NCBI RefSeq assembly: GCF_034259325.1
Contig: NZ_JAXIVS010000014.1
Coordinates: 124,001-188,000 of the forward strand
Direction of reading: 5' to 3'
Origin: Hyalangium ruber
GTDB lineage: Bacteria > Myxococcota > Myxococcia > Myxococcales > Myxococcaceae
Length of the DNA: 64,000 nucleotides
Shown here: positions 1 through 64,000 of the stretch, piece by piece
How the letters are laid out: the number at the start of each line of letters is the position of its first letter
Numbering within the stretch: the first letter of the stretch is position 1
Translations under genes and position numbers: made by a program
The notes under the pieces: model-generated
What the model was told of the DNA's origin: nothing
Database searches by the model: none
Seen by the model: the letters and a program-made list of their open reading frames with translations, nothing else

Positions 1-765
<765 letters not shown>

Positions 766-780
766 TCCAACGGGAAGGCG

Positions 781-836
781 TCCGTCGTGTCGAAACCGCC
801 GTCCGACGCGTCGGAATCGCCGTCCGACGCGTCGAA
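781..836. promoter_or_regulatory. Three 14-bp palindromic boxes phased at exactly 21 bp (candidate enhancer)
   Basis: The boxes lie at 781-794 (TCCGTCGTGTCGAA), 802-815 (TCCGACGCGTCGGA, a perfect palindrome) and 823-836 (TCCGACGCGTCGAA). The repeat interval is 21 bp, two helical turns, so all boxes face the same side of the DNA. Box centres lie about 105-150 bp upstream of the start site predicted from the sigma-54-like promoter. That is a normal distance for a bacterial enhancer-binding protein site. The adjacent activator gene makes it the obvious candidate binder, but binding is not shown. Confidence 0.65.
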
Positions 837-914
837 CCGACACAACCAGCCACGTGGGCTACCCGACGGACGTGAAATGGAGGAAAATTCCACCCACCCT
901 CTACGTCTTGCCGT

Positions 915-930
915 TGGTATCGCAGTTGCT
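915..930 (+). promoter_or_regulatory. Sigma-54-type -24/-12 promoter
   Basis: TGGTATC-GCAG-TTGCT matches the consensus TGGCACG-N4-TTGCW. The diagnostic GG (916-917) and GC (928-929) are separated by exactly 10 bp. Transcription would start near 941 and run through the small gene at 1033 with a leader of about 90 nt. Phased boxes upstream and a sigma-54 activator gene next door support the call. Confidence 0.6.
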
Positions 931-1032
931 TTGGAGGCGCTGCGGAACGGAGAGGCGCAGGGGGAGGCCCGACCCGATGAGGATCGGACTCAAAAAAGGG
1001 CGCCTGCTCCGCCCACTCACAGGAGAACGAAG

Positions 1033-1143
1033 ATGGCCACCGACACCAGCACCACCAAGAAGGACACCACCCAGACGACCGGCAAGGGGGACGTGCCGAC
1101 GACGAACGGAAAGGATCCTGAGGTGCCGGTGAGCCCCAACTAG
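1033..1143 (+). CDS. 36-residue Thr/Lys-rich peptide, function unknown
   Basis: The ATG at 1033 follows AGGAGA at 1021-1026 with good spacing; the frame ends at TAG 1141-1143. The peptide is hydrophilic and low in complexity (Thr, Lys, Asp, Pro), with no membrane segment or signal peptide. The same frame is open upstream to 787, but that stretch covers the phased boxes and promoter, so I take the short form. It appears to be the only gene driven by the sigma-54-type promoter at 915-930 before the large hairpin at 1153-1227. I recognise no family. It could be a regulatory or structural micropeptide, or an incidental frame on a small RNA. Confidence 0.5.
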   Translation: MATDTSTTKKDTTQTTGKGDVPTTNGKDPEVPVSPN

Positions 1144-1152
1144 GTCCGGCTT

Positions 1153-1227
1153 CCCGAGGCTCTGTTCGGGTACGGATTGGCGCCGCCACCGGGGGGGTAG
1201 CGCGGCGCCACCCCAGACAGAGCCGGG
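1153..1227. terminator. Large nested hairpin between convergent genes
   Basis: Outer arms CCCGAGGCTCTGT (1153-1165) and ACAGAGCCGGG (1217-1227) pair almost fully. Inner arms GGCGCCGC (1179-1186) and GCGGCGCC (1202-1209) pair perfectly. The structure sits between the peptide gene (+) and the kinase gene (-), so it probably terminates both. No T-run follows, so it is not a textbook intrinsic terminator. Confidence 0.55.
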
Positions 1228-1261
1228 TCACCGAGCCTCCCCACCCGAACCGCCCTGTGGA

Positions 1262-4200
1262 CTAGGGCTTCTTCAGGTGGGGGTTCTTCTCGAGGGCCCG
1301 AGTGAGGTCATCGGTCGCCTGCTGTCGCCACGCCTGTCGTGCTTCTTCGCGGGCTTCGAGGTCCGCGCGAGTCGTCCGCAGCTTCGCCCGAAGGAGCAGG
1401 GCGCGGGGCCAGTCGGGACAGTCCAGGAGAACCTCTTCGGCCCATGCGAGGCCGCGCTCCAGCTGGGGGGCTGGGGCGCGGCCCATTTCTTTTCTCCACC
1501 CCGCCCACGCCTGCTGCAGGGCGCCGCCGTCCAGGCGCGCCTCGAAGGACTCGGGCTCCAGCTCCAGCGCCTTCTCGAAGGCCTGCGCCGCCTTCTCGAA
1601 GTCCTCTTCCTTCGCCTGTCCCCGCTGCGCCTTCCACTGGGCCAGGGTGGCGCGCGCGCGGCCCAGCAGCAGCCACGCGCGGGCCTGCCGAGGGCTGCGC
1701 TTCAGCGACTGTTGAAGCACTTGCTCGGCGCGCTCCAGGTGGGCCCGGGGGTCCCTTCCGCGCTCCAGCTCGAAGTCGGCGAGCCGTGAGAAGAGCTCGG
1801 CCTGATCCGTGAGCAGGAACGCGTCATCGGGTGTGCGCCGCACGGCCTGCTCGAAGGCGATCAGCGCGGCGGCGGTGCTGGCGCGCGGCTCCTGTCCGGC
1901 GGCCTGCTGGTAGGTGGCGCGCCAGAGCTGGACCGTGCCCAGGTTGTTGTAGGCATAGGACACCTGCGGCGTGTTGCGGATGATCTCCTCGAAGGTGCCC
2001 TGGGCCTGATCGAGCAGGAGGTAGGGGGGCCTGCCCTCCTCCCAGGCCTGCTGGGCCTGGGCGAGCACGGCCTTGCCCAGCTCGTTGCGCAAGGGCGCGT
2101 GGAGGGGCTTGGTCTCGAGCCCGGCGTTCAGGAGCTGCACGGCCTGGCTCAGCAGGGGCGAGGCCTTGCCATCGCACCAGTGCAGCCGGGCCTGCTGCGC
2201 GAGCACACGGCCTCCGTAGAGGTTGGCCACCACGTGCTTGGGGTTGGCGCGCAGCACCTCCTGGAGCGCCGCCCAGGCCTGCTTCAAGTCCTCCTCCTGC
2301 TGGGCGCGGCGCTCGCGGACGGTGGCCGCCAGCGGGTAGGCGCTGCGGTGCAGCAAGGTGCGGCCGAGGTTGATCCACGCCTCGTGGTTGTAGGGGCTGC
2401 TCTCGGTGGCCGCCTTGAACGCGTCGATGGCGCGCTGGCGGTGCTCGGCGGAGCTCAGGCCCAGCTCATCCTCGTACTGGGCCCAGCTGGAGAGGATGAG
2501 GCCGAGCGTGACGTAGAACTCGTAGTCGCGCTGCGGCGCGGCGACGTGCTCCAGGGACTGCTCGGCCCGCAGGAGCTGCTCGCGCGGATCCTGGCTCTGG
2601 TTGAGGTGGTGGCGTGCCCACCAGAAGAAGATGGAGCTCTGCTCCAGGTAGACCTCGCGCGAGGTGTTCCCGTTCTGGAGCGCCTTGCCGACGGCGTCCA
2701 GGGCCGTCTGGATGGCGGGCTGGGGGTCCTCGCCGCGGCCCATCTGGTACTCGGCGAGCCGGCGGTGCAGGCGCGCCTCCAGCAGCAGCGAGGAGCGCTC
2801 CTCGGGCGAGGCCTTGAGGGCGCGCGCCAGGGCCTCCTTGCCGCGGGTGAAGGGAGGCATCACCTCGCCCTGGCTGTAGAGGCCCAGGACGATGGTGGTG
2901 TACTCGAGCTTGGCCAGGGACTGGTGGGTGGCGTGGACGCTCTCACCGATGGCGGCGGCGGCCTGGTAGGCGAGCCTTCCGGCCTCGAGGTCCTCCAGGG
3001 CGCCGGGCAGCTCGCCCTGGCTCCAGCGCCGGGCGGCGCGGGTGCGGAGGATGTCGCCGCGCAGCTGGGGCGCCTCGTAGAACCACGGGAAGCGATTGCC
3101 CAGCGCGTCCAGCCGCAGCAGGGCCTCCTCGAAGTGGTCCTCGTAGTAGGCGATGAGCGCCTCCACATACTCGGTGGAGTGGACGTCGGCGCCCTTGCTG
3201 CGGCGCAGCCAGACCAGGGCCGGGTCGCGGTAGCGGCGCTGGAGCTCCTGCTTGCGCTCCTCGCGCTGCTTGGGCGTGGTGTCGCGCGGGTTCTCGGCCT
3301 CCAGCAGCTGCTCCTGGTACTGGTGCCCCATGACGAGGGCCAGGGAGTAGGCGACGCGGGGGTCCTGGAAGCCGCTCTTCCAGGCGGCCTCGAGCAGCTC
3401 GTGGGCGCGGGCCTCCTCGCCGAGCGCGAGGTAGCCACGGGCCAGGGCGTAGTTGCCGGGGCCGGCGGCGAGTGGGCCTCCGGCGTCGCGGATCTCGGCC
3501 TCCAGCTCGGCCATGTGGGCGCGCAGGTTCTGGCGGTCCTCGCGCGTGTCGTGCAGGGGCGAGAGGGCGGAGTAGCGGGCCAGGGCCTCGATGGTTTCGA
3601 CCTTCTCGGTGAAGCGGCGCGCCAGCTCCTCGCGCAGGCTGGCCTGGCGGTGGGTGTAGAGCGCGGAGCCGAGCGCCAGGGCCACGGCGAGCAGGGCCAC
3701 GGCGGCGATGCCCACCACCACGCGGTGCTTGCGGGCCTTCTTGCGCAGCCGGTACCAGAGGCCGGTGGGGCGGGCCAGCACGGGCTCGCCGGCGAGGAAG
3801 CGGTCCAGGTCCTCGATGAGGGCGCGCGCCGAGTCGTAGCGGGCCGAGCGGTCCTTCTCCAGACACTTGAGGACGATGGCCTCCAGGTCCGGGGGGATGT
3901 TGGGGTTGAGGGCGCGCGGGTGGGGCGGCTCCAGCGAGGCGATGTTGCTGAGGATCTCCAGGCCGTTGTCCCCGGGGATGGGGGGCCTGCCGGTGAGCAT
4001 GAAGTAGAGCGTGGCGCCCAGGCTGTAGACGTCGGCGCGGCGGTCGAGCTGGCCCACCTCGCCCCGGGCCTGCTCGGGGGCCATGTAGTGGGGCGTGCCC
4101 AGCACCGAGCCGGTGGCGGTGGCGCCCTTCTCGCCCCAGTCGTGGGCGAGGCCGAAGTCCATGACGTAGGGCTTGAAGCGCCCATCGTCGGTGCGCTCCA

Positions 4201-4873
4201 CGAGGATGTTGGAGGGCTTGAGGTCGCGGTGGATGAGGCCCGCTTTGTGAGCGGCGTGGACACCCTCGCAGGCGTCGCGCAGCGCGAGCACCTTCTGCTC
4301 CACGGTGAGCTCGTCGGACAGCTGGCTCAGGGGCTGGCCGTCCACGTACTGCATGGCGATGTACGGGCGGCCCTGGACTTCGCCGACTTCGTACACCTGG
4401 CAGACGCGGTCGTGCTCGACGCGGGCCTGGGCGCGGGCCTCGGAGAGCAGGCGGCGCACGAGCTCGGCGTCATCGCCCCGGACGAACTTCAGGGCGACGT
4501 TGCGGCGCAGGCGCAAGTCATAGGCGAGGAACACCTGGCCCATGCCGCCCTGGCCCAGGAAGCGCAGGCCCTGGTAGCGGTCCCAGCCGGGCACGGGGAA
4601 CTGCGGGTCGACCTTGTGGCGCTCGGAGAGGGTGAGTGCAGGCCCGAGGGTGGCGGCGCCATCCGCGGTGGCGCGGGGCACCAGCGTGGGCTCGACGTCG
4701 GCCTGGCGCAGCAGGGCCAGGGACTGCTCGGACACCTGGCCACGCGCCTGGAGGAGCTGGAGGGGGCTCTGGCCTGTGCGGCGCGACTCTTCGCGCAGGA
4801 TGGCGGCCTCCTCTCGGGAGACGAGGCCCTCGGCCAGGGCCATGCGCAGCTCCGCCTCGTGTTCAGGAGACAT
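1262..4873 (-). CDS. Membrane-anchored Ser/Thr protein kinase with TPR-rich C-terminal half
   Basis: The protein has 1,203 residues. The Hanks-type kinase domain spans about residues 100-360. Its Gly loop is GQGGMGQVF, the catalytic Lys lies in VALKF (about 129), the catalytic loop is HRDLKPSN (215-222), and DFG (239-241) and APE (265-267) are present, so it should be active. The HRD Arg marks an RD kinase. One membrane helix follows (about 385-406), after the Lys/Arg-rich stretch RLRKKARKHR. The C-terminal ~800 residues are Ala/Glu/Leu-rich helical repeats of TPR type, probably exported and used for protein contacts or sensing. This layout is common in myxobacteria. The start ATG at 4873 gives MSPEHEAELR. 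No partner gene is evident; the next gene on this strand starts upstream behind a short gap. Confidence 0.95.
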   Translation of the reverse strand: MSPEHEAELRMALAEGLVSREEAAILREESRRTGQSPLQLLQARGQVSEQSLALLRQADVEPTLVPRATADGAATLGPALTLSERHKVDPQFPVPGWDRYQGLRFLGQGGMGQVFLAYDLRLRRNVALKFVRGDDAELVRRLLSEARAQARVEHDRVCQVYEVGEVQGRPYIAMQYVDGQPLSQLSDELTVEQKVLALRDACEGVHAAHKAGLIHRDLKPSNILVERTDDGRFKPYVMDFGLAHDWGEKGATATGSVLGTPHYMAPEQARGEVGQLDRRADVYSLGATLYFMLTGRPPIPGDNGLEILSNIASLEPPHPRALNPNIPPDLEAIVLKCLEKDRSARYDSARALIEDLDRFLAGEPVLARPTGLWYRLRKKARKHRVVVGIAAVALLAVALALGSALYTHRQASLREELARRFTEKVETIEALARYSALSPLHDTREDRQNLRAHMAELEAEIRDAGGPLAAGPGNYALARGYLALGEEARAHELLEAAWKSGFQDPRVAYSLALVMGHQYQEQLLEAENPRDTTPKQREERKQELQRRYRDPALVWLRRSKGADVHSTEYVEALIAYYEDHFEEALLRLDALGNRFPWFYEAPQLRGDILRTRAARRWSQGELPGALEDLEAGRLAYQAAAAIGESVHATHQSLAKLEYTTIVLGLYSQGEVMPPFTRGKEALARALKASPEERSSLLLEARLHRRLAEYQMGRGEDPQPAIQTALDAVGKALQNGNTSREVYLEQSSIFFWWARHHLNQSQDPREQLLRAEQSLEHVAAPQRDYEFYVTLGLILSSWAQYEDELGLSSAEHRQRAIDAFKAATESSPYNHEAWINLGRTLLHRSAYPLAATVRERRAQQEEDLKQAWAALQEVLRANPKHVVANLYGGRVLAQQARLHWCDGKASPLLSQAVQLLNAGLETKPLHAPLRNELGKAVLAQAQQAWEEGRPPYLLLDQAQGTFEEIIRNTPQVSYAYNNLGTVQLWRATYQQAAGQEPRASTAAALIAFEQAVRRTPDDAFLLTDQAELFSRLADFELERGRDPRAHLERAEQVLQQSLKRSPRQARAWLLLGRARATLAQWKAQRGQAKEEDFEKAAQAFEKALELEPESFEARLDGGALQQAWAGWRKEMGRAPAPQLERGLAWAEEVLLDCPDWPRALLLRAKLRTTRADLEAREEARQAWRQQATDDLTRALEKNPHLKKP

Positions 4874-4939
4874 CGTTAGAGGCGAGTCATAGCCGATGCA
4901 GGGCGCGCTTGCAGGGGGACGTGACGCGGTGCAGCGTCC

Positions 4940-6022
4940 CTACATACCTGGGGCGTTGAGTCGCACGGGGACGCGGCGGCGGCCGAAGCTACCCGGACGG
5001 GTATCGAAGCGGCCCGGCACCGGAGCGTGGCAGCTCGGGCAGGAGCCCTCGGCCGACACCCGGTACTTCAACAACTGGTACCAGTCGCGGACGATGAGCG
5101 CCTCGCCGCACCCGCCGCAGAAGGTGGTGTCGCCCTCGGTGTCGTGGACGTTGCCGGTGTAGACGTGGCGCAGCCCCGCCTTGCGGGCAAGCTCGCGTGC
5201 TCGGCGCAGCGTGGCGGGGGGCGTGGCGGGGATGTCCCGCATCTTGAAGTCGGGGTGGAAGGCGGAGAAGTGGACCGGCACGTCCGGGCCGAGCTTCTCG
5301 TGGACCCACTCGGAGAGCTTCGTGACTTCGGCCTCCGAGTCGTTCTGCCCGGGGATGAGCAGGGTGGTGATCTCGAGCCACACGCGCGTCTCGTGGTGCA
5401 GGTACTCGAGTGTCTCCAGCACGGGCTGCAGCTTGGAGAAGGTGACGCGGTGGTAGAAGTCCTCGGTGAAGGCCTTCAAGTCCACGTTGGCCGCGTCCAT
5501 CTTCGCGTAGAAGGCGCGGCGCGGCGCCGCGTGCATGTAGCCGGCCGTCACCGCCACGGTCTGGATGCCGCGCGCGTGGCAGGCATCGGCCACGTCCATG
5601 GCGTACTCGGCGAAGATGACGGGGTCGTTGTAGGTGAAGGCGACGCTCTTGCAGCCGAGCTCCTGGGCGCGCTGGGCGATGGCCTCCGGAGAGGCCTGAT
5701 CCTGCAGCCGGTCGAACTCGCGGGACTTGGAGATGTCCCAGTTCTGGCAGAAGCGGCAGCCCAGGTTGCAGCCGGCGGTGCCGAAGGAGAGCACGCTGCT
5801 GCCGGGGTAGAAGTGGTTGAGGGGCTTCTTCTCGATGGGGTCCACGCAGAAGCCGGAGGAGCGCCCATAGGTGGTGAGCACCATCTGGTCTCCCACGCGC
5901 TGGCGCACGAAGCAGAAGCCGCGCTGGCCCTCGTTGAGCTTGCAGTCGCGCGGGCACAGGTCGCACTGGATGCGCCCGTCCTCGAGCGCGTGCCACCATC
6001 GCCCCGGGTACTCGCGGCTCAT
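4940..6022 (-). CDS. amrS: AmmeMemoRadiSam system radical SAM enzyme
   Basis: The protein has 360 residues. Radical SAM Cys residues are in GTAGCNLGCRFCQNW (C85, C89, C92). An N-terminal Cys set (QCDLCPRDC, then GFCFV) precedes them. A C-terminal zinc-ribbon-like pair of CxxC motifs (FCGGCG and CPSCHAP) closes the protein. The start at 6022 is chosen because MSREYPGRWW begins there and its ATG overlaps the stop of the MEMO gene by four bases (ATGA, 6019-6022), which implies coupling. A longer open frame upstream only covers the MEMO gene in another frame. The family is widespread in bacteria and archaea; the exact reaction is not established. The third family partner, AMMECR1 (AmrA), is not visible in the window. 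Confidence 0.92.
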   Translation of the reverse strand: MSREYPGRWWHALEDGRIQCDLCPRDCKLNEGQRGFCFVRQRVGDQMVLTTYGRSSGFCVDPIEKKPLNHFYPGSSVLSFGTAGCNLGCRFCQNWDISKSREFDRLQDQASPEAIAQRAQELGCKSVAFTYNDPVIFAEYAMDVADACHARGIQTVAVTAGYMHAAPRRAFYAKMDAANVDLKAFTEDFYHRVTFSKLQPVLETLEYLHHETRVWLEITTLLIPGQNDSEAEVTKLSEWVHEKLGPDVPVHFSAFHPDFKMRDIPATPPATLRRARELARKAGLRHVYTGNVHDTEGDTTFCGGCGEALIVRDWYQLLKYRVSAEGSCPSCHAPVPGRFDTRPGSFGRRRVPVRLNAPGM

Positions 6023-6816
6023 GTCCGCGCCTCCGGCCGGAAGGCGAAGGCGCCGTAGCCCACCACCCGGCTCTTGTCGCCCGCGGTGTCTCCCGAGGAG
6101 CGCAGGTCCAACAGCTCGGCGCGAAGCTTCCGCCGCCGCGCGGCCAGCAGCAGCCCGTTGATGGCGCCGGCGCCGCATGCGCGCTCCCCCTCCAGCGGGC
6201 CCTCCAGGGACACCACCTGCTCGGCGGTCTCCTGATCCACCTGTCGGGCCTGCGCATAAGAGAGGTAGTGGGAGAGATCCGAGCTGATCACCGGCAGCAC
6301 GTCGTCCGTCCACAGCGCCTCCAGCACGGAGGCCACCTGCTCGGGCGCGGCGCGGCCCACCACGAGGGGCAGGACGGTGAAGGAGCCCAGGGCGCGCTGC
6401 AGGAAGGGCAGCTGCACCTCGAGGGAGTGCTCGCGCCGGTGGGCCTCGGCCGAGGGCACCACCAGCCCGGTAGCCTCTGCGCGCTCACGCAATTCGGCGT
6501 CCACGTTCACGGAGCCCAGGGGCGTCTGGAGCACGTCCACGTCGGGGTGGGCCAGGCCGCGCAGGGGGACGAAGTGACACGGCCCCAGGAGCAGCACGCG
6601 GGGAGAGCGCCCCTTCCAGCCGCGCAGGTGGGCATAGGCGCTGGCCGCGATGGGCCCCGAGTAGATGTAGCCGGCATGGGGGACGATGAGGGCGGCGGGC
6701 CGGGCCTGCTCGGGCGTGGGCGAGCGCTCCAGCCAGCCGTCCACCTGCTGGACGAGGAGCGAGGGATCAGCGGAGTAGAAGGAGCCCGCCACCGCGGGCG
6801 CGCGTACGCGAGCCAT
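6019..6816 (-). CDS. amrB: AmmeMemoRadiSam system protein B (MEMO family)
   Basis: The protein has 265 residues and matches the MEMO1 family from end to end. It opens with VRAPAVAGSFYSADP. Metal-site motifs follow: IVPHAGYIYSG, GPCHFVPLRG, EHSLEVQLPFL and VISSDLSHYL. MEMO proteins have the fold of non-haem iron class III extradiol dioxygenases. The gene overlaps amrS by ATGA, so the two products are probably made in fixed ratio. No AMMECR1 gene follows or precedes, although the three are often found together. Confidence 0.93.
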   Translation of the reverse strand: MARVRAPAVAGSFYSADPSLLVQQVDGWLERSPTPEQARPAALIVPHAGYIYSGPIAASAYAHLRGWKGRSPRVLLLGPCHFVPLRGLAHPDVDVLQTPLGSVNVDAELRERAEATGLVVPSAEAHRREHSLEVQLPFLQRALGSFTVLPLVVGRAAPEQVASVLEALWTDDVLPVISSDLSHYLSYAQARQVDQETAEQVVSLEGPLEGERACGAGAINGLLLAARRRKLRAELLDLRSSGDTAGDKSRVVGYGAFAFRPEART

Positions 6817-6904
6817 ATCCCCCTATGACTAGCAGCGGTTGTGACGCGGGGCCGGGAGGCTCCGAGGGCCGCCTGCTCCCCGCCCAGCCAGCCCTCGCTG
6901 GGAT

Positions 6905-7585
6905 TCACATGGGCTGGCTGAGCATCTCCCGGGCCCACTCGGCGAGCCGCTCGTACTGCTCCTCGGGCCAGGCGCCGAGGTAGATCATCACGATGCCGCC
7001 GTCGGAGGCCTGCAGGGAGGCCTCCACGCGGATGTTGGCCTCCACGAAGCTGCCGGGAGGATCGATGTAGCCCTCCTGGTGCTCGAGGTCGAGCGAGGTG
7101 AGGCGGGCGCAGGGAAACTCGGCCAGACACATGTCGAGGAAGTCGGGCGCGGGAGGGTGGGGCGGAGGCGTGCCGATGTGCATGCCCCAGGGGTCCATGC
7201 GGCGCTCGTGGGTGGTGCGCCGCACCCAGGCGAGCACGGCGCGCTCGTGGAGGGCGCCCACGTGGTCCACCGCTTGAGGGTGGCGCATGCCGTCGCTGCC
7301 GCGCAGGTGCAGGGTGTACTGGGGGCGCTCGGCGGCCCACCACCAGCTCAGCTCGAAGCGATCGCCCGGCCCGGACTCGCCGGGCGGAAAGAGCGCCTCC
7401 AGGTGTTGGAGGAACTGGACCTCGGTGAGGCGGGTGCGGTGCTCGCGGAGGGCGTGGAAATCGGCGCGGGCCGAGTGCAGCACCCGCGCCCGATACGCCC
7501 GCGGATCCATACTCAACAGGTCAAGCCACTCGTCATGACTCATCAGGGCGGAGCAGACTACTCCAGGGCCTGATTTCGCATACAT
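6905..7585 (-). CDS. Conserved-looking protein of unknown function
   Basis: The frame encodes up to 226 residues. I do not recognise the family. It is Trp- and His-rich, without signal peptide, membrane helix or obvious catalytic motif. Mixed helical and strand content (DRFELSWWWAAERPQYTLHL, VEANIRVEASLQ) suggests a compact cytosolic protein. The start is uncertain. The ATG at 7585 follows a GGGGGG run. A second ATG at 7543 (MSHDEWLDLLSMD) lacks a clear Shine-Dalgarno sequence but begins at a more natural domain edge. It lies 88 bp upstream of amrB on the same strand. It lacks the hallmarks of AMMECR1, so it is not the missing third member. Confidence 0.75.
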   Translation of the reverse strand: MYAKSGPGVVCSALMSHDEWLDLLSMDPRAYRARVLHSARADFHALREHRTRLTEVQFLQHLEALFPPGESGPGDRFELSWWWAAERPQYTLHLRGSDGMRHPQAVDHVGALHERAVLAWVRRTTHERRMDPWGMHIGTPPPHPPAPDFLDMCLAEFPCARLTSLDLEHQEGYIDPPGSFVEANIRVEASLQASDGGIVMIYLGAWPEEQYERLAEWAREMLSQPM

Positions 7586-7675
7586 CCCCCCGGGGTTTGT
7601 CCTGGAGTGGATGCGATTTGGGCCCGCGAATCCTCGACTCCCGGGGTGCGCTGGCCTGAGGGACGACGTGGTGCG

Positions 7676-9469
7676 TCAATGCCGGCCGCGCTGCTCTCCG
7701 GGGCCCTCCATGTGCTGGGAGAGGTTCTGCGCGGTGGTGATGAGGGCCAGGTGGCTGAAGGCCTGGGGGAAGTTGCCCACCAGCCGGCGGCGCGTCACGT
7801 CGTACTCCTCGGACAGGAGCCCCACGTCGTTGCACAGGCCGAGCAGCCGCTCGAAGATTTCCCGGGCCTCGTCCTTGCGGCCGAGCAGCGACAGGTTGTC
7901 GGCGAGCCAGAAGGTACACGCGAGGAAGACGCCCTCGCCGGGGGGGAGGCCATCGGCCACCTCGCGGGTGTCGTAACGGTGGACCAGGCCGTCGTGGCAC
8001 AGCTCGCGTTGGATGGCCTCCAGCGTGCCGTGGACGCGCGGGTCTTCCGGCGGCAGGAAGCCCACCAGGGGAATCATGAGCAGGCTGGCATCGAGCGCCT
8101 TGGAGCCGTAGGCCTGGACGAAGGCGTTGCGCTGGGAGTCGAAGCCGCGCTCGCACACCTGGGCGTGGATGCGCGCGCGCAGGGCGCGCCAGGCGTCCAG
8201 GGGGCCTTCGAGGTTGAACTGCTCGGCGCTCTTCACGGCCCGGTCCACGGCCACCCAGGCCATGACCTTGGAGTGGGTGAAGTGCTGCCTGCCGCCGCGT
8301 ACCTCCCAGATGCCCTCGTCGGGAAACTCCCAGGCGCGCTCGATGAAGCGGAGCAGGTGGCGTTGCAGGTCCCACGCTTCGGTGTCCGCGGGCACGCCGG
8401 CGCGGCGGGCCTGGTGGAGACAGTCCATCACCTCGCCGAAGACATCGAGCTGGTGCTGGCAGACGGCGGCGTTGCCGATGCGCACGGGGCCAGAGCCCTC
8501 GTAGCCGGGCAGCCAGGTCAGCTGCATCTCGGTGAGGCGACGCTCGCCGGCCACGCCGTACATGATCTGGATTTCGGAGGGCTCACCGGCCACGGCGCGC
8601 AGCAGCCAGTCGCGCCAGGCGCGAGCCTCCTCGGTGTAGCCGGCATCGAGGAGGGTGAGGAGGGCGAGGGTGGCGTCTCGGAGCCAGCAGTAGCGGTAGT
8701 CCCAGTTGCGCACGCCGCCGAGGAGCTCGGGCACGGAGGTGGTGGGAGCGGCGACGATGCCCCCGGTGGGCGAGTAGGTAAGGGCCTTGAGGGTGATGAG
8801 GGAGCGCACGACGTGCTCGCGCCAGGGGCCGACGTGGACGCAGCGCTCGGACCACTGGCGCCACCAGGAGCACGTCTCGTCGAGGGCGGCGAAGGCCTCC
8901 ACGGAGTGCGGGGGGTGCTCATGAGAGGGGAACCAGGTGAGGACGGTGGGGAGCTGCTCCCCGGCGGCCACGGTGAAGTCGGAGTGGACGCGGCCGGCCT
9001 CGACGCGCAGGGGGAGGTGGGCGCGCAGCAGGGTGGCGTCGGGGCCGGCCTTGGCGGAGACGCAGGAGGGGGAGGAGCGCAGCCAGGGGGTGCGGTCGCC
9101 ATAGCCGAAGCGAGGGGCGAGCTCCATGTGGAGGGGGACGTGGCCCTCGAGGCCCTGGACGATGCGGACGATGTCGGGCGCGCTGTTGCGCACGGGCATG
9201 AAGTCGATGAGGCGCACGCGACCGTCAGCGGTCTCGAAATCGGTCTCGAGGACGAGGGTGCCGGGGCGGTAGCGGCGGCGCACGGAGCGAACGGGGACGG
9301 AGGGGGCGATGCGCCAGCGTCCATGCTCCTCGGTGCCCAGGAGGGCGGCGAAGCAGGCATCGGAGTCGAAGCGAGGCCAGCACAGCCAATCGATGGAGCC
9401 GTCCTTGCCGACGAGGGCAGCGCTGTAGGTGTCGCCGATGAGAGCGTAGGCTTCGAGGGGCAGCGCCAT
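7676..9469 (-). CDS. Glycoside hydrolase family 15 protein (glucoamylase/trehalase-like)
   Basis: The protein has about 597 residues. The N-terminus ALIGDTYSAALVGKDGSIDW is typical of the bacterial GH15 group with an N-terminal beta-sandwich. The (alpha/alpha)6 barrel follows with NWDYRYCWLRDATLAL, the WEFPDEGIWE acid region and the downstream LLSEEYD base region. GH15 enzymes hydrolyse terminal alpha-glucosidic bonds of starch-like glucans or trehalose; substrate cannot be assigned by eye. There is no signal peptide, so it acts in the cytoplasm. Start ATG 9469 (MALPLEAY) matches the family N-terminus; a GTG at 9499 would add ten residues. Neither start has a good ribosome site. It appears monocistronic. 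Confidence 0.93.
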   Translation of the reverse strand: MALPLEAYALIGDTYSAALVGKDGSIDWLCWPRFDSDACFAALLGTEEHGRWRIAPSVPVRSVRRRYRPGTLVLETDFETADGRVRLIDFMPVRNSAPDIVRIVQGLEGHVPLHMELAPRFGYGDRTPWLRSSPSCVSAKAGPDATLLRAHLPLRVEAGRVHSDFTVAAGEQLPTVLTWFPSHEHPPHSVEAFAALDETCSWWRQWSERCVHVGPWREHVVRSLITLKALTYSPTGGIVAAPTTSVPELLGGVRNWDYRYCWLRDATLALLTLLDAGYTEEARAWRDWLLRAVAGEPSEIQIMYGVAGERRLTEMQLTWLPGYEGSGPVRIGNAAVCQHQLDVFGEVMDCLHQARRAGVPADTEAWDLQRHLLRFIERAWEFPDEGIWEVRGGRQHFTHSKVMAWVAVDRAVKSAEQFNLEGPLDAWRALRARIHAQVCERGFDSQRNAFVQAYGSKALDASLLMIPLVGFLPPEDPRVHGTLEAIQRELCHDGLVHRYDTREVADGLPPGEGVFLACTFWLADNLSLLGRKDEAREIFERLLGLCNDVGLLSEEYDVTRRRLVGNFPQAFSHLALITTAQNLSQHMEGPGEQRGRH

Positions 9470-9557
9470 GGGAGGAAGGTAGCGAGCCCCCAAGCGCACA
9501 CGCTCGCCCGCCCCCCCGCTGTGAGTGCGGAGGAGCGAGCGCGCGACTCCTCAGGGC

Positions 9558-10031
9558 TCAATAACCGAGCCCGAGCTTCTGGGCCTCTTCGGCCAGCTCG
9601 CGCAGCACATCCTGGCGGTGCGCATCGTCCTGGCGCTTGAAGGCGAGCAGATCCTCGAAGCGGATGCGCCGGTGGGTGCCGACCTTGTGGAAGGGGAGCT
9701 TGCCCTGCTCCAACAGTTGGATGAGGTAGGGGCGGGAGACGTTGAGCAGGTTGGCGGCCTGCTGCGTCGTCAGCTCGGCGTGAATGGGGACGATGGTCAC
9801 GGCATTTCCCTGCGCCATCTGCTCGAGGATCTTCACGAACAGCTCGAACGCCTCGCGAGGGACGGTGACGGCCTCGGCTTGCCGTTGCCCCTCGGAGCGG
9901 ATGGTGACGCGAGGCGCCCGCTTCCGGGAGGCCTTGAGGAGGGGCAGCAGCGCGCGTGCGGCCTGGGCCGCCTGCTGAGTGTCCTCCTTGCTGGGAGTGG
10001 CGATGTCCTCGAGGTGCAGAGCGTTTCCCAT
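9558..10031 (-). CDS. Excisionase-type HTH protein, probable antitoxin for PIN toxin
   Basis: The protein has 157 residues. The C-terminal half is an excisionase-family winged helix (LTTQQAANLLNVSRPYLI, then KVGTHRRIRFEDLLAFK). The N-terminal half is helical and could bind a partner. Start ATG 10031 (MGNALHLEDI) follows CAGGAG with six bases of spacing; the open frame continues upstream into the operator region and is not used. It is transcribed away from the PIN-domain gene at 10144, with two direct repeats between them. Excisionase-type antitoxins paired with PIN ribonucleases are a recognised type II class, and such antitoxins usually repress their own promoter. Confidence 0.82.
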   Translation of the reverse strand: MGNALHLEDIATPSKEDTQQAAQAARALLPLLKASRKRAPRVTIRSEGQRQAEAVTVPREAFELFVKILEQMAQGNAVTIVPIHAELTTQQAANLLNVSRPYLIQLLEQGKLPFHKVGTHRRIRFEDLLAFKRQDDAHRQDVLRELAEEAQKLGLGY

Positions 10032-10080
10032 GGTTGGCTCCTGACCCAAGGTGACACTGGCCATCCAGTGGGTCAACCGC

Positions 10081-10129
10081 AATATCCGCAGCATTCGAAA
10101 TATCCGCAACATCCAACGTGGTAGGTTGG
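10081..10129. promoter_or_regulatory. Probable operator of the divergent antitoxin/toxin pair
   Basis: Two direct copies of AATATCCGCARCAT lie at 10081-10094 and 10099-10112, 18 bp apart. An inverted repeat CCAAC (10113-10117) / GTTGG (10125-10129) follows. This is the most AT-rich stretch between the two divergent genes. It is a natural site for autorepression by the HTH antitoxin, though binding is inference. Confidence 0.55.
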
Positions 10130-10143
10130 TAGGATGAAGGCCT

Positions 10144-10713
10144 ATGTCCTTCGTCGTGCTGTACGACGCCTGTGTTCTCTACCCGGCGCCGCTCAGGGAC
10201 CTGCTCGTTCGGTTGGGCCTCTCGGGGTTGGTCCAGGCGAAGTGGACGGAGCAGATCCTGGACGAGTGCTTTCGAAGCATCGCGCGGCAGCGGCCGGAGC
10301 TGGCGCCTCGGCAACTGGAGCGCAGCCGGAGGCTCCTGAGCGAAGCCATTCCGGACTGCATGGTGACGGGCCATGAGGCGCTCGTGGGAGGCCTCTCCGG
10401 TCTGCCGGACGCGGATGATCGACACGTCGTCGCCGCGGCCATTCGCTGTGGCGCGCAGGTCATCGTGACCTTCAACTTGAAGGACTTTCCGGGAGAGCAG
10501 CTGGCGCGGTACGCGATGGAGGCGCAGCACCCGGATGACTTCGTGCTGAGCCTGATCGATCTCGATGCGGCGGAGGTGGCCCGGGTCATCCGCGAGCAGT
10601 CGGCCGCGTTGAAGAACCCTCCGAGGACGGTGGCGGAGGTGCTGGAACTCCTCCGCCACCAGGGGTTGGCCCGCTCCGTTGCGCGACTGAAGGAGTTCCT
10701 CGGAGGAGGCTAA
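10144..10713 (+). CDS. PIN-domain protein, probable ribonuclease toxin
   Basis: The protein has 189 residues. The PIN fold is visible as VVLYDACVLYPAPLRD (first Asp), the acidic helix EQILDECFRS, LPDADDRHVVAAA and VIVTFNLKDFP, which supply the acidic metal-binding residues. A C-terminal helical extension follows. PIN proteins of this kind cleave RNA and are held in check by an antitoxin, here most likely the divergent HTH gene. AGGATGAAGG lies just upstream of ATG 10144. Its TAA stop (10711-10713) overlaps the stop codon of the convergent barrel gene ending at 10710, so the two transcripts collide without a terminator. Confidence 0.87.
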   Translation: MSFVVLYDACVLYPAPLRDLLVRLGLSGLVQAKWTEQILDECFRSIARQRPELAPRQLERSRRLLSEAIPDCMVTGHEALVGGLSGLPDADDRHVVAAAIRCGAQVIVTFNLKDFPGEQLARYAMEAQHPDDFVLSLIDLDAAEVARVIREQSAALKNPPRTVAEVLELLRHQGLARSVARLKEFLGGG

Positions 10714-11723
10714 GGCCCTCCGTCGCCGAACGTGGTGCCCGCGGTGAGGCCGAGCAGCCCCGGATAGTCGAGCTGCCCGTGGTGGCCGATGATGTGGCTG
10801 TAGACGGGCACCTGGAGGTTGAACCCCAGCCGTACGTCCTTCACGCTCCAGGACAGCGTGCCGCCGACGAGCACATCCGTGCGCCCGAGGTTGCCGTCCT
10901 GCTGGACGACACCGCCCCAGCGCTCGGGCTGCTCATGAGCCAGGTTCACGCCCGCCGAGAGGTGCAGCGTGTCGACCACCTTCAGCCCGCCGGACAGCCC
11001 CAGGCCGAAGCGGTGACCGGCACGGAAGCCATGGGAGTTCTCCGCCAGGGACACCTGTGCCTGGCCCCACCCGCGCACACTCCAGGCGTCCCAGGTGCGT
11101 TCGGCCTCCAGCCCCAGCAAGGGCTGCACGGTGCCAGTGCCGAACTGGACGTGTTGGTGTGACAGGCCCGCGTCGCCGAGCGCGAAGGGATCCTCCACCG
11201 TGTTGCCGAGGGGCACGGTGAAGCCCGCGCGCGTGGCCAGCCGCACCTCGCCCAGCGAGAAGGCATAGCGCCCCAGCACCCAGGGGTCTCCCAGGCCGAA
11301 GAGCGTCTCGTTGCGGTGGTGGATGTTCTCGTAATCGAGCTCGACGGGAGTGCCATCCAACCGCCGGAACTGAATGGTGCTGCGGTTGAGGCGCAGCGGC
11401 AGTTGCAGCTCCAGGCCGAGCGCATCCGTGAAGCCATGCTCCACGCCGACGCGCAGCTCGCCAATGGCGAAGCGTTGATCATGGATCTGCGGCGGCTCGT
11501 CGCGCTCGTTGCAGATGGGGCCGATGTCCGGGCAGGCCGACTCGTGCATGACGCGCACGGAGGTGGTCAGCAAGGAGAGCTGCACGGCCGTCTGCCCGGA
11601 CTTCAATCCTGTTTCAGTGGTCCTCCCGACCGGGAGGTTGGGATTGCTTCAACCCGCGCAGGCAGCGGCACGGCTGGGAATGGCGAGCCCGAGCAAACCC
11701 ACGGCGATGGCGATCCACCTCAT
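10710..11723 (-). CDS. Outer-membrane beta-barrel protein with in-frame UGA at a CxxC position (candidate selenoprotein or nonsense allele)
   Basis: The reading frame begins at ATG 11723, which overlaps the stop of the thioredoxin lipoprotein gene as ATGA. It opens with a clear signal peptide (MRWIAIAVGLLGLAIPSRA). Codon 25 is TGA (11649-11651) in the context Ala-Ala-Cys-Ala-Gly-stop-Ser-Asn-Pro-Asn-Leu-Pro. The frame then stays open for 312 codons of amphipathic barrel sequence (LTTSVRVMHE, IGELRVGVEHGF). A single-base change TGC to TGA explains the stop; as Cys it would complete a CxxC. A hairpin with a GGTC loop follows 17 nt later. The body alone, from TTG 11606, would lack a signal peptide, so a barrel needs read-through. 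I am sure the frame is continuous across the UGA. Whether it is selenocysteine, a mutation or a sequencing error is open. Confidence 0.8.
11622..11651 (-). promoter_or_regulatory. UGA codon plus SECIS-like hairpin
   Basis: Read on the minus strand, TGA (11651-11649) is followed by 11 nt and then CCTCCC-GGTC-GGGAGG (11637-11622). This is a perfect six-base-pair stem with a GGTC tetraloop. Bacterial SECIS elements lie directly downstream of the UGA, with a guanine at the start of a small loop; the E. coli fdhF loop also contains GGUC. The UGA-to-loop distance of 17 nt falls at the short end of the accepted range. The call is structural resemblance only. Confidence 0.4.
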
Positions 11724-12361
11724 CGCGAGGCCCCCTCGGAGATAGCGGCGTCGAGGGCGGAGAGATCAAACCCCGTCACACTGCGCACGGGCTGACCATC
11801 CTTTCCATAGACGACGAGGTAGGGGAGGTTGGGCACGCCACCGAGGTAGCGCTTGGCGAGAGGCGACTCCCAGGAGACGACGTTGAGCTTGCGGTAGGCG
11901 ATGTCCGAGCGCTGGTTGAGCAGGCCAAACACATGCGCATCCACCTTGCGGCAGGGCGCGCACCAGTCGGCGTAGAAGTCGAAGACGGTGACCTTGCCAG
12001 GAGCGAGGTGGGCGGTGAGGTCCGGCACATCCTCCCCCTGTGCGGAGAGCCGCTTCAGGTCCGCGTCAGCGGCGAGGACGGGGAGCGGCTCGAAGGAGAG
12101 ATCCGGATGGCAGATGAAGCACTGGGATTCAGGGACATCGTGCTCGCCGCACCAATCCTTGGCGGCCTTGAAGCGGGAGACGAGGTGGGGATTGCAGCGG
12201 GTACAGGTCTCCTGTGGAACGCGGTGTTCACAGAAGGTGACCCCCGGGCCGGAAGCAACGCTCAAGGAGCTGAGCTGGCCATGGGCAGGAGTGGAGGAGG
12301 AGGCACAGCCAGAGATGGCGAGCAGAGCGCCACCGAGGAGCAAGGTTTTGAGAATACGCAT
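11720..12361 (-). CDS. Thioredoxin-fold lipoprotein with two N-terminal Cys/His metal-binding-like repeats
   Basis: The protein has 213 residues. Start ATG 12361 gives MRILKTLLLGGALLAISGC, a lipoprotein signal with its lipobox Cys at position 19. Two repeats of the form C-EH-VP-(3)-C-(2)-C-P follow (FCEHRVPQETCTRCNP and WCGEHDVPESQCFICHP). Similar Cys/His segments occur at the ends of heavy-metal efflux adaptor proteins. The C-terminal domain is thioredoxin-like with active site ADWCAPCRK and a cis-Pro in GVPNLPYLVVYG. It should act in the periplasm as a disulfide reductant or copper/zinc handling factor. The gene overlaps the barrel gene by ATGA, so the partner probably depends on it for translation. 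Confidence 0.87.
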   Translation of the reverse strand: MRILKTLLLGGALLAISGCASSSTPAHGQLSSLSVASGPGVTFCEHRVPQETCTRCNPHLVSRFKAAKDWCGEHDVPESQCFICHPDLSFEPLPVLAADADLKRLSAQGEDVPDLTAHLAPGKVTVFDFYADWCAPCRKVDAHVFGLLNQRSDIAYRKLNVVSWESPLAKRYLGGVPNLPYLVVYGKDGQPVRSVTGFDLSALDAAISEGASR

Positions 12362-12436
12362 GAGAAGAACACACCGCCTGCCCGAAGAAGGGCACGGCAC
12401 AGAGTGAGGATGGACCGCGAAGACACAACGACAGTC

Positions 12437-12766
12437 TCAACTCACCCGGGGAGGCTGAAAGACGCCGCGAGCATGTGGACTCGAGGGTTTGCTCGGAACC
12501 TCCCACCAACCCAGGCGCACGGGAGGCGCGGGCTCCGGGAGCACAGGAGTCAGCTCCGGCACAGGGATGATCAGCCGGGCAAACGGGCAGGCAAGACAGG
12601 AGGCCGGGCAAGCATCCCGCTCCTGCTCCCAAGGAGCCCCGGCCGCATCCGAATGCTCCGTGTCCTCACCGCAACCCTGGGAACAGCAATCGGCGGCGAG
12701 CGCCTCGGCCCCGGAGAGGGCGAAGGCGAGCACCAGCACGAGCAGCATATGCGGGAGGCGGCGCAT
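12437..12766 (-). CDS. Small exported Cys-rich protein
   Basis: The protein has 109 residues. MRRLPHMLLVLVLAFALSGA is a signal peptide, with probable cleavage after ALA in EALAADCC. The mature N-terminus is Cys-rich (DCCSQGCGED, then DACPASCLACPFA), followed by a Pro-rich tail. There is no known domain. The Cys clusters and the two genes downstream suggest a periplasmic metal or redox module. The start at 12766 is taken from the signal peptide; an ATG at 12820 would add 18 residues without a signal character. The gap to the thioredoxin gene is 75 bp and contains a small GC hairpin. Confidence 0.7.
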   Translation of the reverse strand: MRRLPHMLLVLVLAFALSGAEALAADCCSQGCGEDTEHSDAAGAPWEQERDACPASCLACPFARLIIPVPELTPVLPEPAPPVRLGWWEVPSKPSSPHARGVFQPPRVS

Positions 12767-12847
12767 GGAGTCACCGAGAGCGTTACCGCGTGAAGCCCCC
12801 GGCCGCAAGTGGGAGGCCATGGGCCTCTCAAACGCTCTGCCTGTGCG

Positions 12848-13783
12848 CTAGCCCTTCACCATGTTCTTCACCACGAACCACAGGTTGGCGGGGCGCTCGG
12901 CGAGCCGGCGCATGAAGTACGGATACCAATATTTCCCGTATGGAACGTAGATGCGCACCGGAAACCCTGTCTTCGCCAGCTGCACCTGCAAGTCCCGCCG
13001 GATGCCATAGAGCATCTGGAACTCGAAGGCTCCCTTGGGCAGCCGCTGCCGCTCCGCGTAGTCCAGCGTCGCGTCGATCATCCGCTCATCGTGCGTGGCG
13101 ATGCCGTGATACACGCCGCTGTCCAACAACACCTTCATCACCCGGATGAAGTTCGCATCCACGTCTCGCTTGTCCGGGAACGCCACCCGCGGCTCCTCCA
13201 GGTACGCCCCCTTGCACAGCCGGATGCGCACCCGCTCGGCACACAGCGCGCGCGCGTCCGCCTCCGTGCGCCGCAGGTAGCTCTGCAACACCGCGCCCAC
13301 GTGCGCCTCGCCGAACTCCGCGTGCAGCGCGCGCACCGTGTCCAGCGTGTCCTGCGTCACCGCGCTCTGCTCCATGTCCACTCGCACGAACGAGCCCCGC
13401 GAGGCCGCCTCCGACACCACCGCGCGCGCGTTCTCCAGCGCCAACGCCTTGTCGAACAGCAACCCACACTGCGTCAGCTTCAACGAGACATTGGCCCGCA
13501 CCCCCACCTGGTCGATGCGCGTCATCAACCGGCGGTACTCCCCCACCTCCGCGCGCGTCTCCTCCACCGTCCGCACCGCCTCGTTCAGGTGGTCGAAGCT
13601 CGCCATCAGCCCCTGCGCGTTCAGCGCCTTCACCGCCTGCACTGCCTCCTCCAGCGTCTCGCCGGCGATGAAGCGCCCCGCCAACTCCCGCAGCGGACCC
13701 AGGCGCGTGGCGACATCCTTCAACCCCTCGCGGCGCGAGAGGAACAACAGAGCGGAGCGGGACAGGTGGGCGGTGGCGAGCAT
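12848..13783 (-). CDS. Proline dehydrogenase
   Basis: The protein has 311 residues, the size of a monofunctional bacterial enzyme. Family motifs are FDHLNEAV, the beta-strand region VRANVSLKLTQCG, FVRVDMEQS, the FAD-site RIRLCKGAYLEEP and EFQMLYGIR. Near the C-terminus lies VPYGKYWYPYFMRRLAERP, whose two Arg residues bind the proline carboxylate. It oxidises L-proline to pyrroline-5-carboxylate with FAD. No pyrroline-5-carboxylate dehydrogenase gene lies next to it. The upstream gap to the hydrolase gene is short (46 bp), so the three minus-strand genes 15399-12848 may be cotranscribed. Confidence 0.95.
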   Translation of the reverse strand: MLATAHLSRSALLFLSRREGLKDVATRLGPLRELAGRFIAGETLEEAVQAVKALNAQGLMASFDHLNEAVRTVEETRAEVGEYRRLMTRIDQVGVRANVSLKLTQCGLLFDKALALENARAVVSEAASRGSFVRVDMEQSAVTQDTLDTVRALHAEFGEAHVGAVLQSYLRRTEADARALCAERVRIRLCKGAYLEEPRVAFPDKRDVDANFIRVMKVLLDSGVYHGIATHDERMIDATLDYAERQRLPKGAFEFQMLYGIRRDLQVQLAKTGFPVRIYVPYGKYWYPYFMRRLAERPANLWFVVKNMVKG

Positions 13784-13829
13784 GTGTCTGGGAATACCTA
13801 GGTTTGAAAATGTTTCAGGAGAAAAAAGC

Positions 13830-14687
13830 TCAGGACAGGTGTTGCAACAGGAAGTCGCCGACGAAGGCGTTGAAGGCCTCGGTATGGCTCATGTACGGCA
13901 GGTGGCTGGCCTCGCGGAGCACCTCGAGCCGGCCACCCGGAATGCGAGAAGCCACGTCCCGCGCGTAGCTGAGCGGCACCAGGTGGTCTCGCGCGCCGTG
14001 AATCACCAGCGTGGGGACGCGCAGGCGCTCCAGCGCGCCCAGGTAGTCGGCTTCCAGCACGTCGCGCAGCCGGCGCAGCAGCTCCATGGGCGAGAGCCGG
14101 CGCGCCTCGCGGACAATCTCCGCGCGCCCCTCGGGCGGAAGCCGCCGCCCGCCGAGCACCCGCGCCACGGTGGGGGCGAACACATAGGCGAACGGCTTGG
14201 GCATGCGCACCAGCGTGGAGAGGCTCAAGGCCCAGCGCCGCACGCGGTGGACGCTGGCCACCGGGGACACCAGCACCAGCGAGCGCACCCGCTCCGGATG
14301 GGCCAGGGAGAAGGCCAGCGCCACGAGGCTGCCGAAGGAGGAGCCCACCAGCGAGAAGCGCTTGGGGAGCTGCGCGGAGGGGTGCTCCAGCGCCTCCACG
14401 TTCCACTGCAGCGGCGAGTGCGTGAGCGGCGTGCGCAGCGTGGGCGTCCACAACAGCAGCCGCAGGTGCGGGGCCAGCGGCGCCATGGGCGCGAAGGAGC
14501 GTCCCGAGGCCCCCAGCCCCGGCAGGCACACCACGGTGCGCGAAACATCCCGCGTGCCCTCGGGGAAGGTGAACAGGCGCACCGGCGCGCCGCGCACCAG
14601 CCGCTCCTCGAGTGGCAGCTCGTAGCCTTGCTGAATGTCCTCCGGCTCGGGGACGAGCCGGGGCGCGTGCGCGGTGGCCTCAAGCAT
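13830..14687 (-). CDS. Alpha/beta hydrolase
   Basis: The protein has 285 residues. The nucleophile elbow is VGSSFGSLVA, the acid is in VIHGARDHLVP, and the catalytic His in REASHLPYMSHTEAF. The lid region is Arg-rich. The oxyanion loop is VCLPGLGASGRSF. This is a soluble esterase-like enzyme; the substrate cannot be assigned. Its start overlaps the end of the acyltransferase gene by 8 bp, so the pair probably works on the same lipid or acyl pool. A C-terminal SHLPYMSHTEAFNAFV is a typical lipase-type ending. Confidence 0.88.
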   Translation of the reverse strand: MLEATAHAPRLVPEPEDIQQGYELPLEERLVRGAPVRLFTFPEGTRDVSRTVVCLPGLGASGRSFAPMAPLAPHLRLLLWTPTLRTPLTHSPLQWNVEALEHPSAQLPKRFSLVGSSFGSLVALAFSLAHPERVRSLVLVSPVASVHRVRRWALSLSTLVRMPKPFAYVFAPTVARVLGGRRLPPEGRAEIVREARRLSPMELLRRLRDVLEADYLGALERLRVPTLVIHGARDHLVPLSYARDVASRIPGGRLEVLREASHLPYMSHTEAFNAFVGDFLLQHLS

Positions 14688-15399
14688 GGCACGCCCTCAA
14701 GAGCAGGCGCCGCACGCTGGCGGCCACCCGGTCCCGGAAGGCCCGCAGGCGCGACTCGGGCGCATCCTCCGGAGGCGGCTCGTGTGGCTCGCCCACCGCG
14801 AAGGTGAGCCGCACCGGCAACGGCAGCGGCCCCAGCCCCACCACCAGCGGCATGCGGTACTTCTCGCCCTCCGAGAGTCGCACGCACAGCCGCTCCTCTC
14901 CCGGCGGGTACAGGAAGGTGTCATCCACCCCGAAGCCCGCGAAGGGGACGATGGGCACCCCGGCCCGCGCCGCCAGCCGCACGAAGCCCAGCGCCCGCTC
15001 CCAGCGCAGGGTGTAGCGGTTGTGCGGACGCTTGAACGTCTCATGCGCCCCGCCCGGATAACAGACGACGAGGTTGCCGGCCTGGAGCGCCGCGAGCGCG
15101 TTGTCCCGCGTGCCCTCCACTCCGCCGAGCCACGGCAGCACCGTGCGCACCAGGGGAATGCGGAAGAATCCCCGCTCGGCCAGCCCCAGCGGATAGCGCC
15201 CTGTCTCCTGGTGCAGCAGGTGGAAGAAGGCGGGCGTCTCGTAGCCCCACACCCCATGGTTGCCCACCAGCAGCACCGGGCCCTCGGGCAGGTGCTCGGT
15301 GCCCAGCAACCGGGCGCGGTGGTAGGACGCGGAGAGGGCGGCGCCCGCCTCCGCCAGGCGGAACACGGCACGACGCGCGCTCGTGAGAAGGGTGTCCAC
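14680..15399 (-). CDS. Lysophospholipid acyltransferase family protein
   Basis: The protein has 239 residues. The acyltransferase block I is present in variant form as VGNHGVWGYETPAFF (HX4E in place of HX4D). Block III resembles VVCYPGGAHETFKRPHNRY. A conserved PIVPFAGFGVDDTF closes the core. This variant is typical of diacylglycerol/wax-type or hemolysin-like members of the PlsC superfamily. It should transfer an acyl chain to a lipid acceptor at the inner membrane. The 8-bp overlap with the hydrolase gene (14680-14687) indicates cotranscription. The start at 15399 fits the amphipathic N-terminus (MDTLLTSARRAVFRL). Confidence 0.87.
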   Translation of the reverse strand: MDTLLTSARRAVFRLAEAGAALSASYHRARLLGTEHLPEGPVLLVGNHGVWGYETPAFFHLLHQETGRYPLGLAERGFFRIPLVRTVLPWLGGVEGTRDNALAALQAGNLVVCYPGGAHETFKRPHNRYTLRWERALGFVRLAARAGVPIVPFAGFGVDDTFLYPPGEERLCVRLSEGEKYRMPLVVGLGPLPLPVRLTFAVGEPHEPPPEDAPESRLRAFRDRVAASVRRLLLRACHA

Positions 15400-15603
15400 G
15401 GGGAAGGAAGATGGGGATTCGCCCGCTCGCCGCCAGCCCGCTCCATCCTTGTAGCAGGCGGCCGGACGAGCCCTCCTCCCCTGACTCGCGGGAAGCGCGC
15501 GGCCGCCGCCTGAGAGCCTTCAATATGAGACACCTGTAGCGCCGGGTTGAGAGGGTTACCGCCGGTTGTCCCTCGGCCTCTTCATGCCGATGGTTGAGAG
15601 GTC

Positions 15604-16101
15604 ATGGGACCTTTCGATCTGCTCACCGAACAGCACCGCGAGCTGGAGGAGCGCTTCGACGCGCTCGAGGCCGAGGAGAGCGCCTCCGAGGCCGAGGAGC
15701 GGCGAGAGCAGACCGAGGAGCTGCTGGCCCTGCTGCGGCTGCATTCCAGCCTGGAGGAGCGCTACCTCTACCCGCTGATGGCTCGGGTGGAGGGGCGCGC
15801 TCGCGCTCGCGAGGAGGCCGAGGACCATCTGACGATGCGCGAGCTGATGGAGGAGTTGGAGGACCAGTCGCCTGGCTCGCCCGAGTGGTGGGCCTGTTTC
15901 ACCGCGCTGGAGGACCTCATCGTCGCGCACGTTCGCGAGGAGGAGGCGCAGACCTTCCCGCGCCTGCTCACGGTGCTGGACGAGGGCGAGCAGGACGAGC
16001 TGCGCCGAGCCTTCGAGTCCCTGCGTGAGGAGCTCTCCGCGCACGCGCAGGTCTGGCCGCCCGCCAACACGGCTGTGTCAGCGCCGCGCTGGGATGTATG
16101 A
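15604..16101 (+). CDS. Hemerythrin HHE-domain protein
   Basis: The protein has 165 residues. A four-helix HHE cation-binding domain is visible: LLTEQHRELEERFDAL, LLRLHSSLEERYLYPL, AEDHLTMRELME and DLIVAHVREEEAQTFPRL. These supply the His and Glu ligands of a di-iron site. The family binds oxygen, nitric oxide or iron, or guards Fe-S proteins. It is cytosolic. ATG 15604 follows GAGAGG. It is divergent from the acyltransferase gene and apparently monocistronic. The 204-bp gap upstream shows no clear feature beyond being a divergent promoter region. Confidence 0.9.
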   Translation: MGPFDLLTEQHRELEERFDALEAEESASEAEERREQTEELLALLRLHSSLEERYLYPLMARVEGRARAREEAEDHLTMRELMEELEDQSPGSPEWWACFTALEDLIVAHVREEEAQTFPRLLTVLDEGEQDELRRAFESLREELSAHAQVWPPANTAVSAPRWDV

Positions 16102-16153
16102 GCGCCAAGACAACTTTTTGAAATAGAGATTCGACAATCGCTGTCGTGAGAAG

Positions 16154-16191
16154 TATTGAGGGGCGCGAAAGCGTTCTGAAGCGCTTCAATA
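16154..16191. promoter_or_regulatory. Hairpin/palindrome upstream of the AT-hook gene
   Basis: TATTGA (16154-16159) and TCAATA (16186-16191) are inverted, with GCGC also pairing inside the stem. The 3' arm contains the perfect palindrome TGAAGCGCTTCA (16177-16188). The element is in a locally AT-rich stretch 44 bp before the start codon. It may be an operator or a structured leader. Confidence 0.45.
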
Positions 16192-16234
16192 TCTGTCTCA
16201 CACGTACCTTTCCGCATACGGAGTTCCCAAGCAC

Positions 16235-16741
16235 ATGTCTGTCGACAAAGCGTTCCGAGAGATGATCCGCAACGAAATCGAGGTCCAGCTCAAGCCGCTG
16301 CGCGCGGTGATTTCGCGCCTGGAGGCGGGCACCTCGGACCTGGATGCCCTGCGGGACGTGGCGGAGCGGCTGGCGCCGGTGGCTCAGGCGATGGCCCCGC
16401 TGTTCGGCGCGCAGGTCGCGAAGCCGGCCAAGCGCGGCCCTGGCCGTCCGGCGAAGGTGGCGGCTCCGGTTTCCTCGGGCGGTGGCAAGCGCCGCGGCCG
16501 CAAGCCGTCGGGCGACGCCGGGCGCGACTGCGCCATCATCGGCTGCGGTTCGCCCAGCCGCACCAAGGGCTACTGCGCGGCGCACTACCAGAAGCTGCGC
16601 ATGCTGACCAAGACCAACCGCCGTCCGTCGGCGTGGGTGGACTACGCCGAGCCCAACAGCGTCGAGGACATCAAGCTGCCCCGTGGTCGCGCCGCCTCCA
16701 AGGCGCTGGCCGCGGCCGCCTCCGGTGGCAGCTCGACCTGA
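16235..16741 (+). CDS. AT-hook DNA-binding protein with a CCCH-type zinc motif
   Basis: The protein has 168 residues. The N-terminal ~65 residues form predicted helices (FREMIRNEIEVQLKPLRAVI). Two AT-hook-like motifs follow: KRGPGRPAK and KRRGRKPSG. A compact Cys/His motif comes next (CAIIGCGSPSRTKGYCAAHY, spacing C-4-C-9-C-3-H). The tail is Arg/Ala-rich. AT-hooks bind the minor groove of AT-rich DNA, so in a GC-rich genome it could mark promoters or AT-rich islands; CarD and similar myxobacterial regulators show that AT-hooks are used in this group. GGAG lies 10 bp before ATG 16235. The function is inferred from motifs only. Confidence 0.83.
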   Translation: MSVDKAFREMIRNEIEVQLKPLRAVISRLEAGTSDLDALRDVAERLAPVAQAMAPLFGAQVAKPAKRGPGRPAKVAAPVSSGGGKRRGRKPSGDAGRDCAIIGCGSPSRTKGYCAAHYQKLRMLTKTNRRPSAWVDYAEPNSVEDIKLPRGRAASKALAAAASGGSST

Positions 16742-16777
16742 CAGGTTGGGTTGAACACGTGAAACGTTAAGACAGTC

Positions 16778-16826
16778 GGCCCCCTGACAATCCCTCTCCT
16801 CTCAAGGGGAGCGGTGTCTGGGGGCC
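16778..16826 (+). terminator. Long GC hairpin after the AT-hook gene
   Basis: GGCCCCCTGACA (16778-16789) pairs with TGTCTGGGGGCC (16815-16826), and inner CTCC/GGGGAG arms extend the stem. It sits in the gap before the tryptophan dioxygenase gene. No T-run follows, so it is a terminator or leader structure by position. Confidence 0.5.
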
Positions 16827-16899
16827 GCTGAGTTGTCTCACCGGTGCGGCGCGAGGACCATTGCGCCCGGTGGCGCGTGGGGGCATGAAGGGCCTCCAC

Positions 16900-17763
16900 A
16901 TGAACAAGCGAGACATGGAGCCTGGCATCCTCACGGAGCTGGCCGGCCACACGACGTACGGGGAGTACCTGCAGCTGGACCGATTGCTGGCCACGCAGGT
17001 GCCGCGTTCGCAGCCGCCGCACCATGATGAGATGCTCTTCATCATCCAGCATCAGACGAGCGAGCTGTGGATGAAGCTGCTCATCCACGAGCTGACGGCG
17101 TGCATCCGCTACGTGCAGTCGGACAAGCTGGAGCCCTCGTTCAAGATCTTCGCGCGGGTGGGCCACATCCAGCGGATGCTCTTCGAGCAGTGGAGCGTGC
17201 TGGAGACGCTCACGCCCAACGAGTACCTGGAGTTCCGCGCGGCGCTGGGGCACGCCTCGGGCTTCCAGAGCTTCCAGTACCACGTGGTGGAGATGCTGCT
17301 GGGCATGAAGGAGGCCAAGGTGCTGGGGCCCTTCAAGCACGTGCCGGCGCAGCACGCGGAGCTGGAGCGGATGCTGGAGTCGCCGAGCCTGTATGACGAG
17401 TTCCTGCGCCACCTGTCTCGGATGGGGCACCCGGTGCCCGCGGACCGGGTGCAGCGCGACTGGCGCCAGCCGTACGAGCGCAGCGAGGCCGTGGTGGAGG
17501 TGTTTCGCCGCATCTACGAGAACACCGAGAAGCACTGGGATGCGTATGAGATGTGCGAGAAGCTGGTGGACACCGAGGAGCGGTTCCAACTCTGGCGCTA
17601 CCGACACATGATGACGGTGATGCGAATCATCGGCTTCAAGCAGGGCACGGGCGGCTCCTCGGGGGTGACGTTCCTGCGGCGGGCGCTGGACACGCGCTTC
17701 TTCCCCGAGCTGTGGGACGTGCGCACGGAGCTGTCGCCCGTGCCGGTCCGCCGCCCCGGGTAG
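16900..17763 (+). CDS. kynA: Tryptophan 2,3-dioxygenase
   Basis: The protein has 287 residues. Family motifs run throughout: TTYGEYLQLDRLL, HHDEMLFIIQHQTSELWMK (substrate and haem pocket), FEQWSVLETLTPNEYLEFR, ASGFQSFQYHVVE and the haem-ligand His in LWRYRHMMTVMRIIG. KQGTGGSSG near the C-terminus is the flexible loop over the active site. It opens tryptophan to N-formylkynurenine with haem iron. The start at 16900 (MNKRDMEPG) is chosen by family length; ATGs at 16885 and upstream would add residues without match. No other kynurenine gene is next to it. Confidence 0.95.
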   Translation: MNKRDMEPGILTELAGHTTYGEYLQLDRLLATQVPRSQPPHHDEMLFIIQHQTSELWMKLLIHELTACIRYVQSDKLEPSFKIFARVGHIQRMLFEQWSVLETLTPNEYLEFRAALGHASGFQSFQYHVVEMLLGMKEAKVLGPFKHVPAQHAELERMLESPSLYDEFLRHLSRMGHPVPADRVQRDWRQPYERSEAVVEVFRRIYENTEKHWDAYEMCEKLVDTEERFQLWRYRHMMTVMRIIGFKQGTGGSSGVTFLRRALDTRFFPELWDVRTELSPVPVRRPG

Positions 17764-17852
17764 CCCGCCGGGAGACAGATACAACGCTCCAGGTCGTGCG
17801 AGGGGCTTCCTACCCATGGGGTTCATGAGTACCCTGGGGTCGAGGAGGCTCT

Positions 17853-19199
17853 ATGTCCGCGCATTGGCGCAATGCGCCCTGCCCGTGTGGCAGTGGGAAG
17901 AAGGCGAAGCACTGCTGTGGCTCACGGGCCGACCCGTCGGTGGACGCGCCGGGGGCGTGGCTGCACGGCATGGACGAGCGGCTGGTGGGGGAGATGGTGG
18001 CCTTTGGCCACCAGCGCTTCGGGCGGGAATGGCTCACCGAGCCCACGGAGGCGTACTTCCCGCTGCGGCGGTTCGAGCGCGAGGACTTCCAGCTCTTCAT
18101 GCCGTGGGTGGTGAACCACTGGCGCGTGGAGGGGCGGCCCATGCGCGAGTGGTTCCTGGAGGAGCGGGGGGACCGGCTGAGGGAGGTCGAGCGCGGCTGG
18201 CTGCAGGCGCAGGCCGCCGCCGTGGTGACGCTCTGGGAGGTGCGCCAGGTGCGCGAGGGCGAGGGCGTGGGGGTGAAGGACCTGCTGGGGGGCGAGGAGC
18301 GCTTCGTCCACGAGGTGCGGGGCTCGCGCATGGTGCAACTCCGGGACGTCATGCTCGGGCGCGTGGTGGACTACGAGGGGCTGTCGGTGTTTTGCGGGAT
18401 GCACCCGAACACGCTGCCTCCGAGGGCGGCGCACGAGGTGGAGCGCACGGCCCGCCGGGCGCTACGGGTGCGGAGCGGCGGGGTGCCGCACCGCAAGCTC
18501 GCGGGCGACGGGGTGGCGCTGGGGCTCATCCACCTGTGGATGACGGAGGTGCTGGAGCTGGAGCTTCAGCCTCCGCCCACGTTGGTAAACACAGACGGTG
18601 AGCTGTTGTTGCTCACGGCTGATGATTTCACCTTCTCGGCGAAGGTCCGGACTCGGGTGTTGGAGGCGCTGCTGTCGCTGGAGGGCGCGGAGCTGAACCA
18701 GGAGGGCGTACCCGCGGACATTTCATTCCTGAAGTCGGGCAATGCGATGCACGCCTCGTGGGACAACACCCTGGTAGGCAGCGCCCGGGTGGCCGAGGCC
18801 TCGCTGCGGCTGGAGACGAACTCGGTGGAGCGTGCCGATGCCTTGAGGGCGCGGGTGGAGGCCGCGTGCGCGGGGCTGCTCACGCACCGCAAGCGGGAGC
18901 ACTGCGACCCCGAGGCGCTGATGGAGGCCCAGGGCGAGGAGGTCTCGGAATACGAGGCGCCAGAGCCGGAGATGCTGGCGGCGCTGCGCGAGTTCAAGGC
19001 GGAGCACTACGCGGCGTGGCTCGACAATCCGCTGCCGGCGTTGAAGGGGAAGACGCCGCGCGAGGCGGTGCGCACGGCGGCCGGGCGTCGGGAGGTGGAG
19101 TTGATCCTCAAGGAGTTCGAGCACGGCGAGGCGCTGCTGCCCGAGGAGGAGCGGGCCGACATCCTGGCCCTGCGAGGGGAGCTGGGGCTCACGGAGTAG
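17853..19199 (+). CDS. SEC-C motif protein of unknown function
   Basis: The protein has 448 residues. The N-terminus carries a SEC-C zinc-binding motif (APCPCGSGKKAKHCCG), the same Cys/His knuckle found at the end of SecA and in many unlinked proteins. The remainder is helical with no known domain. A later acidic and charged region (EAQGEEVSEYEAPEPEML) leads to a conserved-looking helix (LKGKTPREAVRTAAGRREVE). That last motif recurs in other SEC-C proteins next to the metal site. AGGAGG precedes ATG 17853. It is cytosolic. A role in protein interaction or quality control is inference. Confidence 0.85.
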   Translation: MSAHWRNAPCPCGSGKKAKHCCGSRADPSVDAPGAWLHGMDERLVGEMVAFGHQRFGREWLTEPTEAYFPLRRFEREDFQLFMPWVVNHWRVEGRPMREWFLEERGDRLREVERGWLQAQAAAVVTLWEVRQVREGEGVGVKDLLGGEERFVHEVRGSRMVQLRDVMLGRVVDYEGLSVFCGMHPNTLPPRAAHEVERTARRALRVRSGGVPHRKLAGDGVALGLIHLWMTEVLELELQPPPTLVNTDGELLLLTADDFTFSAKVRTRVLEALLSLEGAELNQEGVPADISFLKSGNAMHASWDNTLVGSARVAEASLRLETNSVERADALRARVEAACAGLLTHRKREHCDPEALMEAQGEEVSEYEAPEPEMLAALREFKAEHYAAWLDNPLPALKGKTPREAVRTAAGRREVELILKEFEHGEALLPEEERADILALRGELGLTE

Positions 19200-19315
19200 G
19201 GGGCGCGGGCCCTGTTGCCCTCCGACCGTCCGGGCAGGGGGCGTGCATGCGGGCCAGCCTGTGTGCCGCGCCCTACCTTGGAGAGTCAGACATCGCTGCC
19301 GCGAAGGAGCCCACC

Positions 19316-19489
19316 ATGGCCGAACACGAGGACCCCAAGCCGCAACCCCGGCTGCCGGAGGATGAAGACCGCTACAAGCGCCAGGCGGGAGACCGGCCCG
19401 TGCCCACGCCTGGGCATATCGGCAACGTGCCGGAGGACGCGCCGGGGCCTGGAAAGCCGATTGTCTTCCCGCCCCGTGAGCCCCGCTGA
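19316..19489 (+). CDS. 57-residue Pro/Glu-rich hydrophilic protein
   Basis: ATG 19316 follows AAGGAG (19303-19308) with seven bases of spacing. The product is acidic, charged and Pro-rich, with no hydrophobic stretch, so it is probably disordered. I recognise no family. The short reading frame is supported by its ribosome site and by third-position GC bias. Confidence 0.6.
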   Translation: MAEHEDPKPQPRLPEDEDRYKRQAGDRPVPTPGHIGNVPEDAPGPGKPIVFPPREPR

Positions 19490-19534
19490 GGCGTGGCCTT
19501 GTGTCGGCTGCCTCCTCGCGCCTAAACCCTGAGC

Positions 19535-20287
19535 ATGCTCTCCATCACGCTTGCCCTCGTGCTGTCCGCCACCCCTGCTCCGGCTGTCGAGTCCTGGGCC
19601 AAGAAGGCCTGTCCGCTGCCGAAGAAGGAGCCGCAGTCCAACGTCGAGTACAAGGCGCAGGAAGGGGCTCGCGCCGAGTGTCTGAAGAAGGCGATGAACA
19701 AGGCGCTCGACAAGGTCATCGTCCCGCTGAAGAAGAAGGACGCGGCCAACTACAAGGCGTGGATGGGGTTGCAGGCTGACTACAACCGCTGGGTGGCCGA
19801 TGCGTGCGCCGCGGTGGAGGAGGCCTACTGGGTGGATACGGCCACGGGTGAGCGCTCCATGGGCACGGGTTACGGCTCGGCGGAGATGCAGTGCCGCCAG
19901 GGGCAGTACGCCTGGCGCGGGTTCTACGCGGATGCGTGGGCGCGCAATGACTGGCAGGCCATCACGAAGGCGCTCGACGAGTACGCGAAGGTGGCGCCCA
20001 AGCATCAGGAGCTGCTCGCGAAGTTCACCGAGCAGGCCAAGGCCGCCGCCGAGCGCGCTCCGGCTCAGGTCGAGCAGTCCGACACGCCCATGCAGAAGCT
20101 CTCGAAGAGCGACTGGAAGGACTACAACGACCGGCTGGACCGCGCCGCCAGCGCGCCGAAGACGCTGGCCGAGCGCCAGTGCGCCCTGGTGCCCAAGGCC
20201 CCCGCCACCTGCGCTGACTCCTTCCGCGCCAGCCTCTTCTCGCAGATGGACCTGAGCGAGGTCATGGGGCGCCCCTCCGAGGGGTAG
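19535..20287 (+). CDS. Exported helical protein of unknown function
   Basis: The protein has 250 residues. MLSITLALVLSATPAPA is a signal peptide. The mature part is Lys-, Ala- and Asp-rich and helical, with Cys residues at intervals (KKACPLP, RAECLKK, ADACAAVEEAYW, EMQCRQGQY). The segment around LQADYNRWVADACAAVEEAY resembles the DUF1311/LprI-like pattern of a helix pair joined by cystines, but the match is weak. It is likely periplasmic. It follows the small protein gene by 45 bp, so they may be cotranscribed. Confidence 0.8.
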   Translation: MLSITLALVLSATPAPAVESWAKKACPLPKKEPQSNVEYKAQEGARAECLKKAMNKALDKVIVPLKKKDAANYKAWMGLQADYNRWVADACAAVEEAYWVDTATGERSMGTGYGSAEMQCRQGQYAWRGFYADAWARNDWQAITKALDEYAKVAPKHQELLAKFTEQAKAAAERAPAQVEQSDTPMQKLSKSDWKDYNDRLDRAASAPKTLAERQCALVPKAPATCADSFRASLFSQMDLSEVMGRPSEG

Positions 20288-20331
20288 GCCACCTGGAGGG
20301 TTGCTTCCCGAGTTCAAACCTGTGCGGTAGG

Positions 20332-20922
20332 ATGCCGCACATGATGCTTGCCCGAGTCGTCATGTCCGAGAAGCCACGACGCCCCGCAACGTACGAGGAC
20401 CTGGAGGCGCTCCCGCCTCACCAGGTGGGGGAGATCATCGCCGGGGAGCTGTACGCCAGTCCGCGCCCGGCGACGCCCCATGCGCGCGCGGCTTCACGGC
20501 TCGGCGTCAAGCTCGGAGGTCCCTTCGACATTGGAGGGGACAACCCGGGTGGATGGGTCATCCTCCATGAACCCGAGCTGCACCTGGGAACGGACGTGCT
20601 CGTTCCGGACCTGGCGGGTTGGCGGCGCGAGCGCATGCCCAAGCTGCCGCGCGTTCCCGCGCTCAAGCTCGCTCCGGACTGGGTCTGCGAGGTGCTCTCT
20701 CCCTCCACCGAGGCGCGCGATCGCTCGGCCAAGTTTCCCATCTACGCCCGTGAGGGCGTGCGCCACGTCTGGCTCGTGGATCCGGATGTGCGCACCCTGG
20801 AGATCTTCCGGCTGGAGGGTCCGCGCTACACGCTGCTCGCCACCCATGAAGGCGAGGCCTCTGTTCATGCCGAACCTTTCGAGGCGCTCGCGCTGTCTCT
20901 GCGCGTGCTGTGGGAGGACTGA
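20332..20922 (+). CDS. Uma2 family (DUF820) restriction-endonuclease-fold protein
   Basis: The protein has up to 196 residues. The pattern RPATYEDLEALPPHQVGEII opens the domain, VLVPDLAGWRRER and PDWVCEVLSPSTEARDR carry the PD-(D/E)XK-type acidic residues, and KFPIYAREGVRHVWLVDP is the most conserved family block. Uma2 proteins are abundant in cyanobacteria and myxobacteria and usually stand alone; their biological role is unknown. The start is uncertain (ATG at 20332, 20341 or 20362); the last one begins closest to the family domain. Confidence 0.9.
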   Translation: MPHMMLARVVMSEKPRRPATYEDLEALPPHQVGEIIAGELYASPRPATPHARAASRLGVKLGGPFDIGGDNPGGWVILHEPELHLGTDVLVPDLAGWRRERMPKLPRVPALKLAPDWVCEVLSPSTEARDRSAKFPIYAREGVRHVWLVDPDVRTLEIFRLEGPRYTLLATHEGEASVHAEPFEALALSLRVLWED

Positions 20923-20942
20923 GGGTAAGCTGCCGGACCCCT

Positions 20943-22061
20943 ATGTCCGCCGAGCCCCTCATCTTCGAGAAGGCCCACGCCCTCTGCTACCGCATCTATG
21001 ACATCGCGGACGAGATTGATCTGGAGAAGGCACGCCGCGTGCTCGCCCAGGACGCACGCCGCCTGAAGCTCTCCCGCGAGAACAGTCAATACATCCAGCT
21101 CCCCAACCCGCCCGTGGCCTATGAGCTGGGCCGACGCGTGCTCGCCCTCCGCGGCGGGCCCGTCACCGTCGACACCACCGCGCGCCTGTTCGACCATGGC
21201 GCCGCCTCCATCGTCCTCGCCGTCCCCATCCCCGAGGGCGCTACCCTCGAGCAGCTCACCGCCATCGCCGATGAGCTCTACGACAGCCAGGCCCTGGAGG
21301 CCCTCGCCAGCGAGCTCATCGAGGGCGTGCGCAAGACCATCGCCCCCGCCGTGCGGGAGCGGCGCATGTGGGAACAGAACGAGAGCTACACCGTCCTCTT
21401 CGTCGAGCACATCCGTGGCACCCCCTCCGCAGAGGAGCTGCTCCAGCGCGCCGACCTGGCTCGCCTGCTGCTCGGCGAGGTCGGCTCCCGGCCCCTGTCT
21501 CGCAACGAGAGCCAGGCCGTCACCCAGCACCGCTTCAGCTACACCGTGGATGACCTCGTCGTCCTCGATTGGAACAGCGCCTTCGTCTACGAGCCCTCCG
21601 GCTCGCGAGACATTCCGGACCTGTTGGAGATCGCCAACGCGCAGTTGCTCGAGTTCCGCTTCTACGACGAGCAGCTCGATGGGCACATCTCCCGCATCCA
21701 TGATCAGGTGCAGACCCGGCGACATGGGTGGACGGCGTTGTTCCGCAGCCCCTATCGCAACCTCGTGCGCGAGACGCTCACCACCCTGGTGGACCTCAAC
21801 GAGTTCATCGAGCGGGTGGAGAACAGCCTGAAAATCATCGGCGACTTCTACCTGGCCAAGGTCTACGAGGCGGCGGTGAAGCGGCTGCGCATCCCCGCGT
21901 GGCAATCCTCCGTCACCCGCAAGCACCAGCTCCTCGCCCAGACGTATGGGCTGCTCAAGGGCGAGGTGGACACGGCGCGCTCCCTCACGCTGGAGGCCAC
22001 CATCGTCGCCCTCATCGTCCTGGAGATCGCCTTCGCCTTCCTGCGCGTCTTCGAGCACTGA
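20943..22061 (+). CDS. Tail-anchored membrane protein, RMD1/DUF155-like
   Basis: The protein has 372 residues. There is no N-terminal signal. A single hydrophobic helix lies at the extreme C-terminus (LEATIVALIVLEIAFAFLRV). The body is alpha/beta, followed by a long helical part (ENSLKIIGDFYLAKVYEAAV). A soluble body ending in helices and one C-terminal membrane span is the layout of the RMD1/YagE (DUF155) family, and the tail motif resembles it. I rate this resemblance as moderate. The ATG at 20943 starts 20 bases after the Uma2 stop. Confidence 0.8.
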   Translation: MSAEPLIFEKAHALCYRIYDIADEIDLEKARRVLAQDARRLKLSRENSQYIQLPNPPVAYELGRRVLALRGGPVTVDTTARLFDHGAASIVLAVPIPEGATLEQLTAIADELYDSQALEALASELIEGVRKTIAPAVRERRMWEQNESYTVLFVEHIRGTPSAEELLQRADLARLLLGEVGSRPLSRNESQAVTQHRFSYTVDDLVVLDWNSAFVYEPSGSRDIPDLLEIANAQLLEFRFYDEQLDGHISRIHDQVQTRRHGWTALFRSPYRNLVRETLTTLVDLNEFIERVENSLKIIGDFYLAKVYEAAVKRLRIPAWQSSVTRKHQLLAQTYGLLKGEVDTARSLTLEATIVALIVLEIAFAFLRVFEH

Positions 22062-22237
22062 GCCGACGCAACCTCCCGGGGTGGCGGGGTGCGGCGATAC
22101 CCGGGGGGGTAACAAAGGCGGTTTTTCTCTGGACGTTTGTCGAAACCTCGACTTGTGTGCGCGCCCTGGTATGGACCGGGGGAATACCCCTCCTCGGCCC
22201 CACCTGCCCTCACTCCCGAGCCATCGACATTGCCCGG
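22062..22237. promoter_or_regulatory. Leader/promoter region of first OmpA gene
   Basis: This gap contains the motif CCCGGGGGGGTAAC (22100-22113) and a locally AT-richer stretch (CAAAGGCGGTTTTTCTCTGG). A clear -35/-10 pair is not visible. A related G-run (CCCCGGGGGGGGCGTACC) sits in the leader of the paralogous gene at 24390-24407. Confidence 0.35.
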
Positions 22238-24169
22238 ATGGATGATCGCATGACACTGCCCACCTCTTCCTCGACGCGAAAGGGCACGCCCGTGGCCCGC
22301 CTGAGCCTCCTCTCCGCGCTGGTGCTCAGCACCACCGCGCTGGCACAGCCCCGCGGCCTGCCCGAGTTCGAAGTGGAGCGCATGGAGTTCAACCCCGGCG
22401 GCGCGGGCTCTCTCATCATCAACTCCGGTCAGCTCCTGCCCGAGGGCCGCTCCCGCCTGGCCCTCATCGGTCACTTCGAGAGCAAGCCGCTGTCGCCCGC
22501 CCTCACCGACATCACCTCGGAGACCGGTGAGCGCGAGGTGGTGCTCGTCAACCACCGCACCACCGCGCACCTGATGGCCTCCTACGGCCTGGCCGACAAC
22601 CTCGAGGTGGGCCTGCAGGTGCCCCTCATCCTCAGCCAGGAGCAGGGCGATCTGACCAACTCGCCCTTCGGCGCCCCCGAGGGCGGCTTCAAGCTGGGCA
22701 CCCCCATCGCCTCGTTCAACATCGGCGTGCTCAACCAGTCCCAGGACATCCCCGTGGACGTGGCCGCCGGCATCAGCGTGGGCTTCCCCCTGGGCAGCCC
22801 CGATGCCCTGGCCCGCGAGAACTCGCTGCGCGCCATCCCCCGCATCATGATCGGCCGTGAGACCGAGGGCCTGCGCGCCGGCTTCGAGCTCGGCGCCGCG
22901 CTGCGCCCGCGCGTGTCCATCGGCGAGGGCGACAACCGCGAGGCCTACAACACCCTGCGCCTGGGCGCCTCGGTGGCCTCCACCGGCGAGGGCGTGCGCT
23001 ACGAGGCCAACGTCCTGATGTGGGTTCCCTTCGGCCGTGAGTTCCTCACCGCCGAGACGCTGGTCGGTGTGCGCGGCCCCCTGTCCAGCGACGTCGAGGT
23101 GTTCGCCATGGGCGGCCTGGGCTTCGGCGACACGCTGGGCAACCCCGACTTCCGCCTCATGCTGGGCATGGCCTATGGCGGCGCGCCCACCAAGTGCGTG
23201 GCCGGCGGCCAGCACAAGCCCGAGCAGTGCCCGGACCTGGATGACGACAACGACAACGTGAAGAACCGCGACGACGCCTGCCCCAAGGATGGCGGCAAGG
23301 TGGACGTCAAGGGTTGCCCCCTCCAGGACCAGGACAAGGATGGCGTCGAGGACGCCGCCGACAAGTGCCCCGCCGCCGCGGGTGTGGCCTCCGCCCAGGG
23401 CTGCCCGGATCAGGACGGCGACGGCCTGCAGGACTCCGAGGACAAGTGCCCCGCGCTGGCCGGCTCGGCTGACCGTCAGGGCTGCCCCGACACGGACGGC
23501 GACGGCCTGGATGACTCGGCCGATCAGTGCCCGAGCGAGGCCGGCCCGGTGGACCGCAAGGGCTGCCCGCAGAAGGACTCGGACAATGACGGCCTGCTGG
23601 ATGAGGAGGACAGCTGCCCCAAGGAGGCGGGTGCTCCCGAGCTGAAGGGCTGCCCCGCCCAGGACAAGGACAACGACACGGTCGCTGACCACCTGGACAA
23701 CTGCCCCACCGAGGCCGGCCCCGCCGACAACCAGGGCTGCCCCGCGGCCCAGAAGCAGTTGGTCGCCATCAAGCAGAACCGCATCGAGATCAAGGAGAAC
23801 GTCTACTTCGACTCCAGCGCCGCCACCATCCAGGCGCGCTCCTTCGGGCTGCTGGATCAGATCGCCAAGGTCATCAACGAGCACCCGGAGATCTCGAAGA
23901 TCATCATCGAGGGCCACACGGATGACCGGGGCCCGGTGGATCTCAACCGCACCCTGTCGCAGCAGCGCGCGGAGTCGGTGGCCACCTACCTCTCCGGCAA
24001 GGGCGTGGCCAAGGAGCGCCTGGAGTCCAAGGGCTTCGGTCCGGACCGCCCGGTGCAGCCCAACACCACCGCCGAGGGCCGCGCCGCCAACCGCCGCGTC
24101 GACTTCCTCACCCGCTACGATGCCGAGGGTGCGCAGCCGGCGCAGCCGCAGCCGGCGCCGCAGCAGTAG
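22238..24169 (+). CDS. OmpA family protein with N-terminal barrel and thrombospondin type 3 repeats
   Basis: The protein has 643 residues from ATG 22238. A better start may be GTG 22292, which follows AAAGGG and begins the signal peptide VARLSLLSALVLSTTALAQ. Residues ~40-325 form an outer-membrane barrel. About seven thrombospondin type 3 repeats follow (~330-505; for example DQDGDGLQDSEDKCP), which bind calcium. The C-terminal OmpA domain (~515-630) has VYFDSSAATIQ, IEGHTDDRGP and GRAANRRVDF, which bind peptidoglycan. The protein links outer membrane to cell wall. It is a paralogue of the next gene with the same order of domains. A Gln/Pro/Ala tail closes it. A good terminator follows. Confidence 0.94.
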   Translation: MDDRMTLPTSSSTRKGTPVARLSLLSALVLSTTALAQPRGLPEFEVERMEFNPGGAGSLIINSGQLLPEGRSRLALIGHFESKPLSPALTDITSETGEREVVLVNHRTTAHLMASYGLADNLEVGLQVPLILSQEQGDLTNSPFGAPEGGFKLGTPIASFNIGVLNQSQDIPVDVAAGISVGFPLGSPDALARENSLRAIPRIMIGRETEGLRAGFELGAALRPRVSIGEGDNREAYNTLRLGASVASTGEGVRYEANVLMWVPFGREFLTAETLVGVRGPLSSDVEVFAMGGLGFGDTLGNPDFRLMLGMAYGGAPTKCVAGGQHKPEQCPDLDDDNDNVKNRDDACPKDGGKVDVKGCPLQDQDKDGVEDAADKCPAAAGVASAQGCPDQDGDGLQDSEDKCPALAGSADRQGCPDTDGDGLDDSADQCPSEAGPVDRKGCPQKDSDNDGLLDEEDSCPKEAGAPELKGCPAQDKDNDTVADHLDNCPTEAGPADNQGCPAAQKQLVAIKQNRIEIKENVYFDSSAATIQARSFGLLDQIAKVINEHPEISKIIIEGHTDDRGPVDLNRTLSQQRAESVATYLSGKGVAKERLESKGFGPDRPVQPNTTAEGRAANRRVDFLTRYDAEGAQPAQPQPAPQQ

Positions 24170-24213
24170 GCTCCGAGCGGCCGCCCTGCCCTGAAGCGGG
24201 GTCCGCGGGTGAA

Positions 24214-24266
24214 GGCCGAGGTGCCGTGTCCCCCTACAGGGGCATGGGGCCTCGGCCTCTTCTTTT
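24214..24266 (+). terminator. Rho-independent terminator
   Basis: GGCCGAGG (24214-24221) pairs with CCTCGGCC (24250-24257), with GTGCC/GGCAT partly extending the stem, followed directly by TCTTCTTTT. It ends the first OmpA gene. The remaining leader (24267-24493) before the second OmpA gene shows no clear promoter except a G-run at 24394-24402. Confidence 0.8.
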
Positions 24267-24493
24267 CAGGCACTTCGAGAGCGTGATGCGCCTTGGTGCC
24301 GACTCCCTGGGGGGGCAGGGGAGCAGGGACGCCGGAGGGAGTGGAAAGTTTTTGCGCGTCCGGCTAACTAGGGGTGAAGTGATGGATGTCCCCGGGGGGG
24401 GGCGTACCACCTTTAGCTCCGAGCCTGGTGCGCCCAGGCACGGTAAACGACCGCCCCGGCTCATTCTTGCTTCCATCGCAGAGAGACCACGCC

Positions 24494-26410
24494 ATGAACG
24501 AAGCCACACCGCGTGCAGGCACGCCTGTCGGAGGACTCCGACGCGCGGGCCTGAAGCGCTCCCCGTCTGTCTTGAAGCGACTGCTGGTGCTCTCCGTGCT
24601 GCTGTCGGGCGCCTCCGCGCTCGCGCAGCCCGAGGGCCTGCCAGAGATTGAACTGGAGCGTCTGACGCTCAACCCCAGCGCCTCCGGCTCGCTGCTGCTG
24701 GGCACCGGTGAGCTGCTGCAGCGGGGTGGCTATCGCCTCTCGCTCACCGGCCACTACGAGAATGATCCGCTCGTGCTCTTCGAGGACGGGCTGCGCGTGG
24801 GCTCGGTGGTGAAGCACCGCGTGACGGGCCACCTGTCCGGCGCCTACGGCCTCACCCGGTGGTTGGAGCTGTCCGCGCAGGTGCCCCTGGTGCTGGTGCA
24901 GCGGGGCGATGATCTCACGGCGCGCCAGGTGGGTCGGCCCGCGGAAGGGCCGGCGTTGGGCACTCCCTACGTCGGGCTGCGGCTGGCGCTGCTGTCCCAG
25001 CGGGACGATGGGGACGCGGTGGACCTGGCGGTGGGCGTGAACGCGGGCCTGCCGGTGGGCAACGCCGACGCGCTGGCGCGCGAGAGCTCGCTGCGCACCG
25101 TGCCGAGCATCATGGTGGGTCGCAGCTTCGGGCTGCTGCGCGCCGCGCTGGACGCGGGCGTGGCGCTGCGTCCGCGCACCATCTTCAGCAATGACGCCAA
25201 CGTGCGCGACGAGGTGGGTGACGAGCTGCGCCTGGGCGCGGCGCTGGCCACCACGGGCGAGGGGCTGCGCGGCGAGGTGAACGTCATCGCCTACATTCCG
25301 TTCCGCCGCGAGGGCAACTCGGTGGAGGCGCTGGCGGGCGCGCGGCTGCCGCTGACCGAGTCGCTCGAGGCCTATGCGCTGGCCGGGGTGGGCTTCGACA
25401 ACGCTCCGGGCACGCCGACCTTCCGCGGCCTGCTGGGCGTGGCCTTTGGCCACACGCCGCCCAAGTGCGTGGCCGGTGGTGACCACACCCCCGAGGAGTG
25501 CCCGGACCTGGATGACGACAATGACGGCGTGCTGAACCGCGCCGACGCCTGCCCGAAGGAGGGCGGCAAGGTGGATGCGCAGGGCTGCCCCATCCAGGAC
25601 GCGGACGGCGACGGCGTGCTGGACTCGGACGACCGGTGCCCGTCGGTGGCCGGAGACGCGGTGCTCCAGGGCTGCCCGGACACGGACAAGGACGGCATCG
25701 AGGACGCGGCCGACACGTGCCCGAGCGTCTTCGGTCTGGCGGCCTTCCAGGGCTGCCCGGATACGGACAAGGACGGGTTGCAGGACTCGCAGGACAAGTG
25801 CCCCACGGAGGCCGGTCCCGCCGACCGTCAGGGCTGCCCGCCGCGCGACGCGGACAAGGACGGCATCCTGGATGAGCAGGACGCCTGCCCGAACGAGGCC
25901 GGCATCCCCGAGCTGAAGGGCTGCCCGGCGAAGGACGCCGACAACGACACGGTGGCCGACCACCTGGACAACTGCCCCAACGAGGCGGGGCCGGTGGACA
26001 ACCAGGGCTGCCCGGCGCAGCAGAAGCAGCAGGTGGTCATCAAGACGGGCCGCATCGAGCTCAAGGACACGGTGTACTTCGACACCGCCAAGGCGACCAT
26101 CCAGCGCCGCAGCTTCAAGCTGCTGGATCAGGTGGCGAAGATCCTCATCGAGCACCCGGAGCTGGAGAAGGTGTCGATCGAAGGCCACACCGACAGCCAG
26201 GGCAAGCCGGCCGAGAACCTGAAGCTCTCGCAGCGGCGCGCCGAGTCCGTGCGCAGCTACCTCATCAAGAAGGGCGTGGCGGCCGAGCGCCTCGAGGCCA
26301 AGGGCTTCGGGCAGGAGCGCCCCATCGCCGACAACAAGACCGCCAAGGGCCGGGCGGCCAACCGCCGGGTCGAGTTCCTCACCACGCAACGCGAGGGCGC
26401 GCAGCAGTAA
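24494..26410 (+). CDS. OmpA family protein with thrombospondin type 3 repeats (paralogue)
   Basis: The protein has 638 residues. ATG 24494 begins an n-region of about 25 residues and then the signal helix LKRLLVLSVLLSGASALAQ. The barrel domain, about seven thrombospondin type 3 repeats (~335-510; DTDKDGIEDAADTCP) and the C-terminal OmpA domain (VYFDTAKATIQRRSFKLL, EGHTDSQGKP, GRAANRRVEFL) align with the previous gene throughout. The two therefore arose by tandem duplication. They probably share the envelope-anchoring role. The stop at 26410 lies 19 bp before the giant repeat protein, so this gene and the next are probably one transcript. Confidence 0.94.
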   Translation: MNEATPRAGTPVGGLRRAGLKRSPSVLKRLLVLSVLLSGASALAQPEGLPEIELERLTLNPSASGSLLLGTGELLQRGGYRLSLTGHYENDPLVLFEDGLRVGSVVKHRVTGHLSGAYGLTRWLELSAQVPLVLVQRGDDLTARQVGRPAEGPALGTPYVGLRLALLSQRDDGDAVDLAVGVNAGLPVGNADALARESSLRTVPSIMVGRSFGLLRAALDAGVALRPRTIFSNDANVRDEVGDELRLGAALATTGEGLRGEVNVIAYIPFRREGNSVEALAGARLPLTESLEAYALAGVGFDNAPGTPTFRGLLGVAFGHTPPKCVAGGDHTPEECPDLDDDNDGVLNRADACPKEGGKVDAQGCPIQDADGDGVLDSDDRCPSVAGDAVLQGCPDTDKDGIEDAADTCPSVFGLAAFQGCPDTDKDGLQDSQDKCPTEAGPADRQGCPPRDADKDGILDEQDACPNEAGIPELKGCPAKDADNDTVADHLDNCPNEAGPVDNQGCPAQQKQQVVIKTGRIELKDTVYFDTAKATIQRRSFKLLDQVAKILIEHPELEKVSIEGHTDSQGKPAENLKLSQRRAESVRSYLIKKGVAAERLEAKGFGQERPIADNKTAKGRAANRRVEFLTTQREGAQQ

Positions 26411-26429
26411 GCGCGGGGGAAGACTGAAC

Positions 26430-29400
26430 ATGAAGACTTTGACTGTGAAGAACCTCCTCCGCACCGCGCTCGTGGCGGTGCTCGCCTGCGCGTTGCCCGC
26501 CGTTGCCGGACCCGACAACTTCGCGCTCGGCAACGGTCAGGATGGCGCGCTCGCGGTGAGCACGACCAACGTGGTCGTCAACTCCTACACCCAGGTCACC
26601 GCGCCCGCGGCGCCGGGAGACACCTCGCTCACCGTGAGCGCCCCCGCGGGCTTCACGGCGGGCAAGCTGGTGATGGTGCATCAGTCGACGGGCGTCGTGC
26701 CCGTGCCGCCCTCGGGTGGCTCCAACTCCTATGACCTCATCGCGGCCGATCCGGTGGGGCGCTGGGAGCTGGCGCGCATCGCGAGCGTGAGCGGAAACAC
26801 GCTCAACCTGACGGCGCCGCTGTTCAACGCGTACACCGCGAACGTGACCCAGCTCGTCCTGGTGCGCGAGTACACCAGCGTCACGGTGGACGCGGGCGCG
26901 AGCCTCACCGCGCAGGCGTGGAACGGGACCACCGGTGGCATCCTGGCCTTCCTGGCCACGGGGGACGTGCTGCTCGAGGGTGACCTCTCGGTGGAGGGCA
27001 AGGGCTTCCGCGGCGGCGTCTACGTGGCAGACTCCAACGTGAACCGCACGGGCTGCACGGGCATCGACGAGCCGGCGCCCGCGGGTGGCCAGAAGGGCGA
27101 GGGCATCGCCAACACGCGCTATGGGGCCGCGGTTACCGGGCGCGGGCAGGTGCTCAACGGCGGCGGTGGCGGTGTGTGCTCCCGCTCCGGTGGCGGTGGC
27201 GGCGGTAACGCCGGCGCGGGCGGCCAGGGTGGTAACACCGACTCGGTGTTCGACCCGACGCTGGGCCGGCCGGTGGGCGGCATCGGCGGTGCGCGGCTGC
27301 TCTATACGGACGTGTTCAACCGCATGACGTTCGGCGGTGGTGGCGGCGCGGGCCACGGCAACTTCATCGGGACCCGGACCGGCGGCGCGGGCGGTGGCAT
27401 CCTCTTCATGCGTGCCATGAACCTGGACGGCGGTGGCACCATCAACGTCAGTGGTGTGCAGGGCACCAGCGCGACCAACATCGCCGCGGGCAATGGTGGT
27501 GGCGGTGGCGGCACCGCCTACCTGCGCTTCGCCTCGCTGGCCAACTGCTTCGTGCTCGCTCAGGGTGGACCCGGAGGCGGCACCAACGCGGGCTCGCGGT
27601 TCGTGGGGCCCGGTGGCGGCGGCGGCGGCGGCTACGTGCTGCTGCAGTCCGGCGTGGGCCTGTGCGCGCTCGGCCTCGATGGCGCCAACGCGGGCCAGAC
27701 GGCCACGCGTCCCCCCGGTCAGTCGGACTCGTACTATGGCGCGATTGGCGGCAACCCCGGCACTCCCCGCGTGCTGACAGAGGGCTACCCCCTGCTGTCG
27801 CCGCCCGTGGTGGTGACGCCGGCCAACGGCTCCGCCACCAACGACACGACGCCCACGTACTCGGGCACGCTGCCCGGCACCTTCCCGGCGGGCACCGAGA
27901 TCATCATCTATGTGGATGGAGCCCCGGTGGGGACCGTGCCGGTGGATGCCTCTGGCAACTGGTCGTTCACGCCGACCGCGCCGCTGGCGCAGGGTTCGCA
28001 CACGGTGAACGCCGTCGCCTCCGTTCCGGGGCAGTCGGTGCAGAGCGTCCTGAGCAACACCAACACCTTCACGGTGGACCTCACCGCTCCGACGGTGGCT
28101 GTGACGACGCCGGCCGAGGGCTCGAGCACCAACGACTCGACGCCGACCTACAGCGGTACGGTGGAGGCGGGCAGCACCGTCTCCATCACCGTGGATGGCA
28201 CGGTGCTGGGCAATGCCATCGTGACGGGCACCACGTGGACGTTCACGCCGACGGTTCCTCTGGCCGATGGCCCGCACACGGTGACCGCTACGGCCACGGA
28301 CACGGCGGGCAACACCGCCACCGACAGCAATGCCTTCACGGTGGATACGGTGGCGACCGTGGCCGTGCTGGTGCCGGCGGATGGCTCGGCCACCAACGAC
28401 TCGACGCCGACTTATAGCGGCACGGTGGAGGCCGGTAGCACCGTGGTTATCACCGTGGATGGCACGGTGGTGGGCAACGCCACGGTGACGGGTACCACGT
28501 GGACGTTTACGCCTGTCGTCCCGCTGGTCGATGGTCCGCACACGGTGATCGCCACGGCCACCGATACGCTGGGCAACACCGCCACCGACAGCAATTCCTT
28601 CACCGTGGACACCTTGGTCGCGGTGGACGTGCTGACTCCGGCCGATGGCTCGAGCACCAACGACACCACGCCGACCTATAGCGGTACGGTGGAAGCGGGC
28701 AGCACCGTGGTCATCACCGTGGATGGCACGGTGGTGGGCAACGCCACGGTGACGGGCACGAGCTGGACGTTCACGCCGACGGTCCCGCTGGCCGATGGTC
28801 CGCACACGGTGACGGCTACCGCCACCGACGCGCTGGGCAACATCGGCAGCGACTCCAACACCTTCACCGTCGACACCCTGGTCGCGGTCGATGTGGTGAC
28901 GCCGGCCAATGGCTCGACGACCAACGACTCGACGCCGACCTATAGCGGTACGGTGGAGGCGGGCAGCACCGTCGTCATCACCGTGGACGGCACGGTGGTG
29001 GGCACTGCCACGGTGACGGGCACGAGCTGGACGTTCACGCCGACCACGCCGCTGGCTGATGGCCCGCACACGGTGACCGCCACGGCCACCGACACGCTGG
29101 GCAACACGGGCACCGACTCCAATACCTTCACCGTCGACACCGTCGTCACGGTGAGTGTGACGACGCCCGCCGAGGGCTCGACGACCAACGATTCGACGCC
29201 GACCTACAGCGGTACCGTGGAGGCGGGCAGCACGGTCTCCATCTCCGTGGACGGCACGGTGGTGGGCACTGCCACCGTGACGGGCACTACCTGGACGTTC
29301 ACGCCGACCACGCCGCTGGCTGATGGTCCGCACACGGTGACGGCCACCGCTACCGACACGCTGGGCAACACGGGCAGCGACTCCAATACCTTCACTGTCG

Positions 29401-31916
29401 ACACCGTCGTCACGGTGAGCGTGACCACGCCCGCTGAGGGCTCGACGACCAATGACTCGACGCCGACCTACACGGGTACGGTGGAGGCCGGTAGCACGGT
29501 CGTCATCACCGTGGATGGCACGGTGGTGGGCAACGCCACCGTGACGGGCACCACCTGGACGTTCACACCGACCACGCCGCTGGCTGATGGTCCGCACATG
29601 GTGACGGCTACCGCCACCGACGCGTTGGGCAACACCGGCAGCGACTCCAACACCTTCACTGTCGACACCTTGGTCGCGGTGGAGGTGCTGGCTCCGGCCG
29701 AGGGCTCGACGACCAACGACTCGACGCCGACCTACAGCGGCACGGTGGAGGCCGGTAGCACCGTGGTCATCACCGTGGACGGCACGGTGGTGGGTAATGC
29801 CACGGTGACGGGCACTACCTGGACGTTCACGCCGACCACTCCGCTGGCCGATGGTCCGCACACGGTGACGGCCACCGCTACCGACACGCTGGGCAATACG
29901 GGCAGCGACTCCAATACCTTCACTGTCGACACCGTCGTCACGGTGAGCGTGACCACGCCCGCTGAGGGCTCGACGACCAATGACTCGACGCCGACCTACA
30001 CGGGTACGGTGGAGGCCGGTAGCACGGTCGTCATCACCGTGGATGGCACGGTGGTGGGCAACGCCACCGTGACGGGCACCACCTGGACGTTCACACCGAC
30101 CACGCCGCTGGCTGATGGTCCGCACATGGTGACGGCTACCGCCACCGACGCGTTGGGCAACACCGGCAGCGACTCCAACACCTTCACTGTCGACACCACC
30201 GTCACGGTGAGCGTGACGTCTCCGGCGGACGGCTCGAGCACCAACGACTCGACGCCGACCTATACCGGTACGGTGGAGGCGGGCAGCACCGTCGTCATCA
30301 CCGTGGATGGCACCGTGATCGGCAATGCCACGGTGACGGGCACCACGTGGACGTTTACTCCGACCGTCCCGCTGGCCGATGGTCCGCACACGGTGACGGC
30401 TACCGCCACCGACGCGCTGGGCAACACCGGCAGCGACTCCAACACCTTCACGGTGAATACCCTGGTCGTGGTCGATGTGGTGACGCCGGCCGAGGGCGCG
30501 GTCATCAATGACACGACGCCGGAGTACAGCGGCACCGTGGGCGCCGGCAGCACCGTCGTCATCAGCGTGGACGGCGTCGTGCTGGGCAATGCCACTGTCA
30601 CGGGCACCACCTGGACGTTCACGCCGACGACTCCGCTGCCCGATGGCATCCACACGGTGACGGCCACCGCCACCGACACGCTGGGCAACACCGGCAGCGA
30701 CTCCAACACCTTCACTGTCGACACCGTCGTCACGGTGGATGTGCAGGAGCCGGCCAATGGCTCGGTCACCAACAACGCGACGCCGACCTACAGCGGTACG
30801 GTGGAGGCGGGCAGCACCGTCGTCATCACCGTGGATGGCATCGTGCTGGGCAGCGCCACCGTGACGGGCACCACCTGGACGTTCACGCCGACCACGCCGC
30901 TGGCGGATGGCGCCCACACGGTGACCGCCACGGCCACCGACACGCTGGGCAACACCGGCAGCGACTCCAATACCTTCACCGTCGACACCATCGTCACGGT
31001 GAGCGTGACGACGCCCTCCGAGGGCGCCACCGGCATCGACCCGCTGCCGACCTACAGCGGCACGGTAGAGGCGGACAGCACCGTCGTCATCACCGTGGAC
31101 GGCACCGTGCTGGGCAATGCCACCGTGACGGGCACCACCTGGACGTTCATCCCGACCACGCCGCTGGCGGCCGGTCCCCACTCGGTGACCGCCACGGCCA
31201 CCGATGCGGTGGGCAACACCGCCAGCGACACCAACGCCTTCACTGTCGGCAGCATCGCCCCGGGCATCCCCGTGGTGACCTACCCGACCCCCGGCCTGGT
31301 GACGAACGACCCCACGCCTCCCTACGCCGGAACCGCCGACCCGGGCAGCATCGTCACCATCATCGTGGACGGCAATGTGGTGGGCACCGTCACGGCGGAC
31401 GAGACGGGCCACTGGACGCTCGACGACTCCACCGTGGTGCTGCCCGATGGCCCGCACACCGTAACCGCCGTCGCCACCGACCCCGACACTAACGAGACCA
31501 CCGAGTCCGCGCCGGTGGACTTCGTCGTCGACACCACGCCTCCGGACACCACCATCGTCTCCGGACCCTCGGGCGAGACGAACAGCCCGGACGCCACGTT
31601 CGACTTCAGCTCCCCCGAGCCCGGCGTGACGTACGAGTGCAGCCTCGATGGCGGCGACTTCGTCCCGTGTTCCGACCCCGTCACCTTCGAGGACCTCGAG
31701 GAGGGTGACCACACCCTCGTGGTCCGCGCGCGCGACAGCGCCGGCAACGTGGACCCGACGCCCGAGACCCGCACCTGGACCTATCGCCGCATCGTCGACC
31801 GCGACTTCCTCGGCGATGGCATCGGCTGCGCGGCCACCGGCGGTGATCCGTCGTCCCTGGCGATGATGGGCATGGCGGTGCTCTCCGCGCTGCTCGCCCG
31901 TCGGCGCCAGCGCTGA
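26430..31916 (+). CDS. Giant Ig-like repeat surface protein with MYXO-CTERM-like tail
   Basis: The protein has 1,828 residues. It starts with a Sec signal (LLRTALVAVLACALPAVAG). A Gly-rich beta-helix-like region (~225-430) follows. About 13-14 Ig-like domains of 88 residues follow from ~460 to ~1610, each with TPTYSGTVEAGSTVVITVDG and PLADGPHTVTATATDTLGNT. Two further diverged domains carry Cys (YECSLDGGDFVPCSDPV). The end is GDGIGC, a hydrophobic helix (LAMMGMAVLSALLA) and RRRQR. That Cys-helix-Arg plan resembles MYXO-CTERM, a signal for sorting by a myxosortase and outer-surface anchoring. The protein is a likely adhesin or surface fibre. GGGGGAAG precedes ATG 26430. Confidence 0.92.
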   Translation: MKTLTVKNLLRTALVAVLACALPAVAGPDNFALGNGQDGALAVSTTNVVVNSYTQVTAPAAPGDTSLTVSAPAGFTAGKLVMVHQSTGVVPVPPSGGSNSYDLIAADPVGRWELARIASVSGNTLNLTAPLFNAYTANVTQLVLVREYTSVTVDAGASLTAQAWNGTTGGILAFLATGDVLLEGDLSVEGKGFRGGVYVADSNVNRTGCTGIDEPAPAGGQKGEGIANTRYGAAVTGRGQVLNGGGGGVCSRSGGGGGGNAGAGGQGGNTDSVFDPTLGRPVGGIGGARLLYTDVFNRMTFGGGGGAGHGNFIGTRTGGAGGGILFMRAMNLDGGGTINVSGVQGTSATNIAAGNGGGGGGTAYLRFASLANCFVLAQGGPGGGTNAGSRFVGPGGGGGGGYVLLQSGVGLCALGLDGANAGQTATRPPGQSDSYYGAIGGNPGTPRVLTEGYPLLSPPVVVTPANGSATNDTTPTYSGTLPGTFPAGTEIIIYVDGAPVGTVPVDASGNWSFTPTAPLAQGSHTVNAVASVPGQSVQSVLSNTNTFTVDLTAPTVAVTTPAEGSSTNDSTPTYSGTVEAGSTVSITVDGTVLGNAIVTGTTWTFTPTVPLADGPHTVTATATDTAGNTATDSNAFTVDTVATVAVLVPADGSATNDSTPTYSGTVEAGSTVVITVDGTVVGNATVTGTTWTFTPVVPLVDGPHTVIATATDTLGNTATDSNSFTVDTLVAVDVLTPADGSSTNDTTPTYSGTVEAGSTVVITVDGTVVGNATVTGTSWTFTPTVPLADGPHTVTATATDALGNIGSDSNTFTVDTLVAVDVVTPANGSTTNDSTPTYSGTVEAGSTVVITVDGTVVGTATVTGTSWTFTPTTPLADGPHTVTATATDTLGNTGTDSNTFTVDTVVTVSVTTPAEGSTTNDSTPTYSGTVEAGSTVSISVDGTVVGTATVTGTTWTFTPTTPLADGPHTVTATATDTLGNTGSDSNTFTVDTVVTVSVTTPAEGSTTNDSTPTYTGTVEAGSTVVITVDGTVVGNATVTGTTWTFTPTTPLADGPHMVTATATDALGNTGSDSNTFTVDTLVAVEVLAPAEGSTTNDSTPTYSGTVEAGSTVVITVDGTVVGNATVTGTTWTFTPTTPLADGPHTVTATATDTLGNTGSDSNTFTVDTVVTVSVTTPAEGSTTNDSTPTYTGTVEAGSTVVITVDGTVVGNATVTGTTWTFTPTTPLADGPHMVTATATDALGNTGSDSNTFTVDTTVTVSVTSPADGSSTNDSTPTYTGTVEAGSTVVITVDGTVIGNATVTGTTWTFTPTVPLADGPHTVTATATDALGNTGSDSNTFTVNTLVVVDVVTPAEGAVINDTTPEYSGTVGAGSTVVISVDGVVLGNATVTGTTWTFTPTTPLPDGIHTVTATATDTLGNTGSDSNTFTVDTVVTVDVQEPANGSVTNNATPTYSGTVEAGSTVVITVDGIVLGSATVTGTTWTFTPTTPLADGAHTVTATATDTLGNTGSDSNTFTVDTIVTVSVTTPSEGATGIDPLPTYSGTVEADSTVVITVDGTVLGNATVTGTTWTFIPTTPLAAGPHSVTATATDAVGNTASDTNAFTVGSIAPGIPVVTYPTPGLVTNDPTPPYAGTADPGSIVTIIVDGNVVGTVTADETGHWTLDDSTVVLPDGPHTVTAVATDPDTNETTESAPVDFVVDTTPPDTTIVSGPSGETNSPDATFDFSSPEPGVTYECSLDGGDFVPCSDPVTFEDLEEGDHTLVVRARDSAGNVDPTPETRTWTYRRIVDRDFLGDGIGCAATGGDPSSLAMMGMAVLSALLARRRQR
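28099..31266 (+). repeat. Tandem 264-bp (88-codon) Ig-like coding repeats
   Basis: Twelve or so units follow one another at exactly 264 bp, for example units near 28627, 28891, 29155, 29419, 29683 and 29947. Units differ mainly in linker codons. Such arrays vary in copy number by recombination. Confidence 0.95.
29370..30197 (+). repeat. Perfect 300-bp duplication at 528-bp offset inside the repeat array
   Basis: The 300 bases 29370-29669 and 29898-30197 read identically, including rare choices such as CACATGGTGACGG and GCGTTGGGC. The neighbouring units are clearly diverged. This points to recent unequal crossing-over or gene conversion across two repeat units. Confidence 0.85.
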
Positions 31917-31925
31917 TGCCTCCAC

Positions 31926-31955
31926 GCCAGCCCCTTCCCCTGCGAGGGGGCTGGC
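31926..31955 (+). terminator. Hairpin terminator after the surface protein
   Basis: GCCAGCCCC (31926-31934) pairs perfectly with GGGGCTGGC (31947-31955) around an 12-nt loop. A second GC hairpin (AGGGCCCCGG/CCGGGGGCCT) follows at about 31959-31986. No strong T-run is present. The rest of the 360-bp gap is described by the inverted repeat at 32081-32106. Confidence 0.6.
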
Positions 31956-32080
31956 TCCAGGGCCCCGGTGACACCCGCCGGGGGCCTCGCATGTAGGACA
32001 GGGGCCCGACTCAGAGGGTGGGGACCCCTGCTCCAGAGCCGGTCGCTTCACCCGCAGTGCTGTCGAGCGCTCTCGGATGC

Positions 32081-32106
32081 CGAACCGACCCGTCAGGTCG
32101 GATTCG
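32081..32106. promoter_or_regulatory. Inverted repeat in the leader of the cyclase gene
   Basis: CGAACCGACC (32081-32090) and GGTCGGATTCG (32096-32106) form an 10-bp stem with one bulged base and a five-base loop. It lies about 170 bp before the start codon of the MshEN-REC-cyclase gene. It may be an operator or an RNA hairpin. Confidence 0.4.
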
Positions 32107-32276
32107 TCGGAAATTGGACGAAAGGACAGGGCGAGAGGAAAGGAGTCGGCGAGGGGGCCGGAGGCTTCGCGCCGTGCTTCTGTGGCTGCCCGTGTCGGAC
32201 CCGGTGCGGTAGGCTCCGAAGTCCATGAAGGGAGTTTCCCCGCCACCCCCCCTCTGGGTGGCAGAGTCCCGCCTTG

Positions 32277-33740
32277 ATGAGTGCCTCCAGTCCCCTCTTC
32301 GGTGACCTCCTGCTCAAGCTCGGGCTCGTCACGCCCAGCCAGGTCCAGGAGGCGCTCGCCCTACAGGCCCTCACCGGCCAGCGCGTGGGCGAGGCCCTCA
32401 TCTCACTGGGCTACGTCACCCGCGAGCAGATCCAGGACGCGCTCGGCGAGGCCCTGGGCCTCACCAGTGACAAGGCCCCCTCGCACCCGCCCCTGGGCGA
32501 GCTGCTCGTGGGGCTCAAGTACATCTCCCTCGGTCAGCTCGAGGAGGCGCTCGCCTTCCAACGCAAGGACGGGCGCAAGCTCGGCGAGATCCTCGTCGAG
32601 ATGGGCCACTGCACCTACAAGCAGATCTACGAGGCGCTCAGCCTCCAGGGCCGCATCTCCGGCAGACAGGAGGCGCCTCGGCCCTCCACCGAGGGCAAGC
32701 ACCGCGTCATGGTGGTGGATGACAGCCCCCTGGCCTGCGCCTTCGTGCAGGAGGGCCTCGAGGCCCTGGGTTATGAAGTGGTTTCCTTCCAGGACCCATA
32801 CGCCGCGCTGGACCGAGTGACGAAGGTGCAGCCGGCCATCGTCCTCACGGACCTGGACATGCCTGGGTTGGACGGCGTCGAGCTGTGCCGCCGGCTCAAG
32901 GACGGGCCCGCGCGGCAAGTGCCCGTCATCATCCTCACCGCCAACGACAGCGAGACCGAGCGCGTGCAGGGCCTGCGCGCCGGCGCCGACGACTACGTCA
33001 ACAAGTCGGCCTCCATGGATGAGCTGTCGGCGCGCATCGAGTCCGTCATGCGCCGTACCGGCGAGACGGAGCGCATGCGCAAGCTGTTCGCGCGCTACAC
33101 CTCCGACGCCGTGGTGGAGGAGATTCTCAAGAGCCCCGACACCGTGGTGCTCACCGGTGAGAAGCGCGAGGTGACGGTGCTCTTCGCCGACATCCGCAAC
33201 TTCACTGGCCTCGCCGAGAGCCTGCCTCCCGAGCAGGTGGTGGGCGTGCTCAACCAGGTGCTCGGGCGGCTGTCGGACGCGGTGCTCACCTGCGGCGGCA
33301 CGCTGGACAAGTTCCTCGGCGATGGGCTCATGGCCGTGTGGGGCGCGCCCGTGCATCGGCCGGATGACGCGCTGCGGGCGCTGCAGGCCGCCAAGATGAT
33401 GATGCTGGCCATGATGGAACTGCGCCAGGAGGCCGAGGCGGAGATGGTCGCCAACGGCTACGAGGGCAAGCCCCTGGTGCTGGAGCTGGGCATCGGTATC
33501 AACTCGGGCGTGGTGGTGGCCGGCAACATCGGCGGCTCCATGCGCACCGAGTACACCTGCATCGGCGACGCGGTGAACGTGGCCGCGCGCCTGTGCGCCC
33601 TGGCCGGCGGTGGAGAGATTCTCGTGGGCGAGCGCACGCACTGGCTCGTTCAGGGTAAAGAGGTCACCTTCGAAGAGCTGCCTCCCGTGCTCCTGCGCGG
33701 TAAGCAGCAGAAGGTCCCTCTCTTCAAGCTGGTGACATGA
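32277..33740 (+). CDS. MshEN-MshEN-REC-class III nucleotide cyclase signalling protein
   Basis: The protein has 487 residues. Two MshEN-like domains lie at ~5-60 and ~70-125 ([40 protein letters not shown]); such domains bind cyclic di-GMP in other proteins. A REC domain follows (~140-265) with DDSP, the phospho-acceptor Asp in [13 protein letters not shown], the Thr in ILTAND and the Lys in YVNKSAS. A class III adenylate/guanylate cyclase domain ends the protein (~280-485) with [22 protein letters not shown] and [12 protein letters not shown]. The architecture suggests cyclase output controlled both by phosphorylation and by a cyclic dinucleotide. ATG 32277 is chosen over TTG 32274. The stop overlaps the pseudopilin start as ATGA. 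Confidence 0.92.
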
Positions 33741-34120
33741 GCAACCCCCCGACTCGTTCCTTCCCCATCGGCCGCGTCATCCTGGCGGTGGTGGCGCTCT
33801 GTGTGGTGGTGCTCGTGGCGGCGCGCGGGCTGCGTGGCCCGAAGGACCCCTCCTGGAGCGCCATCCACACGGACTTCAATGCGCTGAAGGCCGCCCTGGA
33901 GAAGTACCGCGCCGACGGTGGCTCCTTGCCCGAGGAGGGCGCGCTGGACTTCCTCGTGCCCAAGTACCTGCCCGCCATCCCCGTGGACCCGTGGGGCCGG
34001 CCCTACGTCTACTCGAGCAATGGCACGGTGGTGTTCCTCGCCTCGCTCGGGCAGGACGGGCTGCGCGGCGGCGCCGGGGCCGACCAGGACCACACCATTC
34101 ACGATGGCCACCAGCCTTGA
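33737..34120 (+). CDS. Short pseudopilin-like (GspG-type) membrane protein
   Basis: The protein has 127 residues. An N-terminal membrane helix ([20 protein letters not shown]) is followed by an amphipathic helix with [20 protein letters not shown] and then the family signature [15 protein letters not shown] and [10 protein letters not shown], which is the calcium-binding C-terminal loop of type II secretion major pseudopilins. A prepilin peptidase motif (G-F-T-L-E) is not seen at the N-terminus, so it may be processed differently or act as a membrane-bound single protein. The ATGA overlap with the cyclase gene indicates that the two act together; MshEN domains also occur in type II secretion/pilus ATPases, which fits. 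Confidence 0.82.
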
Positions 34121-34186
34121 GCTGGGGAACCTCGAAGGCAGCACCTCGTGTAAACTGGGACTCCAAGTGAAGGGAGTCTCACCGAG

Positions 34187-34762
34187 ATGCCAAGACGCGG
34201 ACTGAGGTGGATGTCGATAGGGCTGTTCCTTGGGAGTGCGGTGGCCAGCGTTGGCTGCGGCGCCCCCCCGCAGGACGCTGTGGCCACGGAGCCGGGAGAG
34301 GCCCGTCACGAACTCGGCGTGGCCAGCACCTGCACCTACTCCCTCTGGGGCTGGGGCATGAAGGTTCTGCGGGATCAGCGGACCAACCTCATCAACTACG
34401 AGGGAGATCTGGAGCTCGCGGTGCGCTACAGCGCCAACGGAGTCACCTTGCCCAGGTACCCGGAACCCTCGGAGGGCGTCTCCTATTACAAGGTCCCGTA
34501 CCCGGAGCACTACAACCGCCCTGGCTACATCACCGACGTCGTCTCTTCTGTCGAGGCTCCCGTCACCATCACGCTCACCGCCGAAGTCTGGGAGATTGAA
34601 AACGGGCTGCAGGGCGACACGGATTACGGCGTCGCGTCGATCCCCATGACGTTGAACTGCGTCGACACGAGCATCTCGGGAAACATCGACGTCAGCGTTC
34701 CCGGAGACAACAACAAGGAGAGAACGGGGCTCGTCCAGGTCTGGATCGACGCGTTCAGATGA
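34187..34762 (+). CDS. Predicted lipoprotein of unknown function
   Basis: The protein has 191 residues. MPRRGLRWMSIGLFLGSAVASVGC is a lipoprotein signal ending at Cys-24. The mature part is beta-rich (LELAVRYSANGVTLPRY, PVTITLTAEVWEIEN, SGNIDVSVPGD) with two Cys residues. I recognise no family. AAGGGAG lies 11 bp before ATG 34187. It stands alone between the pseudopilin and a convergent immunity gene. Confidence 0.75.
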   Translation: MPRRGLRWMSIGLFLGSAVASVGCGAPPQDAVATEPGEARHELGVASTCTYSLWGWGMKVLRDQRTNLINYEGDLELAVRYSANGVTLPRYPEPSEGVSYYKVPYPEHYNRPGYITDVVSSVEAPVTITLTAEVWEIENGLQGDTDYGVASIPMTLNCVDTSISGNIDVSVPGDNNKERTGLVQVWIDAFR

Positions 34763-35067
34763 TTCCTAACCCCTTTCAGCACAGTTGCCGAAGGTGCTGA
34801 GCGATGGCCATCGTTTCCGTGGAGGCAGAGCGATCAGGGCTTGAGCGCCTGCCCAGGGCGGGGGCTGAGCAAACCTGTCAGACATCAGACAGGTTGGGCA
34901 GAAGCGCCGCCGGGGCAGCCCCTAATGCAAGACCCGGAGCCAACTTTCCACTGCGCAGCCTTCAGCACCTGGCGGAAGCGCCTGAGCGGCGATGCACACG
35001 AGAGGCGGCGGTCCTCTCTCGGGAACTGGGTCTTCACTCACTTACCTGAAGGGGATTAGGAGTTCGT
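34763..35067. other. Intergenic region with copy 1 of the interspersed palindrome
   Basis: This 305-bp gap lies between two convergent genes. Apart from the palindrome at 34872-34895 I see no gene, ribosome site or promoter in it. Small open frames crossing it lack codon bias. Confidence 0.6.
34872..34895 (+). repeat. Interspersed palindrome, copy 1
   Basis: AACCTGTC (34872-34879), loop AGACATCA, GACAGGTT (34888-34895). The 3' flank GGGCAGAAGCGCC continues the similarity to the copies at 48681 (opposite strand) and 52221. Confidence 0.85.
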
Positions 35068-35631
35068 TTAGACCTCCTCGAATCTCGTGCCCGTGGCGCC
35101 CATGCGCTCCAGGGCGTCCTTGAGCTCCTCGGAGACGATCAGAACGACCTCCCAGCCGTCAGGACGGAACACCTTGGCGTTGCCCACCTTCGCCTTGTCG
35201 ATGCGCAAGCGATCCACGCCCATGTATTGCCCGACCTTCTCGGGCACCCCATGCTCTGGCTTCCAGAAGCTCACCTCGGACGCCTCTTCGTCGATGCAGC
35301 GGATGAGGCGCGTTGCCACGAGGACGAGGTACTGATCCGGTTGGCCCTCGATGTCCGCGGGGATCAACTGCACGTCGCTGGGAGCCCGCTCCGCCAGCAT
35401 GGCGGCCACCTTGACGTGGACGACGGGAGTCCTGATTCCTGCTTCTGAGAAGTCCAGCGGTCTGCCTTCAACCTCGATGGGGATCTTCAGCCGGCCCGTC
35501 ACCTGCACGGGCGCTCCTCGCTTGAAGTCCCAGTCGCGCAGCTTGCGGCCCTGAGGGTCGATGGGCGTATCCAGATGCCAGCGGTGGGGGACATGGACGT
35601 CGTCGGCGAGCCTGAAGAAGCGCGGGGACAT
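35068..35631 (-). CDS. Imm11-type (DUF1629) immunity protein, probable SitI
   Basis: The protein has 187 residues. It opens with FFRLADDVHVPHRWHLDTPI and closes with EVVLIVSEELKDALERMGATG, the pattern of the DUF1629/Imm11 family common in myxobacteria. Other blocks are FSEAGIRTPVVHVKVAAML and LVATRLIRCIDEEASEVSFW. Family members are immunity proteins encoded right after polymorphic toxin genes. The gene directly upstream on the same strand is only a remnant of a SitA-like toxin, so this immunity gene appears to have outlived its toxin. That could still protect against kin that carry the active toxin. ATG 35631 is followed by typical family residues. It converges on the lipoprotein gene at 34762. 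Confidence 0.85.
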   Translation of the reverse strand: MSPRFFRLADDVHVPHRWHLDTPIDPQGRKLRDWDFKRGAPVQVTGRLKIPIEVEGRPLDFSEAGIRTPVVHVKVAAMLAERAPSDVQLIPADIEGQPDQYLVLVATRLIRCIDEEASEVSFWKPEHGVPEKVGQYMGVDRLRIDKAKVGNAKVFRPDGWEVVLIVSEELKDALERMGATGTRFEEV

Positions 35632-35672
35632 GGGGAAGTTCTAGCGTCATTGCCCCAGGGTCACGAGTCGGT

Positions 35673-36095
35673 TCAACTCCGTTCCGGGGGTCGAGATCCG
35701 TTTGGCGCGCCGCGCGCCGCCATCGCCACCGCGCTCGGTGCCAGCGCCACGCTGAAGCCCTCGGTCGACACTGTCACCGACTCCGCCGCGCTCACCTCTG
35801 ACAACAGGATGCCTTCGCGGCTCGCAGCCTGCATCTGTAGAGCGTCTGGGCATCCACCCAGAGAATGAGCCCCACGGTCGTCGGCGATGAACTTGGTGAC
35901 GGGCTCGGGCATCGCGAGCAGCGTCACGGCTGTCACCATCGCTGCCTGCATGACGGCCCGCCTGCTCACCCTCTCGCCCAGCGCCTTCTCGAACTCCTCC
36001 AGCACCACCCGGACACCTGGCGAGGTCGCGATGCACCCGACCAGCAGGGCAAGAGTCAGCGCTTCGGTCTTCCACAGCAGCTGCCACGGCCTCAT
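35673..36095 (-). pseudogene. Decayed SitA-like (SitA5-type) lipoprotein toxin, internally deleted
   Basis: A 140-codon frame begins at ATG 36095 with AAGGGG upstream. LTLALLVGCIATSPG is a lipoprotein signal and lipobox. It is followed by MVTAVTLLAMPEPVTKFIA and, soon after, TEGFSVALAPSAVAMAARG. From memory of the SitA5-like family these are, in order, the signal, the central hydrophobic helix and the segment just before the toxin domain, but full-length proteins have several hundred residues between and after them. The C-terminal toxin domain is absent; the frame ends shortly after PNGSRPPE. An out-of-frame tail (GTELNRLVTLGQ) ends at 35647. SitA toxins are moved between myxobacterial cells by TraA/TraB outer-membrane exchange. 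The immunity gene follows at once. Confidence 0.65.
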
Positions 36096-36272
36096 GGAGC
36101 ACCCCTTCAGGAGTCGGAGACATCGCATGAAGCGAGCGAGCGGGCTCGGGCTCCTCGGCCTGGATGCTCGACGCGCGAGCCCTGCGCCCATTTCTGTCTC
36201 TTCTCACTGTCGGAAGCAGGATGACATGTACGGCGTCGCCGTCGCGGTCTCGGAGGCCTGGAGGAGCTCGCC

Positions 36273-37673
36273 ATGTCCATCATCTGCGCCACCAACCTGT
36301 CACCGGAGTCCCAGCACGCCGCCACCGTCGCGGGGACCTTGGCGGCTCGGCTCAAACAGCCTCTGTGCCTCTATGGCGTGGCGGAGCACGCGGGCTCGGT
36401 TCAAGAGGCGCCCGTGGACGCCTCGGGCCTGAGCGCTCGGCTGGAGGGGGAGGCCGTGCGCCTCCGCGCCCTGGGCATCACCGTGCGCATCGTCATGCCC
36501 GAGGGAGGCAAGGACGAGGCGCTCATCTCCGACGAGGAGTGCCAGCGCGCCCGGTGGATGGTGGTGGCCGCGGAGGGCTGGCCCGCCCACGCGCTCTGGC
36601 GCCGCGCGCCGCTGCCCGAGCGACTGGCCCGCCGCGCCTGCGCTCCGCTGCTCGTGGTGCGGCGCTCCTTCGGCCTGGTGGACTGGGCCCGGGGACGGCG
36701 GCGCCTGCTGGTGCTGGCGGGGATGGATGTCTCGGGCGGCGAGGAGAACGGCCCGGGCGCCTTCCTCCAGGCGCTGCGCGAGGTGGGGCCGTGCGACATC
36801 ATCGCCACCTACGTGTGCTCGCCCGCCGAGGAGCGTGAGCGGCTGGGCATCCACTCGCCCGTGCATGTGGAGATGTTGGATCCGGTGGTGCGCCGCATCG
36901 AGGCGGTGGACCCCGAGGTGTCCCGGGTGCTCTTGAGAGACCTGCGCGAGCGCGTGGGCTCGCTGCCCGGCGAGGGCTCGGTGGAGCTGCACGTGGAGCC
37001 CGGCTATAGCAAGCGCTCGGACCACCTGCTGCACGTGGCGCACGAGCGCCGCGTGGACCTGATGGTGGTGGGCACCCACCAGCGCATGGGCCTGCAGCGG
37101 TTGTGGCACGGCTCCGTGTCCGCCGAGGTGCTGCGCCAGGCCGAGCAGCCCGTGGTGTGCGTGCCACCCACCTATGCCCAGCCGAAGCGGGCCTCGCCGC
37201 CCCGGAGCGTGCTGGTGCCGGTGGACTTCTCCGAGTCGAGCGTGCGCGCCATCGCCCAGGCCCGCACCCTGGTGGGCATGGGGGGCCGCGTCCACCTGCT
37301 GCACGTCCACTCGCGCCGGCTGAGCGACCCGGACTGGACGGACCACTATGGGGTGCTGCCCGAGCCGCCGGCCGAGCGAGACGAGGTGCTGCGCCGGCTC
37401 TGGGCGCTGGTGCCCGCCGAGGACGAGCGGGTGCGCTGGAGCGTGGAGGGGGTGAGCGGCACCGACGTGGCCCAGGCCGTCTGCCAGGCCGCCGACCGAG
37501 AAGGGGTGGACCTGGTGTGTGTGGGCGCCGAGGAGGGCCACCGCCGGGGCGGGGGCGGCAACCTGGGGCGGGTGCTGATGATGCGCTGCAAACGCCCCGT
37601 CCTGGTCGTTCCTTCTCAACAAGTGGGAAGAGAACCCCCGGAGTGGGGCGGAGCGGACCTTCACGGGAGGTGA
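36273..37673 (+). CDS. Multi-domain universal stress protein
   Basis: The protein has 466 residues. It starts as a Usp domain (SIICATNLSPESQHAATVAG). A middle unit ends with VDLMVVGTHQRMGLQRLWHG, then SVSAEVLRQAEQPVVCVPP, the ATP-site G-x2-G-x9-G pattern in variant form. A second full Usp domain follows (SVLVPVDFSESSVRAIAQA, then VDLVCVGAEEGHRRGGGGN and the closing PVLVVPS). Usp proteins bind nucleotides and help survival in stress or hypoxia. Three Usp-like units in one chain is unusual; the first is the most diverged. GGAGG lies just before ATG 36273. Confidence 0.9.
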   Translation: MSIICATNLSPESQHAATVAGTLAARLKQPLCLYGVAEHAGSVQEAPVDASGLSARLEGEAVRLRALGITVRIVMPEGGKDEALISDEECQRARWMVVAAEGWPAHALWRRAPLPERLARRACAPLLVVRRSFGLVDWARGRRRLLVLAGMDVSGGEENGPGAFLQALREVGPCDIIATYVCSPAEERERLGIHSPVHVEMLDPVVRRIEAVDPEVSRVLLRDLRERVGSLPGEGSVELHVEPGYSKRSDHLLHVAHERRVDLMVVGTHQRMGLQRLWHGSVSAEVLRQAEQPVVCVPPTYAQPKRASPPRSVLVPVDFSESSVRAIAQARTLVGMGGRVHLLHVHSRRLSDPDWTDHYGVLPEPPAERDEVLRRLWALVPAEDERVRWSVEGVSGTDVAQAVCQAADREGVDLVCVGAEEGHRRGGGGNLGRVLMMRCKRPVLVVPSQQVGREPPEWGGADLHGR

Positions 37674-37799
37674 AAGCCCGTTCAGCCCTCGGTGGCGAGG
37701 CCCGAAAATCGGCCTGATAGGAGCCACTGCGATTCGACGTCCAACCCGTGGGGGCGTTAGACTCTCCCCAACCTGTTTTTCAGGGAAGGATGGTCTGAC

Positions 37800-38408
37800 G
37801 TGGTGATACCCCGCGGATATCGCGAAGAGGAGCTCGTCACCAACCGCGCGTCCCTGTTGCTCTACGGAGGCACGGAGGAAGAGCGGCGCTCGTGGGCGCA
37901 GGAGACTGCGTTCCACTTCGAGCACGAGGGCGCGCTGCTGGAGGTACGCCAGGCTTCGGAGCTGGGCGAGGCGCTCAAGCGTCCCAAGGGCGTGGTGTTC
38001 ATCTCCGACGTGTCGAAGCTGGGGCGAGAGGCGCAAGGCCAGATTCTGCGCTGCCTGCAGATGCAGGAGGAGCGGCCCAAGCTGGTGCTGGGGATGACGG
38101 GCTCGGCGGAGGGCGCGCTGGAGCGCGGCACGCTGCGCGAGGACCTGCACTACCGGCTGCACCAGGCGCAGGTGGACCTGACGGCGCCGGGGCTTCGCGA
38201 GGCGCTCAAGAAGCGCTGGGCGACGCTGGCCGAGAAGCGCGCGGCGAAGGCGGCCGCGGAGCGGGAAGAGGCCGAGCGCGCGCGGCAGGCGGCGCTGGTG
38301 CGCAAGCCCGGCACGGTGACGCGGCTGATGCCCGAGCAGCGCAAGGCGCAGGGGAAGGCGTCCTCCACGTCGACGAAGACCGCCCCGCGCAAGGCCAGCC
38401 GCCGCTAG
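37800..38408 (+). CDS. Small protein derived from a sigma-54 activator AAA+ domain, without Walker A or GAFTGA
   Basis: The protein has 202 residues. VVFISDVSKLGREAQGQIL corresponds to the Walker B strand and following helix (LFLDEVGELP) of sigma-54 activators, and GTLREDLHYRL to the FREDLYYRL block. There is no Walker A, no GAFTGA loop that contacts sigma-54 and no sensor II. The tail is an Ala/Glu/Arg-rich helix followed by a basic, disordered end (KASSTSTKTAPRKASRR). It cannot act as a normal activator. It may have become a binding partner or inhibitor of a true activator. Start GTG 37800 follows AAGGA; the nearby ATG leads to a stop after two codons. Confidence 0.7.
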   Translation: MVIPRGYREEELVTNRASLLLYGGTEEERRSWAQETAFHFEHEGALLEVRQASELGEALKRPKGVVFISDVSKLGREAQGQILRCLQMQEERPKLVLGMTGSAEGALERGTLREDLHYRLHQAQVDLTAPGLREALKKRWATLAEKRAAKAAAEREEAERARQAALVRKPGTVTRLMPEQRKAQGKASSTSTKTAPRKASRR

Positions 38409-38484
38409 CTCGCGCCCTGGGGCGGGCCGTGCGCCACGACGGGTCCGGTGAGTCGTCTCCTCCCGGGCCCGCCGCGAGACTCCT

Positions 38485-38892
38485 TTATTTCTCCGCGCCG
38501 CCGAGCGGGTAGGCCATGAGGCTGAAGCCGCCGCTCACGAGGTTGAAGCCCAGGCGCTCGCCGCGCTTCACCACCGCCTCCAGCGTCGTGTAGCCCACCA
38601 GCATCTTGAAGCCGAGCCGCTTCGCCTCGTGGACGCAGCCCATCACCACCGCGTCCACGGCGAGGCTGCGCTCCACTTTCTCCAGGCCGGGCGCGGCGAT
38701 GATGCCCTCGAGCCACGCCACGGAGCTGTCGGTGCGGTAGACGAACGCGGCGGCCTTGCCGGGGACGACGCAGCCCGTCTGCGGCAGCAGGTCCAGGGTG
38801 AGCACCTCGTTGCGACCCTGGTACCAGGACTTGAGCTGCTCGAAGTGCTGCGCCGGGTCGAAGAGCACGGCCTGGAATCGCTGTTCGGACAT
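38485..38892 (-). CDS. GNAT-like small protein
   Basis: The protein has 135 residues from ATG 38892. The layout (FEQLKSWYQGRNEVLTLDLL, then VAWLEGIIAAPGLEKVERSL, VMGCVHEAKRLGFKMLVGYT, VKRGERLGFNLVSGGFSLM) is that of N-acetyltransferase-fold proteins, including phage-type ones, but the acetyl-CoA binding loop (Q/RxxGxG/A) is not evident. The function is thus uncertain. It is divergent from the acidic-repeat operon (start 39080) across a 187-bp region that holds a CGCTC/GAGCG inverted repeat at 38988-39001, so both may share control. Confidence 0.7.
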   Translation of the reverse strand: MSEQRFQAVLFDPAQHFEQLKSWYQGRNEVLTLDLLPQTGCVVPGKAAAFVYRTDSSVAWLEGIIAAPGLEKVERSLAVDAVVMGCVHEAKRLGFKMLVGYTTLEAVVKRGERLGFNLVSGGFSLMAYPLGGAEK

Positions 38893-39079
38893 GAGGGCTC
38901 CAATCGGGGGCTGCGGCAGTCGTAGCCCAGGTGCCCGGGATGTCCAAGAGCGTGCGCGCCCCTGGCCCCGGTGGGCAGCGCCTGACTCGCTCGAATGAGC
39001 GACTGGGCCCGCGCGCCGCCGTTCCCCAACTTGCAGCTCTCGTATGGCTGGGCTCACGCCAGCCGCAGGGGGGGAATCG

Positions 39080-40207
39080 ATGACCAGCGCCGAGCTCTTT
39101 TCGGGAGAGGACTTCGAAGCCGAGGCCGGGATGGATGAGTTCTCCGAGTTCTCCGATGCCTTCGAGGACTTGGACGGCTTCGAGGAGGAGGACGCGTTCG
39201 GCGAGCTCGACGGTTTCGAGGAGGACGGCTTCGAGGCGCTGTTCTCCGACGAGGGAGACGGCTTCGAGCAGGACCTGGCCACCGGGCTCTATGTGCCCTC
39301 GGCGCGGCCCCGCCTCGTTACCGGCCCCGCCGCCATGGTGCTCGCCCGGAGCCTCAACCCGTTCGTGTTGGACTCCATGGACTCGGATGACGCCGAGGCG
39401 TTCTTCCGGCGCATCGCCCGCGGGGTGCGGGGCGCCGTGCGCGGCGTCGCCCGGGGCGTGCGGCGGGTGGGCCGGGTCGCCATGCCCATCCTCCGTCGCG
39501 CCGCGCCCCTGCTGCGCCGCGCGCTGCCCATCATCCAACGGGTGGCGAGTGTCGCCGGGCCGTGGGGGCGAGTGGTGTCCGCGGGCATCGGCGCCGCGCA
39601 GGGGCTGCTCCAGGGCCGAGGGCTGCGCGGCGCGGTGGCGGGCGCCGTGGGCGGGCTGATTCCCGGGGTGGGCGGGCGCATCGCCAGCTCGCTGCTGCGC
39701 GGGGATGGCGCGGATGACGACGCCTCGCTGGATGCGCTGGCGGACATGGCGGACGCGCGGCAGGTGCCCGCCGCCGTGGCGCTGCCGATGGGCGCGGGGC
39801 TCGCGGCGCGTGTGGTGGCTCGGCAGGCGGTGCCTCCGGGCACGCCGATGGGCGCGGCCGCGCAGGGCGTCATCCGCGCGCGCACGCGGGGGCTGGAGCA
39901 GTACCTGATGCGGGTGGCGCAGCAGGTGCAGGGCTCTCCGGGTCGGCGCCTCCGGGTGCTGCGGACGCTGGCCCAGCTCGCGGCGCGCAACCTGCGCCGG
40001 CGGGGTCCGGGGGCGGCCATCAACGCCCTGCCCCAGGTGACGCAGGCGGCGGCGCGGCGGGTGCTGGCGCGGGCCCACCAGTCGCCTCGGGCGGGCACCG
40101 TGCCCCCGCAGGTGGCGGCGCAGCGGTTGATCGCACGGCAGCGGGTGTTGCGCCGCGTTCCCGTGGCCACGGTCAGCACCGCCAGCGCCCGCCAGGCGCT
40201 CACCTAG
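39080..40207 (+). CDS. Two-part protein: acidic Phe/Glu N-terminus, Arg-rich glycine-zipper C-terminus
   Basis: The protein has 375 residues from ATG 39080 (GGGGGGGA upstream). Residues 1-65 are almost all Asp, Glu, Phe, Gly (DGFEEDGFEALFSDEGDGFE). From ~110 an Arg-rich amphipathic region (RRIARGVRGAVRGVARGVRR) leads to a glycine-zipper hydrophobic stretch (~155-205; SAGIGAAQGLLQGR, AVAGAVGGLIPGVGGR). The remainder is basic and helical. There is no signal peptide. Charge segregation suggests that the acidic part masks a membrane-active or nucleic-acid-binding basic part. It is a paralogue of the next gene (shared order: acidic leader, FFRRIARG/FLRRLRGAFR helix, zipper, LAARxVVR block). First gene of a six-gene operon. 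No family recognised. Confidence 0.8.
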   Translation: MTSAELFSGEDFEAEAGMDEFSEFSDAFEDLDGFEEEDAFGELDGFEEDGFEALFSDEGDGFEQDLATGLYVPSARPRLVTGPAAMVLARSLNPFVLDSMDSDDAEAFFRRIARGVRGAVRGVARGVRRVGRVAMPILRRAAPLLRRALPIIQRVASVAGPWGRVVSAGIGAAQGLLQGRGLRGAVAGAVGGLIPGVGGRIASSLLRGDGADDDASLDALADMADARQVPAAVALPMGAGLAARVVARQAVPPGTPMGAAAQGVIRARTRGLEQYLMRVAQQVQGSPGRRLRVLRTLAQLAARNLRRRGPGAAINALPQVTQAAARRVLARAHQSPRAGTVPPQVAAQRLIARQRVLRRVPVATVSTASARQALT

Positions 40208-40264
40208 GCCGGAGCGGCCGCCCACGCATTCACACCATTTCCAGGACACGAAGGAGGAGTCGCG

Positions 40265-41377
40265 ATGCAGCAGCCTTTCGAGGATGAGTTTTCCGGGCAG
40301 GCCGATGAGATGTCCGACCTGATGGCCGAGGGGGAGGAAGGCATGGACGAAGGCTTCGAGGCCGAGGGCTTCGAAGGTGAAGGCTTCGAGGGTGAGGGCT
40401 TCGAGGGCGAAGGCTTCGAGGCCGAGGGCATGGATGGGGAGGGCTTCGAGGGTGAAGGCTTCGAGGGTGAGGGCTTCGAGGCCGAGGGCATGGATGAGGA
40501 GGGCTTCGAGGGTGAAGGCTTCGAGGGTGAGGGCTTCGAGGCCGAGGGCATGGATGGGGAGGGCTTCGAGGGTGAAGGCTTCGAGGGCGAGGAGGCGCAC
40601 GCGCTCGAGGACGCCTTCGCCTCGGCCATGGACGCGCAGGACGAGGACGAGTTCCTGCGGCGCCTGAGGGGCGCGTTCCGCACGGCGGCGCGCGTGGCCG
40701 GGCCGACGCTGCGGCGCATCGGACGCAGGGCCATGCCCATCGCCGTCCGGCTGATACGGCAGGCCGCTCCGCAGGTGGGCGGCATCGCGGGCCAGGAGAT
40801 CGGCCGCACCGTGGCCGGGCTGCTGCGCGCCGATGCCATGGACGCCTTCGCGGACGTCGCGGCGGACTACGCGGATGAGGACCTGGACGGGTTCACCTCC
40901 GTGCTCGGCGGGCTGGCGGCGCGCCACGTGGTGCGCTCCACCATCCCGCCGCAGCGTCGCCAGCAGCAGCCGCAGCAGGTGCGGGCGCTCGGCCGGGCCG
41001 TGGGGCGGATGACGACGCAGATCGCCCAGCGCATCGCCCAGCGCCACGGCACGCGGGCGCTGCCGGCGGTGACGCGCGTGGTGCGCCAGGTGACGCGCAT
41101 GGTGCGCCAGCAGGGCGCCAGCCCCCAGGCGGTGCCGAGGATGATCCGCCGCATCGGCAACCGGGTGGCCGCGAGCTCTCGGGCGGTGCGCCGGCTGGCC
41201 CGGCCGACCCAGGCCGCGCGGCAGCTCCGGGCGCGGGCGGGGATTCGCCGCACGGGCGGCGTGCGGCCTCCGATGGGCGGCGGCATGGGCATGGGGCCGG
41301 GCATGGGGCCGGGCATGGGGGGCCGCAGGTTGCGCACGGTCACCCTGCGCGGACCGGTACGAATCGTCGTGAGGTGA
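40265..41377 (+). CDS. Acidic GFEGEGFE-repeat protein with basic C-terminus
   Basis: The protein has 370 residues. AAGGAGGAG sits just before ATG 40265, a very strong ribosome site. Residues ~20-110 are pentapeptide-like repeats of GEGFE/AEGMD, about 20-residue units encoded by 60-bp DNA repeats. The following part is basic and helical (FLRRLRGAFRTAARV, RRIGRRAMPIAVRLIRQ) with a hydrophobic/Gly stretch and long Arg/Gln tracts. The tail is Gly/Met-rich (MGGGMGMGPGMGPGMGG). It is related to the preceding gene but has a longer acidic leader and shorter zipper. There is no signal peptide. It lies 57 bp after it. Function unknown. Confidence 0.8.
   Translation: MQQPFEDEFSGQADEMSDLMAEGEEGMDEGFEAEGFEGEGFEGEGFEGEGFEAEGMDGEGFEGEGFEGEGFEAEGMDEEGFEGEGFEGEGFEAEGMDGEGFEGEGFEGEEAHALEDAFASAMDAQDEDEFLRRLRGAFRTAARVAGPTLRRIGRRAMPIAVRLIRQAAPQVGGIAGQEIGRTVAGLLRADAMDAFADVAADYADEDLDGFTSVLGGLAARHVVRSTIPPQRRQQQPQQVRALGRAVGRMTTQIAQRIAQRHGTRALPAVTRVVRQVTRMVRQQGASPQAVPRMIRRIGNRVAASSRAVRRLARPTQAARQLRARAGIRRTGGVRPPMGGGMGMGPGMGPGMGGRRLRTVTLRGPVRIVVR
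40381..40590 (+). repeat. 60-bp tandem repeats coding the acidic leader
   Basis: Units at 40441-40500 and 40501-40560 differ at a single base. The unit at 40381-40440 differs at a few bases, and a partial copy follows from 40561. The period matches 20 codons, so copy number can change without a frameshift. Confidence 0.9.
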
Positions 41378-41405
41378 GAGTCCTTGGGAGGGGTGGGGGG
41401 AGCAC

Positions 41406-42710
41406 ATGGCCGACACGCTTCAGCAGTTCCTGCGGGCCAAGGTCCTGAACGTCTCGTTCCGGGCGGGGAGGCTCTCGCGCCTCACCCCTCGGGACGTGGG
41501 CATCCGTCCGCAGGATGTGCCCTACGCTCCCTCCGCCTCCCACTTCGCCGCGGCCAACGCGCGGCTGCAGGAGATTGATCAAGGCGTGCGCCGGGCGCTG
41601 GCGAACGTCTCCGGAGCGCTGAGCGACTCGCTCCAGGACTCGGGAGAGGTGCTGCGCCGCACCGCGCTGCTGGAGCGGGAGATCGACCGGGCCCGCCGCG
41701 CCTTCGGCCTCTTCTTCGACGTCTTCTGCCAGCGAGGCACCCGGTTCGCCCCCGCGCTGGCCGCCTGTGACGTCATCGCCGCGGACTGCTTCCGCATCGT
41801 CCGGAGGACCGCGCCCGGGCTGCTGGGCAGCCCGCTGCTCAAGCCGCTCACGTACCTGGAGCACGGTTTCTCGCCGGCCACCTTCCGGCGCGGCGTGTTG
41901 CTGCGCCGGCTGCTGGGCGAGCGCAACCCGTTCCCATTGATTCGCGTGCCCTACGAGCGCGTGGAGGCGCCCTGGGGCATGGGCGTCATCCTCCATGAGA
42001 TTGGACACAGCCTGCAGGCGGACCTGGGCGTCTGGCAGGAGACGGAGACGGCGCTGCAGCGCCGGGTGCTCGGCGTCACGGGAGACCCGTGGCTCACGCG
42101 CCTGTGGGGGCGCTGGCACAAGGAGATCTTCGCGGACCTCATCGCCTGCGTGCTGGGCGGGCCCGCCTCGGTCCACTCGATGAAGGACTTCCTGGCCTAC
42201 CCGCCCGCGCGCGTGCTGACGTTCCACCCGCTCAGCGTCCACCCCACGCCGTACGTGCGGGTGCTCATCCAGGCGGAGATGCTGCGGCGGATGGGCTTTC
42301 CGGATCAGGCGCGAAGGGTGCGCAACAACTGGAACCAGCTCTATCGCGGGTACCTGCCGGCTGCGCGGATTCCCGAGCGGCTGCTGCGCACGGCCTCCCA
42401 GGTCATCCCCCACGTGGTGGATGAGATTGCCTACCAGCCCCGCCGGAACATGGGGCAGAGCGCGCTGGTGGACGTGGTGCCCTTCCAGCCGACGGATCAG
42501 GAGCGAATCCTTCGGGCCGCGGAGGCGCTGGGGCGGGGGAGCCTGCCCGAGGGGCTGCCGCCGCGCTTCGTGGTGGGGGCCAGCCGAGAGGCACTCGAAC
42601 GGAGGCTTGCCTCGCCCGAGCGCATTTCGAGCACGGTGCTCAATCATCTGGCGAGGCTCGGCTCGCGGGGCGCGCGGGCGCCAGGCGTGAGCGCCACCAT
42701 GGCCGCATGA
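41406..42710 (+). CDS. HExxH zinc metalloprotease-like protein
   Basis: The protein has 434 residues. The active site is VILHEIGHSLQAD (HEIGH ~196-200). A second conserved-looking block about 38 residues later, WHKEIFADLIACVLGGP, has Glu in the position of a gluzincin third ligand and an Asp after it. The N-terminal ~170 residues are helical, and the C-terminal third is Arg/Pro-rich. There is no signal peptide. I recognise no named peptidase family. Placed third in the operon, it is well positioned to process the two acidic-leader proteins, though that is inference. The start ATG 41406 has GGGGGAG upstream. Confidence 0.82.
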   Translation: MADTLQQFLRAKVLNVSFRAGRLSRLTPRDVGIRPQDVPYAPSASHFAAANARLQEIDQGVRRALANVSGALSDSLQDSGEVLRRTALLEREIDRARRAFGLFFDVFCQRGTRFAPALAACDVIAADCFRIVRRTAPGLLGSPLLKPLTYLEHGFSPATFRRGVLLRRLLGERNPFPLIRVPYERVEAPWGMGVILHEIGHSLQADLGVWQETETALQRRVLGVTGDPWLTRLWGRWHKEIFADLIACVLGGPASVHSMKDFLAYPPARVLTFHPLSVHPTPYVRVLIQAEMLRRMGFPDQARRVRNNWNQLYRGYLPAARIPERLLRTASQVIPHVVDEIAYQPRRNMGQSALVDVVPFQPTDQERILRAAEALGRGSLPEGLPPRFVVGASREALERRLASPERISSTVLNHLARLGSRGARAPGVSATMAA

Positions 42711-42732
42711 CACGACTTCAGGGGGAGGGACG

Positions 42733-44763
42733 ATGTACGAGAATGTGAAGGGACGCAGTGCCACGGCCTCGCTGGAGCTGGCCGCGAGCGCGAAGACGAA
42801 GTTCGACGAGTTCCTGCGGCGGCAGCTGGGCATCAGCAACGCGCAGGATCCGGCCTCGGTGGTGGGCGCGCTGCGCAAGCTCTACCCGTCCACGGCCGCG
42901 CGGCTGGACGATGAGAGCCGGGGCGTGGCCATCCGCCAGGGGGGCGAGCCCGAGCGCCTGACGGTGGCGCCCACCGGCGGCATGGGCTCGCCGGGCGTGC
43001 TGCGCTACCAGCTGGTGCGCCAGGCGCTGGAGGCGGACCTGGGCCATGTGGTGGAGCACCCCTCCAACCGCGACTACAAGGCGCCGCTGACGGGCTGGAA
43101 GGACGCGGTGCTCGCCGAGCTGTCCGAGGGAGAGTCGGCGGCGTACCGGGCGGCGGACCCCGCTCAGCGGGACCGCACCTTCTATAGCGTGCGCAAGCTG
43201 GGGGACTACGCGCGGGTGGCGCGCATGGCGGGGTTGCTCAACCCGGTGCTGGACGCCGAGTTCCGCCGGCTGGCCTCCACCATGGACGAGGCCGCCATCG
43301 TGCTCCGGGTGCTCGCCGGGGAGACGATGTTCCGGGCGGGCTTCGACGAGGGCGGCACCGTCTTCCAGGTGGCCTTCGAGGACCTGCGGCAGCGCCGCGA
43401 GACGCTGATCGGCGCGCTGGAGCGCTTCACCTCCGCCACCCACGAGGGGGAGGAGGACTGGGGGGATGGCGAGGCCTCCTACGGGGCGCTGCTGCGCGTG
43501 CTGAGCGAGCAGGGCCACTCGGAGCTGCGCGCCATCATCCGGCCAGAGACGATGACGCGGCTCTTGGATGTGTTGCTGGACTCGGTGCCCCAGCAGCAGC
43601 CGGACTACCTGCGGGGCATCGCCTCGACGGTGCCGCTGGAGATGGTGCAGCTGCGGCGGCTGCGCGCGGTGGCCACCGAGCTGCTCAAGGGGCGGGGTGG
43701 TAGGAACCAGGCGGCCTCCGCGCCGCTCAGCGCCTTCGTCCAGGCGCTCACGCTGTTCATCGACGCGTTCGCCGAGCCGGGCACGGGCTCGCGGCTGCTC
43801 AACATCTCCCTGCCGGCGCCCTTCGCCTCGCTGCAGCTGGCGCGCGCCGACAAGGGTGGTGACATCGTCCGCGCCCTGTTCCATGTCCGCACGCGGCTGC
43901 AGGTGGAGCTGGATGCCATCCACGCCGACCCGAACGTCGATCCCCTCGACTGGCCGCTCATCGTGAAGCTGGACCGGGTGCTCTACGATTTGGACCGGGC
44001 CATCGACCTGTACCTGATGGGCGGGGGCAACAACCTGGATGGCTTCGAGGAGCGCCGCGCGCGCATGTACGCGGTGATGCTGCAGCGGTGGCTGGACCAG
44101 AAGCAGGCGACGGCGCCGGGCGATGACTGGAACCAGATCGAGCCGGAGAACAGCGCGAGGCAGCAGTTGCGCCTGGAGCTGCGCACGTTGGTGCAGACGG
44201 CGGTGGTCGAGCTGAGCAAGCCCCCGAAGCTGCCGCCGGCCGACGAGCAGGAGCAGTTCCTCCAGGAGCAGCGCCTGCTGGAGGCGGAGTGGCGGGCGCT
44301 GGCGGTGGAGCTCACCCAGGTGGCGACCGGCCGCCAGACGCTGGTGGACCTGGCGGGCACGCTCTACGTGGGGGTGAAGGGCTCGCTCGACGCGCAGGAG
44401 AAGATCGACCTGTCGCTCACGCCGTCGGAGCGCGTGTCCGCGCAGCTGCTGGTGAAGCGGCACGAGGAGTTGATCCGCAAGGTGGGCGAGACCAACCACG
44501 CGCTGAAGCCGCTGTATCAAATCAAGGAGCTGCCCCGCCTGGACCTGGAGATCGACCGGCTCACCCAGGAGCTCGAGCAGGAGCGCAAGGCCCGCCAGGA
44601 GCTGGAGCAGAAGCTGGCGGGGGCGAGCGGCGTGGCCAAGGAGTCGCTGCGCGTGCCGACGCCGCGCTCGCCTGGAGCGGGGAGGACGCGGCGCAACCGG
44701 AAGGCGGACTCGCGCAAGGCGCCCCGCGCCCACTCCCCGGAGGCTCCCGAGAAGACGCACTAG
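42733..44763 (+). CDS. Large protein of unknown function with C-terminal coiled coil
   Basis: The protein has 676 residues. There is no signal peptide or membrane helix. It is mostly helical (ASAKTKFDEFLRRQLGIS, LEAEWRALAVELTQVATG). A coiled coil lies near the C-terminus (EIDRLTQELEQERKARQELE) before a basic disordered tail (RTRRNRKADSRKAPRA). Several Trp/Tyr-containing conserved-looking blocks occur (YLMGGGNNLDGFEERRARMY). I recognise no family. GGGGGAGGG lies before ATG 42733. The 22-bp gap to the protease gene shows it belongs to the same operon. A scaffold role would fit its length and coiled coil, but is not shown. Confidence 0.82.
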   Translation: MYENVKGRSATASLELAASAKTKFDEFLRRQLGISNAQDPASVVGALRKLYPSTAARLDDESRGVAIRQGGEPERLTVAPTGGMGSPGVLRYQLVRQALEADLGHVVEHPSNRDYKAPLTGWKDAVLAELSEGESAAYRAADPAQRDRTFYSVRKLGDYARVARMAGLLNPVLDAEFRRLASTMDEAAIVLRVLAGETMFRAGFDEGGTVFQVAFEDLRQRRETLIGALERFTSATHEGEEDWGDGEASYGALLRVLSEQGHSELRAIIRPETMTRLLDVLLDSVPQQQPDYLRGIASTVPLEMVQLRRLRAVATELLKGRGGRNQAASAPLSAFVQALTLFIDAFAEPGTGSRLLNISLPAPFASLQLARADKGGDIVRALFHVRTRLQVELDAIHADPNVDPLDWPLIVKLDRVLYDLDRAIDLYLMGGGNNLDGFEERRARMYAVMLQRWLDQKQATAPGDDWNQIEPENSARQQLRLELRTLVQTAVVELSKPPKLPPADEQEQFLQEQRLLEAEWRALAVELTQVATGRQTLVDLAGTLYVGVKGSLDAQEKIDLSLTPSERVSAQLLVKRHEELIRKVGETNHALKPLYQIKELPRLDLEIDRLTQELEQERKARQELEQKLAGASGVAKESLRVPTPRSPGAGRTRRNRKADSRKAPRAHSPEAPEKTH

Positions 44764-44817
44764 TTCGCGCCGCTCTCGGAACCATTTCGTCAACGCACTT
44801 CACGTAGGTGGCACGCC

Positions 44818-45909
44818 ATGAGCCTTGGTACGGCAGAAGCCCTTCAGCGACTCTTGTCCCAGTGGAAGCGAGATGTCCTCGCCAACGTTCCTCCCGAGCA
44901 GCGCGCGGAGCTGCAGAAACAAATCGAAGCGCGAGCCGACGAGCTGATCACCCGCGCCTCGGACGGCTCGACCGGGTCGCTGTTCTCGGACCTGATGGGG
45001 TTGGGCAAGGGAGGAGCCCCCTCGTTCGATGACGTCAGCAAGCCGGTGCTCGTCCAGGACTTCGACGAGTCGGTCATCCAGACGCAGCTCCACGCCGCCG
45101 CGGAGCTCTATTACATCTACCAGCACGAGCGGATGAAGGTGTTCCAGGTGGCGGGAGCCCTGCTGCGGCTCTTCCACGATGGGCGCATGCGCATCCAGCG
45201 CGGCCCCGGCGCCCGCGCCCTGTACCTGCTGGAGAAGCACCACCCGCTGCGCTACAAGCCGCGGGACCGGCAGCTCGCCTACCGGCGCGCGTTCAACTAC
45301 GGCGCGCTGGCGGCGCCTCCGGGCGCGGTGGTGTTCCGCAACTTCCACCGCGAGTTCGTCGCCTTCGTGGCCGCCCTCGCCCAGTACTTCCGGGACTTGC
45401 TGATCGGCGAGGTGATTCGCGGCTCGCAGACGCTCAACGAGCGGCCCTTCGCCAGCCAGGCCACGATTCAACGGCTGGGCACGGACATGCGCTGGCAGTT
45501 GGACCGGGCCACCTACGGCAACATCCTGGCGCTCACGCTGGAGGTGGGTGAGTACCTCAAGACGATCCTCGACGCGCTGGAGTCTCCGGACATCAAGAAG
45601 GCGTTCGACGCCAACACCAAGTGGGACGTCATCGAGGTGGTGTCGCGGCGCTACCTGGGCGGGGCGGCCGAAATCTCGCAGCGCTCGAAGATGGCGGACG
45701 CGGGGCGGTTGCTGCTCAACTTCGTGGCGGACAACCCGTTCAAGACGCGCGACTTCCGAGACTTCCAGACGGAGGTGGCGCCGCTGGGCCCGGTGGCCGA
45801 GGAGTGGATCGCCGCGTACCGGATGACTCCCGAGGGCCGCGCCTTTCGCGGCGTCACGCCCACCCTGCGACGGACCCTCGGCATCCCGAGCGCCGCCGCC
45901 GCGCTGTGA
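44818..45909 (+). CDS. Helical protein of unknown function
   Basis: The protein has 363 residues. It is soluble and helical with no signal peptide. Blocks that look conserved include FDESVIQTQLHAAAELYYIY, VFRNFHREFVAFVAALAQYF and KWDVIEVVSRRYLGG. It ends in a hydrophobic Ala-rich tail (IPSAAAAL). I recognise no family. It is the fifth operon gene, 54 bp after the coiled-coil gene and 15 bp before the DUF4438 gene. Confidence 0.8.
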   Translation: MSLGTAEALQRLLSQWKRDVLANVPPEQRAELQKQIEARADELITRASDGSTGSLFSDLMGLGKGGAPSFDDVSKPVLVQDFDESVIQTQLHAAAELYYIYQHERMKVFQVAGALLRLFHDGRMRIQRGPGARALYLLEKHHPLRYKPRDRQLAYRRAFNYGALAAPPGAVVFRNFHREFVAFVAALAQYFRDLLIGEVIRGSQTLNERPFASQATIQRLGTDMRWQLDRATYGNILALTLEVGEYLKTILDALESPDIKKAFDANTKWDVIEVVSRRYLGGAAEISQRSKMADAGRLLLNFVADNPFKTRDFRDFQTEVAPLGPVAEEWIAAYRMTPEGRAFRGVTPTLRRTLGIPSAAAAL

Positions 45910-45924
45910 GTCGCGGAGCACGGC

Positions 45925-46887
45925 ATGGATGTCCAGCAAGCTCCAGTCAGAGAGGCGGGCACGTACGCACCGGGGACGCCTCGAACCAATGAGGCGCGGA
46001 TGGTGGCGGTGGCGGTGGGAGGGCAGGTGGCCCACCCCATCATCCGCGCCTCGCCGTATCGGATCGGCCGGGATGGGGTGCTCCGGCTGCTCCCGGGCAG
46101 TGGAGGAATCGTCCTCAACCGGCGCGTGGGGGACGCCGCCGTGGGCGTGGCGGGCGACCACGTCGAGGCGGGTGTCTCTCTCCACAACAACGGTCGCGAG
46201 GTGGTGGGTCCGCGTGACGGTCCCAACCGGGCGCTCATGTTCTACGCCTGCGTGGGCAACCGGGTGCGGGTCGTCTCCGGTCCCGCCTCGGGTGCGGTGG
46301 GCACGGTGGTGGGCAAGCACGGCGGTATCAACCACGTCATCGTCGACTTCGAGCCCCAGGTGACCCGGCGCCTGCTGATCGGCGACCGGATGCAGATCAA
46401 CGCGTACGGCCAGGGGTTCACGCTGCCGGACTTTCCCGAGGTGAGCCTGCTGAACCTCTCCCCGAGGCTGCTGCGGCGCTGGGGCGTGCGCGCCTCGCGG
46501 GGGCGGCTGCGCATCCCCATCACCCATACCGTCCCCTCGCAGTTGATGGGCTCGGGCATGGGGCGCTCGGAGGGCGTGCTGGGGGACCTGGACATCCAGC
46601 TCTCGGACAAGGGGCTGGTGCGGCGCTTCCGGCTCGGCTCATTGCGGCTGGGGGACCTGGTGGCGCTGTGCCCGCTGGATTACCGCTTCGGCCCCTCGAG
46701 GCGGCAGGGCACCGTTACGGTGGGCGTGGTGGTGCATACCGACAGCCAGATCGCCGGCCATGGGCCCGGGGTGACGCCGCTGTTGATCGCTCCTCGGGAC
46801 CGGCTGCGGCTCGTCCGTGCGCCCTCGGCCAACCTCGCGCTCGTGCTGGGGCTGCGCAGGAATCTGACTCCGGCCGCTCGCCCCTGA
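45925..46887 (+). CDS. DUF4438 domain protein
   Basis: The protein has 320 residues. The family is seen in ASPYRIGRDGVLRLLPGSGG, VLNRRVGDAAVGVAGDHVE, FYACVGNRVRVVSGPASGAV, GKHGGINHVIVDF and HTVPSQLMGSGMG. DUF4438 proteins are found in bacteria and archaea; a structure is known but no reaction. It is unusual to find it as part of an operon with acidic repeat proteins and a metalloprotease. It is soluble and without signal peptide. Only 15 bp separate it from the gene before, and it ends the operon; the next gene converges at 46900. Confidence 0.9.
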   Translation: MDVQQAPVREAGTYAPGTPRTNEARMVAVAVGGQVAHPIIRASPYRIGRDGVLRLLPGSGGIVLNRRVGDAAVGVAGDHVEAGVSLHNNGREVVGPRDGPNRALMFYACVGNRVRVVSGPASGAVGTVVGKHGGINHVIVDFEPQVTRRLLIGDRMQINAYGQGFTLPDFPEVSLLNLSPRLLRRWGVRASRGRLRIPITHTVPSQLMGSGMGRSEGVLGDLDIQLSDKGLVRRFRLGSLRLGDLVALCPLDYRFGPSRRQGTVTVGVVVHTDSQIAGHGPGVTPLLIAPRDRLRLVRAPSANLALVLGLRRNLTPAARP

Positions 46888-46899
46888 TGCCGTGCCGCC

Positions 46900-47271
46900 T
46901 CAGGGGGCGCGCGGCACGGAGGAGGCTCCGAAGCAGCGCGACACCATGGCTGCGCGGGTCTCCACGCCGAGCTTGGAGAAGATCCGCCGCAGGTGGGCCG
47001 CCACGGTCCATGTGCTGATCTTCAGCTCCGCGGCGATCTGCTTGTTCACCTGGCCGGCGGCCACGCACGCGACGATTTGCAGCTCGCGCGCGGTGAGCAC
47101 CCGCGCGTCCGGCAAGGGGACCGCCGTGGGCGTGGGCTCCTCGAAAGGCGCCGGCACGAGGTGGTAGCGCTGGCCGTCGATGATGAGCTCTCCCACGGGG
47201 GCGGAGCCCGGGGCGCGAGCCTCGGGGGCGACGAGCAGGACACGGCTGCCTGGGGGAAGCGGGCGCTCCAT
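46900..47271 (-). CDS. Short LuxR-type regulator
   Basis: The protein has 123 residues. The C-terminal half is a complete GerE/LuxR helix-turn-helix (LTARELQIVACVAAGQVNKQ, IAAELKISTWTVAAHLRRIF). The N-terminal ~55 residues carry no receiver or sensor domain, only a short strand-rich stretch ending in a Pro linker. It can bind DNA but should receive its signal by protein contact or be constitutive. It converges on the acidic-repeat operon with a 12-bp gap, and lies just downstream of the gene starting at 48453. The latter and this gene are separated by 24 bp, so they form one unit. Its target could be either neighbouring operon. Confidence 0.88.
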   Translation of the reverse strand: MERPLPPGSRVLLVAPEARAPGSAPVGELIIDGQRYHLVPAPFEEPTPTAVPLPDARVLTARELQIVACVAAGQVNKQIAAELKISTWTVAAHLRRIFSKLGVETRAAMVSRCFGASSVPRAP

Positions 47272-47295
47272 GGTGGCGTTCTCCTCCCTGGCGCC

Positions 47296-48453
47296 TTACG
47301 CCGGTGCTCCCGCGAGCTCGGGAGAGGACAGGATGCGGCGAACCTCGGCCGCCTCCTTGGTGCGCCCGGCGCTCTGCAGGCTCGCCGCGAGACGCTGGCC
47401 CGCGTGCTCTCCGGCGCCCGAGCCCTTCGCCGGCTCCTGAGCGTGCGCCACGAGTCGGGCGACGCTCCGGCGGCCGAGCCGCAGCTCGGCGTGGAACAGG
47501 AGCGCCAGCGCGCGTGGCGTGGAGAAGGGGCCGTCTGGTGAGTCCAGCGGCGCCTCGCCCTCGGAGGCCAGGGCCAGCGCGGGGTGGAGCAGCTGCTCGG
47601 TGATGTACTCGAGCTGCGCGAGCTGGGCGCCGCGCTCCCGGCCCGCTTGGGCCAGCGCCGCCAGCAGGCGCACGTCCTCTCCCAGGAGCGGCAGCGCCTT
47701 GCGGCCTTCGACGGGGTGGCCGTGCTCCACGTCCATGACGGTCAGCGTGGAGGGCTGGCCGAGGGTGGCGTCGATGCCCAGGCGTCCCAACCGCGCCGCG
47801 AACGCCGAGGGCTCCTTGCGCTTCCAGCGCGCCAGCGCCTCGATGAGCCCGTTGCCCGACAGCGGCCAGGTGCCCCAGCGCGGGCCCTCTCCCGCGTGAG
47901 AGTCCCAGGAGACATGGTCGAACGGCGCCGCGAACCACGCGAGGACGAACTCCAGCGCGCGGGCCTGGGCCTCCGTGAGGCCGAGGCGGAGCAGCTCCGC
48001 CTGCGTCGGCGCGCAGGGACCGCGCACCCCCACGGTGCCTCGGTGGAGGAGCTTGCCGTTCTCTCGGCCGAGGACCACCTGCGCCTCTCCCGGAGGCACG
48101 AGGGCCACCGAGCCCTGGAGGCGGATCTCCTCCCGGGCGGCGCGGGCGGTGTCGGCGGGGTCCTTCTCCTGGCTGGGCTCGCGGGGCCTGGCCTCGGGCC
48201 TCGGGCGCTCTGGACGAGGCTCCGTGGCGCGGGGCTCGGCGGGAGGCGCCTCTTCGGCCCGCGTGTCCGTGAAGGGCGCGGATGGTGGCTCGGAGCGAAC
48301 GGCGCGGTTGCGAGGACGAGGCGCCTCGGCCCTGGGCGTGGACGCGGGAGGCTCCTGCTCGAGGGTGGTGACCCAGCGATCCAAGAGTTCCATCACCCCC
48401 TGGGAAGACAGCGGGGAGCGCGTTCGCTTCGGTTCGGAGTCATGGTCGGCCAC
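47296..48453 (-). CDS. Protein of unknown function with charged, Pro-rich N-terminal half
   Basis: The protein has 385 residues from GTG 48453, preceded by AGGAGG at ideal spacing. The same frame stays open to 48684, but that part lacks codon bias and crosses a repeat copy. Residues 1-130 are disordered (Pro, Glu, Arg). The C-terminal ~250 residues are helical and compact (LTEAQARALEFVLAWFAAPF, GEGPRWGTWPLSGNGLIEAL), with conserved-looking Trp, His and Asp. It has some resemblance to helical enzyme folds, but I cannot name one. It precedes the mini-LuxR gene by 24 bp. Confidence 0.75.
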   Translation of the reverse strand: MADHDSEPKRTRSPLSSQGVMELLDRWVTTLEQEPPASTPRAEAPRPRNRAVRSEPPSAPFTDTRAEEAPPAEPRATEPRPERPRPEARPREPSQEKDPADTARAAREEIRLQGSVALVPPGEAQVVLGRENGKLLHRGTVGVRGPCAPTQAELLRLGLTEAQARALEFVLAWFAAPFDHVSWDSHAGEGPRWGTWPLSGNGLIEALARWKRKEPSAFAARLGRLGIDATLGQPSTLTVMDVEHGHPVEGRKALPLLGEDVRLLAALAQAGRERGAQLAQLEYITEQLLHPALALASEGEAPLDSPDGPFSTPRALALLFHAELRLGRRSVARLVAHAQEPAKGSGAGEHAGQRLAASLQSAGRTKEAAEVRRILSSPELAGAPA

Positions 48454-48680
48454 GGCAGCCTCCTGGGCGGAGTTTCGTGGCGCGGACTGTGGGAGATCTC
48501 CCTGGGACACGAAACGGTCCGCGGGGAGGATCCGCCCTGCGAGGTTGACTGCCGGATGGCGGGGCCGCGCGGGGAGTGATGATCCGACACCGCATGGCCC
48601 TGGAGGGTGGGGCCAGGCCGTGTCACGGCATGGCCCTCGAGGTGCCGCCCCGATTCGAGGCCCTCCCGAGGCGCTTTCGC

Positions 48681-48709
48681 CCAACCTGTCCGATTGTCTG
48701 ACAGGTTGG
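48681..48709 (-). repeat. Interspersed palindrome, copy 2 (inverted)
   Basis: Arms CCAACCTGTC (48681-48690) and GACAGGTTGG (48700-48709) are 10-bp perfect. Read on the minus strand the loop is AGACAATCG, like AGACAACCA in copy 3, and the flank GGGCGAAAGCGCC matches copies 1 and 3. The surrounding gap 48454-48739 has no other gene that I can support. Confidence 0.85.
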
Positions 48710-48739
48710 GGCAGCGCTCCGCTTGGTCGCCGCAGGGAA

Positions 48740-49246
48740 TCAGCGGCCGGAGTGCAGGTGCTTCTGACCGCGCTTCACCTTGAACTGCTTCTGCTGAGGC
48801 TGAGGCGCCTTCGCGCGCTTGGGCGCGGGGGCCTCGGAGGCCATCGTCTTGCGGCCGGTCTCGCGCATGGGGACGGGCTGGGTCGCCTCGGCACCGCGCT
48901 GAGGAGTGGTGCGGCGGGGCTTGGCGGCCGGAGTCTCGGCGACGCGCTCGGCGCTGGTGCGGCGAGGCTTGGCGGAGACGGAGTCCTCACGCGAGGTGGA
49001 GGGCGGGGCCGAGGTGGCCTCGGCGTTGCGAGAGACAGGCGTCTGCTTGGAGATGCTGGGCTTGCGCGGGCCCCGGCCGATCTTCTCCTGGATCTTGTCC
49101 ACGGTCTTCACGGCGACGGCGGTGGTCTCCACGAGGGCGCGCGCCCCACGGGTGCCCGCCTTGGCGGCCACCTGCACGCCCCGCTTGCTGACCTTCGCCG
49201 CTGCCTTCTTCACGGTGTCTACCAACCCACGTCTGATCGAAGCCAT
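48740..49246 (-). CDS. Basic histone-H1-like protein
   Basis: The protein has 168 residues. Start ATG 49246 (MASIRRGLVDTVKKAAAKV) is preceded by AAGGAGAGAG. It is Lys-, Arg-, Ala- and Pro-rich with repeats such as AKPRRTSAERV / AKPRRTTPQRG, which recall AT-hook or H1-tail motifs, and an N-terminal amphipathic helix. The tail KQFKVKRGQKHLHSGR is strongly basic. There is no signal peptide. Basic proteins of this type bind DNA or acidic polymers in myxobacteria. The function is inferred from composition only. Confidence 0.75.
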   Translation of the reverse strand: MASIRRGLVDTVKKAAAKVSKRGVQVAAKAGTRGARALVETTAVAVKTVDKIQEKIGRGPRKPSISKQTPVSRNAEATSAPPSTSREDSVSAKPRRTSAERVAETPAAKPRRTTPQRGAEATQPVPMRETGRKTMASEAPAPKRAKAPQPQQKQFKVKRGQKHLHSGR

Positions 49247-49368
49247 GTGTGCTCTCTCCTTGGAAATTGGTCCCTTGCCGCCAAAGGTAGTCACGGCTCC
49301 GCGTGCGGGAAGCGGGGGGGTAGGCTGCCCGGCTGGTGACAGACTCCGGAGTGACAGAAAGTGACACG

Positions 49369-49911
49369 ATGAGAGACGCACGGTTGGAGCTGGTCCAGGG
49401 AGACATCACAAAAGTGGAGGCGGACGCGTTGGTGAACGCGGCCAACTCGTCGTTGCTGGGGGGCGGAGGGGTGGACGGGGCGATCCACCGAGCGGCGGGG
49501 CGGGAGTTGTTGGAGGAGTGCCGCGATCTGAGAGGTTGTCCCACGGGGGAGGCGCGAATCACCCAGGGCTACAAGCTGCGCGCGCGCCATGTCATCCACA
49601 CGGTGGGCCCGCGCTGGCAGGGAGGAGGGCGAGGCGAAGCGGGGCAGCTGGCGCGCTGCTACCAGAGCGTCTTCGCATTGGTGGAGAAGCACGGCCTGCG
49701 CACGGTGGCCTTTCCGTCCATCTCCACGGGGATGTACGGCTATCCGATCGAGAAGGCCTCGCGCATCGCGCTGCGCGAAATCCAAGCGGCGTTGGAGCGG
49801 CTGCCCCAGGTGGAGAAGGTGACGGTGGTGCTCTTCACGCCGGGGGACCTGGAGGTGTACCGGAGGGCGCTGGCCGGCGAGCCCGAGCCGGCGGGTGGTC
49901 CGGGGCGATGA
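49369..49911 (+). CDS. Macro-domain protein (O-acetyl-ADP-ribose deacetylase type)
   Basis: The protein has 180 residues. The macro domain covers nearly all of it: LELVQGDITKVEADALVNAA, NSSLLGGGGVDGAIHRAAG, CPTGEARITQGYKLRARHVI and VAFPSISTGMYGYPIEKAS. These are the ADP-ribose-binding loops of the MacroD/YmdB subgroup, which remove acetyl or ADP-ribose groups. ATG 49369 is chosen; an upstream start would add residues without match. Its stop overlaps the next gene as ATGA (49908-49911), so the two are coupled. The G-run motif GCGGGGGGGTAGG (49312-49324) lies 45-57 bp upstream. Confidence 0.95.
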   Translation: MRDARLELVQGDITKVEADALVNAANSSLLGGGGVDGAIHRAAGRELLEECRDLRGCPTGEARITQGYKLRARHVIHTVGPRWQGGGRGEAGQLARCYQSVFALVEKHGLRTVAFPSISTGMYGYPIEKASRIALREIQAALERLPQVEKVTVVLFTPGDLEVYRRALAGEPEPAGGPGR

Positions 49912-50726
49912 TGTCGCCGGAGCGTCGCACGCGGGGGAGGACCTCGCGTTCCCGGCTGCAGGCGCTGGACGTGTACCTGTGCCGCGCGGAGGCGGAGCTG
50001 CTGGGGCGCCAGGAGGGACCTTGGAGCGAGGCGGCGTTCATCGACGTGGGCTTCGGGGAGCACCCGTGGACGACGCTGGAGAGCGCGGAGGCGTTCCGAG
50101 CGTTGAACCCCACGCTGAGCGTCACCGGAGTGGAGGCAGACGCGGGCCGGGCGGCAGCAGCGGCGGCGAGCCATGAGGAGGCGCGCACGCACTTCCGGCA
50201 TGGAGGGTTCGACTGGGCGAGCGGGGCGGGCGAGCGGGCGCGGCTCGTGCGGGCGATGAACATCCTGCGCCAGTACCGTCCGGAGGACGTGGAGGCGGCG
50301 CATGCGGAGCTGGGGCGAGCGCTGTTGCCGGGAGGGCTGCTGGTGGAGGGCAGCACGGACACCCAGGGAGGCATCACGGTGGCGTACCTGCTGAGGCGAG
50401 GACCGGAGGCGCTGGAGCGCGAGGCGTTGCTCTTCCATACGGACTTCGGACAAGGCTTCGCGCCGCTGCTCTTCCGAGACTGGCTGCCCCGGGACTGGCG
50501 TCGGCATGTGCGACCGGGAGAGGCGCTCCACGGCTTCTTCACGGCCTGGACAGAGGCCTGGAGCGAAGCGAGAGAGCAAGGTGCGAGGGAGCCCCGGGAT
50601 TCCTTCCGGGAGAGTGCGCGAGGTCTTGCCCGCGCATGGCCGGGAGTGAGCACCGAGCCCTGGTTGCTAGAGAACGGCTACCTGCGCTGGCAGCCCGCTG
50701 GCGGTGTACCCCGTCCCTCACGCTAG
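49908..50726 (+). CDS. Class I methyltransferase-like protein
   Basis: The protein has 272 residues. AAFIDVGFGEHPWTTLESAE and LSVTGVEAD look like SAM-binding motifs I and II of a Rossmann-fold methyltransferase (motif I is ExGxGxG-like with DVGFGEHP), and VRAMNILRQYRPEDVEAAHA, LLPGGLLVEGSTD fit motifs III-V. The substrate is unknown. It starts inside the stop of the macro-domain gene (ATGA), so they probably act on one pathway, perhaps nucleic-acid or ADP-ribose-linked modification; that is inference. SitA6 begins 13 bp after its stop but is a separate lipoprotein gene. Confidence 0.82.
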   Translation: MMSPERRTRGRTSRSRLQALDVYLCRAEAELLGRQEGPWSEAAFIDVGFGEHPWTTLESAEAFRALNPTLSVTGVEADAGRAAAAAASHEEARTHFRHGGFDWASGAGERARLVRAMNILRQYRPEDVEAAHAELGRALLPGGLLVEGSTDTQGGITVAYLLRRGPEALEREALLFHTDFGQGFAPLLFRDWLPRDWRRHVRPGEALHGFFTAWTEAWSEAREQGAREPRDSFRESARGLARAWPGVSTEPWLLENGYLRWQPAGGVPRPSR

Positions 50727-50739
50727 AGTCCGCGCCACG

Positions 50740-52190
<1,451 letters not shown>

Positions 52191-52220
52191 TTCCGACCCT
52201 GTCAAAGGGCGTGCCCCCCA

Positions 52221-52245
52221 AACCTGTCAGACAACCAGACAGGTT
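52221..52245 (+). repeat. Interspersed palindrome, copy 3
   Basis: AACCTGTC (52221-52228), loop AGACAACCA, GACAGGTT (52238-52245). The 3' flank CGGCCAGAGCGCGCC resembles copies 1 and 2. The rest of the gap (52191-52417) between convergent genes shows no other feature. Confidence 0.85.
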
Positions 52246-52417
52246 CGGCCAGAGCGCGCCCAGAGCATGTCCTCGAATCGGTGAAACCCCCGTGGCCGCG
52301 GGCCCAGGGAGAGCGGGACGGCCGGCGCGGGAGGACCCGTCCGCTGACGGGGGGCCCCGCGCCGAGACGAGGGACCCGCGACCTGTACCCCGAGAATGTG
52401 CGCCCGTGCCCTACACC

Positions 52418-53008
52418 CTAGGGTGCGCGGCCCGCATATAATGATGCGGGAGTACTGGCGGCCGCCTGTGGCTCCCTCCCCGGCCACAGCGGCCGAAGCT
52501 CGGCGTCGACCTCGGGCTCCGGCTCCCCCGTGCCCATCCGCACCCGCCGCACGAGCCCAAACAGCGGCTCGCACATCAGCGCACACCCAAACCAGAAGGG
52601 CGCATAGTCCAGGCGGATCAACCCCTGCACGCTGAACCACGAGGCCGAGTAGTCCCAGGGACAAACCCCCAGCACGGCCACCAGCACCGCCCCGGTGACG
52701 TACTCCACCGCGAAGCACACCAGCATGCCCACCGAGGCCCGCATCAACCGCGACATCCCCGCCCGCTGCATCACCACCACCAACCGCTCACCCAACAGAA
52801 GTCCTGCCCCCCAGATGGGGTGCATCCACAGGTACGAATAGCCGCGCAGCCGGATGTCCCCCGCCCCCGTGGCCAGATCCACCACCGAGGTGAAGAGGCA
52901 CTCGATGCACCAACCCACCAGCCCGTAGACGACGAAGCGCGCCAGGGGGCTCAGTTGCTGCCCGACCCCCCCCGCCTGCCCCGTGCTCCCATCGCGCCCG
53001 CCGCTCAT
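52418..53008 (-). CDS. CmpB-type putative ABC transporter permease (PF06541-like)
   Basis: The protein has 196 residues from ATG 53008. Membrane segments fit the family: LARFVVYGLVGWCIECLFTS, LRGYSYLWMHPIWGAGLLLG, FAVEYVTGAVLVAVLG and the signature CPWDYS, QGLIRLDYAPFWFGCALMCE. It has about five helices. No ATP-binding subunit or partner is nearby. The name 'ABC transporter permease' is a database habit; a real transport role is not shown. Convergent with sitI6. Confidence 0.88.
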   Translation of the reverse strand: MSGGRDGSTGQAGGVGQQLSPLARFVVYGLVGWCIECLFTSVVDLATGAGDIRLRGYSYLWMHPIWGAGLLLGERLVVVMQRAGMSRLMRASVGMLVCFAVEYVTGAVLVAVLGVCPWDYSASWFSVQGLIRLDYAPFWFGCALMCEPLFGLVRRVRMGTGEPEPEVDAELRPLWPGREPQAAASTPASLYAGRAP

Positions 53009-53151
53009 CCCAGGCCTCCCCTCGAACCTTGAGAGGAAAATGGGTTCCCACCCCGGAACACCGCAAGGTGTACCTCCCGGCAAACTTGCGCCAAAAAGGA
53101 ATTCCCGGGCAGACTGTTCGCCCCTACTCGTTTCGCCCGGAGTCAAAAGCC

Positions 53152-53577
53152 ATGTCCCAGGACACTCCCAAGCGCGGCCTCAAGCGTCCCGTCGAGGTGG
53201 TTCGCGCCGAGCTGCTCAAGGATCCCGACACCAAGCGGATCGCCAAGGCGGTGGGCATGGAGCTGGAGGCGTACGTGGAGCTCGTCCTCGAGTACGCCCA
53301 GGACAAGGACAAGCAGCCGATGATCAAGGTGGTGGAGGACGAGGAGCTCCACGCCGCCGGCTTCAAGACGCTCACCAACGAAGAGGCCGCCAAGCTGCTG
53401 ACCAAGGCCGCCCGCGGCGAGATGGGCGTCAACGAGGAGTACGAGAAGTCGGAGTTCTCCCAGGGCAAGGCCGCCAAGGGGCCCTCGCTCACGGGCGGCG
53501 CGGGCAGCAGCGAGGGGCTGAAGGCTGATCCGTCGCTGCAGGATCAGGTCAAGAAGGGCAATGGGGGCAAGGCCTAG
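53152..53577 (+). CDS. Small acidic/basic soluble protein, probably abundant
   Basis: The protein has 141 residues. The start ATG 53152 gives MSQDTPKRGLKRPVEVVRAE. An N-terminal helix-rich domain (VEVVRAELLKDPDTKRIAKA, VGMELEAYVELVLEYAQDKD) resembles nothing I can name. The C-terminal 50 residues are charged, Gly/Ser-rich and disordered. There is no signal peptide. The AT-rich 3' flank (AAAAAAGAAACTCGG) and strongly biased codons (AAG, GAG, CTG) suggest high expression. Confidence 0.72.
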   Translation: MSQDTPKRGLKRPVEVVRAELLKDPDTKRIAKAVGMELEAYVELVLEYAQDKDKQPMIKVVEDEELHAAGFKTLTNEEAAKLLTKAARGEMGVNEEYEKSEFSQGKAAKGPSLTGGAGSSEGLKADPSLQDQVKKGNGGKA

Positions 53578-53684
53578 GGCCGGCCGATCAAAAAAGAAAC
53601 TCGGGGAGGAAACCTTTTTACCTACCCCCCGACAATCTCTTTGTACCCTCACCCTACTTAAACCTTCCGAAAGAGAGTCAAATC

Positions 53685-54134
53685 ATGGGCAAGATCGTCG
53701 AGGCCGCTACGAAGTTCGTTGAGAAGGCCGCGAAGACCGTTGGCGATGTGGCTGGCAAGGTGAAGGAAGTCGCCAGCGGCGTTGTCAGCGTGGCCGAGAA
53801 GGCCATGAGCTTCCTCAGCAAGCCGATGGAGGCCATCACCAAGCCGGTGAAGGATCTGGTCGGCGGCGCGCTGAAGAACCTGCCCTTCGGCCTGGACAAG
53901 GTCCTGGGCCCCATCGCCGACAAGGCCATCGACGGCGCCGCCTCGTGGCTGTCCGGTCCGGTCAACGCCGTGGTGGGCCTGGTGAGCAAGGCGCTGCCCA
54001 CGGTGAAGAAGATCGCCGACTGGGCGGAGACCATCCAGGGCGTGTCCAACCAGGTCGGCGCGCTCAACAACCCCCAGGCGCAGTCGAACTTCCAGAACCA
54101 GATGGCGTACGCGCAGGGCCAGATGGTCAACTAG
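53685..54134 (+). CDS. Amphipathic-helix protein, probably abundant
   Basis: The protein has 149 residues. It is made of tandem amphipathic helices (VEKAAKTVGDVAGKVKEVAS, KPMEAITKPVKDLVGG) with Lys/Val/Ala heptads, followed by a more hydrophobic stretch (WLSGPVNAVVGLVSKALPTV) and a Gln/Asn-rich end. There is no signal peptide. It could bind membranes or line up as a helical bundle, like phasins or apolipoprotein-like proteins. I recognise no family. The leader 53578-53684 is AT-rich and contains CTACCCCCCG (53622-53631), a reverse copy of a G-run motif found elsewhere. A terminator follows. Confidence 0.72.
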   Translation: MGKIVEAATKFVEKAAKTVGDVAGKVKEVASGVVSVAEKAMSFLSKPMEAITKPVKDLVGGALKNLPFGLDKVLGPIADKAIDGAASWLSGPVNAVVGLVSKALPTVKKIADWAETIQGVSNQVGALNNPQAQSNFQNQMAYAQGQMVN

Positions 54135-54159
54135 TCCTCGCCCTCACGGGCTGATGGCA

Positions 54160-54201
54160 TGACGAGGGCCGGTCCCAGAAACAGGGGCTGGCCCTTCGTC
54201 A
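54160..54201. terminator. Bidirectional hairpin terminator
   Basis: TGACGAGGGCC (54160-54170) pairs with GGCCCTTCGTCA (54190-54201) with one bulge, and is followed by TTTC. It separates the amphipathic-helix gene from the convergent SCO1 gene. Confidence 0.7.
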
Positions 54202-54203
54202 TT

Positions 54204-54860
54204 TCAAGGGTTTGCCAGCGTGTGGACGTCCCGCAGCAGCCGCGAGAAGGCCTCGTCATCCGCGCTGTCGTAGTAGCCGCGAATCTTCCCGGTCGCGTCC
54301 ACCAGCACGAAGTGGTTGCCGTGGAAGATGCCCATCACGTCGGCCTCGTCCATGTTCTCTCGGCCCATGGAAATCTTGAAGCTGTTGACGACGGTGTCCT
54401 TGAGCCGCTCGTAGTCGCCAGTGAGGAAGCTCCAGCGGGCGGCGTTGGCGCCGTGGCGCTGGGCGTACTCGGCCAGGCGCTCGGGGGTGTCGTAGGTGGG
54501 GTCCACCGAGAAGGAGACGAGCTGCAGCGCCGGGCCGTAGGCCTCCGTCTCCTTCTGGAGGTGGGCCATGCGGCGGGTGAAGGCCGGGCAGACGGTGGGG
54601 CAGCGGGTGAAGATGAAGTTGGCGACGAAGGGCTTGCCCCGGAGCTGGGCCAGGCCCCAGGGCTGCCCACTCTCACGGGTGAAGGTGAAGTCAGGCAGGG
54701 CGTCCAGCTCGGGCAGGGGGGCGGAGCGGGCGCGCAGCACGCCAAAGGCCACCGTGCCCAGGCCGAGCAGCAGCACGGTGAGGGCGGCCCAGAAGGCGGG
54801 GTGGCGGGTGAGCGGCGAAGGCGTCCGGGCGGGGAGGGCGGCGGGGGTATCGGCGGCCAT
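54204..54860 (-). CDS. SCO1/SenC family copper chaperone
   Basis: The protein has 218 residues from ATG 54860. A membrane anchor (FWAALTVLLLGLGTVAFGVL) precedes a thioredoxin-like domain. Copper ligands are in FIFTRCPTVCPAF (CxxxC) and the distal His in FHGNHFVLVDATG. SCO1 delivers copper to the CuA site of cytochrome c oxidase subunit II or acts as its thiol reductase. It is next to the oxidase operon but on the opposite strand, separated by the histidine kinase gene, which fits its role. A TTG at 54902 would extend the N-terminus; the ATG is preferred. Confidence 0.94.
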   Translation of the reverse strand: MAADTPAALPARTPSPLTRHPAFWAALTVLLLGLGTVAFGVLRARSAPLPELDALPDFTFTRESGQPWGLAQLRGKPFVANFIFTRCPTVCPAFTRRMAHLQKETEAYGPALQLVSFSVDPTYDTPERLAEYAQRHGANAARWSFLTGDYERLKDTVVNSFKISMGRENMDEADVMGIFHGNHFVLVDATGKIRGYYDSADDEAFSRLLRDVHTLANP

Positions 54861-55054
54861 GGCGTGGGCTCGGGACGTAACGGATGTGGCGGGGGAGTAC
54901 AAGTGAACGGTTGACGCACCGCGCGGCGAGGGCGGGCGCCGTGCCTGGCCGGCCGGCTGACCACTGCCGCACAGTCGCTGCCTTCTGAAGTCCCCGGGGG
55001 GGTCGAGATGGCCTACGACTGCCTTGCCCGAAGCGGTTCCAGGGGAGGGCGGCG

Positions 55055-56128
55055 ATGACGATTCGCGCGAGGATGGTGCTCTTGGGAGCGGTGGCGAGCA
55101 GTCTCGTCACGGCCCTGGTCCTGCAGCTGCGCGCCGGCCCGGCGCCGGGCGGCGGGCTGTCGGTGGGCCTGTCGCTGGGAGTGCTGGCGGTGCTGGCGGT
55201 GGGAGCGTTCCTCCTCTTCCGGCCGGTGTACCAGGAGCTGCGCGGGCTGCGGGCGGCGGAGGAGACGGTGCGCACCCGCACCGCGCAGCTTGAGGTGGCC
55301 AACGCGCAGCTGGCCGACAGCCTGCGCCGGCTGCAGGCCACGCAGGCGCAGCTGGTGTTCGCCGACCGGCTGGCCTCCATGGGGCAGCTGGCGGCGGGGG
55401 TGGGGCATGAAATCAACAACCCGCTGGCCTACGTGCTCAGCAACCTGCACTACCTGCACAAGGAGCTGAACCGCACGAAGGGCGCGCCCTCGGAGGAGGA
55501 GCGCGCCGAGCTGCTCACGGCGGTGGCGGACGCGCGCGAGGGGGCCGAGCGGGTGCGCGTCATCGTCCAGGACTTGAAGATGCTGTCGCGGCCGGACGAG
55601 GTGAGCAGCGGGCGGGTGGACCTGGAGGCGGTGCTGCGGCGGGCGATGAAGCTGGCGGCGCACGAGGTGGGGCGGCGGGCGCGGCTGGTGGAGGCGCTCA
55701 ACGAGGTGCCGTGGGTCCTCGGCAGCGAGGCGCGGCTGGGGCAGGTGTTCCTCAACCTGCTGCTGAACGCGGCGCAGGCGATTCCGAAGGGGAAGGTGGA
55801 GGAGCACGCGGTGCGGGTGGTGGCGCGGCGGCAGGGGGCCGAGCGGGTGGTGGTGGAGGTGAGTGACACGGGGTGTGGAATCGCGCCGGAGAACCTGGAG
55901 CGCATCTTCGATCCGTTCTTCACCACCAAGCCGGTGGGCGAGGGCACGGGGCTGGGACTCTCGGTGTGCCACGGCATCATCCGCTCATACGGCGGGGAGA
56001 TTCACGTGGAGAGCACCCCGGGGCGGGGCTCGACGTTCCGGGTGAGCCTGAGGGTGGCCCCGGAGGTGACGGTCGAGCGGGAGCCCGGCGTGGAGCGGCA
56101 CGAAGCGAGCTTGTCCGCCTCGGCGTGA
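55055..56128 (+). CDS. Sensor histidine kinase
   Basis: The protein has 357 residues. Two N-terminal membrane helices (MVLLGAVASSLVTALVL; LSLGVLAVLAVGAFLLF) are followed by a coiled coil, a HisKA domain (GQLAAGVGHEINNPLAYVLS, phospho-acceptor His in GHEINNP) and an ATPase domain (NLLLNAAQAIPKGK, DTGCGIAPENLERIFDPFF, GTGLGLSVCHGIIRSYGG). There is no large periplasmic sensor domain. No response regulator lies next to it; orphan kinases are common in myxobacteria. It lies between SCO1 and the oxidase operon and may sense redox or membrane state. The start ATG 55055 follows GGGCGGCG. Confidence 0.94.
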   Translation: MTIRARMVLLGAVASSLVTALVLQLRAGPAPGGGLSVGLSLGVLAVLAVGAFLLFRPVYQELRGLRAAEETVRTRTAQLEVANAQLADSLRRLQATQAQLVFADRLASMGQLAAGVGHEINNPLAYVLSNLHYLHKELNRTKGAPSEEERAELLTAVADAREGAERVRVIVQDLKMLSRPDEVSSGRVDLEAVLRRAMKLAAHEVGRRARLVEALNEVPWVLGSEARLGQVFLNLLLNAAQAIPKGKVEEHAVRVVARRQGAERVVVEVSDTGCGIAPENLERIFDPFFTTKPVGEGTGLGLSVCHGIIRSYGGEIHVESTPGRGSTFRVSLRVAPEVTVEREPGVERHEASLSASA

Positions 56129-56376
56129 GCGCGCCGAGGGCAGGCGAGAGGCCTCGAGTCACCCGGGCGCGGGCGGGCAGGCGGGCCATCGCCCCGGAGC
56201 GCGAGGGCCGCGAGTCCGCTTGAGAGGGCCCAACGCGCGTGCTACCCGATAAGGGTCCGCCGATGCCCTGCCTTCGTCCCAGCCCTGCTGTCCGTCCTGT
56301 CGCCCCTGCTCGGAAGAGGGCCCGGGCCGACGTGAGTCCGCGTGCGCGGGCGGTGCGGCGGGCCTGGGCGCGCGGC

Positions 56377-56589
56377 ATGGCGCGGCTGGCGGGGCTGCTG
56401 GGCGTGGCGTTGGTGCTGGCGCCGGCGTGGGCGCTGGCGTGCCCGACGTGCGCGGAGCGGGCGCCGGAGTCGACGGGGCGCTCGGCCCTGCTCGTGGGGG
56501 GCATGTTGCTGTTGCCCTTCCTGCTGGTGGCGTTGGGGGTGTGGGCCGCGTGGCGGGCGGCACGAGGTGACGCGAAGAGGGGCCGGTGA
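56377..56589 (+). CDS. Small membrane protein preceding cytochrome oxidase genes
   Basis: The protein has 70 residues from ATG 56377. It has a signal-like helix (LAGLLGVALVLAPAWALA), a CPTCAER motif and a membrane helix (LLVGGMLLLPFLLVALGVW). A CxxC between the two helices suggests copper or redox contact. Similar short genes stand before coxB in other myxobacteria, from memory. A longer frame upstream (56239, 56263) adds only Arg/Pro-rich residues. The stop overlaps the coxB start (TGATG), so it is part of the oxidase operon. Confidence 0.75.
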   Translation: MARLAGLLGVALVLAPAWALACPTCAERAPESTGRSALLVGGMLLLPFLLVALGVWAAWRAARGDAKRGR

Positions 56590-57350
56590 TGGACGCCGCC
56601 TCGGGACGCACGTTGGCGCTGCCCGAGGACGCGAGCGCGCACGGCCATCGCATCGACGCGCTGCTGGCGACGAACCACCGGCTCGAGGGGCTGCTGGCGC
56701 TGGTGGTGTTGGGGTGGTTGGCGCTGGCGGTGTGGCGCTTCCACAAGGCGCGGCGGGCGGCGGCGGACGGAGGCACGCGGCGCAGCCGGACGCTGGTGCT
56801 GGCGCTGGCGCTGGTGACGTTCGGGGTGGTGGACGGCACGCTCTTCGTGCGCTCGCTGGGGTACGTGGACGAGGTGCTGTGGAACTTCGAGGTGCCGGTG
56901 AAGCACCCGGACACGGTGCGGCTGGAGGTGAACGCGCGCCAGTGGACGTGGGAGGCGCGCTACGCGGGAGAGGACGGGCGCTTCGGCACGGCGGACGACG
57001 TGGTGACGTGGAGCGACGTGCGGGTGCCGGTGGGGGTGCCCGTCTGGGTGCAACTGTCCTCGACGGACGTGGTGCATGGGCTGGCGCTGCCGAACTTCCG
57101 GGTGAAGCTGGACGCGGTGCCGGGAAGGGTGAACCAGACGTGGTTCCAGGCGGCGCGCGAGGGCACGTGGGAGGTGGCGTGCTACCAGCACTGCGGCACG
57201 AGCCACTACAAGATGCGGGGCACGCTGACGGTGATGGCGCCCGAGGCGTACCGGGCGTGGCTGCGCGAGGCGAGCCGGCAGGCGACGCGGGCGTATGACG
57301 CGGCGGACTCGGCGGCCCACTGGGGCTGGGCGTGGAAGGAGGCGCCATGA
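56589..57350 (+). CDS. coxB: Cytochrome c oxidase subunit II
   Basis: The protein has 253 residues. Two membrane helices (LEGLLALVVLGWLALAVWRF; TLVLALALVTFGVVDGTLFV) are followed by the CuA cupredoxin domain. VNARQWTWEARY is the electron entry region, DVVHGLALPNFRVKLDAVPG supplies the first CuA His, and WEVACYQHCGTSHYKMRG is the C-x3-C-x3-H-x2-M site. The usual acidic residue between the two Cys (CSELCG type) is Gln here (CYQHCG). There is no covalent cytochrome c domain. It starts on the stop of the small gene and overlaps coxA by ATGA. Confidence 0.96.
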   Translation: MDAASGRTLALPEDASAHGHRIDALLATNHRLEGLLALVVLGWLALAVWRFHKARRAAADGGTRRSRTLVLALALVTFGVVDGTLFVRSLGYVDEVLWNFEVPVKHPDTVRLEVNARQWTWEARYAGEDGRFGTADDVVTWSDVRVPVGVPVWVQLSSTDVVHGLALPNFRVKLDAVPGRVNQTWFQAAREGTWEVACYQHCGTSHYKMRGTLTVMAPEAYRAWLREASRQATRAYDAADSAAHWGWAWKEAP

Positions 57351-59086
57351 AGGCGTTGCTCTCCACGGACCACAAGGTGGTGGCGCGGGCCTACCTCTGG
57401 GCGGGGCTGGGGTTTCTGGGCGTGGGCGGGCTGATGGCGATGCTCATCCGCTGGCAGTGGGGCTGGCCGGGGAGGCCGGTGCCAGGGCTGGGGTGGGCGC
57501 TGCCGGAGTCGGGCGGAGCGCTCACGCCGCCGGCGTACACGGGCCTGTTCACGATGCACGGGCTGGTGATGGTGTTCTTCGCCATCACCCCGTTGCTCAT
57601 CGGAGCGCTGGGCCACTTCGTGATTCCGCTGGCGGTGGGCGCGCGGGGGATGGCGTTCCCGCGGCTGTCGGCGTGGAGCTTCCGGGTGTTCGCGGCGGGC
57701 GGGGCGCTGGTGCTGGTGTCGTTCGGGGTGCGGCTGGGGACGGCGAGCGCGGGGTGGACGAGCTATCCGCCGCTGTCGGCGGCGCACGTCTTCACACCGG
57801 GAGTCGGACAGACACTGGTGATGGTGGGGGTGGTGTGCGCGGCGGTGTCGTCGTTCCTGGGCGCGGTGAACTTCGTGGTGACGGTGGTGCGGTGCCGGGC
57901 GCCGGGGATGGGGTGGGGGCGGCTGCCGCTAACGGTGTGGGGGCTGTTCTTCACCTCGGTGTTGAACCTGCTGTTCGTGCCAGTGGTGGCGGTGGCGACG
58001 GGGCTGGTGTTGATGGACCGGGTGGTGGGCACGCGCTTCTTCATGGCGGGCGCGGCGGTGACGGGCGGAGGGGGAGACCCGCTGCTGTACCAGCACCTGT
58101 TCTGGATGTTCGGACACCCGGAGGTCTACATCCTCATCCTGCCGGCGTGGGGGATGGTGGGGGACTTCGTGGCGTTCTTCAGCCGCAAGCGGGCGCACGG
58201 GTACCGGGGCACGGTGGTGGCGATGGGGGCGGTGACGGGGCTGTCGGGGCTGGTGTACGCGCACCACCTCTTCACCAGCGGCATGGCGCCGATGATGGGG
58301 CGAGCGTTCATGACGCTGACGCTGATCATCTCGCTGCCGGCGATGGTGATGTTCCTCAACTGGCTGATGACGGTGTGGCGCGGGAGCGTGCGGCTGACGG
58401 TGCCGATGGTGGCGGCGTTGGGGACGATGGTGGTGTTCGGGCTGGGAGGGCTGTCGGGCTTGGCGCTGGGAGCGGTGGCGACGGACATCCCGCTGCACGG
58501 GACGATGTGGGTGGTGGGACACTTCCACCTGACGATGGCGGCGGCGAGCTTCCTGGCGGTGTTCGCGGGGCTGTACTTCTGGTTCCCGAAGATGTTCGGC
58601 AGGCACCTGCACACAGGGCTGGCGATGGGGCACGTGGTGTCGAGCGCGGTGCTCTTCGTGGCGGTGTTCGGCGGGCAGTTGATGGCGGGGTACGCGGGGC
58701 AACTGCGGCGGCTGTATGACCCGTACCAGTACACGTTCCTGAAGCACCTGTTGTCGCTGAACCAGTGGACGAGCGTGGCGGCGTTCGCGCTGGGCTCGGC
58801 GCAGCTGTTGTTCGTGGTGAACCTGGTGTGGACGCTGAGGCGAGGGCGAGTGGCGGAGGCGAACCCCTGGCAGGTGGGGACGCTGGAGTGGACATGCGCG
58901 CCGAGCCCGCCGCCGGAGGACAACTACGCCGAGGTGCCGGAGGTGCTGCGAGGGCCGCACGAGCTCTCGCAGCCGGAGGTATACGAGCGGCTGGGGCGTG
59001 ACTGGATCGGCCAGGCGGAGGCGCTGCCCGAGGAGTCGAAGGCATCGACACCCGAGGCGCAGCCAGCGCTGGGAGGCGCGGGATGA
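57347..59086 (+). CDS. coxA: Cytochrome c oxidase subunit I
   Basis: The protein has 579 residues with about 12 membrane helices. Haem and CuB ligands are visible: FTMHGLVMVFF (low-spin haem), WMFGHPEVYILILPAWG (CuB His and the cross-linked Tyr), VYAHHLFTSGM (CuB His pair) and GTMWVVGHFHLTMAAASF (haem a3 and a His). The GHPEVY sequence is typical of A-type haem-copper oxidases. Start ATG 57347 (MKALLSTDHKVV) overlaps the coxB stop. The C-terminal tail (LSQPEVYERLGRDW) is extramembrane. Confidence 0.97.
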   Translation: MKALLSTDHKVVARAYLWAGLGFLGVGGLMAMLIRWQWGWPGRPVPGLGWALPESGGALTPPAYTGLFTMHGLVMVFFAITPLLIGALGHFVIPLAVGARGMAFPRLSAWSFRVFAAGGALVLVSFGVRLGTASAGWTSYPPLSAAHVFTPGVGQTLVMVGVVCAAVSSFLGAVNFVVTVVRCRAPGMGWGRLPLTVWGLFFTSVLNLLFVPVVAVATGLVLMDRVVGTRFFMAGAAVTGGGGDPLLYQHLFWMFGHPEVYILILPAWGMVGDFVAFFSRKRAHGYRGTVVAMGAVTGLSGLVYAHHLFTSGMAPMMGRAFMTLTLIISLPAMVMFLNWLMTVWRGSVRLTVPMVAALGTMVVFGLGGLSGLALGAVATDIPLHGTMWVVGHFHLTMAAASFLAVFAGLYFWFPKMFGRHLHTGLAMGHVVSSAVLFVAVFGGQLMAGYAGQLRRLYDPYQYTFLKHLLSLNQWTSVAAFALGSAQLLFVVNLVWTLRRGRVAEANPWQVGTLEWTCAPSPPPEDNYAEVPEVLRGPHELSQPEVYERLGRDWIGQAEALPEESKASTPEAQPALGGAG

Positions 59087-59655
59087 AGCCCACGGCCTCC
59101 CAGGCAGACGCCGAGACACAGTGGTTCGGAGTGGTGGTGGGGCTGGGCGCGTGGACGATGCTCTTCGCGGCGCTGGCGTTCACGGTGGGCTACTTGCGGA
59201 TGCGTGAGCCGTGGCCCTCGGAGGGGACGCTCTCGCTGCCGAGGCTCCTGCCGGCGCTGAACCTCCTCCTCTTGGTAGGGGGAAGCGCGCTGATGCACGC
59301 CGCGCTCCAGCGCCTGCGACGAGCACCGGACACGCGGGGCGCGGCCCTGCTGCGGTACGTGGGGGGAGCCCTCGGACTGGGCGCGGCCTTCCTGGGCCTT
59401 CAGGCGGGGCTGGCGAGAACGCTCTGGGAAGCGGGCTTGCGGCTCCCATCGGGAGGAGCGCAGGCCTCCGCCTTCTATGGGCTGATGGGGATACACGCGA
59501 CGCACGCGCTGGTGGGACTGGTGGGGCTGACGGGAGTCGCGGTGGCGCTCCATCGGGGGAAGAGCAACACCCAGCCCTTGCGCCTGTGGGGGCTCTACTG
59601 GCACTTCGTGACGTGTACGGGATGGCTCTTCTACGGGGCGGTGTACCTGCCATGA
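59083..59655 (+). CDS. coxC: Cytochrome c oxidase subunit III (short form)
   Basis: The protein has 190 residues with five membrane helices, the length of the short subunit III class. The pattern FYGLMGIHATHALVGLVGLT (helix with the conserved HxxH) and YWHFVTCTGWLFYGAVYLP at the end are diagnostic. It overlaps coxA and the cytochrome gene by ATGA at both ends. No separate subunit IV is seen. Confidence 0.93.
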   Translation: MKPTASQADAETQWFGVVVGLGAWTMLFAALAFTVGYLRMREPWPSEGTLSLPRLLPALNLLLLVGGSALMHAALQRLRRAPDTRGAALLRYVGGALGLGAAFLGLQAGLARTLWEAGLRLPSGGAQASAFYGLMGIHATHALVGLVGLTGVAVALHRGKSNTQPLRLWGLYWHFVTCTGWLFYGAVYLP

Positions 59656-60635
59656 ACGCGAGACACGGGCTGCTCACGGCGCTGGCGCTGCTCACGGTGG
59701 TGACGGCGGGCTGTCGTTCCAAGGAACCGAAGCTCGAGCCACTGAAGCTGGGAGACGGGCGCACGCTGACGGCGGAGACGCTGGAGCGCGGGCGGGACGT
59801 TTACACGTACTACTGCATCTCCTGCCACGGCGAGCGAGGGGATGGGCAGGGGCCCACGGCGGTGGGGATGCGGCCGCCGCCGAGGAGCTTCCGACAGGGG
59901 CTGTTCAAGTTCGGGGACGTGGCGGTGGGCGAGCTGCCGACGGACGAAGCGCTGAAGCGCACCTTGCGGCGAGGACTGCACGGCACACCGATGCTGGCGT
60001 GGGACGTACCGGCGGCGGACGTGGAGGCGGTGGTGCAGTACCTGAAGACCTTCAGTCCGCGCTGGCGCGAGGAGGCACCGGGCAAGCCGCTGGAAGTATC
60101 GCCAGACCCGTGGAAGGGGCGCGAGGCGGAGGCAGTGGAGCGAGGGCAGGCGGTGTACCACGTGGCGGGAGTGGGGTACGCGGGGTGCTCGGGCTGCCAC
60201 ATCTCCTATCTGCCGCGAGCGGAACTGGAGTCGCTGACGGAGCGGCTGACGGGGCGCAAGGTGAACCTGAGCAAGGCGGACCTGTACACGCCGCAGGCGA
60301 GGGACTCGGACTACGCGGTGGCGGTGGATGCGAAGGGAGAGCCGACGCAGCTGGCCAAGGTGCTGCCGCCAGACTTCCTCCAGCACAAGCTGCGAACGGT
60401 CTGGCCGCTGGGCGAAGAGGTAGAGGACACGGACTACACGCCGCAGCGGCAGCGAGAGGATCTGTATCGAGTCATCGCGGCGGGAGTGGGCGGAGCCGCG
60501 ATGCCGACATGGAAGGGAGCGATCCCCGAAGAGAACCTCTGGGCGCTCACCTACTACGTACAGACGCTGGTGAACCTGCGAGACACCTCCGAGGGCCGCG
60601 CGCTGAAGGAACGCCTGCTCGCACCAGCGAAGTAA
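59652..60635 (+). CDS. Diheme cytochrome c lipoprotein
   Basis: The protein has 327 residues. LLTALALLTVVTAGC is a lipoprotein signal. Haem c sites are YYCISCHGERGDGQGPTAVG and YAGCSGCHISYLP (both CxxCH), with Met ligands likely in HGTPMLAW and GGAAMPTWKG. It should carry electrons to the oxidase from the periplasmic side, replacing a soluble cytochrome c. It overlaps coxC by ATGA and closes the operon. The next gene converges at 60651. Confidence 0.93.
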   Translation: MNARHGLLTALALLTVVTAGCRSKEPKLEPLKLGDGRTLTAETLERGRDVYTYYCISCHGERGDGQGPTAVGMRPPPRSFRQGLFKFGDVAVGELPTDEALKRTLRRGLHGTPMLAWDVPAADVEAVVQYLKTFSPRWREEAPGKPLEVSPDPWKGREAEAVERGQAVYHVAGVGYAGCSGCHISYLPRAELESLTERLTGRKVNLSKADLYTPQARDSDYAVAVDAKGEPTQLAKVLPPDFLQHKLRTVWPLGEEVEDTDYTPQRQREDLYRVIAAGVGGAAMPTWKGAIPEENLWALTYYVQTLVNLRDTSEGRALKERLLAPAK

Positions 60636-60650
60636 CCCGCGCAGGGACGC

Positions 60651-61550
60651 TTACGGAGCCGTGCGCCTGGCTGACTGGATCTGCTCGATGAGCCAGGCCC
60701 GGTAGGCATGCGTGCTGGTGAACCTCGACACCTTGCCAGTTCCCCTGCTCGAAATTCCGACGAGCCAGTGGCCCTTGTCGCTCTCGCGGAGGCAAGGCCC
60801 ACCGCTGTCTCCCTGGTAGGTATGGGTTCCTGGCTGCCCGAGGGTGACGAACTCACCTTCGGCATAGGTGACGGTGTTCCGCCCAAAGCGGCGGAAGCCC
60901 GCCACGCCTTCCCCTTCCTCGGTCTTGTCCAGGCCATAGCCGACCAGGACCAGGGACTCGTCGGGCTGGGCCTGGGAGGTCGCGAGCGAAACTTCCGGGA
61001 ACGAGCCTTCGACGGGCTCATCCAGGAGGATGACGGCGAGGTCGGCGCGGGTGGACACCACGTGTTCGCGTGGGTTGCGTTCGCCGAGCAGGATCTTGAG
61101 CTCAGGATGAGGCCGGACCTTGCCGCTATAGCTCTGCGGGCGTTGAGCGACGGTGCGTACGCTCGCGGGTTCTCTCCTGGCGCTTCGGCCCCGGGTGGAT
61201 TCGTAGAGGACCGTGGTCACGGTGGCAGTGGCCGAGCAGTCCGTGGCGTCGATGACGAGGTTGGCCGAGTCGCGGTTGCCGATCGCCTTGCGCTTCATGC
61301 AGACACAGTGACCCGCTGTCAGGACGAGGCGAGGCGCGATGAGCATGCCGCTGCACATCCCCAGGGGACCGTCCGGAGTGACAAGGACCGTGGAGGCAAA
61401 CCGGTTGTCGACATCGATCCGGCCACCCAGCAGGAACAGATGGTCATCGCCTTCCGGAACAGCGGTGTTTGCCGCGCACCCACCGCAGAGGACCAGCAGC
61501 GTCAACAGAAGCGCGGGAGGCCGAAGGACTTCATTTCCGAAGCGCGGCAT
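60651..61550 (-). CDS. Trypsin-like serine protease, lipoprotein
   Basis: The protein has 299 residues. LLTLLVLCGGCAAN is a lipoprotein signal. The catalytic triad is complete: His in VLTAGHCVC, Asp in TRADLAVILL and Ser in YQGDSGGPCLRE. A Cys-containing insert after the His (CVCMKRKAIGNRDS) may form extra disulfides. It should be an outer-membrane-anchored or exported protease. Its start lies within the end of the neighbouring paralogue (20-bp overlap), so it is translated after the paralogue. It converges on the cytochrome gene with a 15-bp gap. Confidence 0.93.
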   Translation of the reverse strand: MPRFGNEVLRPPALLLTLLVLCGGCAANTAVPEGDDHLFLLGGRIDVDNRFASTVLVTPDGPLGMCSGMLIAPRLVLTAGHCVCMKRKAIGNRDSANLVIDATDCSATATVTTVLYESTRGRSARREPASVRTVAQRPQSYSGKVRPHPELKILLGERNPREHVVSTRADLAVILLDEPVEGSFPEVSLATSQAQPDESLVLVGYGLDKTEEGEGVAGFRRFGRNTVTYAEGEFVTLGQPGTHTYQGDSGGPCLRESDKGHWLVGISSRGTGKVSRFTSTHAYRAWLIEQIQSARRTAP

Positions 61551-62466
61551 GGATCCAATCCCGGTGGAAGTAGGTGCTCGTCAGTGAGAGCTCCGTGTCC
61601 GTTCCCACACTGGTGATACCGACAAGCCAGCGACCGCTCTCCCCCTCACGGAAGCACGGCCCACCAGGAAAGCCGTTGTAGAGATAGGTCCCACGCTGCT
61701 CGAAGAGCAGTCGTCCGCCATGAGGCGTGGGTACCCGGGTAACCGTATTCTGGCGAAAGTACCGAGCCCCGAAGATTCCTCCGAAGCGCGGGTCGTGACC
61801 GTAACCCGCCATGACGAGCGCCTCGTTGAGCTGGACCTCGGAGTCCGCCAGGGCGATGTCCGGACGCAAGCCCTCGACAGGCGAGTCCAGCGTGATGACC
61901 GCGAGATCCGCACGACCCGACACCACACGGGCCTGTGCGTCGAAGAGGATCTCCAGCTCCGGGTGCGGACGAACCGCGCCGTCATAGACGTGGGTGCGAG
62001 CATTCGACATGTGCCGAGCCTTCGCCGGCTCATAGGTGACCGTCGTCACGGAGGCGGTCTTCACACAAGCGGACGCGTCGATCCGGAACCCCTCGGACCC
62101 CTTCCGCCGAGGACACACGCAGTGCCCTGCGGTGAGGACCACGCGCGAATCGAGGAGAACACCGCTGCAGATCGTCCCCAGCAGCGGCTCATCCACCGTC
62201 ACCAGGACCGTGGAGGCGTACCGATTGCCCTCATCCAAGGTCCCCGCGGCCAGGAACACCTGCCTGTCCAGAGGCTGCAACTCCATGCCCTCGGAGGACC
62301 TTTCGATCGCTGGCGGCTCCACCGAAGTCTCTGGGATACTCCCGCCACGGGGGGACTCCACCGCGCGGCTCGGGGAGGGAGTGGTCCCATCGGAGCATCC
62401 GCTGCAGGCAAGGAACGGCGAGATGAGCAGAGGGAGCAGGGCCAGCAGCGTGGAGCGATGGAGCAT
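61531..62466 (-). CDS. Trypsin-like lipoprotein lacking the catalytic Ser (pseudoprotease)
   Basis: The protein has 311 residues from ATG 62466. The signal LLALLPLLISPFLACSGC is lipoprotein-like. The fold is intact: His in VLTAGHCVC, Asp in GRADLAVITL, and the cysteine loops. The serine motif GDSGGP has become GFPGGP (YNGFPGGPCFRE); Asp and Ser are both lost. The protein should bind substrate or an inhibitor without cleaving. It overlaps the active protease by 20 bp and is translated first. A frame open to 62664 upstream has no signal peptide and is not used. Confidence 0.9.
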   Translation of the reverse strand: MLHRSTLLALLPLLISPFLACSGCSDGTTPSPSRAVESPRGGSIPETSVEPPAIERSSEGMELQPLDRQVFLAAGTLDEGNRYASTVLVTVDEPLLGTICSGVLLDSRVVLTAGHCVCPRRKGSEGFRIDASACVKTASVTTVTYEPAKARHMSNARTHVYDGAVRPHPELEILFDAQARVVSGRADLAVITLDSPVEGLRPDIALADSEVQLNEALVMAGYGHDPRFGGIFGARYFRQNTVTRVPTPHGGRLLFEQRGTYLYNGFPGGPCFREGESGRWLVGITSVGTDTELSLTSTYFHRDWIHAALRK

Positions 62467-62708
62467 CCGGAGGGCTCGGAGGATTCGATTCTCTCGATGG
62501 ATTGCCGCCAGGCTGGCGAATTCTAGGCTCCGCAGCCCCCAGACCCTTACCTGCATCCTGCCACCCGGTACGCAAGCCCGGCAGCCCGTACCACATTGGA
62601 GCAGGCGGGGAATCCCCCAGCGAGCGGGAAGGCGTGTCCCTGCTGGACAGTTCGCACGTCGCATCCACCTCCTATCTCTCCGACTCTGCTACAGCAGATG
62701 ATGCCACC

Positions 62709-64000
62709 ATGAGGGTCCCGCTCGAGCCTCCAGTTCCGCCGCAGGCAGGCGCCGGGTCTCCCCAGGGCGGTGATCCGAAGTTCGCCCCGCTGCTGGACAG
62801 CGTCACCGACGGCATCGTCGTGGTGGATCGCGACTGGCGCATCACCTACCTCAACGCGGTGGCCGAGAAGGTGTCGGGCCGCCCGCGAGAGAAGGCGCTC
62901 GGCCGGGAGCTGTGGGCCGAAGTCCCGCAGCTGCTCGACACCCCGTTCGCCAAGGCCTTCCACGAGACGGCGGCCACGGGCCAGCGCACCACGGTGAGCG
63001 ACTACTTCGCGCCCGCGGATGCCTGGTACGAGGCGCGGGCCTTCCCCTCCTCCGAGGGGCTCGTCATCTTCGTGCGCGACATCACCGACCTGCGCCAGGC
63101 GGAGGTGGAGCGACTGCGCCTGCTGAACGCCGAGCGCTCCTCGCGAGAGGACGCCGAGCGCGCCGCGCACCGGCTCGTGCGCCTGCAGGAGCTCACCGCG
63201 CAGCTGGCCGCCGCGCGCTCGCCCGAGGAAGTCATGTCCGCGGCCATCGAGCGCATCATGTCCGCGGTGGGCGCGAACTTGGCCCTGGTGGGCCTGCCGG
63301 TGGAAGAGGGTCGGATGCTGCGCGTGGTGGCCTGGCGCGGCCTGCCTCGGCAGCTGGTGCAGGACCACCCCCTGTTGCCCGTGGATGCCCCGCTGCCGGT
63401 GTCCACGGCGTGGCGCACGGCCGAGCCCGAGTGGCTGGAGTCCCCCGAGGCGCTGGGCGCGCGCTACCCGAAGCTGTTGTCGATCCTGCTGGAGAAGACG
63501 GCCGCCCGCTCGGTGGCGAGCCTGCCCATGGTGGTGGAGGGGCGGGTGCTGGCGGTGCTGGCGCTGGGCTTCCCCGAGCCCCGGGCCTTCTCGGGCGATG
63601 ACCGCGAGTTCCTGCTGGCGCTGGTGCGCCACTGCGCGCTGGCGATGGAGCGCGCTCGGCTGCTCTCCGAGGTGGAGGCCCAGCGCGCGCGGCTGGAGGA
63701 CCTGGTGATGCGGGTGCCGGCGGTGATGTCCGTCACCCGAGGCGCCGAGCACCGCTTCGTGCTCTGCAACCCGCGCCACCGCCAGCTCATGGGCGGCAGG
63801 GATTTGACGGGGCTCACGGTGCGCGAGGCCCTGCCGGAGATGGCGGGCCAGGGCTTCTTCGAGCTGATGGACCGGGTGTACACGAGCGGCGAGCCGTTCA
63901 TCGGCAAGGAAGTCCCGCTGCGCTTCAACGGGCAGCCGAGCGACGTGCTGCCGGAGACGTTCTTCGACTTCGTGTACCAGCCGCTGCGGGACGCCGAAGG
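62709..64000 (+). CDS. PAS-GAF-PAS sensor protein, 5' part (continues beyond window)
   Basis: The frame is open from ATG 62709 to the end of the window (430 visible residues). PAS-like block ~20-110 (LLDSVTDGIVVVDRDWRITY, then FVRDITDLRQAEVERL), a helical linker, a GAF domain ~150-300 (AAARSPEEVMSAAIERIMSA, VVAWRGLPRQ, LLALVRHCALAMERARLLSE) and a second PAS from ~320 (VMSVTRGAEHRFVLCNPRHR). This is the standard input half of a myxobacterial hybrid or histidine kinase; the kinase part, if any, is outside. The start is supported by the PAS position; an upstream ATG at 62698 stops after four codons. Confidence 0.88.
   Translation, partial: MRVPLEPPVPPQAGAGSPQGGDPKFAPLLDSVTDGIVVVDRDWRITYLNAVAEKVSGRPREKALGRELWAEVPQLLDTPFAKAFHETAATGQRTTVSDYFAPADAWYEARAFPSSEGLVIFVRDITDLRQAEVERLRLLNAERSSREDAERAAHRLVRLQELTAQLAAARSPEEVMSAAIERIMSAVGANLALVGLPVEEGRMLRVVAWRGLPRQLVQDHPLLPVDAPLPVSTAWRTAEPEWLESPEALGARYPKLLSILLEKTAARSVASLPMVVEGRVLAVLALGFPEPRAFSGDDREFLLALVRHCALAMERARLLSEVEAQRARLEDLVMRVPAVMSVTRGAEHRFVLCNPRHRQLMGGRDLTGLTVREALPEMAGQGFFELMDRVYTSGEPFIGKEVPLRFNGQPSDVLPETFFDFVYQPLRDAE

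What the first reader, a model, noticed from the sequence alone, without database searches (positions are those of the whole stretch)
38485..47271. Candidate undescribed system: acidic-leader proteins, HExxH protease, two unknown large proteins and DUF4438
Six genes on + (39080-46887) with gaps of 57, 28, 22, 54 and 15 bp form one operon. A divergent GNAT-like gene lies upstream, a converging mini-LuxR gene downstream. Two paralogous products pair a highly acidic Phe/Gly/Glu leader with an Arg-rich, glycine-zipper C-terminus, the look of a masked membrane-active or nucleic-acid-binding part. A metalloprotease sits next to them. None has a signal peptide. Working idea: the leader neutralises the cationic part until the protease cleaves it; the big coiled-coil protein and DUF4438 protein help assembly, modification or export. 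I know no described system with this set. All functions are inferred from composition and motifs.
Basis: inference. Interest (0 to 1): 0.8.

Follow-up and report, generated by a model that had tools for sequence, protein, structure and literature searches.

The report
Widespread unnamed toxin-associated gene cassette
Six neighbouring genes in this myxobacterium belong to a gene cassette, found in the same order in bacteria from at least six phyla and matched by almost no known protein family, that looks like an undescribed antagonism system: proteins with a cationic, membrane-active-looking tail masked by an acidic leader, a protease beside them and, in relatives, swappable toxin genes.

Summary
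In detail: six same-strand genes with the stated gaps. They are the myxobacterial form of a widespread cassette. 75 loci carry the HExxH gene (Myxococcota, Cyanobacteria, alpha/beta/gammaproteobacteria, Planctomycetota, Acidobacteria, Desulfuromonadia). In all 57 loci that hold A/B, C, D, E and F, these lie in one order on one strand, and their divergences correlate (r 0.74-0.92). A small LuxR gene is conserved beside it; the upstream GNAT-like gene is not. Only DUF4438, LuxR and accessory genes match known families; models of D and E are all-helical without a PDB match. New: (1) A/B proteins switch from pI about 4 to 12 at a conserved junction, DE|F, with one invariant Phe, followed by a strongly amphipathic cationic helix. 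(2) In other phyla, variable slots hold Ntox5, GIY-YIG-like, M35-like and nuclease-like genes; one locus has Ntox16 behind LuxR; several share an N-terminal motif with A/B. (3) Carriers are enriched for contractile-injection tube genes, yet half lack them. Best reading: an undescribed toxin-deploying conflict system whose acidic-leader protein is activated by C. Cleavage, membrane activity and delivery are inferred. The window's copy shows no toxin gene.

The parts
39080..40207 (+). Gene A: acidic leader (residues 1-107) plus Arg-rich tail; junction Phe at residue 108
   Evidence: paralogue of B
40265..41377 (+). Gene B: FEGEG-type acidic leader (residues 1-129) plus Arg-rich tail ending GPVRIVVR; junction Phe at residue 130, the one invariant column of the family
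40640..40717 (+). B junction (AQDEDE|F) and the 22-residue amphipathic cationic helix that follows
   Evidence: alignment; hydrophobic moment z 1.73 here, family mean 2.8
41406..42710 (+). Gene C: gluzincin-like zinc metallopeptidase; HEIGH at 41994-42008, HKEIFAD downstream
   Evidence: H197, E198, H201, E240 and D244 invariant in 35 sequences; no Pfam family above cut-off
42733..44763 (+). Gene D: large all-helical protein with C-terminal coiled coil
   Evidence: no PDB match
44818..45909 (+). Gene E: all-helical protein, about 60% identical across phyla
   Evidence: no PDB match
45925..46887 (+). Gene F: DUF4438 protein, both Pfam halves, homologous to TM1086
46900..47271 (-). Converging small LuxR (GerE) regulator, conserved with the cassette
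   Evidence: GerE 2.7e-17

Best explanation
The genes are the myxobacterial form of an undescribed conflict (toxin-deploying) cassette that is patchily distributed over several phyla. Core: 1-3 A/B proteins, a gluzincin-like protease (C), two all-helical proteins (D, E), a DUF4438 protein (F), usually a further unknown protein (G, absent here), and a small LuxR regulator. Proposed mechanism: A/B are made as inert precursors whose acidic leader neutralises an amphipathic, Arg-rich tail. C cuts at the conserved junction DE|F(F/L), freeing the cationic helix to act on membranes (or nucleic acid). In many relatives the cassette also carries enzyme or toxin cargo genes in variable slots, and some cargo share an N-terminal motif with A/B that may dock them to the A/B/D/E assembly. 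Shown: cassette, order, co-inheritance, charge switch, junction, predicted amphipathic helix, toxin domains in relatives. Inferred: cleavage, membrane action, docking, any export.
For: Same order and strand in 57 of 57 loci and correlated divergence, 0 of 200 permutations as high; leader pI 4.1 against tail pI about 12 with one invariant Phe at the junction in 32 members; amphipathic helix after it, mean z 2.8, 94% above 1.64; zinc-site residues of C invariant in 35 members; Ntox5 4.8e-18 and Ntox16 3.4e-13 in sister loci, Aspzincin_M35 5e-5 and GIY_YIG_2 1.4e-3 below cut-off; slot N-termini resemble the A/B N-terminus more than 364 controls do, p 0.003.
Against: No toxin or immunity gene is recognised in the window's copy. 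Slots are empty in many loci (E-G gap over 300 bp in 11 of 58). No signal peptide or export route is evident. C-A/B contact is untested. The shared N-terminal motif is carried by a few proteins only and is mostly missing from F-S1 slot proteins. The helix test assumes an alpha-helix.
Confidence: 0.42

Rival explanations
1. Intracellular anti-phage or stress conflict system: A/B are polyampholyte scaffolds (acidic-aromatic plus Arg-rich) that condense or bind nucleic acid; nuclease or protease effectors dock to them through the shared N-terminal motif and are unleashed by C on infection. Nothing is exported.
For: No signal peptides; Arg-rich tails; nuclease-like slot proteins; no recognised immunity genes; patchy distribution.
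Against: No PADLOC match for the core; Ntox5 and Ntox16 are listed as exported polymorphic toxins; the amphipathic helix looks membrane-active.
Confidence: 0.25
2. A loading or maturation module for contractile injection systems encoded elsewhere in the genome: C processes and D/E/F package toxins carrying the N-terminal motif.
For: Tube gene PF06841 in 14 of 28 carrier Pseudomonadota against 23 of 397 sampled, and in 17 of 17 carrier Myxococcota against 77 of 178; a sheath gene in the window's genome; Ntox5/Ntox16 known from the PVC route.
Against: 18 of 38 carriers have no tube gene; never inside the cassette; C is not detectably related to eCIS_core; samples not phylogeny-matched, and in the genus of the Corallococcus carriers non-carriers also have tubes.
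Confidence: 0.15
3. A structural or metabolic assembly (for example a protein shell, granule or storage body) that uses C for maturation; the toxin-like slot genes are incidental or act as enzymes of the assembly.
For: All-helical D and E with coiled coil; strongly conserved E; methyltransferase, M20 peptidase, amidohydrolase and aminotransferase genes near some copies.
Against: Ntox5 and Ntox16 are toxin domains; the helix after the junction is unexplained; patchy distribution even within Corallococcus relatives.
Confidence: 0.15

Closest known systems
Polymorphic toxin systems (Zhang et al. 2012, PMC3482391)
   Same: Variable toxin domains (Ntox5, Ntox16, nuclease- and peptidase-like) next to constant genes and a peptidase; N-terminal constant motif on some cargo
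   Different: No RHS, WXG/LXG, TPS or other known trafficking domain; no recognised immunity gene; constant core proteins (A/B, D, E, G) are in no listed family; the window's copy has no toxin
eCIS / PVC secretion with eCIS_core (DUF4157) metallopeptidase (PMC3482391, PMC8213781)
   Same: HExxHxxQ metallopeptidase beside toxins, toxins often without immunity genes, overlapping toxin families, genome-level co-occurrence
   Different: No sheath, tube or baseplate gene in the cassette; profile comparison finds no homology of C to eCIS_core (probability 0.3%); half of carriers lack a tube gene
Metallopeptidase plus rapidly diverging substrate pairs (FxSxx-COOH type, described in PMC7159879)
   Same: Zincin-like metallopeptidase next to a putative protein substrate inside a conflict cassette
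   Different: Substrate here is 300-400 residues with an acidic leader and basic tail; no vWA/MoxR/NTPase components found
Pro-peptides of cationic antimicrobial peptides (own knowledge)
   Same: Acidic pro-region, junction, then cationic amphipathic helix
   Different: No signal peptide; helix is the start of a longer Arg-rich tail; resemblance is of physico-chemistry only
DUF4438 family (TM1086, PDB 3n99 and 3dcl)
   Same: Gene F is a full-length member (phmmer 1.8e-63)
   Different: Function unknown there too; the cassette context is new (no paper in the library names DUF4438)

Membership tests
Polymorphic toxin system | Recognised, interchangeable toxin domains linked to the locus | tested here: inconclusive
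   Met in sister loci (Ntox5 L018, Ntox16 L069, above cut-off); no toxin recognised in the window's copy
Polymorphic toxin system | Known trafficking domain on the toxin (RHS, WXG, TPS, PVC-metallopeptidase etc.) | tested here: not met
   No such Pfam domain in the slot proteins scanned
Polymorphic toxin system | Adjacent immunity gene | tested here: inconclusive
   None recognised in the slots; small unknown genes were not excluded
eCIS / contractile injection system | Sheath, tube and baseplate genes in the locus | tested here: not met
   None in the cassette by Pfam or PHROGs; tube/sheath lie on another contig of the window's genome
eCIS_core (DUF4157) metallopeptidase | Sequence homology of C to the family | tested here: not met
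   No PF13699 hit in 35 members; hhalign probability 0.3% (only 4 sequences in the DUF4157 profile)
Gluzincin-type zinc metallopeptidase (gene C) | HExxH plus a downstream Glu ligand in ExxxD, conserved | tested here: met
   H197, E198, H201, E240, D244 invariant in 35 sequences
Gluzincin-type zinc metallopeptidase (gene C) | Proteolytic activity and zinc binding | not testable with these tools
DUF4438 (gene F) | Both Pfam halves above cut-off | tested here: met
   PF14505 175 bits, PF20999 142 bits
Anti-phage defence system of PADLOC | Match of core proteins to PADLOC models | tested here: not met
   No hit for A, C, D, E, F, G; B only a 13.9-bit chance-like match
Phage or prophage module | Homologues in phage genomes | tested here: not met
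   E absent from 50,697 phage records and from IMG/VR scan
Known folds for D and E | Structural match in PDB | tested here: inconclusive
   Best Foldseek E 0.04 (D) and 1.2 (E); best VIA Z 8.0 (D, 116 aligned, rmsd 3.4) and 5.6 (E, 50 aligned, rmsd 2.1), in the range of generic helical matches

The most novel reading that the evidence does not exclude
A new, widespread class of bacterial toxin-deployment machine, not derived from phage tails or known secretion systems, in which protease-triggered removal of an acidic leader converts a soluble protein into a cationic membrane-active translocator that carries interchangeable toxins docked by a shared N-terminal motif.
Probability: 0.22. Interest if true: 0.95.

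Novelty: categorically new. Interest (0 to 1): 0.82.

Why it matters
Five core protein families (A/B, C, D, E, G) found across several phyla match no Pfam family above its curated cut-off, yet are linked, ordered and co-inherited, and accompany recognised toxin domains in some genomes. If confirmed this is a toxin-deploying or immune cassette whose parts, trigger and target can be tested directly, and it gives the orphan DUF4438 structures a context. The acidic-leader/protease pairing would also be a natural example of charge-masked, protease-activated cationic proteins.

Tried and rejected
Phage/prophage origin: no PHROGs hit of note, no E homologue in 50,697 phage records or viral contigs. 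Known defence system: core proteins have no meaningful PADLOC hit. C as an eCIS_core relative: not supported at profile level. GNAT-like upstream gene as a component: not conserved in the myxobacterial loci. Acidic leader as a genome-wide sorting tag: the motif occurs only in A/B in the own genome; on a Paraburkholderia megaplasmid one extra DNA match gave no leader protein. Second A/B or DUF4438 copies elsewhere in the genome: none. Gene G elsewhere in the own genome: none found (no positive control in that search). E-domain proteins beside S8 subtilases on plasmids (L096, L097) looked like a clue but remain distant and unexplained. Fold searches for D and E gave only generic helical matches. 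Literature: no paper names DUF4438, and two searches for a similar set found nothing matching. The insertion between F and LuxR in L005 is an unrelated ADH plus LysR pair, by eye. A first N-terminal-motif test with hand-picked starts was replaced by a mechanical one.

Full report
Observation. The six genes, coordinates and gaps are exactly as described. Gene A most likely starts at 39080, behind a purine-rich stretch. Pfam, NCBIfam and PHROGs recognise only gene F (DUF4438, both halves), which also matches the solved but unexplained Thermotoga protein TM1086 (3n99, 3dcl), and the converging LuxR gene.

A widespread cassette. A scan of 84,980 species genomes with the HExxH protein found 75 loci: Myxococcaceae at about 80% identity; Cyanobacteria, alpha-, beta- and gammaproteobacteria, a Kuenenia (Planctomycetota) and a Desulfuromonas mostly at 48-55%; three divergent copies including a Thermoanaerobaculia (Acidobacteriota) at 37-40%. 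tblastn of the window's genes onto these loci shows B-C-D-E-F together nearly everywhere. All 57 loci with A/B, C, D, E and F carry them in the same order and strand. Pairwise divergences correlate among core genes (e.g. C-E 0.92, AB-C 0.91; 0 of 200 permutations as high). The C tree groups largely by class but with more changes than the classes require, so transfer is plausible, not proven. Within Myxococcota 17 of 195 genomes carry E. The small LuxR gene accompanies the cassette in 63 of 75 loci. Outside myxobacteria a further family, G, lies between E and F in 58 loci, and 51 of 61 D-E gaps exceed 300 bp and often hold a small variable gene. The own genome has no second A/B or DUF4438, and no G was found.

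The A/B proteins. Across the 32 aligned A/B members the part before one invariant Phe (B residue 130) has 29-56% Asp/Glu, mostly 0-3% Lys/Arg (one member at 11%) and pI 4.1; the part after has 3-6% Asp/Glu, 13-26% Lys/Arg and pI about 12. In most members the junction reads DE|F followed by F, L, I or W; in gene A it is EA|FF. The 22 residues from that Phe have a high helical hydrophobic moment against shuffles of the same residues (mean z 2.8; 94% of members above 1.64; net charge +3 to +9), e.g. FFRRIARGVRGAVRGVARGVRR in A. The helix angle is imposed in this test; it is a prediction, not a structure. In the window genome the GFExxGFE leader motif occurs only inside A and B (10 of 10; reversed-pattern control 0).

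The protease. C has invariant H197, E198, H201 and an invariant WHKEIFAD block in 35 members down to 33% identity, the pattern of a gluzincin. Thermolysin-type gluzincins prefer Phe or Leu on the C-terminal side of the cut (established knowledge), which would fit the invariant junction Phe. That C cuts A/B is inference.

D and E. AlphaFold models from 34-35 sequences (mean pLDDT 78.9 and 80.5) are all-helical. Foldseek found nothing significant (best E 0.04 and 1.2) and the VIA-align values are in the range given for generic helical matches. A new fold is not claimed.

Toxins in relatives. The E-G gap exceeds 300 bp in 11 of 58 loci and the F-S1 gap in 18 of 19. The proteins there fall into several unrelated groups. 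Pfam identifies Ntox5 in L018 (4.8e-18; G-F slot) and, just behind the LuxR gene, Ntox16 in L069 (3.4e-13), both above cut-off; Aspzincin_M35 in L024 (5e-5) and GIY_YIG_2 in L040 (1.4e-3) are below cut-off. GIY-YIG-like motifs in other F-S1 proteins (L019, L029, L054) and PD-(D/E)xK-like motifs in E-G proteins (L020, L024, L027, L035, L052) are read by eye only; Pfam does not match them. Trypsin-like and methyltransferase genes are further accessories. Several E-G and G-F slot proteins begin with a short acidic motif like that of A/B. In a mechanical test with fixed start rules, slot N-termini scored above 364 flanking ORFs (Mann-Whitney p 0.003) and 6 of 19 beat their own shuffles at 0.05, 0.95 expected (binomial 2e-4). 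The effect is carried by a few proteins; F-S1 proteins mostly do not show it.

Link to contractile systems. The tube family PF06841 is present in 20 of 38 cassette genomes searched: 14 of 28 Pseudomonadota against 23 of 397 sampled (Fisher 2e-9), and 17 of 17 carriers among Myxococcota against 77 of 178 others. The samples are not matched for phylogeny or genome size. The window's genome has a tube and a sheath on another contig. Ntox5 and Ntox16 are listed with the PVC route in PMC3482391, whose metallopeptidase has an HExxHxxQ-E signature; C shares HExxHxxQ but no detectable homology. 18 of 38 carriers have no tube gene, so the cassette does not seem to need one.

Interpretation. The evidence supports a co-inherited, conflict-type cassette. 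I favour a toxin-deploying system with a protease-activated cationic protein (0.42), over an intracellular effector system (0.25), a loading module for contractile systems (0.15) or a structural assembly (0.15). The myxobacterial version has no recognised toxin and no G; there A/B themselves may be the effectors, or cargo lies elsewhere.

Limits. No expression or biochemical data. Slot annotation used mechanical ORFs without gene calling. The structures of C, G and A/B were not predicted.

Noticed in passing
L132 (window genome contig C4, 102000-121000): The same genome carries a contractile-injection-type locus: tube PF06841 and sheath PF04984 (6e-18), with a baseplate-like ORF by eye.
   Followed up: partly
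L096 11092-12939 and L097 11212-13017 (Tolypothrix and Burkholderia pyrrocinia plasmids): Distant E-domain proteins (23-27% identity) sit in other operons beside S8 subtilase genes; the B. pyrrocinia operon also has an amidase plus two papain-like domains in one 1254-aa protein. Possibly a related, different system.
   Followed up: partly
L095 6855-15753 (Paraburkholderia megaplasmid): Sister cassette: EGEWE-type acidic-leader protein with a basic, CxxC-ending tail, a C homologue, a 652-aa protein, an E homologue, an M20 peptidase, an amidohydrolase and a LuxR gene.
   Followed up: partly
L071 (Thermoanaerobaculia): Several ORFs with acidic leaders around a divergent C-E pair, including an OmpA-like ORF (17834-18304, -), and an aminotransferase-like gene.
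   Followed up: no
L005 15567-17615: A zinc-alcohol-dehydrogenase-like gene and a LysR-like gene inserted between F and LuxR in one Corallococcus.
   Followed up: no
window 49336-49911 and 36273-37673: By eye, a macro-domain-like ORF and a tandem universal-stress-protein-like ORF near the cassette; ordinary-looking, not tested.
   Followed up: no
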